From a virus, in the IMG/VR virus record IMGVR_UViG_3300046334_000021, positions 1-38,181 of that record: DNA of 38,181 nucleotides; one strand, 5' to 3'. Made by a program: the position numbers and the translations under genes. Positions 1 through 38,181 of this stretch are shown in pieces. The stretch's first letter is position 1. Each line of letters opens with the position of its first letter. The notes under the pieces were generated by a model, which saw only the letters and a program-made list of their open reading frames with translations, made no database searches and was not told where the DNA came from.

Positions 1-71
1 TTACTCAAGCGCCTCATATACCAATAGCTGAAAGATTAAAGATGTTAAAAGAGGCTGCCAATGCCCACTAA
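1..71 (+). CDS. 3' fragment of replication initiator gene
   Basis: These bases encode the last 23 or so residues of the replication protein whose full copy lies at 37091-37942. The DNA is identical to 37872-37942 and ends in the same TAA stop. It is cut by the window edge, not by a mutation. Once the circle is closed this fragment and the right-hand copy are the same gene. Confidence 0.9.
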   Translation, partial: TQAPHIPIAERLKMLKEAANAH

Positions 72-288
72 AGACGAATGCAAAAAAATAATCAGCAATT
101 TAGGCTGGTTATGCGGTTGTAGTCCTCGCCTCATAGCAACACGCCTCTTGAGTGAAGACGATAAACAAGATATGGTTAACGGAGACTTGACCATAGAGTC
201 ACTAGAATGTGGTGTAAAAGCCTGGATGAAAGCCGGAATGCCTGATTATGCTCATGGACATACCGAGCCAATGAAGAAGCCTTTTTAA
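61..288 (+). CDS. Hypothetical protein, 75 aa (duplicate of the right-end copy)
   Basis: I do not recognise the family. The product is small and mixed-charge, with a Cys pair in 'LGWLCGCSPR', a predicted helical middle and a basic C-terminus ending 'EPMKKPF'. The ATG overlaps the end of the replication gene by 11 bases, as expected for a co-transcribed gene. The right-end copy (37932-38159) differs by six bases but only one residue, Q to K. That substitution pattern indicates purifying selection, so the gene is probably functional. Confidence 0.75.
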   Translation: MPTKDECKKIISNLGWLCGCSPRLIATRLLSEDDKQDMVNGDLTIESLECGVKAWMKAGMPDYAHGHTEPMKKPF

Positions 289-305
289 CTAATGGATGAG
301 ATACG

Positions 306-506
306 ATGCAAACTGGAATTGTAAAATGGTTTAACGAAGCAAAAGGATTTGGATTTATAGCAAGTGAGGGAAAAGATTTTTTTGTGTATTTCAAAGAGAT
401 TCAAGGGAATGGATTTAAAACCTTGAAAGAAGGCCAAAAGGTGCAATTCACTGCCGGAACGTCACCTAAAGGCGCATGTGCAAAAGAAGTGAGTGTTACT
501 TCCTGA
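306..506 (+). CDS. Cold-shock domain protein (CspA-like)
   Basis: A 66-aa single-domain cold-shock protein, the usual length for this family of single-stranded nucleic-acid binders that melt RNA structure. The RNP1 motif 'KGFGFI' is at residues 13-18. An RNP2-like segment 'FFVYF' is at 25-29, with Tyr where His is more common. The N-terminus '[15 protein letters not shown]' is typical. It follows the 75-aa gene by 17 bases and its 3' end overlaps the convergent gene 888-496 by 11 bases. It probably assists translation or transcription read-through during infection. The role in this phage is inferred. Confidence 0.93.
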
Positions 507-888
507 TTTCTTTGTCTACTTCTGCGTAAAACAAATCGCCAACATCTTTTGAAAGCTTATGGAATAAATCTGTAAGCTTACCGCGCATTTCCTCATCTGG
601 GCTTCTGAGTATTTCAGCAATCCCGCCATGAGTGATGCCCATTACCAGGGAAACATTCTCTAAAAACTTGATGGTGTCTTCTAACTTCTCAACGGCTGTT
701 TTGTGATTTGGGCTATTATCCTCGTAGTCACTACCGCAAATCATTTCTTTGAGCTGCTCTTTTGCAAAACCTAACCAATGTTGATTGGGTTTATTATCAA
801 CCCACATTTTTTTATCCCACTGGATATACCATTCGCCGATTTGATAGCAAATATGGTCAATTTGTTGCACTGTGAATTGTACTGTCAT
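496..888 (-). CDS. Hypothetical protein, 130 aa
   Basis: Last gene of the left minus-strand operon. No family recognised. The product looks soluble and helical, rich in Lys and Glu, with a Trp-rich N-terminal part ('[12 protein letters not shown]'). The start is supported by AGGAAAG a few bases upstream and by an ATGA overlap with the stop of the preceding gene, indicating translational coupling. It converges on the cold-shock gene with an 11-base overlap. Confidence 0.7.
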
Positions 889-1070
889 TTTGCTTTCCTC
901 ATGTCTAATATTTTAGTCCAATATGCAATTAACCTTTCCATAACTTCCGGCTCAAAAGCAATTTCATTTGTGGTTGAAATCCCATTGCTTGTTGTAACCC
1001 AAACTTGATAGCCGTCATAATCTACATAAGCACCATCACCTAAATACTCTTTAAACTTTCCTTCTCTCAT
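885..1070 (-). CDS. Hypothetical protein, 61 aa
   Basis: Small protein of unknown function in the J-protein operon. It has a compact, partly beta-like first half ('YVDYDGYQVWVTTSNG') followed by an amphipathic helix. AGAGGAA precedes the ATG at a good distance. Its stop overlaps the next start as ATGA. Coding status rests on this tight operon packing and the ribosome-binding site. Confidence 0.65.
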   Translation of the reverse strand: MREGKFKEYLGDGAYVDYDGYQVWVTTSNGISTTNEIAFEPEVMERLIAYWTKILDMRKAK

Positions 1071-1085
1071 GATTCCTCTTAGTTG

Positions 1086-1244
1086 TTATTCATTTACTTT
1101 TAAACTTTCTGCTGCAAATTCTTCACTAGGAAAATCTAGCTCTAAATCTCTGATATGTTGAATTGCATCATCTTGATGTAAAAAAACACCTTCCATTTCA
1201 TCCCAGTCAAGCTCCTGTTTCCGGCTTACTATCCAAACTCGCAT
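1086..1244 (-). CDS. Hypothetical protein, 52 aa (short gene)
   Basis: This 52-codon frame fills the gap between the 61-aa and 75-aa genes of the same operon. It begins 'MRVWIVSRKQELDWDEMEGV' and ends in TAA. A strong ribosome-binding site (GGGGAAGG) sits 5-6 bases before the ATG, and the start follows the upstream stop by one base. The product is acidic with a probable helix. Function unknown. It could be missed by annotation with a 60-codon cut-off. Confidence 0.7.
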   Translation of the reverse strand: MRVWIVSRKQELDWDEMEGVFLHQDDAIQHIRDLELDFPSEEFAAESLKVNE

Positions 1245-1245
1245 G

Positions 1246-1473
1246 TTAACCTTCCCCATTTTCTAATAAAGTTATATGCCCAATTGCTGCATAACGCGCT
1301 TGTTGCTCACTATCAAACCATTCTTGAGATTCTCTGATAATGGAGAGCTCACAAGGTTTGTAATCGGGATCATAAATTACATAATCCCAACCGTTTGAAA
1401 CTTGCGAGCAAATCTTACCGTCATACTTCCTCACTTGGAACTCATAACAACTATATTTTTCTATATCCATCAT
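1246..1473 (-). CDS. Hypothetical protein, 75 aa
   Basis: Small soluble protein rich in aromatic residues ('YSCYEFQVRKYDGKICSQVS'), probably a compact beta-alpha fold. No family recognised. The start region reads ATGATG and overlaps the stop of the upstream 96-aa gene by 4 bases. AGAGG lies before it. It belongs to the minus-strand operon driven from about 2484. Confidence 0.65.
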   Translation of the reverse strand: MMDIEKYSCYEFQVRKYDGKICSQVSNGWDYVIYDPDYKPCELSIIRESQEWFDSEQQARYAAIGHITLLENGEG

Positions 1474-1760
1474 GCTGCCTCTAATTTTTCATAAAAACTT
1501 AGATACCTTCTGCAAAAACCTGCTAAACTCTCGGCCGCATAGGGATGAATGCACTTTTCTATGATGGTTTGCCCCTCATCGTTCTCAATTTCAAGGATGT
1601 ACCCGAACTCTTTGTTTTTACCGAGCCAAACTGAATGGTCATCACCCATTAATTCAGCTACGGTTAAATCATTGATTGTTCGTTCATCGGGCGAGAAAGT
1701 TTCCTCGCCCTCCCATGGATTAAAAAAATCTTCGTCTGTTATCCGGCATGGCATTGTCAT
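1470..1760 (-). CDS. Hypothetical acidic protein, 96 aa
   Basis: Acidic protein with several Trp and Phe residues near the N-terminus ('DEDFFNPWEGEETFSPDE') and a helical C-terminus. No recognised domain. AGGAG lies about 9 bases upstream of the first ATG. A second in-frame ATG two codons later is an alternative start. It sits between the 58-aa and 75-aa genes, with the downstream gene overlapping by 4 bases. Confidence 0.65.
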   Translation of the reverse strand: MTMPCRITDEDFFNPWEGEETFSPDERTINDLTVAELMGDDHSVWLGKNKEFGYILEIENDEGQTIIEKCIHPYAAESLAGFCRRYLSFYEKLEAA

Positions 1761-1761
1761 T

Positions 1762-1938
1762 TTAATGTGCTCCTATTGTTCGTTCATAAAATTTAAGTGC
1801 TAGTGGATGTTTCGAGCTGCTATATAAAAACGTAACACGTTCACCCACAATTTTTGCTACGTGATAAATAAATCCATCGGTTAGCAATTCAAATCTAGTG
1901 CGCTTGACGCGCACACTATCAATTATTTGGTATTTCAT
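1762..1938 (-). CDS. Hypothetical basic protein, 58 aa (short gene)
   Basis: Frame of 58 codons starting 'MKYQIIDSVRVKRTRFELLT' and ending 'YERTIGAH'. Its ATG shares one base with the stop of the J-domain gene (TAATG), the classic translational coupling arrangement. It exactly fills the gap between that gene and the 96-aa gene. Predicted as a small beta-rich basic protein, function unknown. The upstream AAGG is weak, so re-initiation is the likely route. Confidence 0.65.
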   Translation of the reverse strand: MKYQIIDSVRVKRTRFELLTDGFIYHVAKIVGERVTFLYSSSKHPLALKFYERTIGAH

Positions 1939-2426
1939 TATGCAGCCCTTAGTTTGTTACGTTCTTTTTCTGTCACCTTTTCGCTACCGTGTGACGCTCT
2001 TATCTCATCCATTGAAAACTTCCCCCGTCCTCTTGATTTATAATCCGCTGGCCTAAAATACCAAAGCTTCTTTTTAGGAGCCCACATAAAGCCCGCTGCT
2101 TTGATTATTTCTTTGTGTGGTTTCGTATCGCCGTGTAACCATATCCAAGCACCACATATTTCTATATCGAATCCAAGCCCCATGACGGCGTTTAAGGCGT
2201 TATTTAGGTCTTCCCCATAGGATGAGTAGTCACCCTCTATTTTCGCCTCACCAGTCGCGTTTTTAAGCGCTTCATAGGCTTGATTAACCATTTTCATCAT
2301 CTCTAAACCGGCTGGGTTTCTGTCTGGATGATAAAGCGAACATGCTTTGCGATAGGCAGCCTTTACACTGTCAGGGTTATATTCGCCCGTGATTCCCAGT
2401 ACCTTTAGAGCGTCGTTTATATGCAT
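1938..2426 (-). CDS. J-domain (DnaJ-like) co-chaperone
   Basis: A 162-aa protein with an N-terminal J domain (about residues 1-60) that keeps the HPD tripeptide at 33-35, the residues that stimulate DnaK ATPase. 'AYRKACSLYHPDRNP' is diagnostic. There is no G/F region, zinc finger or substrate domain of full DnaJ. Instead a Trp-rich C-terminal domain (about 90-140, 'GAWIWLHGDTKPHKE') follows. It is the first gene of the left minus-strand operon, under a strong, operator-bearing promoter. It probably recruits host DnaK to a phage client such as the replication complex. That role is inferred from known phage dependence on DnaK/DnaJ. Confidence 0.85.
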   Translation of the reverse strand: MHINDALKVLGITGEYNPDSVKAAYRKACSLYHPDRNPAGLEMMKMVNQAYEALKNATGEAKIEGDYSSYGEDLNNALNAVMGLGFDIEICGAWIWLHGDTKPHKEIIKAAGFMWAPKKKLWYFRPADYKSRGRGKFSMDEIRASHGSEKVTEKERNKLRAA

Positions 2427-2455
2427 TTTGTTTCCTCATTAGTCTTGATGGGTTA

Positions 2456-2484
2456 ATGATATATGGCCAGACTGCCCATGTCAA
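2456..2484 (-). promoter_or_regulatory. Sigma70-type promoter of the left minus-strand operon
   Basis: On the minus strand a consensus -35 TTGACA (2484-2479) is followed by a 17-base spacer and -10 TATCAT (2461-2456). This is 30 bases upstream of the J-domain gene start. It is one of the best promoter matches in the window. A 17-bp palindrome fills the spacer, so it is very likely repressible. Confidence 0.8.
2463..2479. promoter_or_regulatory. Operator-like palindrome O1 (ATGGC-N7-CCCAT)
   Basis: The 17-mer ATGGCCAGACTGCCCAT is palindromic about its centre at 7 of 8 positions. It occupies the -10/-35 spacer of the left minus-strand promoter. It matches two related 17-mers at 32338-32354 and 32395-32411. 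A protein bound here would block RNA polymerase. The Cro-like product of 32461-32657 is the obvious candidate. Confidence 0.75.
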
Positions 2485-2513
2485 GAAAAGTTTTAATATT
2501 TGTTGATTTTTTC

Positions 2514-2548
2514 TTATCAACAGACTTATTCACGCATTTTGTGGATAA
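2514..2548. promoter_or_regulatory. Cluster of DnaA-box-like sites
   Basis: A perfect DnaA box lies on the minus strand at 2540-2548 (TTATCCACA). Two one-mismatch versions lie on the plus strand at 2514-2522 (TTATCAACA) and 2526-2534 (TTATTCACG). A T-rich stretch lies just to the left. The cluster lies in the intergenic region between the divergent left operon and the structural operon. It may bring DnaA control to the adjacent promoters or act as a secondary replication element. DnaA binding is inferred from sequence alone. Confidence 0.5.
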
Positions 2549-2566
2549 CTAACCGTGTGCTATCTT
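2539..2566 (+). promoter_or_regulatory. Possible promoter for the structural operon
   Basis: TTGTGG (2539-2544) and TATCTT (2561-2566) are spaced by 16 bases and lie about 70 bases before the first gene of the structural block. Each hexamer matches consensus at 4 of 6. The -35 overlaps the consensus DnaA box. A weak call. A phage-activated late promoter lacking consensus elements is an equally good explanation for expression here. Confidence 0.3.
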
Positions 2567-2599
2567 AGGATTAAGCGATAACAGGACGTTACGCGAAGC

Positions 2600-2615
2600 T
2601 ATTAACCGGTTAATA
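2600..2615. promoter_or_regulatory. 16-bp perfect palindrome before the structural operon
   Basis: TATTAACCGGTTAATA is a perfect 16-bp inverted repeat with no spacer. It lies 20 bases upstream of the start codon at 2636. It lacks the loop and T-tract of a terminator and has the size of a homodimer-binding site. It could be an operator or activator site for late transcription. Only the symmetry supports this. Confidence 0.4.
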
Positions 2616-2635
2616 ATTTACAAGGAGCGCTTAAA

Positions 2636-2821
2636 ATGAGCGAAGTTAAAGACTATTCAGAAGAAAAGGAAAACACCCATTACAACGGTGTTCCATCTAT
2701 GTATGGCAAGATGGTTAACAAACAGAATGCCCAGCAACCAAAGTATTGTATGCCTGGCGAAGCTGGCAAGAACGACGGCGCACAAGAAGGCGCTCACCGT
2801 AATGAACAAGCCGGACCCTAA
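2636..2821 (+). CDS. Hypothetical polar protein, 61 aa
   Basis: First gene of the plus-strand structural block, just before the terminases. The product is hydrophilic and probably disordered, rich in Gly, Asn, Gln, Glu and Lys ('MSEVKDYSEEKENTHYNGVP'). It has no recognisable domain. AAGGAG precedes the ATG with an 8-base spacing. Small polar genes often precede terminase genes, but no role can be assigned. Confidence 0.7.
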   Translation: MSEVKDYSEEKENTHYNGVPSMYGKMVNKQNAQQPKYCMPGEAGKNDGAQEGAHRNEQAGP

Positions 2822-2847
2822 GTCTTACACTATAAAAGGGTCGTGCT

Positions 2848-3222
2848 ATGGGAACACCCAATAAGTACAAAAAAGAGTACGCAAAAAAAGCCGAGGAGAT
2901 TCTTGCTACTGGTAAGAGTCTCGCGGCTGTTTGCGCTGCTTTCGATGTTACACGTCAATCGCTTTATGACTGGCGAGACTCTCATCCCGAATTCAAAGAA
3001 GCATTAGAGAAGGGATTGCAGAAAGCCCAGGCCGTTTGGGAACAAATGGGCGAGGATGGCATAAAAGGAAATTACGAGAAGTTTGGCGCTGCCCCGTGGA
3101 TTTTCACCATGAAAAACCGCTTTCGTGATGACTACACAGAAGACAAAGACGACAAGCAAGACAATGCTGTGTCTGTTTTGGAGAAAATTATATCAGGTGA
3201 GCTAAAGGTAAAACATGATTAA
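2848..3222 (+). CDS. terS: Terminase small subunit
   Basis: A 124-aa protein with an N-terminal helix-turn-helix (about residues 20-48, 'VCAAFDVTRQSLYDWRDSHP') of the kind small terminases use to recognise pac or cos DNA. A helical oligomerisation region and an acidic tail follow. It lies directly upstream of the large terminase and overlaps it by 8 bases. The family's role is to mark the packaging start and load the motor. The identification relies on the HTH and on position. Confidence 0.85.
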   Translation: MGTPNKYKKEYAKKAEEILATGKSLAAVCAAFDVTRQSLYDWRDSHPEFKEALEKGLQKAQAVWEQMGEDGIKGNYEKFGAAPWIFTMKNRFRDDYTEDKDDKQDNAVSVLEKIISGELKVKHD

Positions 3223-4717
3223 TGTTTACGACCTGGAAGAGTTTGCACCATCCTTTTTTAAAATAGCTGATAAGTCAGGGCAACTTACAGCATTTGAGTT
3301 TAACCGCGCTCAAAAATATGTACATGGTAAGTTAGAGGCGCAGTTATTGGCGCTTGGATATGTGAGAGCAAACATTTTAAAAGGCCGTCAGCAAGGTATC
3401 AGCACGTACATTTCTGGCCGCTATTTCCATAAAGCGCTCACACTCCCAGGCACACAAGCGTTTATTTTGACCCACATGGGAGACGCGACACGCAGCCTTT
3501 TTGCAATGACCAAGCGATACAACCACAATTTGCCCGCTGGCCTTGCACCAAAGCCCGACAAAGACAACGAGAACCAGTTGCTATTTAATAAACTCAATTC
3601 TGGTTATCGAGTAGGAACTGCGGGCAGTAAAGAGATAGGCCGCTCGATGACGAATCAATTAATGCATTTGTCTGAGTATGCCTTTTATGACAACCACGTT
3701 GAGATTAAGCGAGGGATAGAACAAACGGTTGCCGATATACCAGGAACAGAAAAGATAAAAGAATCGACAGCAAACGGTATTGCTAACGCCTTTTATCTTG
3801 ATTGGCAGGATGCCAAAGAGGGTAAATCGGATTATATAAACATCTTTGTGCCTTGGTATTGGCAAGATGAATATACACGCAGCGCGGAGGGCATGACGCT
3901 CACCGACGAGGAAAAAGACTGGATGTTGTTGTATGCGGCTGATGGATTGACCGCGAGACATTTAGCATGGAGACGTAACAAGCTGTCAGACTTTGACGGT
4001 GATTATGGGCAAAAGTGTAAAGGTTTTAGTCAAGAATACCCCTTCACAGACGAAGAGGCATTTTTAAATTCGATTACGGATACATTTATCACCGTGGAAC
4101 CGGTACAGAAAGCACGAAAGAACCAGGTTGAATCAACATCAGCCTTGTTAATTGGTGTTGACCCTGCAAGGGGCGGACAAGATAAAAGTGCAATTATCCG
4201 TCGCCGTGGCCGTTTAGCTTACAAGGGCGAAACGTATCAAGGATTAGACACAATGCAGCTCGTGGGCAAGCTCAAAATGATTATTGATAAAGAGCGGCCT
4301 CACAAGATGTTTATAGACTGTATTGGCATTGGCGCGGGCGTTGTCGATAGATTATGCGAAATGGGTTACGAATGTGTGGTTGGTGTGAATGTGGCGAGAG
4401 CTGCAAATAACCCTGACCAATTCTTAAACCTTCGCGCGGAACTTTGGCATGAAATGCGGGAATGGTTAAACCAGGATATGCCCGTACAAATACCAGACGA
4501 TCCAGAATTACAAAAAGAGCTTTGCGGCTTGGGCTATGACTACAACAGCTCAGGGCGTTTAGTGATTGAAAGCAAGAAAGATGCGAGAAAGCGGGGCATG
4601 AATAGCCCAGATAAAGCCGACTCATTAATGCTCACATTCGCTTACGGACAGCACGCGGGCACATCTTCTTACCAGGCCAACATTATACCGGAGAGAACAG
4701 CAGGGCGATTAATTTAA
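3215..4717 (+). CDS. terL: Terminase large subunit (packaging ATPase/nuclease)
   Basis: A 500-aa packaging motor. The ATPase domain carries a variant Walker A 'KGRQQGIST' (residues 56-64) and a Walker B-like 'LMHLSEYAF' (149-157) with catalytic Glu154. The C-terminal RNase H-like nuclease domain shows the expected acidic residues: D316 in 'LLIGVDPARGG', D368 in 'HKMFIDCIG' and D469 in 'DKADSL'. It cuts concatemers and pumps DNA through the portal. The start lies 6 bases after AAAGG and overlaps the small-subunit gene. The P22-like module and the permuted, terminally redundant map favour headful packaging. Confidence 0.95.
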   Translation: MINVYDLEEFAPSFFKIADKSGQLTAFEFNRAQKYVHGKLEAQLLALGYVRANILKGRQQGISTYISGRYFHKALTLPGTQAFILTHMGDATRSLFAMTKRYNHNLPAGLAPKPDKDNENQLLFNKLNSGYRVGTAGSKEIGRSMTNQLMHLSEYAFYDNHVEIKRGIEQTVADIPGTEKIKESTANGIANAFYLDWQDAKEGKSDYINIFVPWYWQDEYTRSAEGMTLTDEEKDWMLLYAADGLTARHLAWRRNKLSDFDGDYGQKCKGFSQEYPFTDEEAFLNSITDTFITVEPVQKARKNQVESTSALLIGVDPARGGQDKSAIIRRRGRLAYKGETYQGLDTMQLVGKLKMIIDKERPHKMFIDCIGIGAGVVDRLCEMGYECVVGVNVARAANNPDQFLNLRAELWHEMREWLNQDMPVQIPDDPELQKELCGLGYDYNSSGRLVIESKKDARKRGMNSPDKADSLMLTFAYGQHAGTSSYQANIIPERTAGRLI

Positions 4718-4740
4718 TACACAACTAAAAGGATTTAGTT

Positions 4741-7053
4741 ATGGCCAAGAAAGCGGAAAAAATCGCGCATGAAGCGCGTTTAGCTTGTGAAAAGTTTCGT
4801 GAAGGGTTTAAGTTCAACATAGACCAATACCACGAGATGCACTCCTTTGTACTCGGCCAACAGTGGACGGCTGACGAAGAGGACGACATGATTAAGACGT
4901 TCCGAAAAGTGCCGATGGTTGCTAATAAACTCGGTGCTATGTCGAACTCTTTATTGGGCGAACAGCAACAAAATACCCCGCAATTGCAAGTCGTTCCGAT
5001 GACTAATTGCGATGAGAATACAGCCCATCTGCGAGAACTAATTGTCAAAGACATTATGTTTTCAACTGATGCAACGATTACTTACCAGGTTGCAGCCGGT
5101 CAAGCCGCCATTGGTGGTTATAGCGCGTTCTATGTGGGTACAGATTACACACATCAGCGCTCGTTTGATTTGGATATTTGCTACGGTCACTTCAAAGATG
5201 CAACCCGTACATACTTTGATATCAGTGCGGAGACTCCCAACAAAACAGACGGTATGCACTGCGGTTATATCACCCGCATGAGCCGCGAGAAATTCCGCGA
5301 AGTGTACGGAAAAGACCTCGAAGAAAAAATATCAAAGACCATGAGTCCAACAGCCAGCGCCGAAGATATAGCCCTGGCCGTTCAACCATCCGAAGGGGAA
5401 GATCCTTTTACCTGGGCAGATAATGAAGCAATAACCATACTTGACCATTTTAAACGCAAGTTTGAAAACGACACGCTTTATAAACTATCCAACGGCAAAA
5501 CATACAACCAGGAAGAACTTGACGAGCTGATAGAAAAATCACGCGAAATGAATGCCAAGCTCGAACAGAATCGTGATGATTTAGATTTAACCGCCGCAAT
5601 TGGTCAAGAAATGCCAGGCATGGATTTGATGCCAAGCATGGACAATCAAGACCAAATGATGCCAAACGAGGACAAGGAAGCCGAAGGAATAGCCAGTATG
5701 GGCGATTCCAATGCCGAAGAAGTTGAAGAGATTCCCATCGAGGAAGATTACGACATGATGACGCTTTGGGATGATGGCGAACCGGTGCGCATTGAAGATA
5801 AGCGCAAGTTTAAATCATACAAAATATGGCATTACAAGATAGCCGGTGATTACATCCTGGAAGATGGCGAATTCCCAGCCGAACAGCTCCCCGTTGTATT
5901 CATGGATCAAAACAGCTACTACGACAAAAACGGTAAGCAGATTTGCCGCTCATTCTTTGGCGATTGCCGCGATACGCAGCGCTATATCAACTACATTCGC
6001 ACACAATCCGCCTTTATCCTCAAGATATCCCGTTATGACCAATTCATAGGCAGCAAGAAGAACGTACAAGGCTTGGACACTCAAAGAAACTGGCGTGACC
6101 CAAACAGCGTACAAGGTTTGCTTGCTTATGATGAAAGCCCGAGCGGTGCAAAACCTGAGCAATTAAGACCGCCTGAGCTGTCCGCCTCTTTGCTGCAACA
6201 ATACGAAATTGCAATACAAGATTTGTACCTGGCAACCGGTTTATATCCTACGCAGCTCGGTCAACAAGGCAATGAAGTGTCAGGCAGCGCTATTGATGCC
6301 CGTACCCGTCAAGGCTCCTATTCAACCTATGTATTTTTCAATTCAGTAAACCGCGCCATTACAACCGGTGGCTCTATCGTTAACGAAATGATACCGCGCG
6401 TTTATGACTCTGAGCGGGTTATCACTCTGATGATGCCAGACGAAGGAATGAAAAATATCACTGTAAACAAACAAATGGATGAATACGGGGAACTGATTGA
6501 AAACGATATCAGAAAGGGAACTTATGAAGTCAGACTTATTGCAGGACCAAGTTACGAAGGACAAAAAGCGGAAGCGTTGCAGTCATTGCGGGAAGTATTA
6601 CAGGCTGACCCCGAAACATTCAAACTCGTTGCCGATTTGTACGCAGACAATCTACCGCTCTCTAACAACCTCGAAATCAAGAACCGATTAAAAACAATTG
6701 TGCCGCCTGAAATCATTGAAGCAGGAAAAACCGGAAAGATGCCGCATGAAAACGGTCAGCCCACGCCTGAACAAATGATGATGCAGCAACAAATGCAAAT
6801 GCAACAGCAACAAATGGCAATGCAGCAAAAAGAATTACAACTAAAAGAGGAGGAGATACGACTAAAACAACAAAAAATACTGATGGACGCACAAGTAGCA
6901 CTTCAAAAATTAGAAACGGAAAAACTGGTGGTTGCGGGCGATATACAAGAGCAGGAGCTACGTTATCTCGCTGAAACACAACGCACACAAAGTGATGAGT
7001 CAATAGCACACGCTGATAATTTAGTGAAAATATTGACCCATAAGATTCAATAA
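4741..7053 (+). CDS. Portal protein (P22-like, long form)
   Basis: At 770 aa it is close in length to the P22 portal (725 aa) and much longer than siphophage portals. The body includes 'NKLGAMSNSLLGEQQQNTPQ' and 'YIRTQSAFILKISRYDQFIG', typical of the family. An acidic insert lies at about residues 280-345. The C-terminal 100 residues form a Gln/Met-rich coiled coil, matching the long barrel of P22-type portals. The portal forms the dodecameric vertex through which DNA enters and leaves, and docks the terminase and tail factors. AAAGGA lies before the ATG. Confidence 0.92.
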   Translation: MAKKAEKIAHEARLACEKFREGFKFNIDQYHEMHSFVLGQQWTADEEDDMIKTFRKVPMVANKLGAMSNSLLGEQQQNTPQLQVVPMTNCDENTAHLRELIVKDIMFSTDATITYQVAAGQAAIGGYSAFYVGTDYTHQRSFDLDICYGHFKDATRTYFDISAETPNKTDGMHCGYITRMSREKFREVYGKDLEEKISKTMSPTASAEDIALAVQPSEGEDPFTWADNEAITILDHFKRKFENDTLYKLSNGKTYNQEELDELIEKSREMNAKLEQNRDDLDLTAAIGQEMPGMDLMPSMDNQDQMMPNEDKEAEGIASMGDSNAEEVEEIPIEEDYDMMTLWDDGEPVRIEDKRKFKSYKIWHYKIAGDYILEDGEFPAEQLPVVFMDQNSYYDKNGKQICRSFFGDCRDTQRYINYIRTQSAFILKISRYDQFIGSKKNVQGLDTQRNWRDPNSVQGLLAYDESPSGAKPEQLRPPELSASLLQQYEIAIQDLYLATGLYPTQLGQQGNEVSGSAIDARTRQGSYSTYVFFNSVNRAITTGGSIVNEMIPRVYDSERVITLMMPDEGMKNITVNKQMDEYGELIENDIRKGTYEVRLIAGPSYEGQKAEALQSLREVLQADPETFKLVADLYADNLPLSNNLEIKNRLKTIVPPEIIEAGKTGKMPHENGQPTPEQMMMQQQMQMQQQQMAMQQKELQLKEEEIRLKQQKILMDAQVALQKLETEKLVVAGDIQEQELRYLAETQRTQSDESIAHADNLVKILTHKIQ

Positions 7054-7055
7054 AC

Positions 7056-7092
7056 GGACGTTCAGTGGACGTTCAGTGGACGTTCAGTGGAC
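7056..7092 (+). repeat. 11-bp tandem repeat between portal and scaffold genes
   Basis: Three exact copies of GGACGTTCAGT (7056-7066, 7067-7077, 7078-7088) are followed by a partial fourth (GGAC). They start two bases after the portal stop and end 22 bases before the scaffold start. The array could be replication slippage or a protein-binding site. Copy number probably varies between isolates. Confidence 0.9.
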
Positions 7093-7113
7093 AAATAAAC
7101 AGGGGATGTTGAA

Positions 7114-8019
7114 ATGGCTACAGAATTTGGAAACATTGATGATATGTTGATGGGCGGCACTTCGTCGCAAACACCGCCGACACCCGAGAGCCGGCACGAT
7201 GAGCCAGAAGAAGCGCCAGACGTTTCTTATGGTGATATTGATTCACCCGAGCAAGAGACAAAAGAATTAGAATCACCTGACCATGATGAACCGGACGATG
7301 ATCCAGAAGATGAACCAAAAGAGAAGGAACCAGAATATGACGATTATGGAAATGCTAAGACGCCTCCTAAAACGTATACTGAGGAAGAAGTTAACGAGCG
7401 CATTAATAAAGCAATTCGTGAAAGGCTTGCTCGGGGTAATAATCAGGGTCAACAGCCTACGCAGCAACAAGTGGCTCAACAAGCGCAGGAATTCGAGTAC
7501 AACCCCGATTCAACCGAGTCATGGGAAGGTCAACTAGAGAAGTTTGTTGAAAAAACAGTATCTAAGATAGGCCAAAAACAAGCCCAACAACAGCAACAAG
7601 CCCGAGATGAAGCCCATCAAGCCGAGTTTGAGGACAAATTTACCCGTGGAATGGGGCGCTTTAGTGATTTTAGGGATGTAGTGGGCGCTCAACCTGTCAC
7701 TGACCCCATGACATATGCTTTACGTGGAATGGCCGATCCGGCAGCGTTTATTTATGCAGCCAGTAAACGGCAACCGGCAGAATTACAGCGCATTGCTAAT
7801 ATTTCCGATCCCGCAGTCCAAATCATGGAAATGGGCAGACTTGAGGAGCGTATGAGAAAAGCAGCTCCAGGAACAAAAGCACCAAAACCCATTAGTAAAA
7901 CTCGTGAAGATGGCTCAATGCCGGTAAATACCAAGAAAAAAGAGCAGTCTATTGAGGATTTAATTGCCAAATCTGATGCTAAAAGAAAGGCGCAATTGAA
8001 TCAAAAAAGGGGTAGATAG
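7114..8019 (+). CDS. Scaffolding protein
   Basis: A 301-aa, highly charged protein between portal and coat, the exact position of the P22 scaffold (303 aa). The first 85 residues are very acidic and Pro-rich. The middle is Gln-rich helix and the C-terminus is basic ('KKKEQSIEDLIAKSDAKRKA'). In P22 a basic C-terminal helix-turn-helix binds the coat protein. The scaffold directs procapsid assembly and is then released. Sequence similarity to P22 is not obvious by eye, so the call depends on composition, length and synteny. Confidence 0.87.
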   Translation: MATEFGNIDDMLMGGTSSQTPPTPESRHDEPEEAPDVSYGDIDSPEQETKELESPDHDEPDDDPEDEPKEKEPEYDDYGNAKTPPKTYTEEEVNERINKAIRERLARGNNQGQQPTQQQVAQQAQEFEYNPDSTESWEGQLEKFVEKTVSKIGQKQAQQQQQARDEAHQAEFEDKFTRGMGRFSDFRDVVGAQPVTDPMTYALRGMADPAAFIYAASKRQPAELQRIANISDPAVQIMEMGRLEERMRKAAPGTKAPKPISKTREDGSMPVNTKKKEQSIEDLIAKSDAKRKAQLNQKRGR

Positions 8020-8024
8020 CTCAT

Positions 8025-8053
8025 TTGACAGATTGTTAATCACGTTCTAAGAT
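8025..8053 (+). promoter_or_regulatory. Strong internal promoter for the coat gene
   Basis: Consensus -35 TTGACA (8025-8030), a 17-base spacer and -10 TAAGAT (8048-8053) lie in the 196-bp gap before the coat gene. A dedicated strong promoter would explain how coat is made in excess over portal and scaffold. A terminator directly after the coat gene fits a separate coat transcript. Confidence 0.75.
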
Positions 8054-8215
8054 GTTTTTAATCGCAGTACAGACGTGTATCGGCCATCCGTCAGCCAAAG
8101 TTATAAATTAGTAGTGGCGTGTATCTAGTCTTCCGCCGGACAAATGGTAGTTAGGCACTTGAGCAATGATGCTTGAGTAATTAATAAACATTTGTTCGGT
8201 CAGGGAGATAGAACA
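8054..8215 (+). other. Long 5' leader of the coat gene
   Basis: About 155 bases would be transcribed between the promoter and the coat start codon, unusually long for this compact genome. The leader has a repeated CGTGTATC (in 8070s and 8120s), a small AGCA/TGCT hairpin near 8164-8175 and a good ribosome-binding site (AGGGAG) 9 bases before the ATG. No gene is seen in it. It may stabilise or regulate coat mRNA. Confidence 0.45.
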
Positions 8216-9463
8216 ATGGCTAACGTCTTTAGAGAAACCCAGTATGTATTGGACGACGTGTTCGTCCGATTCTGGAACAGTCTAGCATTTGCTAGAACCG
8301 CAAACCGAAATCTTGAATCAGATTTTAAAAACCTACGCTTTGCAACTGGTCAAACACTTGATTACCGCTTGGAAGAAAGATACCTAGCCGGTGAAGGTGC
8401 TACAGCTACAGCCGAAGCGCGTGTACAGGTCATCCGACCCCTTTCTATTACTAAGCAATTCCGTACCATGATTGAATACACAGGTTTCAACCTGACATTC
8501 GATAGGGCGCGAGATGAACCTTATTTGGAAATGGCGAATGCTCCTCGTGCGAAACGACTTGCTAACTTGGTTGAAAACTTCATTGCTGATGAATTCCAGA
8601 CTCAAGTATATCAATCCGTTGGTACTCCTGGCGTTCCCGTAGACTTCAACACTATTTTAAGTGCTGATGCTTTGATGACTCAGCTTGGTATACCAGAAGA
8701 TGGCAAACGTTACGCTGCCGTTCCTCCTCGTGTATCTGCCAACTTGAACAATGATTTGTATAACGTGTTCAACAGCACTGTTAATACTGGCGCTTTGATT
8801 GACGGCTTCATTGGTCATTTATCTGGCTTTGACTTCTTCAAGACTAACTTCTTAAAACGTCAAATCGCTGGTGCTGGTCAGTTAGGCGGATCACCTCCTG
8901 CTGGTATGTTATTGGCCGGAACGGTCACAAATGGTCCAATTGTTGATGGAAATACTATCGCTGTAACAGGTTTAGGCCAAGCGCCTGGAACTGTGGTATT
9001 CCAAAAAGGTGACGTTATCCAGGTTGATCCAGCCGCTGGTGTGTACATGGTCAATCCGTTGACTTATGAACCCATTTACGAAGCTCCTGCTCAGTTCGTA
9101 GTAACAGCTCAGGTAATTTCTGCTAACGGCTCGACTGCAACAATTCCTGTTAACCCAACAATCGTTATTGATGGCGCTCGACAAAACATTTCTGCCGCGA
9201 TTCCTAATACGACTCAAATGTTGCTGTATGCATCTCATAACGTATCACTTGCTTACCATACCCAAGCGGTAGTCTTTGCGGCTCCTCCTATCAAAGAACT
9301 TCGCGGCGGTGTTGAAGCGGTAACTCGTTACTCTGACTTGTACAAACTTTCTATGACGTACTCACTTGGTGCGGACATCAGAAACTACGAACAGTTAGAC
9401 CGTATCGACGTTATTTGCGGTGTCGCAATTAACCCTGAGTTTGCTGTGATGATTATGTCCTAA
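8216..9463 (+). CDS. Major capsid protein (P22 coat-like)
   Basis: A 415-aa coat protein of the P22 gp5 type (430 aa in P22). The N-terminus 'MANVFRETQYVLDDVFVRFW' and the segment 'VIRPLSITKQFRTMIEYTGF' resemble this HK97-fold family. A beta-rich insertion at about residues 220-335 corresponds to the inserted surface domain. I use ATG 8216 because AGGGAG precedes it. An in-frame TTG at 8192 has no ribosome-binding site. The gene has its own promoter and a terminator just downstream. Confidence 0.93.
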   Translation: MANVFRETQYVLDDVFVRFWNSLAFARTANRNLESDFKNLRFATGQTLDYRLEERYLAGEGATATAEARVQVIRPLSITKQFRTMIEYTGFNLTFDRARDEPYLEMANAPRAKRLANLVENFIADEFQTQVYQSVGTPGVPVDFNTILSADALMTQLGIPEDGKRYAAVPPRVSANLNNDLYNVFNSTVNTGALIDGFIGHLSGFDFFKTNFLKRQIAGAGQLGGSPPAGMLLAGTVTNGPIVDGNTIAVTGLGQAPGTVVFQKGDVIQVDPAAGVYMVNPLTYEPIYEAPAQFVVTAQVISANGSTATIPVNPTIVIDGARQNISAAIPNTTQMLLYASHNVSLAYHTQAVVFAAPPIKELRGGVEAVTRYSDLYKLSMTYSLGADIRNYEQLDRIDVICGVAINPEFAVMIMS

Positions 9464-9471
9464 AACTGCTT

Positions 9472-9504
9472 GCTGCCCTCATTCGTGAGGGTAGCACTCT
9501 TTTT
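9472..9504 (+). terminator. Rho-independent terminator after the coat gene
   Basis: GCTGCCCTC (9472-9480) pairs with GAGGGTAGC (9487-9495), with one G-U pair and a 6-base loop. A CTCTTTTTA tract (9497-9505) follows directly. It sits 8 bases after the coat stop and would end or attenuate the abundant coat transcript before the tail genes. Confidence 0.85.
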
Positions 9505-9520
9505 ATACAAGGGGTTAAAG

Positions 9521-9808
9521 ATGCACGTACAAGAAACAGAAGAGATGGTTACTTATCTAGGACGAGCAGTGCCACGTCGAGGCTTTAGAGCTTATATTTT
9601 TGCAAGTGATGGCCGTCAAAAGATTGCTGAATCCTTCGATGAATTCGATTTATTTACTCATAGTGATGAATGGTTTGCGAGCAAAGAAGAAGCCGAAGCT
9701 GCTAAAAAACCAGCAAGAAAAAAACCTGTTAAAACTGAGTCAGAAAAGTTGATGGTTGTAGATGGACTAATTGAAGAGGATTTTTTACCTAACGAAACAG
9801 GTGAATAA
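9521..9808 (+). CDS. Hypothetical virion-region protein, 95 aa
   Basis: Small protein between coat and the gp4-like factor. The N-terminal half is compact ('GRAVPRRGFRAYIFASDGRQ'), followed by a Lys/Ala-rich linker ('EAEAAKKPARKKPVKTESEK') and an acidic tail. The start is chosen at ATG 9521, with AAGGGG upstream and downstream of the terminator. It could be a minor head protein. No family recognised. Confidence 0.65.
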   Translation: MHVQETEEMVTYLGRAVPRRGFRAYIFASDGRQKIAESFDEFDLFTHSDEWFASKEEAEAAKKPARKKPVKTESEKLMVVDGLIEEDFLPNETGE

Positions 9809-10749
9809 TGGCCTACACATTCCGAGACTTCGCTTTTCAAATGTACCGTTTGATAAGTGCCTCAAATCCGACAACACCTCTTCATGGTGATGATGAAAAG
9901 CTCTGTTTACAGGTCTTAAATCAGCTCATGCAAGCCTATGCCGGTAACGGGCAAATGTTAACCATTGCAAAGACTCTTGATTGTCCTATCACTAACGGCA
10001 CAACTACGATTCGATTTACGGATAATAATTATCCCACTGACACGATTGTCACAGAATTAGTGGTTTTAACCACAGCTTCACCCTCGTTTACCGTAGCCAA
10101 TGGCACGATTTACAGTGTGGGCGATTTAGTCACTGGTAACGGAATACCCGCATCAACAACTATTTTGAGCATTGATGGGAATCTGATTACCTTAACGAAC
10201 AGTGCCACAATTACGGGCTCATCTACACTCACATTTACTCAGCCTGTGATTGTTCCTGGCGTTGTATTTATCAAACAAGGACGACTTGCAAATCTTGATA
10301 ATGCCTGGTTAATTTTATCAGGAGTCACGTACCCATTGATTGATAAATCACGAGACGATTTTCTGGCGGCTTGGAAGTATGAGCCCTTAAAAGGATTACC
10401 ACGTTTTGCGATTGTATTTCCTAACACTGAATGGGTTGATATTCAGCTTTACCCTGCACCTTCTCAGTTCTTTGACTTCTTTTGCCGCGGGAAATTTCAA
10501 TTATCCGAATATACAAAAGACTCTGACATGTCGAATTTGCCTCAATATTTTATTCGATTCCTGTTGATCGCCTGTGCACGTGACGTTTGTATGTACAAAG
10601 GACGAGCCGAAGCCTGGACTCCAAAATTGGAACAATTCTACGAAGAAGCCTATGACATTATGGTATCAACCAGTGAAATAAATCTGTCCATTACTGGTGA
10701 TGAACAATCCCTCTTAAATGGCGCATGGCGTGTCAGGGCAGGGATATAA
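9808..10749 (+). CDS. Tail accessory factor / head-closure protein (P22 gp4-like)
   Basis: A 313-aa protein in the P22 gp4 position, immediately before the gp10-like gene. Its helical N-terminal region ('KLCLQVLNQLMQAYAGNGQM', about residues 31-50) fits the gp4 fold, whose 12 copies extend the portal and seal packaged DNA. Longer than P22 gp4 (166 aa), it carries an inserted beta module at about 86-148 ('GNGIPASTTIL...'), which recurs in the tail collar protein at 17138-18775. The start overlaps the preceding stop (TAATG). Function is assigned from synteny and the N-terminal pattern. Confidence 0.75.
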   Translation: MAYTFRDFAFQMYRLISASNPTTPLHGDDEKLCLQVLNQLMQAYAGNGQMLTIAKTLDCPITNGTTTIRFTDNNYPTDTIVTELVVLTTASPSFTVANGTIYSVGDLVTGNGIPASTTILSIDGNLITLTNSATITGSSTLTFTQPVIVPGVVFIKQGRLANLDNAWLILSGVTYPLIDKSRDDFLAAWKYEPLKGLPRFAIVFPNTEWVDIQLYPAPSQFFDFFCRGKFQLSEYTKDSDMSNLPQYFIRFLLIACARDVCMYKGRAEAWTPKLEQFYEEAYDIMVSTSEINLSITGDEQSLLNGAWRVRAGI

Positions 10750-12521
10750 TGCCTATTCAATCTCTACCTATATTTTGTTACTACGATGTCCAGCGATTTA
10801 CGCAGTTTGGCTCTATGGATTGTGCGAATTGGTATGGAATCCAGGTAGACAGCGGAAAAAAACAACAAGCTTTATATCCAGCAATGGGAAGAAAGCACGT
10901 ACATTTTTTGAATGAAAACCGTCTTATTTATAATACTGAACCACGAGACGAGTTTCGCACAATTGATTATATGTATGTTATCGAAGGTACTCAGGTTATA
11001 GCCTACGACCGTTTTTTTAATCCTCAAATACTTGGGAATATATCATTAACGGGCACATTATGGTTTGCCTATTTGCCTGTGAATACGGCTGTTTATGCGT
11101 TGCTCACCAATGGTACAAGCGTTTATATAATCACTGAAATAGGTACGTCAGTCACAATGACTTTGTGTACCGACACGAATGCGCCAACAAAACCGCAATA
11201 TGTGGCAGCGTTTGGCAATCGGTTTATTGTCAGTCAAGCAGACACGCCGATAAATTATCTTACTCAGATTAACTTGGGAGGCTCTCCCCCTGTTGATCCG
11301 GCTAAGATTTTCACAATTCCTGACGGAGGAGCTGGATTCGCCCTGTTTTTCAGCTCTTCTGGAATTGTACGATCTTATGCAGTATTACACAGTCAATTAT
11401 ACATATTTACCGACTTTACGACTGATATTTGGGCAAATATTCCCACGCAAATTACTGTTGCTGGGGTTACTCGTGAATTTCCGTGGAAAATTAATACCTC
11501 ATACAACTGGGATTATGGAATTGCTGATCCCCTAAGTCTGTCTGTTGATTTTGGCCGCATGGTATGGCTTGGTAAAAATTCAAATGGCCTCGTATCGTTT
11601 ATGGCTTCTGATGGTGGTCAGCCGGTAGATATTTCAACCCAGGCTATCAATATATTGCTTGAGAATTCGACCGAAGATGATGACGGGTTAAGCCCATTCT
11701 TACGGCTTACATCCGATGGATTCCTATACCAGTATGAAAACACCGTATTTTATAGGGTTTCCGCTGGAATTTATGACAATACACAGCTTTTAGACCCTAC
11801 AACATTCGCCAATTCCATTGAATATAATTTTGAGACAAAGACATGGGGTCGAGTAATTGAATTAAATGGCAGTCGTTGCCGGATTCAAAAGCATATTTAT
11901 TTTAATAGCAGACATTTGGTTATAGTCCAAGGCGATCCCGCTATTTACGAGATGGCAGGAAATATTTACTATAATGAATTGCGAAATCCTGCGCAGCCCG
12001 ATACCCAAGCGGCGGATGCTTTTTTAAAATTCCCGATGCGGTATGAACTGGTCACACAGCAAATTTATCAGGAAGATTACTCGGAATTTATAGATGATTA
12101 TGTCGAGATTGACTTTGTATTTGGCAATAAAACGTTTTATCGTAGCTGTGCGCCTTTTCTTAATACCAAGTTTATTGTTGATGAGCGTTCTACTCCAGAA
12201 GTTCCAATTTACATGCTTACAGAAGATGATAAATTCATTATTGCAGAAGGGTCAAATACACCTACATTTGATGACAACCATTATTGTGCCTTATTTAAGC
12301 CTCATATTGAGTTATATTATTCTGATGATGGCGGAGTATCTTTTCTCACTGCTGATTTACGTGAATTTAGTCCTTTAGGTCAATACCGATGGCGTATGCG
12401 CTGGTATGAGCTCGGAATTAGTCGAAACCGATGTTACCGGTTAGTTTGTGTTAGTTCTGCTCCCATAGTTATACTAGGAGCAGTACGCAATACTCGACGT
12501 GCAAGCGGAGGGGCGAACTGA
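10749..12521 (+). CDS. Packaged-DNA stabilisation / tail hub protein (P22 gp10-like)
   Basis: A 590-aa beta-rich protein beginning 'MPIQSLPIFCYY', close to the 'MPIQ.LP' start of P22 gp10 (472 aa). P22 gp10 is a beta-propeller tail hub between gp4 and the needle. Repeating propeller-like segments with Trp, Tyr and Asp run throughout. ATG 10749 overlaps the gp4-like stop (TAATG) and follows AGGGA. An upstream in-frame start at 10725 lies inside the previous gene. The C-terminal addition may anchor fibres. Confidence 0.8.
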   Translation: MPIQSLPIFCYYDVQRFTQFGSMDCANWYGIQVDSGKKQQALYPAMGRKHVHFLNENRLIYNTEPRDEFRTIDYMYVIEGTQVIAYDRFFNPQILGNISLTGTLWFAYLPVNTAVYALLTNGTSVYIITEIGTSVTMTLCTDTNAPTKPQYVAAFGNRFIVSQADTPINYLTQINLGGSPPVDPAKIFTIPDGGAGFALFFSSSGIVRSYAVLHSQLYIFTDFTTDIWANIPTQITVAGVTREFPWKINTSYNWDYGIADPLSLSVDFGRMVWLGKNSNGLVSFMASDGGQPVDISTQAINILLENSTEDDDGLSPFLRLTSDGFLYQYENTVFYRVSAGIYDNTQLLDPTTFANSIEYNFETKTWGRVIELNGSRCRIQKHIYFNSRHLVIVQGDPAIYEMAGNIYYNELRNPAQPDTQAADAFLKFPMRYELVTQQIYQEDYSEFIDDYVEIDFVFGNKTFYRSCAPFLNTKFIVDERSTPEVPIYMLTEDDKFIIAEGSNTPTFDDNHYCALFKPHIELYYSDDGGVSFLTADLREFSPLGQYRWRMRWYELGISRNRCYRLVCVSSAPIVILGAVRNTRRASGGAN

Positions 12522-12817
12522 TGGCCACTATATTTTTAGACCGAATTGATGCCGCTCCCGTTCTTGGAAGTCAGTTTGAATACCCATTTGCGACATGGCT
12601 GGCTGTATTAGTAAACGTTCTCAATGAAAACATACAAGACATTCAAAATGCTTTTAATTTACTCCAGGCTCGTGGTTATACCTCCGTCGAAATAGCTGAC
12701 ATGATGACAGCAGGAACAATTTTGAACGGGATGATTCTTTACGATACAGATTTAAACGTTTATGTAGGGATGCAAAACGGCGCTCTGGTAAAATTTACGA
12801 CTAGCGCATACCCATAA
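12521..12817 (+). CDS. Hypothetical tail-region protein, 98 aa
   Basis: Small protein directly after the gp10-like hub, where P22 has its tail needle gp26. It overlaps the hub gene by one base (TGATG), with GAGGGG upstream. It is much shorter than the 233-aa needle and has no long coiled coil. A helical N-terminal half ('LAVLVNVLNENIQDIQNAFN') precedes a beta-like end ('GMILYDTDLNVYVGMQNGAL'), as in small adaptor or fibre-base proteins. Role in the tail is inferred from position. Confidence 0.65.
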   Translation: MATIFLDRIDAAPVLGSQFEYPFATWLAVLVNVLNENIQDIQNAFNLLQARGYTSVEIADMMTAGTILNGMILYDTDLNVYVGMQNGALVKFTTSAYP

Positions 12818-12826
12818 GGAGATGTT

Positions 12827-13483
12827 ATGAGCTGGCTATCAAGTTTTCTACACCCAGAAAGGGGTTATAAAGCCGCGCAAGAGCAGCTTGACAAATATTA
12901 CAATGATGCTCAAGGAAAACTGCAACCCTATAACCAAAATGGGCAAGATGTCTATGGCAAATATAAAGATGCTATGGATAAGCTCATGAATCCTGGCGGC
13001 TTGCAAGATGAGTGGTCAAAAAATTACCAAGAAAGCGATATAGCCAAGCAAAACGAAGCAATGGCAAGTCAACACGGCCTTGATGCCGCAAGTTCTATGG
13101 GTCTTATGGGCTCATCTCCTGCTTTACAAGCGATTCAATCAGGAACAGCCGGAATTGTTGCCGGTGACAGACAAAAATACCTTGATGACTTGATGGAAAA
13201 GTACATGGCCGGTATTGGAATCGGTAAAGATATTTATGGAACTGGCGCTAATGCGGCGGGGAAACAAAGCGAAAATGCCATGAATCAGGGAACAAATTCC
13301 GCTCAAAATCAATTTAACCAAACCAATGCCCAAGGTGATATGTTTGGTAAACTATTAGGCTATGGCGCGGGAATGGTTGGAAGTGCGCTTGGTGGTCCTA
13401 TTGGCGGGGCATTAGGCTCTGGACTAGCTCAAAAAATGGGTTGGTCTACCAAAGGGAGCTACAACCCAACTGGGAGTAAATAA
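12827..13483 (+). CDS. Probable ejection (internal virion) protein, 218 aa
   Basis: The first 150 residues are helical and polar ('KAAQEQLDKYYNDAQGKLQP'). A Gly/Ala-rich hydrophobic stretch follows at about 178-205 ('LLGYGAGMVGSALGGPIGGA'), typical of phage proteins injected with DNA that insert into the envelope. Position matches the P22 gp14/gp7/gp20/gp16 block. AAGGAG lies before the ATG. It may form part of the trans-envelope channel. Precise P22 equivalence cannot be set by eye. Confidence 0.7.
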   Translation: MSWLSSFLHPERGYKAAQEQLDKYYNDAQGKLQPYNQNGQDVYGKYKDAMDKLMNPGGLQDEWSKNYQESDIAKQNEAMASQHGLDAASSMGLMGSSPALQAIQSGTAGIVAGDRQKYLDDLMEKYMAGIGIGKDIYGTGANAAGKQSENAMNQGTNSAQNQFNQTNAQGDMFGKLLGYGAGMVGSALGGPIGGALGSGLAQKMGWSTKGSYNPTGSK

Positions 13484-14667
13484 TGGCCTTAAATATCCCA
13501 AATACTGATTTGCCAGGCAACAGCTTTTTAAAAGGCATTGATAGCGGCTCCAGCATGTTTTCAAAACTGATGCAGCCTGTGCTTGAGCGTGAAAAACAAA
13601 AACAACAAGCGGAACAGTTTGCGCAAGAGCTTGCCTTGAAAAAACAACAAGAAGCTCGCATGGGCGCTAATTCCGGCCTAAATAGACAAATTCTTGAACA
13701 AAGCTTATTGAAGCTTAAGCATTCCAACGATCCACAATGGGCAATGCAACAATTACAACAAAAGCTCGATTATATTCAAAATTTAGGCAAACAAGGCGCT
13801 CAAGCTGGAGGAGGCCAACAAATGGGCGGCCAACAACAACAAGACCCTAATGTGAGCTTGATGGATATGCTAGGAGGCGGACAACAAGAAATGCCTCAAG
13901 GCCAAGGCGCAATGATGCCGCAAGAAGAACAAGCGCCACAAATGCAGCCTATCGGTCAACCACAGCAACCACAGCAACCAGAAGGTCAAGGAAACGGCTT
14001 GCCTGGTGGCTTGGACATGGACGAAATAAAACGCGCTCTGACCTATCAAGCATTAGGTTTAAAAGTTCCCACAAATGGAATTTACAAAGAACCTCCTCAA
14101 ATAAAAAGAATGAATGATTTGCGCTCTAAGATGGAAGAAGCAAAGTATAAGCACGACCTTAAAATAGCCGAAGAGCAAACTAAACAAGATTTAAAAAATG
14201 ATGCGACAAAGCATACAACGATTGAAGCAGCTAAAAATGATATTCCTCATTTGAAAGAAACATTACGTTCTTTAAAAGTTATGAAAAAGATTGCTGATGA
14301 TCCTAAGAACTCTGACATGTTTGGTCATTGGTGGTTAGGTCATGATAAAGCCGCGCAACGCATAAAAAATCCTAATGCGGGTACTTGGCAAGTGCATGGT
14401 CTTGCCCCAATTGTTGATGCGGAAATGAAAATGTCTTCTAAAGGCAATATTGTGGCTTTAAAAAGTGCGCAAGCTAATAAACCAAACTTTGGAGAAGACC
14501 AGTCGGTTGCACAAAGTAAACTGAATGCTCAAATAAATCAGATTGAAAGGCGCATTAAAGATACTGAACAAATAGCGAATCAATCTGGCGGCTCAAATGA
14601 AGAAGTAAAACATTTGAATGGCAAGACCTATAAAAAAATAGGGGGGGAATGGCATGAAATCGACTAA
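13483..14667 (+). CDS. Probable ejection protein, Gln-rich, 394 aa
   Basis: Second member of the internal-protein block. The N-terminal third is coiled-coil with many Gln and Lys residues. A Gln/Gly/Met/Pro-rich low-complexity region (about 105-170) follows, then long helices to the end. The Gln tracts resemble P22 gp20-type injected proteins. The start overlaps the previous stop (TAATG). CAA-rich repeats in the DNA make this gene prone to length variation. Confidence 0.68.
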   Translation: MALNIPNTDLPGNSFLKGIDSGSSMFSKLMQPVLEREKQKQQAEQFAQELALKKQQEARMGANSGLNRQILEQSLLKLKHSNDPQWAMQQLQQKLDYIQNLGKQGAQAGGGQQMGGQQQQDPNVSLMDMLGGGQQEMPQGQGAMMPQEEQAPQMQPIGQPQQPQQPEGQGNGLPGGLDMDEIKRALTYQALGLKVPTNGIYKEPPQIKRMNDLRSKMEEAKYKHDLKIAEEQTKQDLKNDATKHTTIEAAKNDIPHLKETLRSLKVMKKIADDPKNSDMFGHWWLGHDKAAQRIKNPNAGTWQVHGLAPIVDAEMKMSSKGNIVALKSAQANKPNFGEDQSVAQSKLNAQINQIERRIKDTEQIANQSGGSNEEVKHLNGKTYKKIGGEWHEID

Positions 14668-16906
14668 AGTCACAGACCCAGCTATTCTTGCCCAATTAAA
14701 CGGTGGCTCTAAAAAAGTAACCGATCCTGCATTGTTGGCACAATTAAATGGTGAAGACGATGAGGAAGAAATTCCTTATACTCCTCCTCCTGAAAGAAAA
14801 GGATTAAGCGGTATATGGGAAGATGTCAAAGACATTCCTGGAAAAGTACTCGACTACGGATTAAATCTGCCTGGTAAAGCTGTTGAATCTTGGAAGCAAA
14901 TCGGAACTCAACCAGGACGTGCGCTTAAGAATCTAATTGCCGGAGCTGGTGAAACATTAGAAGCTCCTGTAAATCTTCTTGGAGCAGTTGGACCATATCT
15001 AAAAGAACGTGGAATTACTGACAAAATACCAGGTTTTCAAGTACCTGATACAGGAATTGAAAAGGTAATGGGTCTTGATAAACAGCAACCAGGTGACGAA
15101 CTTATTCGACAAATGTTTATGTTTTCTGGTGTTCCTAAAGTATTAGGCGGCATTCCTGGCGTTAAAACCGCTGGTAAACGCATTAAAGCAATGGGAGAAC
15201 ATGCGCCTCTAACTAAAAAACTTGAAGAATTGGAAGGAAAGCATGAGACTGCTAGAACTGAACATGGGGCGGCCACTGATGAATATAATGCCCTTAAAAA
15301 CTATCTTGAAAGTCAGCCAGGTTTTGAATCAAGCAATCCTCATGCTTTAGAAAGAAAGGCCACAGAAGCCGAACAAAAGATTGCTCAATTGCGTGAACAA
15401 TCCGAAGCAGTACCCGAACATCTACGTGCGACAGAAGAGCCAACAGCTCCAGAAAAAACACCTATATCTTTGGTTGAGCCTGTGCGCCCTGAACAAACTA
15501 ATATTAATGAATTACCTAAAACAGAAGTTAGTGACGAAGGTTTGAAGCAAGCTGAAAGTTTATTGAAAACTAACGAACAAAAATCAGCCGAACATGAAGC
15601 CGCTATTTCTCAGCACTTAGGCGAAGGAAATGCCCATAGAAAACGTGTTGCTCAGAAATTAAATCCGATTCTTGAAGCAAGACAAGCTGAAATCGGAAAA
15701 GGGTATGATGAATATATTAATGGGCTGAAAGATAAACAAGTTACTTTATCTAATCCTCGTGAAGCTAAAGCCATTACTCAAGATATTCATAAATTATTGA
15801 AAGAGGGAGATACCTCATCTAAAGAAATGATAAAACTGACTGATGAGCTGGCTAACCTTGGCAAAGGTGAAACAATGCCGGCTGATAAATTTGTCTCAGC
15901 TTACAGAAGTTTGCGAGGAATGGCACAAAAAACCCGTTCAAGTGCTTATGGTAAAGCTCCTCAAGAATTTGACAGGCTTATCGAAGCTGCTGATTCAATG
16001 GACGCTGACGTTGCTAAGATGGCAAAAATTATCGACAGTGGACTTGGAGAAGAAAACCTTGAGCAATTACATGGCTTGAATCATAGATATGCCACAGAAG
16101 TCGCTCCTTTGTTTAAAAATAAATTCTTCCAACACATGCAAGCCAATAATAAAGCGCCCACAAATATGATAGAGCAGCTCACCAATGAGCCTTATATTAA
16201 ATCCACTAACCCGAATAAAGTAACCGGCACACAGATTTTGAATGAAATTATCAAAGGTGATCCCGAATTGCTTCAAAATGTGGTTGGAGAGCGATTTGCT
16301 CATAAACCCGAAGCATTGCATCAATGGGATGAAGCAGCGCACAGTTTTATTGAACACATGCCAGAATTGAAAGAAATGCGCGGCAAGCATTTTGAATCCA
16401 AACAAGCTGAGGCGCAATCAAAACTCGATTTGGAAAAAGCCAAACATGAGCATCAAATGCAGCGCGAACAGGCTACAGCCAAAGACAAAGAAGCGGCTGA
16501 TGCAGCTCGACTTAAAAATACTAAAGCTCGTGAAGAAGCGGCTGAACAAACTCGTCAGAAAAAAGCCGAGACTCATAAAGAGAATCAAACCAAACAACAA
16601 GAACATGAGCAAAAGGCCAAACATTATAAGATGCAGCAAGAAATTAATGGACTTGAAGAAAAATCGGTTAAGCTAAAAGACAGTGCGGCTAAACTTCATG
16701 AAAAAGCTAGTCGAAAAAATATTTCGCTCAAGGAGAAAATGGACTTAGAACATGAATTGAAACAAACTAAAGAGAAACTCTCAAAGATTGAGAAGGATAT
16801 TAAGATTAAACATAGATTATATAAAATCGCTATAGGTACGGTTGTCGGAGGAGCTATTGGAGTTCCATTAGTTGGAAAGGCCAAAACGATGATAGGTGGA
16901 AATTAA
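14654..16906 (+). CDS. Large ejection protein with duplicated N-terminal motif, 750 aa
   Basis: Largest internal protein, in the P22 gp16 position. Residues 5-33 contain a near-duplicate motif, 'VTDPAILAQLNG' and 'VTDPALLAQLNG', separated by a short linker. A helical body and a long charged coiled coil (about 560-725) follow. The protein ends in a hydrophobic Gly-rich segment ('IAIGTVVGGAIGVPLVG') that could insert in the host membrane. It overlaps the previous gene by 14 bases and has a strong GGGGGG ribosome-binding site. No peptidoglycan hydrolase motif was recognised. Confidence 0.72.
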   Translation: MKSTKVTDPAILAQLNGGSKKVTDPALLAQLNGEDDEEEIPYTPPPERKGLSGIWEDVKDIPGKVLDYGLNLPGKAVESWKQIGTQPGRALKNLIAGAGETLEAPVNLLGAVGPYLKERGITDKIPGFQVPDTGIEKVMGLDKQQPGDELIRQMFMFSGVPKVLGGIPGVKTAGKRIKAMGEHAPLTKKLEELEGKHETARTEHGAATDEYNALKNYLESQPGFESSNPHALERKATEAEQKIAQLREQSEAVPEHLRATEEPTAPEKTPISLVEPVRPEQTNINELPKTEVSDEGLKQAESLLKTNEQKSAEHEAAISQHLGEGNAHRKRVAQKLNPILEARQAEIGKGYDEYINGLKDKQVTLSNPREAKAITQDIHKLLKEGDTSSKEMIKLTDELANLGKGETMPADKFVSAYRSLRGMAQKTRSSAYGKAPQEFDRLIEAADSMDADVAKMAKIIDSGLGEENLEQLHGLNHRYATEVAPLFKNKFFQHMQANNKAPTNMIEQLTNEPYIKSTNPNKVTGTQILNEIIKGDPELLQNVVGERFAHKPEALHQWDEAAHSFIEHMPELKEMRGKHFESKQAEAQSKLDLEKAKHEHQMQREQATAKDKEAADAARLKNTKAREEAAEQTRQKKAETHKENQTKQQEHEQKAKHYKMQQEINGLEEKSVKLKDSAAKLHEKASRKNISLKEKMDLEHELKQTKEKLSKIEKDIKIKHRLYKIAIGTVVGGAIGVPLVGKAKTMIGGN

Positions 16907-17070
16907 AAAGATGTTATTTGTCGATTAATTTCAGCTATCTTTTGATGATAAATTTCAGTTTCGATAGCTGATTCTTTATCTGCCTGTTCACAATAAGCTT
17001 TATGTTTTGCATTGCTTCTAAGAAGAGCTATATAGCAAAAGATGCACAAGAAAATGAAAAAACCGCACAT
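16903..17070 (-). CDS. Small single-span membrane protein (moron candidate), 55 aa
   Basis: The only minus-strand gene within the structural block. It begins 'MCGFFIFLCIFCYIALLRSN', one strongly hydrophobic segment (residues 3-17), followed by a charged helical tail of about 35 residues. GAGGAG lies 7 bases before the ATG, and a sigma70-like promoter lies 23 bases further upstream. Its stop overlaps the convergent ejection gene by 4 bases. P22 carries its immI/sieA region at the same map position. Independent expression from a prophage, perhaps in superinfection exclusion, is plausible but not shown. A lysis role is the alternative. Confidence 0.68.
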   Translation of the reverse strand: MCGFFIFLCIFCYIALLRSNAKHKAYCEQADKESAIETEIYHQKIAEINRQITSF

Positions 17071-17092
17071 GGAATGCTCCTCATAAAATTGC

Positions 17093-17121
17093 AGTATACC
17101 GAGGGATTGGATAAAAAACAA
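17093..17121 (-). promoter_or_regulatory. Promoter of the minus-strand membrane gene
   Basis: On the minus strand -35 TTGTTT (17121-17116), a 17-base spacer and -10 TATACT (17098-17093) precede the 55-aa gene. The -10 is good (5 of 6) and the -35 weak (3 of 6). It would allow expression independently of the late genes. Confidence 0.5.
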
Positions 17122-17137
17122 GCATTATAAGGATATA

Positions 17138-18775
17138 ATGATGACAATGGTGAGAGGAAGTAACCCGATTTGGTTTGAAGTTGACCTGACCGCTCATGCG
17201 TTTGATGATACTTTCTATATGTTTGTTTTAAAAAATGAAATTCCTTATATTCCTGCTACAGTATGGCAAGACCCGTTCGGTAATGTTGAATGGACAAATC
17301 CTATAAGGTTTTTAGCAAATGGCACACTTCCAAATAATATTTATTACGATCCTGATACTGTCTATAGGCTGGAATTTAGACAGGGAGACACACAATCAGA
17401 TCCACTTATCTATTTGGTTGAGAATTACGTGCCTGGCTCTAGTGGTGATACTCCTGTTAATGAAACTTCTTTTTCCACGGACAACCAAATAAGCAATCCT
17501 CAATTTGCTTTGATTAACTTTACGAGTCCTTTAACGCTAACCAGTGTTAGCACACAAACTATTAATCTTGCTCCTGGTTGGTTTTTGGATTTAACCGGAA
17601 CTGGTAACGTCACATTGACCCGAGTTTTATTAAATAGTGCTGTAGTTGACCAGACAAATGCATCATACGCTTTGCAAATTCAATTAAGCGGTACGTGGAC
17701 AGGAGCCATATTAAGGCAGCGATTTAATCAGAATGGGGTATTGTGGTCAAATTCTTTTGTGTCCTCATCAATTACGGCTCTGTCTGGAAATGCACCACAG
17801 AATATTTCAGCCAAACTGGTGGACTCTCAGGGTAATACTCTGACCTCTGTTTTGCGTACAACTGCATTGACTGAAAGCTTTAATGAATATAAAGATGTTG
17901 GTCAAATATTAAACTCCATCAATACAGACTTTCCGCCCTCCGCATACATTGAGTATCAATTGACATTGCCGATTAACTGTAATGTTACTCTGACAAGCTT
18001 TCAGCTAATTTCAGGGGATGTACAAATCACTTATCCCTATGAGCAAGACACGATTGAACGGCAGATTGACCAAACTTATCATAATGCGTTTCCGATTGTT
18101 CCAATTGGTACAGTGATTGATTTTGCCGGCTTTACAGTGCCGCTTCATTATTATTTGTGTGATGGTAGTGCTAAAAATAGAATCACTGATGATTTATTGT
18201 TTCATACCGTAACCACGACGGAAACAGTAACGCTTACCAATACAGTAAACACTTTTACTGTGGTATCCGTGGCTAATTATCACATTGGGATGGCTATTGA
18301 GGGTACAGGTATTCCAGCCTCAACCACTATTTCTAATATTTCAGGCTCTACCATAACCATGTCAGCGGCGGCAACTGCAACCGGACCATCTACTGTACGA
18401 TTTTTCGCATGGGGCGCTGGTGATGGCTCAACTACATTTAACGTACCAAATTTACAAGGATTTGTGACCGCTGGCGCAAATGGAACATTATTTGCTGGCG
18501 TAGTAAATGGAACAGGCTTAACAGGTGGCGCGGCTACTCATGCGATAACGATTGCTGAAATGCCAGCGCATAATCATCCAGGAAGTACCGTAGCTATTTC
18601 TAATGGAACACAAGTTAACCCTCCTGGAGGCAATGCATCCATGCAAAGTTTATCAGGAACAAAGGCTGTAGATGTTGCAGCTCAGGGCGGAGGAACTTTG
18701 AACGTAAGCGGAAGCCCAATGTCATTAATACAGCCAACAGCGTTAATGAAAAAATGTATCAGGTATGAATATTAA
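17138..18775 (+). CDS. Tail protein with phage collar domain, 545 aa
   Basis: The N-terminal 100 residues form a head-binding-like domain ('GSNPIWFEVDLTAHAFDDTF'). A beta sandwich (about 115-300) and a C-terminal phage tail-collar domain follow: 'IPIGTVIDFAGF' near 323, 'YLCDGS' at 339-344 and 'GDGSTTFNVPNLQG' at 428-441, with 'MPAHNH' at 475-480. The collar domain is interrupted at about 357-423 by the beta module also present in the gp4-like protein. AAGGA precedes the clustered ATGs at 17138/17141. Probably part of the adhesin apparatus. Confidence 0.83.
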   Translation: MMTMVRGSNPIWFEVDLTAHAFDDTFYMFVLKNEIPYIPATVWQDPFGNVEWTNPIRFLANGTLPNNIYYDPDTVYRLEFRQGDTQSDPLIYLVENYVPGSSGDTPVNETSFSTDNQISNPQFALINFTSPLTLTSVSTQTINLAPGWFLDLTGTGNVTLTRVLLNSAVVDQTNASYALQIQLSGTWTGAILRQRFNQNGVLWSNSFVSSSITALSGNAPQNISAKLVDSQGNTLTSVLRTTALTESFNEYKDVGQILNSINTDFPPSAYIEYQLTLPINCNVTLTSFQLISGDVQITYPYEQDTIERQIDQTYHNAFPIVPIGTVIDFAGFTVPLHYYLCDGSAKNRITDDLLFHTVTTTETVTLTNTVNTFTVVSVANYHIGMAIEGTGIPASTTISNISGSTITMSAAATATGPSTVRFFAWGAGDGSTTFNVPNLQGFVTAGANGTLFAGVVNGTGLTGGAATHAITIAEMPAHNHPGSTVAISNGTQVNPPGGNASMQSLSGTKAVDVAAQGGGTLNVSGSPMSLIQPTALMKKCIRYEY

Positions 18776-18792
18776 TCAAAAGGACGATAAAA

Positions 18793-19131
18793 ATGACTAT
18801 TCAATATAATGCAAACTACATTGAAACAATGCCATTTAGTGACACCTGTTTTCAGGTTGTTTGTGGTACTGCTGTCGAAGAAACTGCAACTATTCCTGGA
18901 ACTGATACAGATTTTTATCAGGCTTACATGGAATATTCTTCTAACTCTAATGTCTATGTGTGCAAAAACGATACTCCTGTAGTTCCGGCAAGCGGAAACG
19001 TTGGCACACAACCCTACAATGAGTTCAAGCCAGTGAAACGATACGTGCGAGGCGGTGACGTGTTACACTTTATTACACCTGATGCCATAGCATATATCGG
19101 AGTTTCATTACGAAAAATACAGGGTAGTTAA
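18793..19131 (+). CDS. Hypothetical tail-associated protein, 112 aa
   Basis: Small beta-rich protein between two fibre genes, sharing their orientation. It begins 'MTIQYNANYIETMPFSDTCF' and contains 'VRGGDVLHFITPDAIAYIGV'. AAAGGA lies upstream. It could be a fibre cap or adaptor. No family recognised. Confidence 0.65.
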   Translation: MTIQYNANYIETMPFSDTCFQVVCGTAVEETATIPGTDTDFYQAYMEYSSNSNVYVCKNDTPVVPASGNVGTQPYNEFKPVKRYVRGGDVLHFITPDAIAYIGVSLRKIQGS

Positions 19132-19154
19132 TTAACTAATCACAAGGATTCGTG

Positions 19155-21809
19155 ATGGTAAACACTATAAAATTCAGTGAAATGACACCTGGCGGTGACT
19201 TAGCCAATGATGAAAAAACACCAGGTTTGTTAAGTGGAGCTAACGTTCTATTTAACAATCCCTGGACGTTTTTGCCTCCTGGAACTACTGCCGAAAGACC
19301 CGCACCGTCAGCCGCTATTAATTACCGATTACGGTTTAATACCGATGATCAGCTTTACGAATATTATGATGCTGTTTTAGGTCAATGGACACAATTGCAA
19401 GAGAGTGCTTTTACAGTTGGACCATTTGTCACCTATACGGCTGATGCCAGTTTGCCCGATGCCCAAAATCTTGGATTATTGGCTAATGGCATTCTTAAAC
19501 AGACAATTACGTTAGGCGTTGCAACCCTCGATATTGCAGCCAATGGCGTTGACTACTATGGTCCAGGATTTACAGGCTATCTTGTTTCACCCTCTGGCAT
19601 AGCAGATTTTTTTAGCAATCCCATTTTAAATACGACAAGTCCAGGCGCACTCGCCGTAAATTATGTTCGTATTTCAAGCAACATTGCGGGCAATGGTCCA
19701 ACGATAGCTGCCGCCGGTAGTGACACAAATATTGCTTTGAATATCAGCTCTAAAGGTAGTGGTCCAATTGGGCTAATTACCCAAGCGGTTAACCAGGCTT
19801 TATTCATTTATAACGGTACAGCAAATCAACATTTGACCCGTTTTTCATTTGCCAATACCGCGGCCGATAGAACGGTCACGTGGCAGGATGCAAGTGGTAC
19901 TGTGGCTTTTATAGGGAATATTCCTGTTCAAGGCACCACTTTGGTCACGACCACTCCATATGCCGTTTTAGAATCAGACGATATTATTCTGGTTGATACT
20001 GAAACAATTGCAGCGCCAAGTTCAATTGTATTGCCGGCAGCTCCAACCAATGACGGTCAGGTATGGACTATTAAAGATTATGGATTTGATGCTTCAACTT
20101 ATCATATTACTATTTCTGTAGCAGGAGGAGGAACAATAGATTTTCAATCCACGTATACCCTTGCAGATGATGATTCAGCGGTTTCAATTGCGTGGAGCGC
20201 CAGCGAAGCTGCTTATTATGTGGTTTCTACGTTTGATACTTTAATACCTGTTCTTAGAATTTCCGGCAATTCTGGTACTGCTGTTCCCAATGCTGGAATA
20301 ATTACAATTAATGGCGGAACAACAGGTCTGACTACAAGCGCATCTGGATCAACACTTTCTCTAACTGGAGTATTAAATTCAGCGAATGGTGGTACTGGAG
20401 TTAATAATGGGTCTAGCACAATAACGCTGGGAGGCTCATTATCAACAATAGGAGCATTTACCGCCGCATTTACCATGACGGGGAATACAGCCGTAACCTT
20501 CCCCACATCGGGTACTTTGGCAACAACTTCTCAATTGCCTACACCATCGGCTTTAACAAAAACTGATGATACGAATGTCACATTAAGTTTAGGTGGCAGT
20601 CCAACAGTTGCACTTTTGGCCGCTACTTCTTTGACTCTCGGATGGACAGGTCAATTAAGCGGAGCCCGTGGTGGTACAGGTGTTGCCAATACTGGATTAA
20701 CAATTAATCTTGGAGCGGCATCAACAGGCTACATTCTTACCTCGGATGTGAGCGGTAATGCAACATGGCAGGCTCCAGGGTATTTAACAGGAGCAGTATT
20801 ATTAACTCCTGCTGGCGATCAGGACATTACAGTAGGAAGTCTCACAGTATCGGCAGGTGAATTTATTTCTGGTAAAGCGGCTGGTGGCTTTGCTGGTGGT
20901 CTTTTGATGTATTCACCTACTGCAAACTTGGGAAGATTGCTTATAAATGCCAGTGATGCTGGCGCGGGTAATTTCTCAATGAGGATTACCAATGCTTCAT
21001 TCAACCAGGCAACAGTGATCACGATTCCTGATCCGGTTGCAGCCAGCTCTACCTTCCTATTGTCCACGGCAGGAGCAACTCAGCATGTAACCGCATTTAG
21101 TTTTCAAGTTGATGCTGGTGCTTTAATTTCCGGCCTTTCAACAGGTGGAACTGCTGGACGATGGATTTTATATAGCCCAACAAGTGCCAATGGCTTTGTT
21201 CAATTCCAGGCAGCAAATAATGGTGGGAACTTTGGTATAACACTAGCGAATGATTCCTTTGGTCAAGCGTCATCAATTAATATCCCAGACCCAGGCGGAG
21301 CTACAGCAAAATTCTTGTTAGATACGTCTGCCACAAATAAAACGCTAAATTATGGATTAACCTTATCCAGTGTTAACTTTGGACAAACCACATTAAGCAA
21401 TTATACGCAAAGCACATTTACCCCAACAGTTACAAGTGCCTCTCCAGGTGACTTGTCAGTTTCTTATGCGTCACAGGAAGGTTTTTATACGAGAATTGGC
21501 CGAATGATTCTAATAAATTACACCGTTCAATTTACCCCAACATTCACCACGGCCACAGGGGTTATTACGTTTGGTGGATTGCCTGTGGCTGCTGCTGGTA
21601 ATAATTCTGCATTTTTAATATCTACTATCAGTACCGGATGGACATGGCCGGCAGGAAAAATAATTGTACCCAATACAAATTCAGGCACTACTAATGTATT
21701 ACTACAGGCTAATGCTTCAACTGCTGCTACAGCAAATTGTTCTATTGAGACTACCCTTGTTTCAGGTGTACAAGTGAACATTACTTTTTCAGGAATGTAC
21801 TACGTTTAA
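19155..21809 (+). CDS. Long tail fibre protein, 884 aa
   Basis: Long, Gly/Thr/Ser/Ala-rich fibre. The N-terminal part ('TPGLLSGANVLFNNPWTFLP') and the recurring 'NGGTGVNNGSSTITLGG' and 'ARGGTGVANTGLTINLG' segments are typical of fibre shaft repeats. Residues about 610-745 hold two copies of a beta unit ending 'INIPDPGGA'-like. The C-terminal 120 residues form a distinct tip ending 'NITFSGMYYV', the likely receptor-binding end. ATG 19155 is preferred over GTG 19152 because AAGGA is 6 bases before it. Confidence 0.85.
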   Translation: MVNTIKFSEMTPGGDLANDEKTPGLLSGANVLFNNPWTFLPPGTTAERPAPSAAINYRLRFNTDDQLYEYYDAVLGQWTQLQESAFTVGPFVTYTADASLPDAQNLGLLANGILKQTITLGVATLDIAANGVDYYGPGFTGYLVSPSGIADFFSNPILNTTSPGALAVNYVRISSNIAGNGPTIAAAGSDTNIALNISSKGSGPIGLITQAVNQALFIYNGTANQHLTRFSFANTAADRTVTWQDASGTVAFIGNIPVQGTTLVTTTPYAVLESDDIILVDTETIAAPSSIVLPAAPTNDGQVWTIKDYGFDASTYHITISVAGGGTIDFQSTYTLADDDSAVSIAWSASEAAYYVVSTFDTLIPVLRISGNSGTAVPNAGIITINGGTTGLTTSASGSTLSLTGVLNSANGGTGVNNGSSTITLGGSLSTIGAFTAAFTMTGNTAVTFPTSGTLATTSQLPTPSALTKTDDTNVTLSLGGSPTVALLAATSLTLGWTGQLSGARGGTGVANTGLTINLGAASTGYILTSDVSGNATWQAPGYLTGAVLLTPAGDQDITVGSLTVSAGEFISGKAAGGFAGGLLMYSPTANLGRLLINASDAGAGNFSMRITNASFNQATVITIPDPVAASSTFLLSTAGATQHVTAFSFQVDAGALISGLSTGGTAGRWILYSPTSANGFVQFQAANNGGNFGITLANDSFGQASSINIPDPGGATAKFLLDTSATNKTLNYGLTLSSVNFGQTTLSNYTQSTFTPTVTSASPGDLSVSYASQEGFYTRIGRMILINYTVQFTPTFTTATGVITFGGLPVAAAGNNSAFLISTISTGWTWPAGKIIVPNTNSGTTNVLLQANASTAATANCSIETTLVSGVQVNITFSGMYYV

Positions 21810-21870
21810 CATCTTGACAATCTTATGCTAGAGTGGATTTGGATTTTTTAAAATAACGTGGAGAGACAAG

Positions 21871-22116
21871 ATGTCAGAAGAAAAAAAGGAAGTTGGCCTG
21901 TTAGAACAAATGAAGCAACAACACCAAATGTATTGTCAGCAACGTGATTTGGCGCAAGTAAATTTCCAACAATTAGTTGGTGCAATTTATGCTCTTGAAA
22001 CCATGATTAAAAGTCATGAAGACGATTTGAAGAAACAACTAGAGGCAATTGCTAAAGGAGTTTGCGAAGATGGCCAAGTTAACGAGCAAAACCAGGAAGA
22101 AACTCCCCAAGAGTGA
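21871..22116 (+). CDS. Hypothetical coiled-coil protein, 81 aa
   Basis: Predicted almost wholly helical, with a coiled-coil N-terminal part ('GLLEQMKQQHQMYCQQRDLA') and an acidic Gln-rich tail. It follows the fibre gene after 61 bases that include a TTGACA hexamer (21814-21819) without a convincing -10. GGAGAG precedes the ATG. Location suggests a virion-associated or fibre-chaperone role, but no family is recognised. Confidence 0.65.
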   Translation: MSEEKKEVGLLEQMKQQHQMYCQQRDLAQVNFQQLVGAIYALETMIKSHEDDLKKQLEAIAKGVCEDGQVNEQNQEETPQE

Positions 22117-22291
22117 TTTTGGATTGCCTGGGGAAAAGAAATATCCCATGCCCGACAAATCACATGCTGCAAATGCTAAAGCACGAGCGACTCAAATGGA
22201 AGAGAAGGGGCGATTAAGCCCTTCTTCCAAGCAGAAGATTGATGCTAAAGCTAATAAAATTTTAGGCAAATCTAAGGGGAAAAAGAAATGA
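22070..22291 (+). CDS. Small basic phage protein with LPxSDFGLP motif, 73 aa
   Basis: Highly basic protein with the sequence 'LPKSDFGLPGEKKYPMPDKS' followed by 'HAANAKARATQ'. This signature recurs in small proteins of many phage structural regions, but its function is unknown to me. The start is set at ATG 22070, with GGAG upstream and a 47-base overlap with the 81-aa gene. A longer start at 22049 has no better site. The C-terminus is a Lys-rich tail ('NKILGKSKGKKK'). Confidence 0.7.
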   Translation: MAKLTSKTRKKLPKSDFGLPGEKKYPMPDKSHAANAKARATQMEEKGRLSPSSKQKIDAKANKILGKSKGKKK

Positions 22292-22482
22292 GTTTGCTAT
22301 CATCATTTATCACAAATCAATTAATTAAATCTTTGGAACATCAATTTTTAGCACATGAGCCCGAGTTACAAGAAGCGTTTGTAAATGAAGTAGCTGAAGC
22401 TGTTAGCGACGTTGTAGCATGGCTTAACAGCAAATTATCAACTAGCCAACCAGTGGAGGCATTAAATGAAGAAGGAAAGTAA
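22288..22482 (+). CDS. Hypothetical protein, 64 aa
   Basis: Small mostly helical protein ('SLLSSFITNQLIKSLEHQFL', then an acidic helix). Its ATG overlaps the preceding stop (ATGA). The ribosome-binding region lies inside the Lys-rich end of the previous gene. There is no membrane segment strong enough to call a holin. Function unknown. Confidence 0.6.
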   Translation: MSLLSSFITNQLIKSLEHQFLAHEPELQEAFVNEVAEAVSDVVAWLNSKLSTSQPVEALNEEGK

Positions 22483-22579
22483 AAAGCCCATGAAAAAAAT
22501 GGACATGAAAGAGAAAAAGATGGACAAAAAGATGGATCGCAAGACTGACAAGCCGGCTAAAAAGGATTGTCGTTACTAG
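22466..22579 (+). CDS. Lys/Met-rich micro-protein, 37 aa (short gene)
   Basis: A 37-codon frame beginning 'MKKESKKPMKKMDMKEKKMD' and ending 'KDCRY'. GGAGG is placed 6 bases before the ATG, the best ribosome-binding site of this cluster, and the frame overlaps the 64-aa gene by 17 bases. About half of the residues are Lys or Met. Such a peptide may bind nucleic acid or coat the virion interior. The name is descriptive only. Confidence 0.55.
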   Translation: MKKESKKPMKKMDMKEKKMDKKMDRKTDKPAKKDCRY

Positions 22580-22588
22580 GAGATAATC

Positions 22589-22789
22589 ATGGCTTATGAA
22601 GATGCTCCCGTAAAAGGTAGAGATACCGACGGAAAAGACAGAAGGACGAAGCCAGGGTATAATGAAGAAATAGATAGTGCCAAGGCTGCAAGAAATAATA
22701 CATTAAAAGATTCAGATCCAACGGTCGAAAAAGAAGGATTCTTAGGCGTGGATAATCTGGACAAGATGAGACGGAGAAAAGTTAGGTAG
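22589..22789 (+). CDS. Hypothetical charged protein, 66 aa
   Basis: Short, charged and probably disordered protein ('MAYEDAPVKGRDTDGKDRRT') ending in a basic run 'MRRRKVR'. AGGAG lies before the ATG and the gene sits 9 bases after the micro-protein stop. It belongs to the cluster of small basic genes between the fibre and the repeat-rich structural gene. No family recognised. Confidence 0.62.
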   Translation: MAYEDAPVKGRDTDGKDRRTKPGYNEEIDSAKAARNNTLKDSDPTVEKEGFLGVDNLDKMRRRKVR

Positions 22790-22820
22790 TATCCCTCAAA
22801 AATTATAAGGAGATAATTAA

Positions 22821-23861
22821 ATGAGTATAACAGCGATTGGACGTTATTTTGTTGGCGATCCTAATATAGTAGCTATTGTCAGTGATAATACCCTGGCAGA
22901 AATTACAACCTCGGGCTTTTTAGCCGAAGCCGATATTGCGGCTGATATAGAATTATTACAAAATGGTGAGTTTCAATGGACTGCAACCGATTTAGTCCTA
23001 ATTTATTACTCCCCTGCTCAAATTGGTTTCTTTACCTACGATGCAGTAAATAACACTTTTGATGCTTTAGCTCCAAGTGGTGGATTATCAAATACTCTTC
23101 AAAGTGGTCATATCTTCGTTGGTAACGTGTCAAACGTTGCGACTGACGTAGCTATGTCTGGAGATGGTACAATAAGCAATACAGGTGTATTTGCTATTGC
23201 TGCTGGCGTGATTGTAAACGCTGACATCAATGCTTCTGCTGCGATTGACTTTAGCAAACTAGCTGCTTTAGCTTCTGGGAATATCCTAGTTGGCTCTGCT
23301 GGTAACGTTGCGTCCTCTGTAGCAATGACAGGTGATGTGGTTATATCCAACACTGGCGTAACTGCAATCTCTGCTGGCGTTATCGTCAATGCTGATATTA
23401 ACTCTGGCGCTGCAATTGCATTCTCCAAGTTAGCTGCTTTACCAAGCGGTCAATTATTAGTAGGGTCTGCTGGTACTGTACCGACTGCTGTTGCTTTATC
23501 AGGTGATGCTACTCTAGTAGCCTCCGGTGCTTTAACTATTGCAAACAATGCGATTACCACTGCCAAGATTCTTAATGCCAACGTAACATTGGCTAAATTG
23601 GCCGCTGGTATTACTCCAAGTGCGATAATTAAATTTAACTCTCAGGTAACTACTGTTGGTGGCGCTGCTGCTGAGGCATTTGTTGTAACTGGTGCTCTGG
23701 CTGCAAGTGATCGCGCGTTTGTCCAGGTTGTTGATAATGGAACAAATAACGTCACAGTTTTACAAGCTGTTGTAACCAATGATACATTGACAGTTACATT
23801 TAGTGCTGATCCAGGTAATGATGCTGTTATCAATTATCAGTTGATTCGCGCCGCTGCATAA
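22821..23861 (+). CDS. Repeat-containing fibre or decoration protein, 346 aa
   Basis: An Ala/Val/Gly/Thr-rich beta protein. About three repeats of 57-58 residues occupy roughly residues 90-265. Each begins near 'ILVGSAGNVASSVAMTGD' and contains 'SAGVIVNADINSGAAIAFSK'-type units. The last repeat is more divergent. The C-terminal 70 residues form a separate beta domain. AAGGAG precedes the ATG and a strong terminator follows, marking the end of the late operon. Likely a fibre or head-decoration protein by composition and place. Confidence 0.72.
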   Translation: MSITAIGRYFVGDPNIVAIVSDNTLAEITTSGFLAEADIAADIELLQNGEFQWTATDLVLIYYSPAQIGFFTYDAVNNTFDALAPSGGLSNTLQSGHIFVGNVSNVATDVAMSGDGTISNTGVFAIAAGVIVNADINASAAIDFSKLAALASGNILVGSAGNVASSVAMTGDVVISNTGVTAISAGVIVNADINSGAAIAFSKLAALPSGQLLVGSAGTVPTAVALSGDATLVASGALTIANNAITTAKILNANVTLAKLAAGITPSAIIKFNSQVTTVGGAAAEAFVVTGALAASDRAFVQVVDNGTNNVTVLQAVVTNDTLTVTFSADPGNDAVINYQLIRAAA

Positions 23862-23904
23862 AAAGGTTGTAGATGAACAAGCTAAGGATAGCTTTCATTT
23901 TGTG

Positions 23905-23949
23905 CCTGTGGGGATGCTAGGATGAGCATAACCCCACAGGTTTCTTTTT
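23905..23949 (+). terminator. Strong rho-independent terminator of the structural operon
   Basis: CCTGTGGGG (23905-23913) pairs perfectly with CCCCACAGG (23932-23940). An inner stem, ATGCT with AGCAT, extends it, and TTTCTTTTT follows. It lies 44 bases after the last structural gene and separates it from the lysozyme unit. It is the strongest hairpin seen in the window. Confidence 0.92.
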
Positions 23950-24004
23950 GTAATCTCAAAATTCTTATTCAATCACTTGTTCATTTGTCAGGAGGACACT
24001 TGTT

Positions 24005-24406
24005 ATGCAAGATTTACAGGAATGGATTAAAAATTGTGAAGGTTTAGATTTAAATTCTTACATTGATACAAATGGTCATTTAACCATTGGATGGGGAAGA
24101 AATTTAGAGAATGGCATTCGGCTGGATGAAGCTGAATTAATGTTTAAAAATGATTTGGAACAAACTATCAGCGAGCTGCAACAGTGCGACTGGTACACAA
24201 TGCAACCTCCTGGAGTAAGGCAAGCACTCATCAATATGAATTTTAATCTAGGCATTACTAAAATGAATGGATTTAAAAAGATGATTGCTGCGCTAAAAAT
24301 CAAAGATTATACGCAAGCTGCTTTAGAAGCCCTGGATAGCCGATGGGCGAGCCAAGTTCATAAACGAGCCAATGATATTGCAGTGATGATCCGAGCGGGA
24401 AAATGA
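24005..24406 (+). CDS. Endolysin, GH24 lysozyme (T4-like muramidase)
   Basis: A 133-aa lysozyme that cuts the N-acetylmuramic acid to N-acetylglucosamine bond of peptidoglycan. The catalytic set E12, D21 and T27 has exactly the spacing of T4 lysozyme E11, D20, T26, in 'CEGLDLNSYIDTNGHLTIGW'. The product is shorter than T4 lysozyme (164 aa). No signal peptide or signal anchor is visible, so release should need a holin, which is not obvious nearby. AGGAGG lies 11 bases before the ATG. It starts the unit after the main terminator. Confidence 0.92.
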   Translation: MQDLQEWIKNCEGLDLNSYIDTNGHLTIGWGRNLENGIRLDEAELMFKNDLEQTISELQQCDWYTMQPPGVRQALINMNFNLGITKMNGFKKMIAALKIKDYTQAALEALDSRWASQVHKRANDIAVMIRAGK

Positions 24407-24834
24407 GCCTCACGCCGGAACAGATAGACCATATTAATATAGTTAACTGGTTTCATTATGAGTTTCCTGAATTGGCCGATGACTTTCATCATTTTGCCAA
24501 TGAGCGTTTTATTGATGTTAAAAAGAATCCTGGTCTTTGGCAACATGCTAAAAATTTGTCAAAAATGGGAATCAAAAAAGGAGTATTAGACTTTTTCCTA
24601 GCGTTACCAGTTCAGAATGAATCTGGGGTCTGGTGGGCTGGATTGTGGGTAGAGTTAAAAGTTGGAAAGGGAAAACTTACTCCTGAACAAGCTGATTTTA
24701 TAAGACGCAAATTAGAGCGTGGTTATGAAGCGGTTGCTGTCTGGGGGGAAGATGCTGCAAAGGCGGCTATTTTGAAATATTTAAACAGGGATATTAAATA
24801 TGGACAGCTTGCGAGTAACCATCATAAGGAATGA
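24403..24834 (+). CDS. VRR-NUC domain nuclease
   Basis: A 143-aa stand-alone VRR-NUC nuclease of the PD-(D/E)XK superfamily. Characteristic elements are 'MGIKKGVLDFFL' with D63, 'GLWVELKVGKGKLTPEQADF' with E84, K86 and Q96, and the ending 'RGYEAVAVWGEDAAKAAI'. Family members cut branched DNA such as Holliday junctions. In phages they may resolve replication intermediates before packaging. The ATG overlaps the lysozyme stop (ATGA). Confidence 0.9.
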   Translation: MSLTPEQIDHINIVNWFHYEFPELADDFHHFANERFIDVKKNPGLWQHAKNLSKMGIKKGVLDFFLALPVQNESGVWWAGLWVELKVGKGKLTPEQADFIRRKLERGYEAVAVWGEDAAKAAILKYLNRDIKYGQLASNHHKE

Positions 24835-25009
24835 TGATTATGATTCCTTCGTCATACCTGATGTAGATATGTTTTTAACGCATTTGAGAGAAGATTCACG
24901 GGTAGCAGAAAAATATAAACGAATGGATGCCGAAGAGTTTAGACAGTGGGTCGAGGATGGTCTAACGCCTAAACAATTTGAAAAGTTACAGGCTATAAAT
25001 AATTTATAA
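24800..25009 (+). CDS. Hypothetical protein, 69 aa
   Basis: Small acidic protein overlapping the nuclease gene by 35 bases. The sequence starts with a beta-like segment ('MDSLRVTIIRNDDYDSFVIP') and ends in helices ('EEFRQWVEDGLTPKQFEKLQ'). No domain recognised. Coding is supported by direction, overlap and normal composition. Confidence 0.6.
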   Translation: MDSLRVTIIRNDDYDSFVIPDVDMFLTHLREDSRVAEKYKRMDAEEFRQWVEDGLTPKQFEKLQAINNL

Positions 25010-25024
25010 ACAGGGAGCGTTAAG

Positions 25025-25585
25025 ATGAGCGAAGCAGAAGCAAGTTATGAATTTGACCCATGCAGTATAGATGAGAGCGACAAAGAAGAAGAGCCAGTAA
25101 CATTAGATAATTGGAAACCAAGTACCCAGCAACCAAAAATAGTCGCATCTCAATGGCGACAAGATGCAATAGGTACTAACTTTAATCAGCAACCAGGATT
25201 AGATGAACTGCATAAAATTCACATGTTTCTCAAGAAGAAAGCCGCTGACGCTGACATCATGAAAGCATTCGGGATTACTGCCGAAACGCTTGTCGCTATC
25301 AAAAAAGAGAAATATGACCCTATAGATGGCATTGCTCTCGATAATCAAAGTAAAATATATAAAGAGTTTCGCAAAGTCGAAGAAAAGATTGAGGGCTTTG
25401 TGCGTGGTCTTAATTATATTGCTGAGATTATGTTTATCGACAAAGAGGAAAAGGCCAAGTTTAAAAAATCCATGAAGAAACCCAAGAAGGTCAAAGCCGT
25501 TAAAAAGCCTAAACCTGAGATTAATGAGGAATCTGAGGAAATTTGTGAGCAAAATGACGAATTTCATGAGCATGAGGAAGAATAA
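25025..25585 (+). CDS. Hypothetical protein with acidic ends and basic linker, 186 aa
   Basis: The N-terminal 40 residues are acidic and disordered. A helical middle contains a possible helix-turn-helix ('AADADIMKAFGITAETLVAI', about 73-92). A Lys/Pro-rich linker ('KKPKKVKAVKKPKPE') precedes an acidic tail. It may bind DNA, but the HTH is not clear enough to name a family. GGGAG lies before the ATG and a terminator follows. It is the last gene before the partition locus. Confidence 0.65.
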   Translation: MSEAEASYEFDPCSIDESDKEEEPVTLDNWKPSTQQPKIVASQWRQDAIGTNFNQQPGLDELHKIHMFLKKKAADADIMKAFGITAETLVAIKKEKYDPIDGIALDNQSKIYKEFRKVEEKIEGFVRGLNYIAEIMFIDKEEKAKFKKSMKKPKKVKAVKKPKPEINEESEEICEQNDEFHEHEEE

Positions 25586-25612
25586 CTGATCCATCCATGA
25601 AGGAAACAGTTG

Positions 25613-25643
25613 AGGGAGACGTTCTGCGCTCCCTTCTTTATTT
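25613..25643 (+). terminator. Terminator between unknown gene and partition locus
   Basis: AGGGAG (25613-25618) and CG (25620-25621) pair with CG (25627-25628) and CTCCCT (25629-25634), with a single bulged A and a TTCTG loop. TCTTTATTT follows. It would insulate the partition locus from the upstream lysozyme unit. Confidence 0.7.
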
Positions 25644-25656
25644 CAAAATATCTTGA

Positions 25657-25712
25657 CATCAAGACATCAATACATCAAGATTCCTTTGTTTCAAAACATC
25701 AAGGAATCAAGA
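25657..25712. repeat. Phased 8-bp repeats upstream of parA (candidate centromere/operator)
   Basis: Five copies of CATCAAGA or a near match lie on one 8-base grid: 25657 (CATCAAGA), 25665 (CATCAATA), 25673 (CATCAAGA), 25697 (CATCAAGG) and 25705 (AATCAAGA). A 16-base spacer, two units long, separates the first three from the last two. A consensus -35 TTGACA (25653-25658) overlaps the array, which runs to two bases before the parA ATG. Ribbon-helix-helix partition proteins bind tandem 7-8 bp repeats of this kind as centromere and operator. Direct binding is inferred. Confidence 0.8.
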
Positions 25713-25713
25713 A

Positions 25714-26346
25714 ATGATTATTTCAATATTAAATCAGAAAGGCGGTACAGGTAAAACCACGCTGGCCGTGAATATGGCTCGTGAATACACCAAGCGCAAC
25801 ATTAAAACTTTGCTTGTTGATTCGGACGGTCAAGGCTCTGCTTTACGCTGGCACGAAGAATCAGGAGGGGAACTAATTGATTTAACCTGTTTGCCGGTTA
25901 CTACCCTAGATAAAGATGTGATGAAATTCAATGACAGATATCACCGAATTATTATTGATGGTGTGCCTAGCGTTTCCCCGTTGACAGTGTGTGCGATTAA
26001 AGCTGCTGATGTTGTTTTAATTCCCGTTCAACCCTCTCCTTATGACATTTGGGCTACAGAAGACTTGGTACGTCTTGTAAAACAACGTCAGGAGTTAAGT
26101 GATGGGAAACTTAAAGCTGCGTTTGTAGTAAGCAGACGAATTAAAGGAACTAAAATCGGAAATGAAATTGTCGAGCATCTCAGGTCTTTTGAATTGCCTG
26201 TATTTTTACATGGAACATATCAAAGGATTGAATATGCAAAGGCAGTCCAAGAGGGAAGAACTGTTTGCGACATACGAAGTGAAGCAGCTCTTGAAATGAT
26301 TGCAATCGTTAACGAATTGGAGATTTTCATAAATGGCAAAGATTGA
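25714..26346 (+). CDS. parA: ParA-family partition ATPase (type Ib-like)
   Basis: A 210-aa ParA/MinD-type ATPase. The deviant Walker A 'KGGTGKTT' is at residues 9-16, with signature Lys9 and catalytic Lys14. The A' box 'LLVDSDGQGSA' (33-43) and Walker B 'IIIDGVP' (79-85) follow. It lacks the N-terminal HTH extension of type Ia ParA, so it fits the short type Ib class that pairs with small RHH proteins. It uses ATP-dependent nucleoid binding to position plasmid copies. AAGGA inside the last repeats serves as ribosome-binding site. A phage-encoded ParA points to plasmid-like maintenance. Confidence 0.92.
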   Translation: MIISILNQKGGTGKTTLAVNMAREYTKRNIKTLLVDSDGQGSALRWHEESGGELIDLTCLPVTTLDKDVMKFNDRYHRIIIDGVPSVSPLTVCAIKAADVVLIPVQPSPYDIWATEDLVRLVKQRQELSDGKLKAAFVVSRRIKGTKIGNEIVEHLRSFELPVFLHGTYQRIEYAKAVQEGRTVCDIRSEAALEMIAIVNELEIFINGKD

Positions 26347-26539
26347 TTCAGGCTTAGAGTTTGATAAAGAAAAAAATCATAAAAATATGACGGATTTAAT
26401 GAAGAACAAGGACACAAAGCAATATCCGTTGAGAATTCCTGCCAGCCTCTATAAAAAGGTGCGAATTAAGCTCATGCATGAAGATAGAAACCTTCGAGAG
26501 CTGATCCTCGATATGCTTAATCTTTACATCAAGGAATAA
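26333..26539 (+). CDS. Ribbon-helix-helix partition/centromere-binding protein
   Basis: A 68-aa protein overlapping parA by 14 bases. A polar, probably flexible N-terminus (1-28) precedes an RHH fold: strand 'KQYPLRIP' (29-36), helix A (37-49) and helix B 'NLRELILDMLNLYIKE' (53-68). The flexible tail plus RHH layout resembles ParG and omega proteins, whose tails stimulate the cognate ParA. It should bind the 8-bp repeats on both sides, repress the operon and form the partition complex. The family assignment is a pattern judgement. Confidence 0.78.
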   Translation: MAKIDSGLEFDKEKNHKNMTDLMKNKDTKQYPLRIPASLYKKVRIKLMHEDRNLRELILDMLNLYIKE

Positions 26540-26558
26540 AGACATCAAGACATCTTGA
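26527..26558. repeat. Second set of phased 8-bp repeats after the RHH gene
   Basis: CATCAAGG (26527), AATAAAGA (26535), CATCAAGA (26543) and CATCTTGA (26551) continue the same 8-base grid and share the upstream array's consensus. The array spans the stop codon of the RHH gene. A site on both sides of the par genes suggests a bipartite centromere, or one centromere and one operator. Confidence 0.68.
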
Positions 26559-26566
26559 AATATTAG

Positions 26567-26590
26567 GTCTGATTCTGTGTATAATCAGAC
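26567..26590. terminator. Inverted repeat between convergent genes (possible terminator)
   Basis: GTCTGATT (26567-26574) and AATCAGAC (26583-26590) form a perfect 8-bp stem with an 8-base loop, located exactly between the RHH gene and the stop of the convergent minus-strand gene. Neither side has a clear T-tract, so it may be a weak bidirectional terminator or a protein-binding site. The loop contains TATAAT. Confidence 0.45.
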
Positions 26591-26878
26591 TTAACGTTCA
26601 TTGTGTATATCTTCTATAACTCGCATTAAATCAGGATTGTTAAAAGAGGCATATACAATCTTCTGCCATTGCTCCCAAGAAATTTGTTTTACACGGTCTG
26701 GGGAAAAAACTCGAATATGGATTCTTTGTGGTTTTTTCTCTAAAGCGCCGACTGTTAATATTTGATTGTACTCAACGCCCTTCAACAATCTTAAAATGTC
26801 CTTTTCATCCAAAGGAAAAGGAACTTCGATTGGTCTTTCTTCTATAGGCTCTCTATATTTTTCAAACACATTATCCAT
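26591..26878 (-). CDS. Hypothetical protein, 95 aa
   Basis: Last gene of the recombination operon, separated from it by the structured non-coding stretch. The product is soluble and mixed alpha/beta with an acidic N-terminus ('MDNVFEKYREPIEERPIEVP') and 'RIHIRVFSPDRVKQISWEQW' in the middle. AAGGA lies about 9 bases before the ATG. No family recognised. Confidence 0.65.
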   Translation of the reverse strand: MDNVFEKYREPIEERPIEVPFPLDEKDILRLLKGVEYNQILTVGALEKKPQRIHIRVFSPDRVKQISWEQWQKIVYASFNNPDLMRVIEDIHNER

Positions 26879-26881
26879 AAA

Positions 26882-27104
26882 ATTTTATCCTTAATAGGGC
26901 GTGTCTCTCCACGCTGTCACGATTTATCTTTCCTGCCGGACTAGAATCGTTTAGCCCTGATTAACGGGGAAGCTCCGCCTTGCAATTTACTGGTGACACT
27001 CATTGCAAGATTCCTATCTGGTTTAAATGACCAGCGCACCGGAAAAATATCGCTGGGAACGCCGTAACGCTCCCGAGTACTGTTTCACCGTCATGGGCGA
27101 TCAG
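26882..27104 (-). ncRNA. Structured non-coding region, candidate small RNA or 5' leader
   Basis: This 223-base gap in the recombination operon has no credible gene and is richer in G+C than its surroundings (91 of 180 bases in 26941-27120). Read on the minus strand it folds locally in several places. An 8-bp stem GGGAGCGT/GCGTTCCC, with two wobble pairs and a UACG tetraloop, lies near 27078-27059. CTTGCAAT/ATTGCAAG, a perfect 8-bp stem, lies near 27010-26980. GCGTG/CACGC lies near 26917-26902, just before the next gene. It could be a leader controlling the 95-aa gene, a processed sRNA or a protein-binding site. I recognise no known RNA family or tRNA. Confidence 0.45.
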
Positions 27105-27464
27105 CTATGCCGCTTTAGGCTTTTTTTCCTTCTTCGGCTTTACTTCCTCTGACATAAACGTTTTTCCAAAAGCTTTAATACATTTTTTCGACATTTTATC
27201 TTTATGAATAAATGCGACGCTGGAAGCTAGCGAAGTCGGGTCTTCATCGTCATATTTCCATAAAGGAGGGGGAGGAGTCAAGCCGCATTTGTCCATATAA
27301 TCACTGCATAACTTTAATATGACCGTAATATGGGCAATATAACTCTCTAAATCCTTTTTTTCCATATGAATGATTCCCTTATCATCCTTATATGAAGCAA
27401 TATGCTTACCAATAATTTCAGCTTGTTTGCGAAAATTACTCCAAATTTTAATATCAAAGTTCAT
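27105..27464 (-). CDS. Hypothetical protein, 119 aa
   Basis: Helical protein with 'IWSSNFRKQ'-like amphipathic N-terminus ('MNFDIKIWSNFRKQAEIIGK'), a Pro run at 'LTPPPPLW' and a very basic tail ('KPKKEKKPKAA'). It overlaps the helicase gene stop by 4 bases and is co-transcribed with it. The basic tail suggests a nucleic-acid contact, perhaps as a helicase partner. No family recognised. Confidence 0.65.
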   Translation of the reverse strand: MNFDIKIWSNFRKQAEIIGKHIASYKDDKGIIHMEKKDLESYIAHITVILKLCSDYMDKCGLTPPPPLWKYDDEDPTSLASSVAFIHKDKMSKKCIKAFGKTFMSEEVKPKKEKKPKAA

Positions 27465-29185
27465 AACGATCCCTGTGTTGGTTGAAAAATTTTCCTTTTT
27501 ATCCTATACCCATTATCATCTTCATGAAGCATTATGTGTGTAGGAGTGTTAACACTTTGAAGCATCTCGTGCATTTTCTCTCGTTTATCGAGATGGATAT
27601 ACCAGTCGCTTGGTTTCTCGCAGTGTTTTTTAACGAACTGCCCGTAGAAAACATGACGTGCCTTATCACTTATGGGCGTGTAATTCTCATAAAAAGCTGC
27701 AATGCGGCCTTTATCGTCTCGACAGCGATACATGCAATTTACTCTAAATCCTGTTTTAGAGTCTGATATTGCGTATTTAGCTTCAATAACTTCAAGCTCT
27801 CGCAATACTTGAGAGCTGCTTGGGAGTGTGAGTTTCGCATTGGGATCGATAATTTCGGCCTGGCAAATTCTACAATGACGACTGGCGATATCATTTTGTG
27901 CTTTGCATTGGTCATTTGGGCAATCCTTGAATTCAAAATAATATTCGCAGCGCTTATCGTTAGTCACTCCCACGCAACGGCGAGCTGTCTCTGTGTTTAA
28001 TTCCATGCAAGCAGGGCATTTGATTACCCTTGGTTTATCGTCGTCTAAAGCCTGTTTAACGGCCTTTAAAAGAATAGGATTATCCCAATGGCTGTGACGT
28101 TCGATATTGCCGGAAAAATCCAATACTAAGGCATCTTGTTTGTTGGTACTAGAAGACAAACGCAAAACACGCCCCATAGTTTGGACGAGCAAGACCAGAC
28201 TCTCGGTTGGTCTGAGATAAGCCAGGGTATCGTAGGCAGGAACATCAACCCCAACAGAAATAATAGCAATGTTAACAAGATACTTAATTTTACCTTCTCG
28301 CGCTTCATTTAATATCCTCGTCCGTTCATCTTGAGGGGTTTCGCCAAGGATTAAAGCACTTTGCTCTGGGGGCAAATGACTTAAAATTTCTTCGGCGTGT
28401 TTTTTTGTGGTTGCAAAGATAAAAATACCAAATTTGTTTTTGGTTTCCATGATGTGAATGATTTGCTTGCAGATAAGCTCAGTTAAGCGAGCATTTTGGC
28501 TGATAACCAGGTCAAGTTCTTTGGAGTCAAATTTGCCATTGCTTTTGATTTTTACTTTGGAGAAATCAATGATGAGCTGAGGGTCTATTTTAAAGTCAGG
28601 ATTAATTAAATAATTCTCTTTGATTAATTGCTCGGTGGTGATATTTCCGACTTGTTGTTTGAAGAGACAATTATCTCCAACGATTTGTGACCCTTTATAT
28701 CTAAAGTTTGTTCCGGTTGCTCCAAGCACTCGCATTTGGGGGTATTCTTGCTTGTAATGGCGCAATATTCGCATAAAAACACTGCGATCATCAGTAAAAT
28801 TAATCGCATGAGCCTCGTCAACAATGATAATGTTAAACTTGATTTGGGCGATTCGTTCATTTTTATTAATTCCGTTTAAGATTGATTGGGGCGTTCCAAA
28901 TACAACTGGTGCACCAGTTTCTTTCTCTCCGAGAGCTGCACAATAAATTGAAGCTTCACCGCCTTGTTCTTTAAATGTAGCACAATTATTTCTAACAAGT
29001 TCAGCATTATTTACCAAGCATAAAGCACGTTTATCCAGCTTTGCCATTGTCATTAATATTGAGGCTAGCATGAGACTTTTACCGGCTCCCACGCTTGCCA
29101 TTAATAATACCGGCTCATCGTTTTCTTTAAGGGCGTTCCAGCACTCCCTCACCGCTTCCTTCTGGTATGGTCTTAATTCCTTCAT
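27461..29185 (-). CDS. Superfamily 2 DNA helicase, RadD-like
   Basis: A 574-aa SF2 helicase. The N-terminal 'LRPYQKEAV' matches the Q-like motif region. Walker A 'SVGAGKS' is at 31-37, DEAH at 123-126, motif III-like 'GATGT' at 154-158 and motif VI 'QTMGRVLR' at 334-341. A Cys-rich zinc segment at 389-440 ('CPACMELNTETARRC', 'CPNDQC', 'CRIC') follows, as in RadD (YejH). RadD acts in double-strand break processing and recombination. AGGA precedes the ATG, which lies inside the upstream 57-aa gene. It probably works with RecT and the RecE-like nuclease. Confidence 0.9.
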   Translation of the reverse strand: MKELRPYQKEAVRECWNALKENDEPVLLMASVGAGKSLMLASILMTMAKLDKRALCLVNNAELVRNNCATFKEQGGEASIYCAALGEKETGAPVVFGTPQSILNGINKNERIAQIKFNIIIVDEAHAINFTDDRSVFMRILRHYKQEYPQMRVLGATGTNFRYKGSQIVGDNCLFKQQVGNITTEQLIKENYLINPDFKIDPQLIIDFSKVKIKSNGKFDSKELDLVISQNARLTELICKQIIHIMETKNKFGIFIFATTKKHAEEILSHLPPEQSALILGETPQDERTRILNEAREGKIKYLVNIAIISVGVDVPAYDTLAYLRPTESLVLLVQTMGRVLRLSSSTNKQDALVLDFSGNIERHSHWDNPILLKAVKQALDDDKPRVIKCPACMELNTETARRCVGVTNDKRCEYYFEFKDCPNDQCKAQNDIASRHCRICQAEIIDPNAKLTLPSSSQVLRELEVIEAKYAISDSKTGFRVNCMYRCRDDKGRIAAFYENYTPISDKARHVFYGQFVKKHCEKPSDWYIHLDKREKMHEMLQSVNTPTHIMLHEDDNGYRIKRKIFQPTQGSL

Positions 29186-29300
29186 GTGACATCCTGTCTA
29201 CTAAGGGTTTTTGCATTAATATAGGTGATTCAAATACTATTGGATCATCGTTTTCCTCAAAAGGAGGGTACAGCTTTGCAAATTCTTCTTTTGTCATCAT
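29127..29300 (-). CDS. Hypothetical protein, 57 aa
   Basis: Frame beginning 'MMTKEEFAKLYPPFEENDDP' and overlapping the helicase start by 59 bases. Its ATGATG overlaps the stop of the upstream zinc-ribbon gene, indicating coupling. A longer frame up to 29339 lies inside that gene and is not preferred. Function unknown. The large overlap lowers confidence. Confidence 0.5.
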   Translation of the reverse strand: MMTKEEFAKLYPPFEENDDPIVFESPILMQKPLVDRMSHEGIKTIPEGSGEGVLERP

Positions 29301-29470
29301 TCTGGCAATATGTAATAAATTATTTCGCAATGATTGCATGCATCAGCTTCTATCATTTTTCGGCCATCTTCTGAATTCATCATAAAAATATCTCGAATAA
29401 TTTTATTCTCACAATGAGGACAATTTTTTAAATCTTTCATGGGAGGAAGCATTTCTTTATATAAGCTCAT
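29297..29470 (-). CDS. Small zinc-ribbon protein, 57 aa (short gene)
   Basis: A 57-codon frame beginning 'MSLYKEMLPPMKDLKNCPHC', with a second Cys pair 'CNHC' at 45-48. The CxxC-(about 25)-CxxC spacing is a zinc ribbon. Its ATG overlaps the upstream stop (ATGA). It fills the gap between the 107-aa gene and the helicase. Such ribbons commonly bind nucleic acid or a partner enzyme. Confidence 0.72.
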   Translation of the reverse strand: MSLYKEMLPPMKDLKNCPHCENKIIRDIFMMNSEDGRKMIEADACNHCEIIYYILPE

Positions 29471-29790
29471 CTTAAGTTTACCTGACCCATTTTCTCTAAA
29501 TTACGTTTGATATTATCTAAAACTGTTTGATAGGAATCAGCAACGATTGACATAATCTCATTCGCACTCACTTGTTTATGCCCTTCATTTAAATATTTGT
29601 CGATGTTACCAACTGCTAAATTAACCATATTGAATAGTGATATTTCCATAAAATCATGGATTCCTCCACGTTTTGCACTGTCAAATTTGGCAAGGAATCT
29701 AACAAGAAATTCATGGGCATCTAAAGCATGATTTTGTGCGATTAAATCGGGCGTATTTGCTTCTCGTTGCGCGTTTGTTAATTCGTTCAT
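29467..29790 (-). CDS. Hypothetical helical protein, 107 aa
   Basis: Entirely helical by inspection ('MNELTNAQREANTPDLIAQN', 'ISLFNMVNLAVGNIDKYLNE'). It lies in the RecT-helicase operon with 4-base overlaps on both sides. No recognised motif. It may be a small regulator of the recombination enzymes. That is inferred from position only. Confidence 0.65.
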   Translation of the reverse strand: MNELTNAQREANTPDLIAQNHALDAHEFLVRFLAKFDSAKRGGIHDFMEISLFNMVNLAVGNIDKYLNEGHKQVSANEIMSIVADSYQTVLDNIKRNLEKMGQVNLR

Positions 29791-30056
29791 TTACCGTACT
29801 CCTCTAATTCTTCTCGAACTGATAATCTAATCAGCTTAATTTTTATTCCCTGATCACGCGCTAATTGTTTTGCAATAGGTTTTAAACTTTCCATTCTTGC
29901 TTTATCGGCACAAACGAACGGCATAAAAGTGGTGCTTCCTCCAACATTAACGGTTTGTCCTATAACGCCTTCGCCTCCTGAATCTACGGAGGCGAATACA
30001 TAAACTTCTGTGATTTTTTCAAGATAATTTTTTGGCTTATGTACAACTGTTTTCAT
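29787..30056 (-). CDS. Hypothetical protein, 89 aa
   Basis: Alpha/beta protein with 'YVFASVDSGGEGVIGQTVNV' and a C-terminal helix-strand pair ('ARDQGIKIKLIRLSVREELE'). It overlaps neighbours by 4 bases on both sides, so coding status is well supported even though no family is recognised. Confidence 0.65.
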   Translation of the reverse strand: MKTVVHKPKNYLEKITEVYVFASVDSGGEGVIGQTVNVGGSTTFMPFVCADKARMESLKPIAKQLARDQGIKIKLIRLSVREELEEYGK

Positions 30057-30430
30057 TCCCTGGACTCCAATTCTTCGAGTAAAATATCAATAATTTTTTG
30101 CTGATTGCGAATCTGTCCTTCAATAAATTCTTCAATCTTCTCAAACTCAACATTTTCATTTGGCCAGTCCTTTTTTAATCGCTCTTTTAATGCTTCGGGA
30201 GCAAAAATTATTCCTTTGAATAAATCATACATTCCTCGCATTATTTGAATATTTTTTGCTAACATTTGACCCAATTCTTTTAAGGAAGAGCTTTTAAGCT
30301 CATCCTTATGCTTTTCACATACACAACTCATCTTTTCCTCTCTTTTTTCTACACATTTATGCGGAAAACTTACATCATCAAATCCACATTTACATGGAAT
30401 ATCTGGGTAATCATTCCAGTCAATCGCCAT
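30053..30430 (-). CDS. Hypothetical Cys-rich protein, 125 aa
   Basis: The N-terminal 40 residues hold five Cys and two conserved-looking His ('CKCGFDDVSFPHKC' and 'CVCEKH'), likely a metal site. Long helices with a coiled-coil end ('QIRNQQKIIDILLEELESRE') follow. It starts one base after the RecT stop and overlaps the next gene by 4 bases. A zinc-stabilised nucleic-acid or partner-binding protein is plausible. Confidence 0.65.
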   Translation of the reverse strand: MAIDWNDYPDIPCKCGFDDVSFPHKCVEKREEKMSCVCEKHKDELKSSSLKELGQMLAKNIQIMRGMYDLFKGIIFAPEALKERLKKDWPNENVEFEKIEEFIEGQIRNQQKIIDILLEELESRE

Positions 30431-31476
30431 TATTTATCTGCCTCTTTGTTTAATATTGCGATAAAATCATCAGCCTGGGCGATTGTCAGCTCTCCCAATG
30501 CTTCTACCTCATAATGTTTAAGAGCATCACCAAATCGAGCTGGCGAGAAGTCTTTAACCGATACCAGGGCATGAATTTCCTTTAATTGCTCAGGAGTAGC
30601 CACTTCACCAGTTTCAACCTGTTCACCTTCAATTGTCTTGCCCTTTGCTGCATTCAATTTATCCATTAACGCATCATGCTGGCGAGAAGGTTTTGCATTA
30701 GGAGTTTCGCCTGTTTCATGGTCGATAAAGTCAATGTCAAATTCTTCACTGGCAGCCTCTTTAATATTTTGGATTCCAGCTTCTTGCAGCTCATCAAGTG
30801 ACACGGCTTTTTGCATTTCAACACTACAGGGCAACCATTTAAACAGTTTTCTAAGTACAGTCTTTTTCGCCATTTCTTCGTAGTGCGTAACCCAAGGACC
30901 ATTATTTTTAGACTTGGATTGATTCTTGATTAAGTCCACGTCCTTTTTGCTCATTACATCAAATTGATGTCCGCCATCTTTGAGAAGGGCAACAGCATAA
31001 ACTGCCACTAATTCCCCTCGGTCATTCATAGCTGGCTTATGGGTTAAGTCTTCTTTCAATCCAAATTCATAGCTAAATTGATCGTTTGAATAAACAGCCC
31101 GAGCCACTAAAGAAGTAATTTGACCTGATCGTCTGGCTAAGTCCAGGAAACCACGATAACCAGGCATGAAAGTACACTCGACTTTGCCAGTTTGGTTATT
31201 ATTGAAAGGAATCAAGTAACACGATCCCAAAATGCCAGGCTCTAAACCTAATTGAGACGCTTGCATAATGGCAGCAATAAAGCTCAACGGATCACATTCT
31301 TGAAGCTTAGGTGTTTTCCTAAGCTCAGTCATTGCAATTCGTGCCATTCGTTCAGGGGTTAAATGCCTTGGAAGACAGCGAGCAATCTCACCTTTCATCT
31401 GTTCCAGTAATCCCATAACTGACTTTTGGTTAGCCATCATCATGCTTTTTCTTTCTGTAACTGACATATTACTCAT
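30430..31476 (-). CDS. recT: RecT-family single-strand annealing protein
   Basis: A 348-aa recombinase that anneals complementary single strands. The RecT core (about residues 30-220) shows 'SFIAAIMQASQLGLEPGILG', 'LIPFNNN', 'FMPGYRGFLDLARRSGQI' and 'YEEMAKKTVLRKLFKWLPCS', all diagnostic. The remaining acidic C-terminal region is longer than in E. coli RecT (269 aa). Its start overlaps the upstream nuclease gene by 4 bases, and AGGAG precedes it. It should act on 3' overhangs made by the nuclease, supporting concatemer formation and genome mosaicism. Confidence 0.94.
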   Translation of the reverse strand: MSNMSVTERKSMMMANQKSVMGLLEQMKGEIARCLPRHLTPERMARIAMTELRKTPKLQECDPLSFIAAIMQASQLGLEPGILGSCYLIPFNNNQTGKVECTFMPGYRGFLDLARRSGQITSLVARAVYSNDQFSYEFGLKEDLTHKPAMNDRGELVAVYAVALLKDGGHQFDVMSKKDVDLIKNQSKSKNNGPWVTHYEEMAKKTVLRKLFKWLPCSVEMQKAVSLDELQEAGIQNIKEAASEEFDIDFIDHETGETPNAKPSRQHDALMDKLNAAKGKTIEGEQVETGEVATPEQLKEIHALVSVKDFSPARFGDALKHYEVEALGELTIAQADDFIAILNKEADK

Positions 31477-32303
31477 GCTGCTTTCTCCTCTAAATCAATA
31501 GTAGCGTACTTTGGAACTGCTAATTCCTGTACAAGGTATCCTTCCCATTTATTTTCATCGAAACACTTTTTCAGCTTTCTTTTGTAGCTTGTAAATTGGT
31601 CTATTCCGAACTGCAAAGCCTCATCTTTCATTATGTAAATTGCCGGAACGTGTGGCGCTTCTTTTTCACAAGCCAATATAACAAACATATCAAAAGGTTT
31701 ATCCAGTGCTTTACACGCCTCGTGAGCCATTCCAGCTTGCAGATAATACCCATAATCTAAAGCACTTCTCATAAAGCTATAAGCGCTCGCGTTATTCGTA
31801 GTTTTCAAGTCTACTACCATTTTGGATGACCATATATCAGGTCGTGTTTTAAATTGCAAACCTGTTTCTTTGTCTGTCCAAAATATAGACTGCTCATAAA
31901 CTGCCTCACCTAAAAGGGTCGTCACAATCTCGTGCTTGCTTACCAGTTCAACCATTTTGCTAACTTTGGCAAATTGGTCATCACTTAAAAGTATTTTTCC
32001 CTGGCTTTCTTCAACAAAAATTTCCCATTCTTCCTTTCCTTGTTTGGTGCGTCTATCTACTTTAGGCGCTATAGCAAATTCCATCTGAAATTTTGCCGGC
32101 TCTAATAACATCGTGTGAAAAGCCGAGCCTATATTCATTGCTGGCGTGGCCTCTTGTTTCTCAGCAAGACCCGACATTGTTTCATACCAAAAATGATACG
32201 GGCTTTTATCTAATAACATTAATTTACTGCGAGAAATACCCTCAGAAGCATGATATTGCTCATTTGTTATGTCATAGACCCCATCTTTATATATTGCGTT
32301 CAT
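31473..32303 (-). CDS. RecE-like PD-(D/E)XK exonuclease
   Basis: A 276-aa nuclease paired with RecT. Motifs are 'DKSPYHFWYE', 'GSAFHTMLLEP' with the conserved His, the catalytic 'RPDIWSSKMVVDLKTT' (PD...DxK) and 'YYLQAGMAHEACK' with the Q motif. This matches the C-terminal nuclease domain of exonuclease VIII and related phage proteins. It resects 5' strands to give RecT its substrate. I choose ATG 32303, with AAAGGAA upstream. A longer frame to 32354 would start upstream of the mapped promoter's expected start site and can be rejected. Confidence 0.9.
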   Translation of the reverse strand: MNAIYKDGVYDITNEQYHASEGISRSKLMLLDKSPYHFWYETMSGLAEKQEATPAMNIGSAFHTMLLEPAKFQMEFAIAPKVDRRTKQGKEEWEIFVEESQGKILLSDDQFAKVSKMVELVSKHEIVTTLLGEAVYEQSIFWTDKETGLQFKTRPDIWSSKMVVDLKTTNNASAYSFMRSALDYGYYLQAGMAHEACKALDKPFDMFVILACEKEAPHVPAIYIMKDEALQFGIDQFTSYKRKLKKCFDENKWEGYLVQELAVPKYATIDLEEKAA

Positions 32304-32332
32304 AGTGTTTCCTTTTGTTGTATTAAGCATCC

Positions 32333-32361
32333 ATTCTATGGGCAGTGTGCCCATATGTCAA
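32333..32361 (-). promoter_or_regulatory. Proximal promoter of the recombination operon
   Basis: On the minus strand the consensus -35 TTGACA (32361-32356), a 17-base spacer and -10 TAGAAT (32338-32333) are about 30 bases upstream of the RecE-like start. The spacer is filled by a perfect-arm palindrome, so repression by a dimeric regulator is expected. Confidence 0.85.
32338..32354. promoter_or_regulatory. Operator-like palindrome O2 (ATGGGCA-N3-TGCCCAT)
   Basis: ATGGGCAGTGTGCCCAT has perfect 7-base arms around a 3-base centre. It lies between the -10 and -35 of the recombination promoter. It is the most symmetric of the three related 17-mers and may be the highest-affinity site. Confidence 0.82.
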
Positions 32362-32389
32362 CTATTTATTACACAATATTTAAAAGTGA

Positions 32390-32418
32390 ATTATATGGGT
32401 ATGATTCCCATACGTCAA
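32390..32418 (-). promoter_or_regulatory. Distal promoter of the recombination operon
   Basis: On the minus strand -35 TTGACG (32418-32413), a 17-base spacer and a perfect -10 TATAAT (32395-32390) lie 57 bases upstream of the proximal promoter. Its spacer contains the third operator. Two tandem, similarly built promoters imply strong expression tightly shut by the same repressor. Confidence 0.75.
32395..32411. promoter_or_regulatory. Operator-like palindrome O3 (ATGGG-N7-CCCAT)
   Basis: ATGGGTATGATTCCCAT is symmetric at 7 of 8 positions. It fills the spacer of the distal minus-strand promoter and overlaps the -35 of the plus-strand Cro promoter. Binding here would control divergent transcription in both directions, as in lambdoid switches. 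Confidence 0.8.
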
Positions 32419-32433
32419 AAATATTGTTATATT
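32405..32433 (+). promoter_or_regulatory. Promoter of the Cro-like gene and rightward early operon
   Basis: An extended -10 (TGTTATATT, hexamer 32428-32433) is 17 bases from a weak -35, TTCCCA (32405-32410). The -35 overlaps operator O3. The expected start site is near 32440, giving a 20-base leader with AGGAGG before the Cro-like ATG. Confidence 0.62.
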
Positions 32434-32460
32434 CTCCAAAAATAAATAGGAGGCATAAAA

Positions 32461-32657
32461 TGACACCTGATGATGTTTTGAAAAAATATGGGAGTCAGTA
32501 TAACTTCCAGAAAGAAACCGGTATGTCTCACCGCTCTTTAGGGCGCTGGATTGTTTGGGGTTATGTGCCGGAAAATTCACAATACAAGCTTGAGCGCATT
32601 ACTAAAGGCGAACTTAAAACGGAATGGACGGAACAACCAACGGAGAAAGCCGGATGA
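32461..32657 (+). CDS. Cro-like transcriptional regulator
   Basis: A 65-aa protein resembling P22 Cro (61 aa) in length and layout. The N-terminal 'MTPDDVLKKYGSQYNFQKET' corresponds to the first two helices. Recognition helix 'SHRSLGRWIVWG' and 'VPENSQYKLERITKGEL' follow, the latter close to the P22 Cro 'IPEKDAYRLEIVTAGAL' pattern. It lies directly downstream of three related operators and probably binds them as a dimer. AGGAGG lies 7 bases before the ATG. No divergent CI-type repressor partner was found, which is unusual for a Cro gene. Confidence 0.83.
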
Positions 32658-32860
32658 GTGAAAATATAAATATTACCGAAGCTAAAAAGAGTTTAAAGCA
32701 CCATGTTAAATTCTTTGAAAGCTTGCTAGCCCATATTAGAAAAGGGGAAGAACCGTTTTTAAGTCGCTCTATGTGGGCAACCTGGTGTCTTCATAGATAC
32801 ATTGAAGATAGGCTGGTACATGATATTGAAAAGGCAATGAAAGAACATGGCGAAAATTAA
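32654..32860 (+). CDS. Hypothetical protein, 68 aa
   Basis: Helical protein starting 'MSENINITEAKKSLKHHVKF'. The ATG overlaps the Cro stop (ATGA), so it is translationally coupled. A longer frame from 32624 lies inside the cro gene. The region 'RSMWATWCLHRYIEDRLVHD' is rich in aromatic residues. Position right after cro suggests an early host-takeover or regulatory role, but no family is recognised. Confidence 0.65.
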   Translation: MSENINITEAKKSLKHHVKFFESLLAHIRKGEEPFLSRSMWATWCLHRYIEDRLVHDIEKAMKEHGEN

Positions 32861-33077
32861 CAGGGATTGGACAGGTAATTGGTCAAATATGAATAAAGCA
32901 CCCTGGTATAAATTATTGTGGTGTGCTTTTCGTCATGTAAAAAAATATAAAATTTATCCTGTTTGGGATTTTGCAACGGAAACTGGCCATGATGTTAAGG
33001 TTTATGGCTGTATGAAATGTAATATTTGGAGACGAGTCGATGGAAGTGAAGGGAAGTCAGCAAATAGCCAGGTGTGA
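32847..33077 (+). CDS. Hypothetical Trp/Cys-containing protein, 76 aa
   Basis: Basic, Trp-rich protein ('INRDWTGNWSNMNKAPWYKL') with a 'CMKCNIWRR' motif near residues 55-63, perhaps half of a metal site with Cys27 and His30. It overlaps its predecessor by 14 bases and its successor by 38. No family recognised. Confidence 0.6.
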   Translation: MAKINRDWTGNWSNMNKAPWYKLLWCAFRHVKKYKIYPVWDFATETGHDVKVYGCMKCNIWRRVDGSEGKSANSQV

Positions 33078-33213
33078 TATGTGCACTGAAATAGGCATTA
33101 ATTTGAACTATTTAGTAGTTCCTAATGGGAATATGACACCCTCACATGTGCTCCTTTGTTCAGTATGTACAGCTAAACAGGTGAATGAATTTTTAAATAG
33201 GGATAAAAAATGA
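33040..33213 (+). CDS. Small zinc-ribbon protein, 57 aa (short gene)
   Basis: A 57-codon frame beginning 'MEVKGSQQIARCDMCTEIGI', with CDMC (12-15) and CSVC (40-43), a CxxC pair spacing typical of zinc ribbons. GGAG precedes the ATG and the stop overlaps the next start (ATGA). It fills what would otherwise be a 130-base gap. Probably a nucleic-acid or protein adaptor. Confidence 0.7.
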   Translation: MEVKGSQQIARCDMCTEIGINLNYLVVPNGNMTPSHVLLCSVCTAKQVNEFLNRDKK

Positions 33214-33746
33214 GCTGCATAACAAAAATATTAGAATTAAAGGGCGATAAAGATGTTTTAGTTCCTGAAGGTAAATGGATAGCTGTTGAGGGAGGAGGAA
33301 CTTATAAAGACCATGAATATTTAATTGTTATGAATACGAATGGACATCGTTGCGGTTATGTCGCAATTCCTCCTGATCACCCATATAGCAATACGCCCGA
33401 AGAAGAACGTTCATTTATGGGCGGAAGAACATACAAGCATTATGATTATGATAGTTTGAATATAGACTGTCATGGCGGTTTAACTTTTATGTCTCCAACA
33501 CATGGTCTAAAAGATTTATTGCCCGTTCCTTGTAATGACATGTGGATAGGATTTGATTGCGGTCATCATGGTGATAGCTGTGATATTAAATTATTTAAAA
33601 AATATTTCGGAGAAGAAGAAACCAAAGAAAAAGAATCTTTTTTTAATGCGATGAATTTTGGTGGAATGTCGGACGTAAAAGATTTTGGTTATGTGGAAGA
33701 ACAATGTCATTACATTATCGATCAATTAATCCAGGTGGCCGCATGA
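33210..33746 (+). CDS. Hypothetical protein, 178 aa
   Basis: Gly-, His- and Tyr-rich protein of unknown family. Segments include 'GKWIAVEGGGTYKDHEYLIV', 'NGHRCGYVAIPPDHPY' and 'MWIGFDCGHHGDSCD', which resemble a small conserved phage protein type with several His/Cys that might bind metal. It overlaps both neighbours by 4 bases. It is the largest unknown in the rightward early operon before the SPFH gene. Confidence 0.65.
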   Translation: MSCITKILELKGDKDVLVPEGKWIAVEGGGTYKDHEYLIVMNTNGHRCGYVAIPPDHPYSNTPEEERSFMGGRTYKHYDYDSLNIDCHGGLTFMSPTHGLKDLLPVPCNDMWIGFDCGHHGDSCDIKLFKKYFGEEETKEKESFFNAMNFGGMSDVKDFGYVEEQCHYIIDQLIQVAA

Positions 33747-34042
33747 GCAAACCGCTATTATTTCGCTTTCATAAGGGAATGCTTGAAGAATCCATGCAAA
33801 CCATGAGAGAAATTTACTCATTTGAATCCTTAATTATGATGATTAATTGTGAATGGGATTTTATGCCTGTAGCGATAAGAGTTTCGCCATACGTGTATGA
33901 TGACCGCATTAATTGGGATACTCATATTGTCACAGCAAAATTTAAAGGGTTAGAAGATTCAGGATTTATGCCAGTAGGATTTTTAAATCGTGATCCAGGA
34001 TGGTCACATCAACAGGGAGAAGTAAATGAAGTTGAAGCATAG
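33743..34042 (+). CDS. Hypothetical protein, 99 aa
   Basis: Begins 'MSKPLLFRFHKGMLEESMQT' at an ATG overlapping the upstream stop (ATGA). An earlier in-frame start at 33704 lies inside the preceding gene. The product is mixed alpha/beta with 'YVYDDRINWDTHIVTAKFKG'. The gene overlaps the SPFH gene by 17 bases. No family recognised. Confidence 0.65.
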   Translation: MSKPLLFRFHKGMLEESMQTMREIYSFESLIMMINCEWDFMPVAIRVSPYVYDDRINWDTHIVTAKFKGLEDSGFMPVGFLNRDPGWSHQQGEVNEVEA

Positions 34043-34916
34043 GATTCAAGCGGGATTAATTGGCGGCGTAGTATTTATTAGCGCTGTTTATGTTGGCTGT
34101 AATTTGACACGAGTACCAGCCGGTTATCGAGGCGTTATCGTCAATCTTTATGGCTCAGATAAAGGGGTTTCCGAACAATCGGCAGGAGTAGGGCGCTATT
34201 ATCTTGGATGGAATAAAGAAATGTATCTGTTTCCTACATTCTTGCAAAACCGCTCCTGGAATAAAGAGCAAGCCATCACCATGCAAACTTCGGAAGGTTT
34301 AACGATTACAACCGATGCTGGCATAACCTACCAGATTGAACCTGATAATATTGTCAAAGTGTTTACAAAATACCGACTAGGAATTGAAGAAATAACAAAT
34401 ACTTTTCTTCATAACATGGTGCGAGATGCTATGAATGAAGTGGCAAGCAGAATGACTGTAGACCAAATTTATGGCTTGAAGAAAGAGGAATTTATCACCT
34501 CTGTTAATGCTATTGTTATTAAAGAAGCCGCCAGCAACGGCATAAACGTCGATAAAATTTATCTTATCGGTAGTTTTGTACTGCCTCCCTCTGTTATGAA
34601 TTCCATTAACACCAAAATTGAGGCTTCCCAAAATGCTGTTAAGGTTGAAAATGAAATCGCTACAAGTCGCGCCGAAGCTCAAAAAACCATCGTTGAAGCA
34701 AAAGCCCGTGGAGAACGACAAATCATTGAAGCCGAAGCAAACGCCAAGCAAATTACCTTAAATGCTGAGTCGCAAGCTAAAGCAAATAAAATCCTGGCTG
34801 ATAGCTTAACCCCTGAATTTGTCCAGTACCAGGCAATTCTCAAATGGGATGGTCAATTACCAACCACAAACGCCTCAAATGCAATGCCATTTATTAACAT
34901 AGGGAAGAAATCATGA
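34026..34916 (+). CDS. SPFH/prohibitin-like membrane protein
   Basis: A 296-aa protein with an N-terminal membrane segment (about residues 9-25), a SPFH/Band 7 domain (about 30-200, 'VPAGYRGVIVNLYG', 'TTDAGITYQIEPDN') and an Ala/Glu-rich coiled coil (about 205-265). This is the layout of HflC, HflK and prohibitins, which form large rings around membrane proteases such as FtsH. Cys25 lies at the end of the hydrophobic segment but without a good lipobox. GGGAG precedes the ATG. A phage copy may protect phage proteins from FtsH or affect entry or exclusion. Those roles are inferred. Confidence 0.88.
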   Translation: MKLKHRIQAGLIGGVVFISAVYVGCNLTRVPAGYRGVIVNLYGSDKGVSEQSAGVGRYYLGWNKEMYLFPTFLQNRSWNKEQAITMQTSEGLTITTDAGITYQIEPDNIVKVFTKYRLGIEEITNTFLHNMVRDAMNEVASRMTVDQIYGLKKEEFITSVNAIVIKEAASNGINVDKIYLIGSFVLPPSVMNSINTKIEASQNAVKVENEIATSRAEAQKTIVEAKARGERQIIEAEANAKQITLNAESQAKANKILADSLTPEFVQYQAILKWDGQLPTTNASNAMPFINIGKKS

Positions 34917-35146
34917 AATCAAGATGTCTCTTGAAAGCAATCGGATTGCTGATGCTATTAATGTTTACTACGGGCATTGTTTTGCCCTGGATTATTAGCA
35001 ATGTGTTGATGCCTGTATGGATGATAATTTTCACATTAGCGGCAGTGATTGCTTTATGGGTTGTTCTTTTAGAAAGCCCCTATCGCAAGCTAGTTCAATT
35101 CTTATTAAATACCAAAAAGGAATCAGCAAATGACAACAGCAATTGA
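34913..35146 (+). CDS. Small two-span membrane protein, 77 aa
   Basis: Two hydrophobic segments (about 9-29 and 34-53) with a short loop between them and a basic then polar C-terminus ('SPYRKLVQFLLNTKK'). ATG overlaps the SPFH stop (ATGA), so the two are tightly coupled and probably act together in the membrane. Size and topology would also fit a class II holin, but it is far from the lysozyme and lies in the early operon. Confidence 0.72.
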   Translation: MKSRCLLKAIGLLMLLMFTTGIVLPWIISNVLMPVWMIIFTLAAVIALWVVLLESPYRKLVQFLLNTKKESANDNSN

Positions 35147-35480
35147 AGCAGTAGAACAATTTTTAAATGGATTAACGCCAAAAGATGCCGAAAGAGCAGT
35201 AGAACATCTTCGTCATATGATTCATGGACAAGGTATCAATGTGCTTGAAAAATTCGTAGAGTCTTTTGATATCAACGATCCCATTGATGGTGTTATTGCG
35301 GCAACTGTAGCTCATATTATCGCACAAGCCGATAAATCAATGAGAGAGCAAGTAGACGCAATAAGAGAAAGAACAAATCACGTTTGCGGCTCAGATTTAG
35401 CGGCTATTATGGTGAATACTTTGCGCCATGTTTCAAACGGTATTGAAAATCAAATGGAACAGGATAAACACACGCACTAA
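35130..35480 (+). CDS. Hypothetical helical protein, 116 aa
   Basis: All-helical soluble protein ('MTTAIEAVEQFLNGLTPKDA', 'ADKSMREQVDAIRERTNHVC') ending in His-rich 'QDKHTH'. It overlaps the two-span membrane gene by 17 bases, with AAGGA upstream. No family recognised. Confidence 0.65.
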   Translation: MTTAIEAVEQFLNGLTPKDAERAVEHLRHMIHGQGINVLEKFVESFDINDPIDGVIAATVAHIIAQADKSMREQVDAIRERTNHVCGSDLAAIMVNTLRHVSNGIENQMEQDKHTH

Positions 35481-35489
35481 GGACAGATT

Positions 35490-35819
35490 ATGTGGATTGA
35501 GTACGATTTAAAATTCAAGGGAGAAGTACATGAGAGAGGAATTTTTAACAGCGAGCATGTTAAATTCTTTGAGATACAGCAACACGGCGGAGGCTACGGA
35601 AAAGCAATCGAATTGTACTATGACGGTCATGACACCAAGTGTATTTTTATTGTTGACGATGACGAGCTTATTAACAAAGTATGGCAAGCAATTAAAACGG
35701 CTTTGGCCTGTCATCCTTGTGAAATTCCAGGAGTCGGATTTATTCGTCCATTGCAAAGGCCATTTTTCAATGATGAAACGACACTTATTCCCTCAGCTTA
35801 TGAAGGTGAGCCGCTATGA
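35490..35819 (+). CDS. Hypothetical beta-rich protein, 109 aa
   Basis: Mostly beta, beginning 'MWIEYDLKFKGEVHERGIFN' with an acidic strand pair 'CIFIVDDDELINKVWQAIKT'. AAGGA precedes the ATG. Its stop overlaps the following ATG. It has no recognised domain. The frame is preferred over the overlapping +1 frame because it has the ribosome-binding site and natural start spacing. Confidence 0.65.
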   Translation: MWIEYDLKFKGEVHERGIFNSEHVKFFEIQQHGGGYGKAIELYYDGHDTKCIFIVDDDELINKVWQAIKTALACHPCEIPGVGFIRPLQRPFFNDETTLIPSAYEGEPL

Positions 35820-36013
35820 GTAAATTGCTTCATTTTCCTAAGAAAGCACAAAAAGAGGAGCTACATTTGCTCCTTCCTGAAAATGCATTAACCAAAATGT
35901 TACGCGAGATTTCCAATGAAGCGTTTAAAAGCGGCAGACGTCATGGCTTTTTTATTGGCCTCACACTGACGAATGTTGTTAATCTAATCATACAGTTTGT
36001 TTTTAAACATTGA
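35816..36013 (+). CDS. Hypothetical protein with C-terminal hydrophobic segment, 65 aa
   Basis: A charged helical N-terminal part ('LPENALTKMLREISNEAFKS') is followed by a single hydrophobic stretch ('GFFIGLTLTNVVNLIIQFVF', about 44-63), consistent with a tail-anchored membrane protein. ATG overlaps the previous stop (ATGA). Function unknown. It may belong to the membrane group around the SPFH gene. Confidence 0.62.
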   Translation: MSKLLHFPKKAQKEELHLLLPENALTKMLREISNEAFKSGRRHGFFIGLTLTNVVNLIIQFVFKH

Positions 36014-36033
36014 GTGGGAATTTAAAATTACCT

Positions 36034-36078
36034 GATATAAGATGACCTAATGCCAAAGTTCACACCTTTAGCATTAGG
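36034..36078 (+). promoter_or_regulatory. Extended -10 element followed by a strong hairpin
   Basis: An extended -10 (hexamer TATAAG, 36036-36041, preceded by TGA) has no clear -35. CCTAATGC (36046-36053) and GCATTAGG (36071-36078) form a perfect 8-bp stem that continues with AAAG/CTTT after one mismatch. The transcript would begin at this hairpin, which could protect the RNA 5' end or regulate the gene at 36179. No T-tract follows, so it is not a typical terminator. The rest of the 165-base gap shows no gene with a ribosome-binding site. Confidence 0.5.
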
Positions 36079-36178
36079 CTGGCGCAAGCCGCTGACAGTA
36101 CAACGTGTAAATCTTCAATGGACACGCAGCACTGACGACAGTTTAACCATTGGAGTAGTAAAAAGCAAAGGAGTTTTA

Positions 36179-36370
36179 ATGGCAATTGACATATATGCTA
36201 AGTCCGTTCAATTACTTGAACGTGTAGCCAATTCCGTACATGAGCGCGATCCGAAAAATCCTAATCTATTATGCTTTAGTACGAGTGAAGTTCAGGTAGT
36301 CGAAGAATGGATAGAAGAATTTTGTCAAGAGATAAAGAAAGATTGCGTATGCCTGGACGGTGTACAATGA
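36179..36370 (+). CDS. Hypothetical protein, 63 aa
   Basis: Acidic helical protein starting 'MAIDIYAKSVQLLERVANSV' at an ATG with AAAGGAG 6 bases upstream. A longer frame from 36050 would start inside the hairpin without a site. Three Cys near the C-terminus ('FCQEIKKDCVCLDG') may bind metal. Its stop codon is the first part of the following terminator. Confidence 0.65.
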   Translation: MAIDIYAKSVQLLERVANSVHERDPKNPNLLCFSTSEVQVVEEWIEEFCQEIKKDCVCLDGVQ

Positions 36371-36405
36371 AAAGCCCGCAAGTGGAGACACGAACGGGCT
36401 TTTTT
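36370..36405 (+). terminator. Rho-independent terminator ahead of the replication genes
   Basis: AAAAGCCCG (36370-36378) pairs with CGGGCTTTT (36395-36403) and six T residues end the structure at 36405. The stem begins in the stop codon of the 63-aa gene. No convincing promoter lies between it and the replication genes, so those genes probably depend on read-through, that is, on attenuation or antitermination. Confidence 0.9.
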
Positions 36406-36434
36406 GTATCTACAACTTATCAAGGAAGTTCATC

Positions 36435-36470
36435 ATGAAAAATTACAACAACAAGGTAACTATAACATGA
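36435..36470 (+). CDS. Possible 11-aa leader peptide
   Basis: ATG at 36435 has AAGGAAG at ideal spacing and encodes MKNYNNKVTIT before a TGA that overlaps the start of the 82-aa gene (ATGA). The larger gene itself has a poor ribosome-binding site, so translation of this short frame may drive re-initiation. Eleven codons are too few to judge by composition. Confidence 0.4.
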   Translation: MKNYNNKVTIT

Positions 36471-36715
36471 ATTTTACGAAAGAGAATATCCCAGCGACAT
36501 TATTAGAAAACGAAAAAGTTTTAGCCATACGAGACTTGAGGGTATTGGGTATTTACACATTTGTATTACTGATGATTCAACAGGGCGAATATACTGTGAC
36601 TCTTATTATTGATAAGATGAAGGAACAATTTTTTATTGAGGACAAAGAAGTGTTAGACGCTTTAAAAATAATTATTGATGATTTGATGTTGATTACTATG
36701 GTTAAAGAAAAATAA
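36467..36715 (+). CDS. Hypothetical protein, possibly winged-helix, 82 aa
   Basis: Begins 'MNFTKENIPATLLENEKVLA'. The rest could form a small winged helix ('IYTFVLLMIQQGEYTVTLII', then 'FFIEDKEVLDALKIIIDDLM'). This resembles the N-terminal part of some replication or regulatory proteins and fits the position before the replication gene. A longer frame from 36404 crosses the terminator and is rejected. Family assignment is uncertain. Confidence 0.58.
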   Translation: MNFTKENIPATLLENEKVLAIRDLRVLGIYTFVLLMIQQGEYTVTLIIDKMKEQFFIEDKEVLDALKIIIDDLMLITMVKEK

Positions 36716-36724
36716 AGGAATGAT

Positions 36725-36787
36725 GAGGCATCCTGCCTCTAAAAATACTGTGTAAATGTTTGAAGTTTGGCGACCGAGTACATTTAC
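36725..36787. other. Two hairpins in the gap before the replication genes
   Basis: GAGGC (36725-36729) pairs with GCCTC (36735-36739) around a 5-base loop. Further on GTAAATGT (36752-36759) pairs with ACATTTAC (36780-36787) around 20 bases. The 136-base gap holds no other gene. Such structured leaders upstream of replication genes can serve copy-number control through antisense RNA or translation control. I did not find a convincing antisense promoter. Confidence 0.45.
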
Positions 36788-36851
36788 TAAAACAACTAAC
36801 CCGAGCAACGATCCTGGTTGATTGGGCTTAATGCATCGAGGGCATTATAAC

Positions 36852-37091
36852 ATGTCGAGATCAAAAGAGAACTATAATCACGTCTCACGCTCTGATTATA
36901 TCCGCTATCTATATCGTGAAGGTCAACGCAAAGGCATTCATAAACACCCTGATTTTTATTCTGAAATAATCAAATTCGTCGATAGTGACGAAGGTCAAGA
37001 ATCGTTAAAAAAATTCATTCAATTAGACCCTAAATCCTTGGGTATCGAATCCTCTACACCTTGTCAAATAATAAAAAGAGCATTTTCATAA
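36852..37091 (+). CDS. Hypothetical basic protein before the replication initiator, 79 aa
   Basis: Starts 'MSRSKENYNHVSRSDYIRYL' with GAGGG about 9 bases upstream. Earlier in-frame starts at 36822 and 36831 are possible but lack a site. It is basic at the N-terminus, with an acidic middle ('YSEIIKFVDSDEGQESLKKF'). The stop overlaps the replication gene start (TAATG). It may be a replication accessory or regulator. Not recognised. Confidence 0.62.
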   Translation: MSRSKENYNHVSRSDYIRYLYREGQRKGIHKHPDFYSEIIKFVDSDEGQESLKKFIQLDPKSLGIESSTPCQIIKRAFS

Positions 37092-37942
37092 TGAGTATAG
37101 ACGCAACCAATTGGGCGTGGAGCCAGCAAGACGTTACATCATCAGAAAAGTTAGTCTTATTATCTTATGCAGATAGAGCCGGCGAGACGCACGAGGCTTG
37201 GCCATCCTGGAGAAGACTATCAATTGATACTTGTTTGGATAGAAAGACCGTTGCAAAAGTTTTAGAAACATTACAGAACAAAGGGAAAATTATAAAGACA
37301 GGCGAGAAGAAAGGCCAAGTCTATGTCTATCGGTTAATGGGCGTAACCAGTAGAGAAACAAAAGAACAGAAAGAACAAAAACCGAAGAAAAAGTTATCCA
37401 CAACCAGTCCCAAAAATGGTACTGGTAGTAAAAATGGAACCAGTCCCAAAAACGGGACACGTACCAGTCCCAAAAACGGTACTACTACCAGTACCAAAAA
37501 CGGAACACGGAATCATCAGTTGAATCCCCAAAGGAATCCAAAGGGGGAAAAACTGCTTTTTTCTTCTTTTTTTTCTTTAACAGAATTTTTAAAATACATA
37601 AAAGACCTAATAGCTGAGACTGGAAAGCAACCCCTGGAGCTATTAACCGATGAAGTAGCTTTTTATGCTGATAAATTCAAGGTTAAACGTGACCCTGTGG
37701 AGTCTGTCCACATGGCAATTAATCTGATTAAGAAAAATAACTGGAAAACTCCACATGGATTTAAGGGCATTACTTCTCAATCCATCAGGGAAAAAGAGGA
37801 ACAGCACGAGAGAGCAAAGCAAGAACAAATCCAAAAAGACGCACAAATAGGAAAAGCAATCAAAGAAGCCATTACTCAAGCGCCTCATATACCAATAGCT
37901 GAAAGATTAAAGATGTTAAAAGAGGCTGCCAATGCCCACTAA
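37091..37942 (+). CDS. Replication initiator (lambda O-like, winged-helix)
   Basis: A 283-aa protein. Residues about 14-85 form a winged helix-turn-helix ('SSEKLVLLSYADRAGETHEA', 'LSIDTCLDRKTVAKVLETLQ') of the kind at the N-terminus of phage replication proteins. Residues 105-140 are a low-complexity repeat ('TSPKNGT' units) encoded by iteron-like DNA. The C-terminal half is helical and basic and may contact the helicase or its loader. ATG 37091 is coupled to the upstream stop. An earlier start at 37061 lies in that gene. As in lambda O, the origin appears to lie inside the gene. Confidence 0.83.
   Translation: MSIDATNWAWSQQDVTSSEKLVLLSYADRAGETHEAWPSWRRLSIDTCLDRKTVAKVLETLQNKGKIIKTGEKKGQVYVYRLMGVTSRETKEQKEQKPKKKLSTTSPKNGTGSKNGTSPKNGTRTSPKNGTTTSTKNGTRNHQLNPQRNPKGEKLLFSSFFSLTEFLKYIKDLIAETGKQPLELLTDEVAFYADKFKVKRDPVESVHMAINLIKKNNWKTPHGFKGITSQSIREKEEQHERAKQEQIQKDAQIGKAIKEAITQAPHIPIAERLKMLKEAANAH
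37394..37402 (+). promoter_or_regulatory. Consensus DnaA box at the putative origin
   Basis: TTATCCACA at 37394-37402 is a perfect match to the DnaA box and abuts the first iteron with no gap. Its position inside the replication gene, next to iterons and an AT-rich tract, makes it likely to be functional. Confidence 0.72.
37403..37506 (+). repeat. Iterons of the putative replication origin
   Basis: Four clear 20-base copies of ACCAGTCCCAAAAACGGTAC or close variants start at 37403, 37439, 37463 and 37487. A shortened copy starts near 37424. The last three are spaced by exactly 24 bases, or eight codons. Each has ACC at the left and GGT-like ends at the right, giving weak dyad symmetry as in lambda iterons. 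The initiator's own winged helix is the expected ligand. Confidence 0.82.
37547..37610 (+). other. AT-rich tract, likely DNA unwinding element of the origin
   Basis: By my count 48 of 60 bases in 37551-37610 are A or T, including a pyrimidine run TTTTTTCTTCTTTTTTTTCTTT. It lies about 45 bases after the last iteron, still inside the initiator gene. The order DnaA box, iterons, AT-rich tract parallels the lambda origin. The tract would melt first during initiation. Confidence 0.65.
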
Positions 37943-38181
37943 AGACGAATGCAAGAAAATAATCAGCAATTTAGGCTGGTTATGCGGCTGTAGTCCTCGC
38001 CTCATAGCAACGCGCCTCTTGAGTGAAGACGATAAAAAGGATATGGTTAACGGTGACTTGACCATAGAGTCACTAGAATGTGGTGTAAAAGCCTGGATGA
38101 AAGCCGGAATGCCTGATTATGCTCATGGACATACCGAGCCAATGAAGAAGCCTTTTTAACTAATGGATGAGATACGATGCA
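37872..38181. repeat. Right copy of terminal 310-bp near-identical repeat
   Basis: Matches bases 1-310 at 304 of 310 positions without gaps. It ends just inside the cold-shock gene's start (ATGCA). The substitutions relative to the left copy fall at 37955, 37988, 38012, 38037, 38039 and 38054. See the left copy for interpretation. Confidence 0.95.
37932..38159 (+). CDS. Hypothetical protein, 75 aa (right-end copy)
   Basis: Second copy of the gene at 61-288, with six base differences and one residue change (Lys instead of Gln at residue 36). It overlaps the replication gene by 11 bases. In the circular map it is one locus, read before the cold-shock gene. Function unknown. Confidence 0.75.
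   Translation: MPTKDECKKIISNLGWLCGCSPRLIATRLLSEDDKKDMVNGDLTIESLECGVKAWMKAGMPDYAHGHTEPMKKPF

Follow-up and report, generated by a model that had tools for sequence, protein, structure and literature searches.

A cassette of ParA and a probable RHH protein between two octamer arrays

The window analysed here, a stretch of 38,181 bases from IMG/VR virus record IMGVR_UViG_3300046334_000021, carries a two-gene cassette bordered by short repeats (table 1), which an initial annotation had read as a complete-looking type Ib partition locus with a short ParA bearing a deviant Walker A motif. The first gene bears this out: its product has the length (about 200 aa), the deviant Walker A (NQKGGTGKTT, with KGGTGKT at residues 9–15) and the lack of an N-terminal HTH that characterize type Ib ParA proteins, scores 217.6 bits against NCBIfam NF041546 “ParA family partition ATPase” (cut-off 180), and matches phrog_164 (1e-42) as well as ParF of TP228 (4dzz; E 1.6e-22). 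Homologs that are 62–93% identical are found in 20 or more viral contigs.

Table 1. Positions, in the window, of the genes and sites of the putative partition cassette.
Feature	Position	Strand	Details
parA, ParF-like Walker-type partition ATPase, 210 aa	25714..26346	+	ATG 25714, stop 26346
Likely RHH centromere-binding protein (putative parB/parG analogue), 68 aa	26333..26539	+	overlaps parA by 14 bp
Codons 30–36 (QYPLRIP), predicted RHH beta strand	26420..26440	+	R34 codon at 26432–26434
Last RHH codons TAC ATC AAG GAA TAA (YIKE stop), also octamer sites	26525..26539	+	
Upstream octamer array, putative centromere/operator	25640..25711	.	TCWWGA cores at 25651, 25659, 25675, 25707
Downstream octamer array over RHH stop, putative second centromere half	26518..26557	.	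cores at 26545, 26553; TCAAGG at 26529
TTGACA, likely −35 of the par operon, inside the upstream array	25653..25658	+	61 bp before parA start
12-bp hairpin after the cassette, terminator-like	26563..26594	+	also downstream of the array in L003, L004, L007, L019

The second gene proved harder to classify. Searched as a single sequence, its product had no match in Pfam, NCBIfam, or PDB, and against PHROG it returned weak matches only, to “Arc-like repressor” families (2e-4). A profile built from 33 members recovered omega (E 0.0025) and a CopG-type RHH protein (0.0031), omega/CopG-type matches lying at 0.0025–0.0037 and RHH matches as a whole spanning 0.0025–0.04, whereas ParG (1p94) remained below the threshold (E 0.24); of the two families that the initial annotation had proposed for comparison, omega is thus recovered and ParG is not. 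The AlphaFold2 model obtained with these 33 relatives presents a beta-alpha-alpha succession (strand 28–36, helices 37–49 and 54–67) with a pLDDT of 75 (about 74–82 in the fold part) and a pTM of 0.38, values to be read knowing that this is a monomer of an obligate dimer, for which a poor model is expected. Foldseek found nothing significant with it (E above 6), and a model based on 19 relatives reached a pLDDT of 69 without a fold match, the secondary structure being better with 33. Together, the weak profile scores and the modest monomer model make an RHH fold likely, such that the overlapping 68-aa gene of the initial annotation stands as described and its fold as the likely one. Residues 1–33, the tail of the protein, comprise no arginine, implying that a ParG-type arginine finger is missing; Lys12 in this tail is mostly conserved across relatives.

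The arrays that adjoin the operon on both sides are the repeats expected of a type Ib partition system, and the phased octamers announced on an 8-base grid are confirmed. All cores fall on one 8-base phase within each array, lag-8 self-identity amounts to 0.594 upstream and 0.600 downstream (0 and 1 of 5,000 dinucleotide shuffles were as high, respectively), and self-identity peaks at lags 8, 16, and 24 only, with 0.19 upstream and 0.27 downstream at lag 7. For lag-8 periodicity, they are the best (upstream) and second-best (downstream) 72-bp windows of the whole genome. The octamer itself, first given as CATCAAGA, is better described as a TCWWGA core followed by two looser bases (NN), and the upstream array begins earlier than proposed, from about 25640.

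As initially noted, a TTGACA hexamer lies within the upstream array, where it is likely a good −35 candidate: TTGAC is found 57–61 bp before the parA ATG in 16 of the 26 relatives described below, in both of their motif classes, including those whose octamers do not contain TTGAC. A sigma-70 consensus scan reported no promoter over this array, because the −10 is poor. By analogy with ParG and omega, the RHH protein may regulate its own operon from there. An Rfam search of the par region of the window gave no match. Further downstream, a 225-bp intergenic stretch (26880–27104), which follows a convergent 95-aa gene, looks hairpin-rich on the minus strand and likewise has no Rfam match.

Conservation of the layout and covariation of protein and repeat

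To place this cassette among its relatives, we compared 26 loci, namely the window, 24 distinct cassettes of its clade from viral contigs and one from the “Gammaproteobacteria bacterium BBSC-SA01” assembly, a contig identical to the window not being counted separately and more distant relatives serving as comparison. The RHH gene sits in the same place in 26 of 26, and in nearly all of them, on both sides, lag 8 is either the best lag or above nearly all shuffles; it ranks first on both sides in most of the 26. Upstream, the same periodicity extends to the distant relatives phiHAP-1, pRA2, and a Pleionea plasmid, which makes the 8-bp pitch a property of the wider family. In most of the 26 relatives, both arrays persist with this pitch and the downstream one overlaps the RHH stop, so that the earlier proposal of an upstream array acting as operator and centromere at once, within a centromere made bipartite by the downstream array, is probably correct. 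Neither half seems to be always needed, since L004 has almost lost its downstream array and L010 its upstream one.

Two further observations concern the neighborhood and the outskirts of this family. Noncoding elements of 110–150 nt resembling tRNAs occur at L012:3009–3134 and, in similar form, downstream of par in L008, L010, L018, L020, and L122; they display a 6–7-bp end-closing stem followed by a CCA-like ACCA (GGGATGG...CATCCCACCA; GGCGCAG...CTGCGCCACCA) and T-arm-like hairpins, seemingly in tandem, and have no Rfam match at its thresholds; the structure common to four of them includes 5 compensatory pairs. Besides, the distant ParA–RHH pairs of L055, L056, L064, L136, and L137 are accompanied by other 8-bp arrays (ATTTTTTG-, AATATTTT-, GTGCTTTT-, and ATGATCAT-like), which are possibly further specificity classes.

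The strongest evidence, which the initial annotation missed, is the covariation of protein and site across relatives. Counting cores in the 110 bp upstream of parA and the 90 bp around the RHH stop, we found that Arg34 goes with TCWWGA in 14 of 14 loci (strand QY[PTS]LRIP, 3–8 cores each), whereas Asn or Lys at this position (strands PYL[FL]NIP, SYLLKIP, and QYTLKIP) goes with TAWWTA in 12 of 12, each with 7–24 TAWWTA and 0–1 TCWWGA. Pooled, the octamers read T-C-W-W-G-A-Y-A in the former class against T-A-W-W-T-A-W-A in the latter, the main change thus affecting two symmetric positions, 2 and 5. No column of the RHH alignment other than residue 34 separates the motif classes perfectly, and residues 32 and 30, on the same face of the strand, are among the next-best columns. 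This spacing is that of residues i, i+2, and i+4, which contact bases in the RHH protein AmrZ, whose complex with DNA has been solved; the third of them, Arg22, binds guanine (PMC3325190).

The octamer letters appear to have changed while the grid mostly stayed. The upstream core phase relative to the parA ATG is the same in 11 of the 14 Arg loci, and 9 of the 12 Asn/Lys loci, whose TAWWTA arrays read in both phases (4 bases apart), show either that phase or one 4 bases off; downstream, the phase relative to the RHH stop behaves in the same way. There, the change reaches the protein itself: the window and its near relatives end in YIKE, L005 and L016, from the other motif class, end in YINE (TAT ATA AAT GAA TAA), and residue 67 separates the classes with a mutual information (MI) of 0.80. 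Given that the downstream array spans these last codons, residue 67 looks dictated by the DNA site.

It could be argued that this covariation merely reflects shared ancestry or base composition, AT-rich lineages having drifted to AT-only arrays and happening to carry Asn or Lys. Base composition does not account for the two motif classes, whose locus GC is equal (0.32–0.41 vs. 0.33–0.43). As to ancestry, the classes also differ at several further residues, and in the tree of the short RHH protein the Arg loci are rather clustered, with only 2 changes needed; on the ParA tree, however, the class is scattered, changing 6 times on the best tree, with 3 changes forced by well-supported branches. 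The switch therefore looks recurrent relative to ParA and partly a matter of module exchange, and the truly independent switches in predicted RHH specificity are few. A tree-corrected pairwise sign test yielded 3 well-supported independent pairs, all in the predicted direction (p 0.25), a number of pairs with which this test cannot reach significance.

Individual loci argue further against ancestry. In L048 (QYTLKIP), Q30 and T32 are kept and position 34 alone departs from the Arg class, and the array is of the TAWWTA type. The residue-34 rule was written down before further loci were fetched; three additional scans yielded almost exclusively loci already included in the comparison, and the only new clade member among them, L154, again has Lys in an otherwise Arg-class strand and fits the rule with 0 TCWWGA and 9 TAWWTA. 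Among more distant loci, L052, with Arg at the strand position, has a different octamer, GCWWGC, whose positions 2 and 5 are still C and G, whereas L134, with Asn there and a ParA 47% identical to that of the query L049, has few TAWWTA and misfits the rule. On this basis, we hold the shared-ancestry explanation to be unlikely, although it retains some weight.

A related kind of exchange can be read from the comparison of L019 with L003. Identity between the two is 88–100% in the stretch that starts near −540, includes the upstream array and ends around parA codon 20–25; it falls to 47–85% (mostly under 71%) across the remainder of parA and the RHH tail and is 85–97% in the RHH fold and where the downstream array begins. 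On this identity profile, L019 is a locus that has exchanged its ParA and RHH tail and kept its predicted DNA-binding domain together with both arrays. The exchanged unit would be the part contacting ParA and the kept unit the part contacting DNA, which fits the division of labor in ParG, where the tail acts on ParF and the RHH domain binds DNA (PMC7308502).

From the covariation and this exchange, a picture of centromere switching in place emerges, to which we give about even chances. The replacement of Arg34 by Asn or Lys, along with changes at residues 30 and 32, would go together with a change of both symmetric base pairs, those at positions 2 and 5, in all octamers upstream and downstream, the ones within the end codons of the RHH gene included, with pitch and register staying as they are; new incompatibility groups could have arisen repeatedly in this manner, and ParA plus tail on the one hand and RHH fold plus arrays on the other would be separately exchangeable.

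A phage genome with plasmid traits

The first and last 310 bases of the window (1–310 and 37872–38181) match with 6 mismatches (98%) up to both termini, suggesting a genome of ~37.9 kb that is circular or terminally redundant. The repeat being inexact, two strain variants of such a genome may have been merged in this record. The window encodes terminase, portal, scaffold, major capsid, and tail genes, as well as exonuclease VIII-like, RecT, Cro-like regulator, and initiator-like proteins; in its early region, a 296-aa protein (34026–34916) has a membrane-anchored look and matches phrog_200 (“lipoprotein,” 2e-72).

No tyrosine or serine recombinase (PF00589/PF00239) was found within the window, and among 16 related phage records a tyrosine integrase occurs in none, a serine recombinase in 1, and a portal gene in 15. 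The window thereby combines the genes by which phage-plasmids are recognized, portal, capsid, and terminase alongside an initiator-like protein and par, with no integrase found. In the BBSC-SA01 assembly, par and portal lie together on one separate 36-kb contig, a hint of an extrachromosomal replicon. The absence of integrase, the portal gene, and this contig lend some support to an extrachromosomal prophage state, and the phage of the window is probably a phage-plasmid, inherited like a plasmid.

With regard to replication, no initiator common to the 16 related records was found. The initiator-like gene of the window (37061–37942; phrog_6643, 9e-43) is present in only 2 of them, par and portal being shared, and replication modules seem to be swapped within this phage group.

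Known systems and the probable function of the locus

The layout of the cassette is already known from other phages. The mycobacteriophage RedRock is described as having two parS loci of eight 8-bp repeats each; its parABS is reported to stabilize plasmids, the phage to have no integrase, and its ParB to diversify in a way that avoids incompatibility (PMC7157519). In GU339467, we could see the RedRock arrays, with the parB stop marking the beginning of the downstream one; in both RedRock and Benvolio, the arrays reach into the parB stop region, so that the overlap with the RHH stop is not unique to the window. Like the window, RedRock thus combines a phage-borne small ParA (also phrog_164), a small ParB labeled Arc-like by PHROG, 8-bp arrays on both sides, and a genome without integrase. 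The differences are nonetheless considerable: RedRock ParB is not detectably homologous to the RHH protein of the window (hhalign probability 0.3%) and falls in a different PHROG (2639, against a weak 582), mycobacteriophage ParAs are, at best among the matches listed, about 32% identical to that of the window, the RedRock octamer is about TCGAGTAG, and the hosts there are actinobacteria.

Among plasmids, ParF–ParG–parH of TP228 offers a related ParA, an RHH partner with an N-terminal tail, and repeats made of boxes and AT-rich spacers, with parH described as upstream only (PMC7308502); ParG is moreover the sub-threshold match mentioned above, and its tail, unlike that of the window protein, has an arginine. 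The Psychrobacter plasmid pP62BP1 likewise pairs ParA with a ParG-domain protein and carries 8-bp direct repeats adjoining parA, these being seventeen identical AATACTCA repeats on one side of a plasmid rather than a phage locus (PMC3346939). In the delta–omega–parS system of pSM19035, which includes the best profile match, the RHH protein binds head-to-tail short repeats over promoters, yet these are 7-bp WATCACW repeats and the genes do not form one operon (PMC9499535), in contrast to the window, where lag 7 is low. The initially claimed difference from the omega repeats is hence real, but the octamer is not new on that account, and the idea of a new centromere class was rejected after comparison with RedRock, which has the same layout, and pP62BP1, which has 8-bp repeats, the spaced boxes of TP228 parH pointing the same way.

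With ParA proteins 44–47% identical to that of the window, the Vibrio phages VP882, MAR, and VHML and the Halomonas phage phiHAP-1 also have a second small gene overlapping parA, and phiHAP-1 shares the 8-bp periodicity upstream; they differ in that no downstream array was detected at these four loci and the RHH-like protein is longer, and, in VP882 and phiHAP-1, in the protelomerase beside par. As for changes of specificity, pMET1 encodes a ParG homolog, yet its repeats show no relation to the TP228 ones (PMC2262945), and repeat change between related proteins is thereby already known. Codivergence of an RHH adaptor and its repeats, which sets incompatibility, has been measured in Clostridium perfringens ParMRC, a type II system with an actin-like ParM, whereas specificity in the present family is deduced from sequence (PMC9426499). 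The correlation between residue and bases and the division into two modules appear to be new; we found neither of them described in the open-licence literature searched.

Overall, we consider it very probable that the cassette is a type Ib parABS locus belonging to a temperate phage, one that is probably maintained outside the chromosome at low copy number. The family matches, the recurrence of the arrays in relatives, and the covariation speak for this reading; the weak RHH profile scores and modest model, the arginine-free tail, the loci in which one array is nearly lost, the small number of independent pairs, and the lack of a shared initiator in the records searched weigh against it. Alternatively, the arrays could be operators only, at which an Arc-like RHH protein represses its own operon, and a true centromere would lie elsewhere or not exist at all, as the position of the upstream array over the likely −35 box and the PHROG label of the nearest families might invite one to think. 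This is improbable, for nearly all relatives retain the second array, which, lying where the last gene ends, is unable to block initiation, the genome has no other conspicuous octamer array, and ParA belongs to a partition equivalog family. Least probable is that the arrays are replication-origin iterons served by a CopG-like copy-number regulator: small RHH proteins do regulate copy number in some plasmids and these phages have no shared initiator, but the RHH gene overlaps and travels with the partition ATPase and the initiator-like gene of the window is 11 kb away. Comparable arrays in RedRock are, moreover, dispensable for replication (PMC7157519).

If the cassette is indeed a partition locus, RHH dimers would bind the 8-bp units through their two-stranded sheet, residues 30, 32, and 34 reading the octamer and Arg34 contacting the G of TCWWGA, and would coat both arrays into one partition complex. 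Bound to the upstream array and the −35 box, they could repress the par operon, while their N-terminal tail would stimulate the ATPase activity of nucleoid-bound ParA and so move phage-plasmid copies apart. A strand and its arrays changed together would then found a new compatibility group.

Octamer arrays of this kind could help to spot phage-plasmids in metagenomes. More generally, the family bears on how a centromere-binding protein and dozens of scattered sites can change specificity while keeping their function. It provides natural pairs that differ by a single strand residue and, in each site, by two symmetric base pairs, and in one case the motor half has been exchanged. With purified proteins and synthetic arrays, one could test the recognition code, count the compatibility groups, and trace how one group passes into another.
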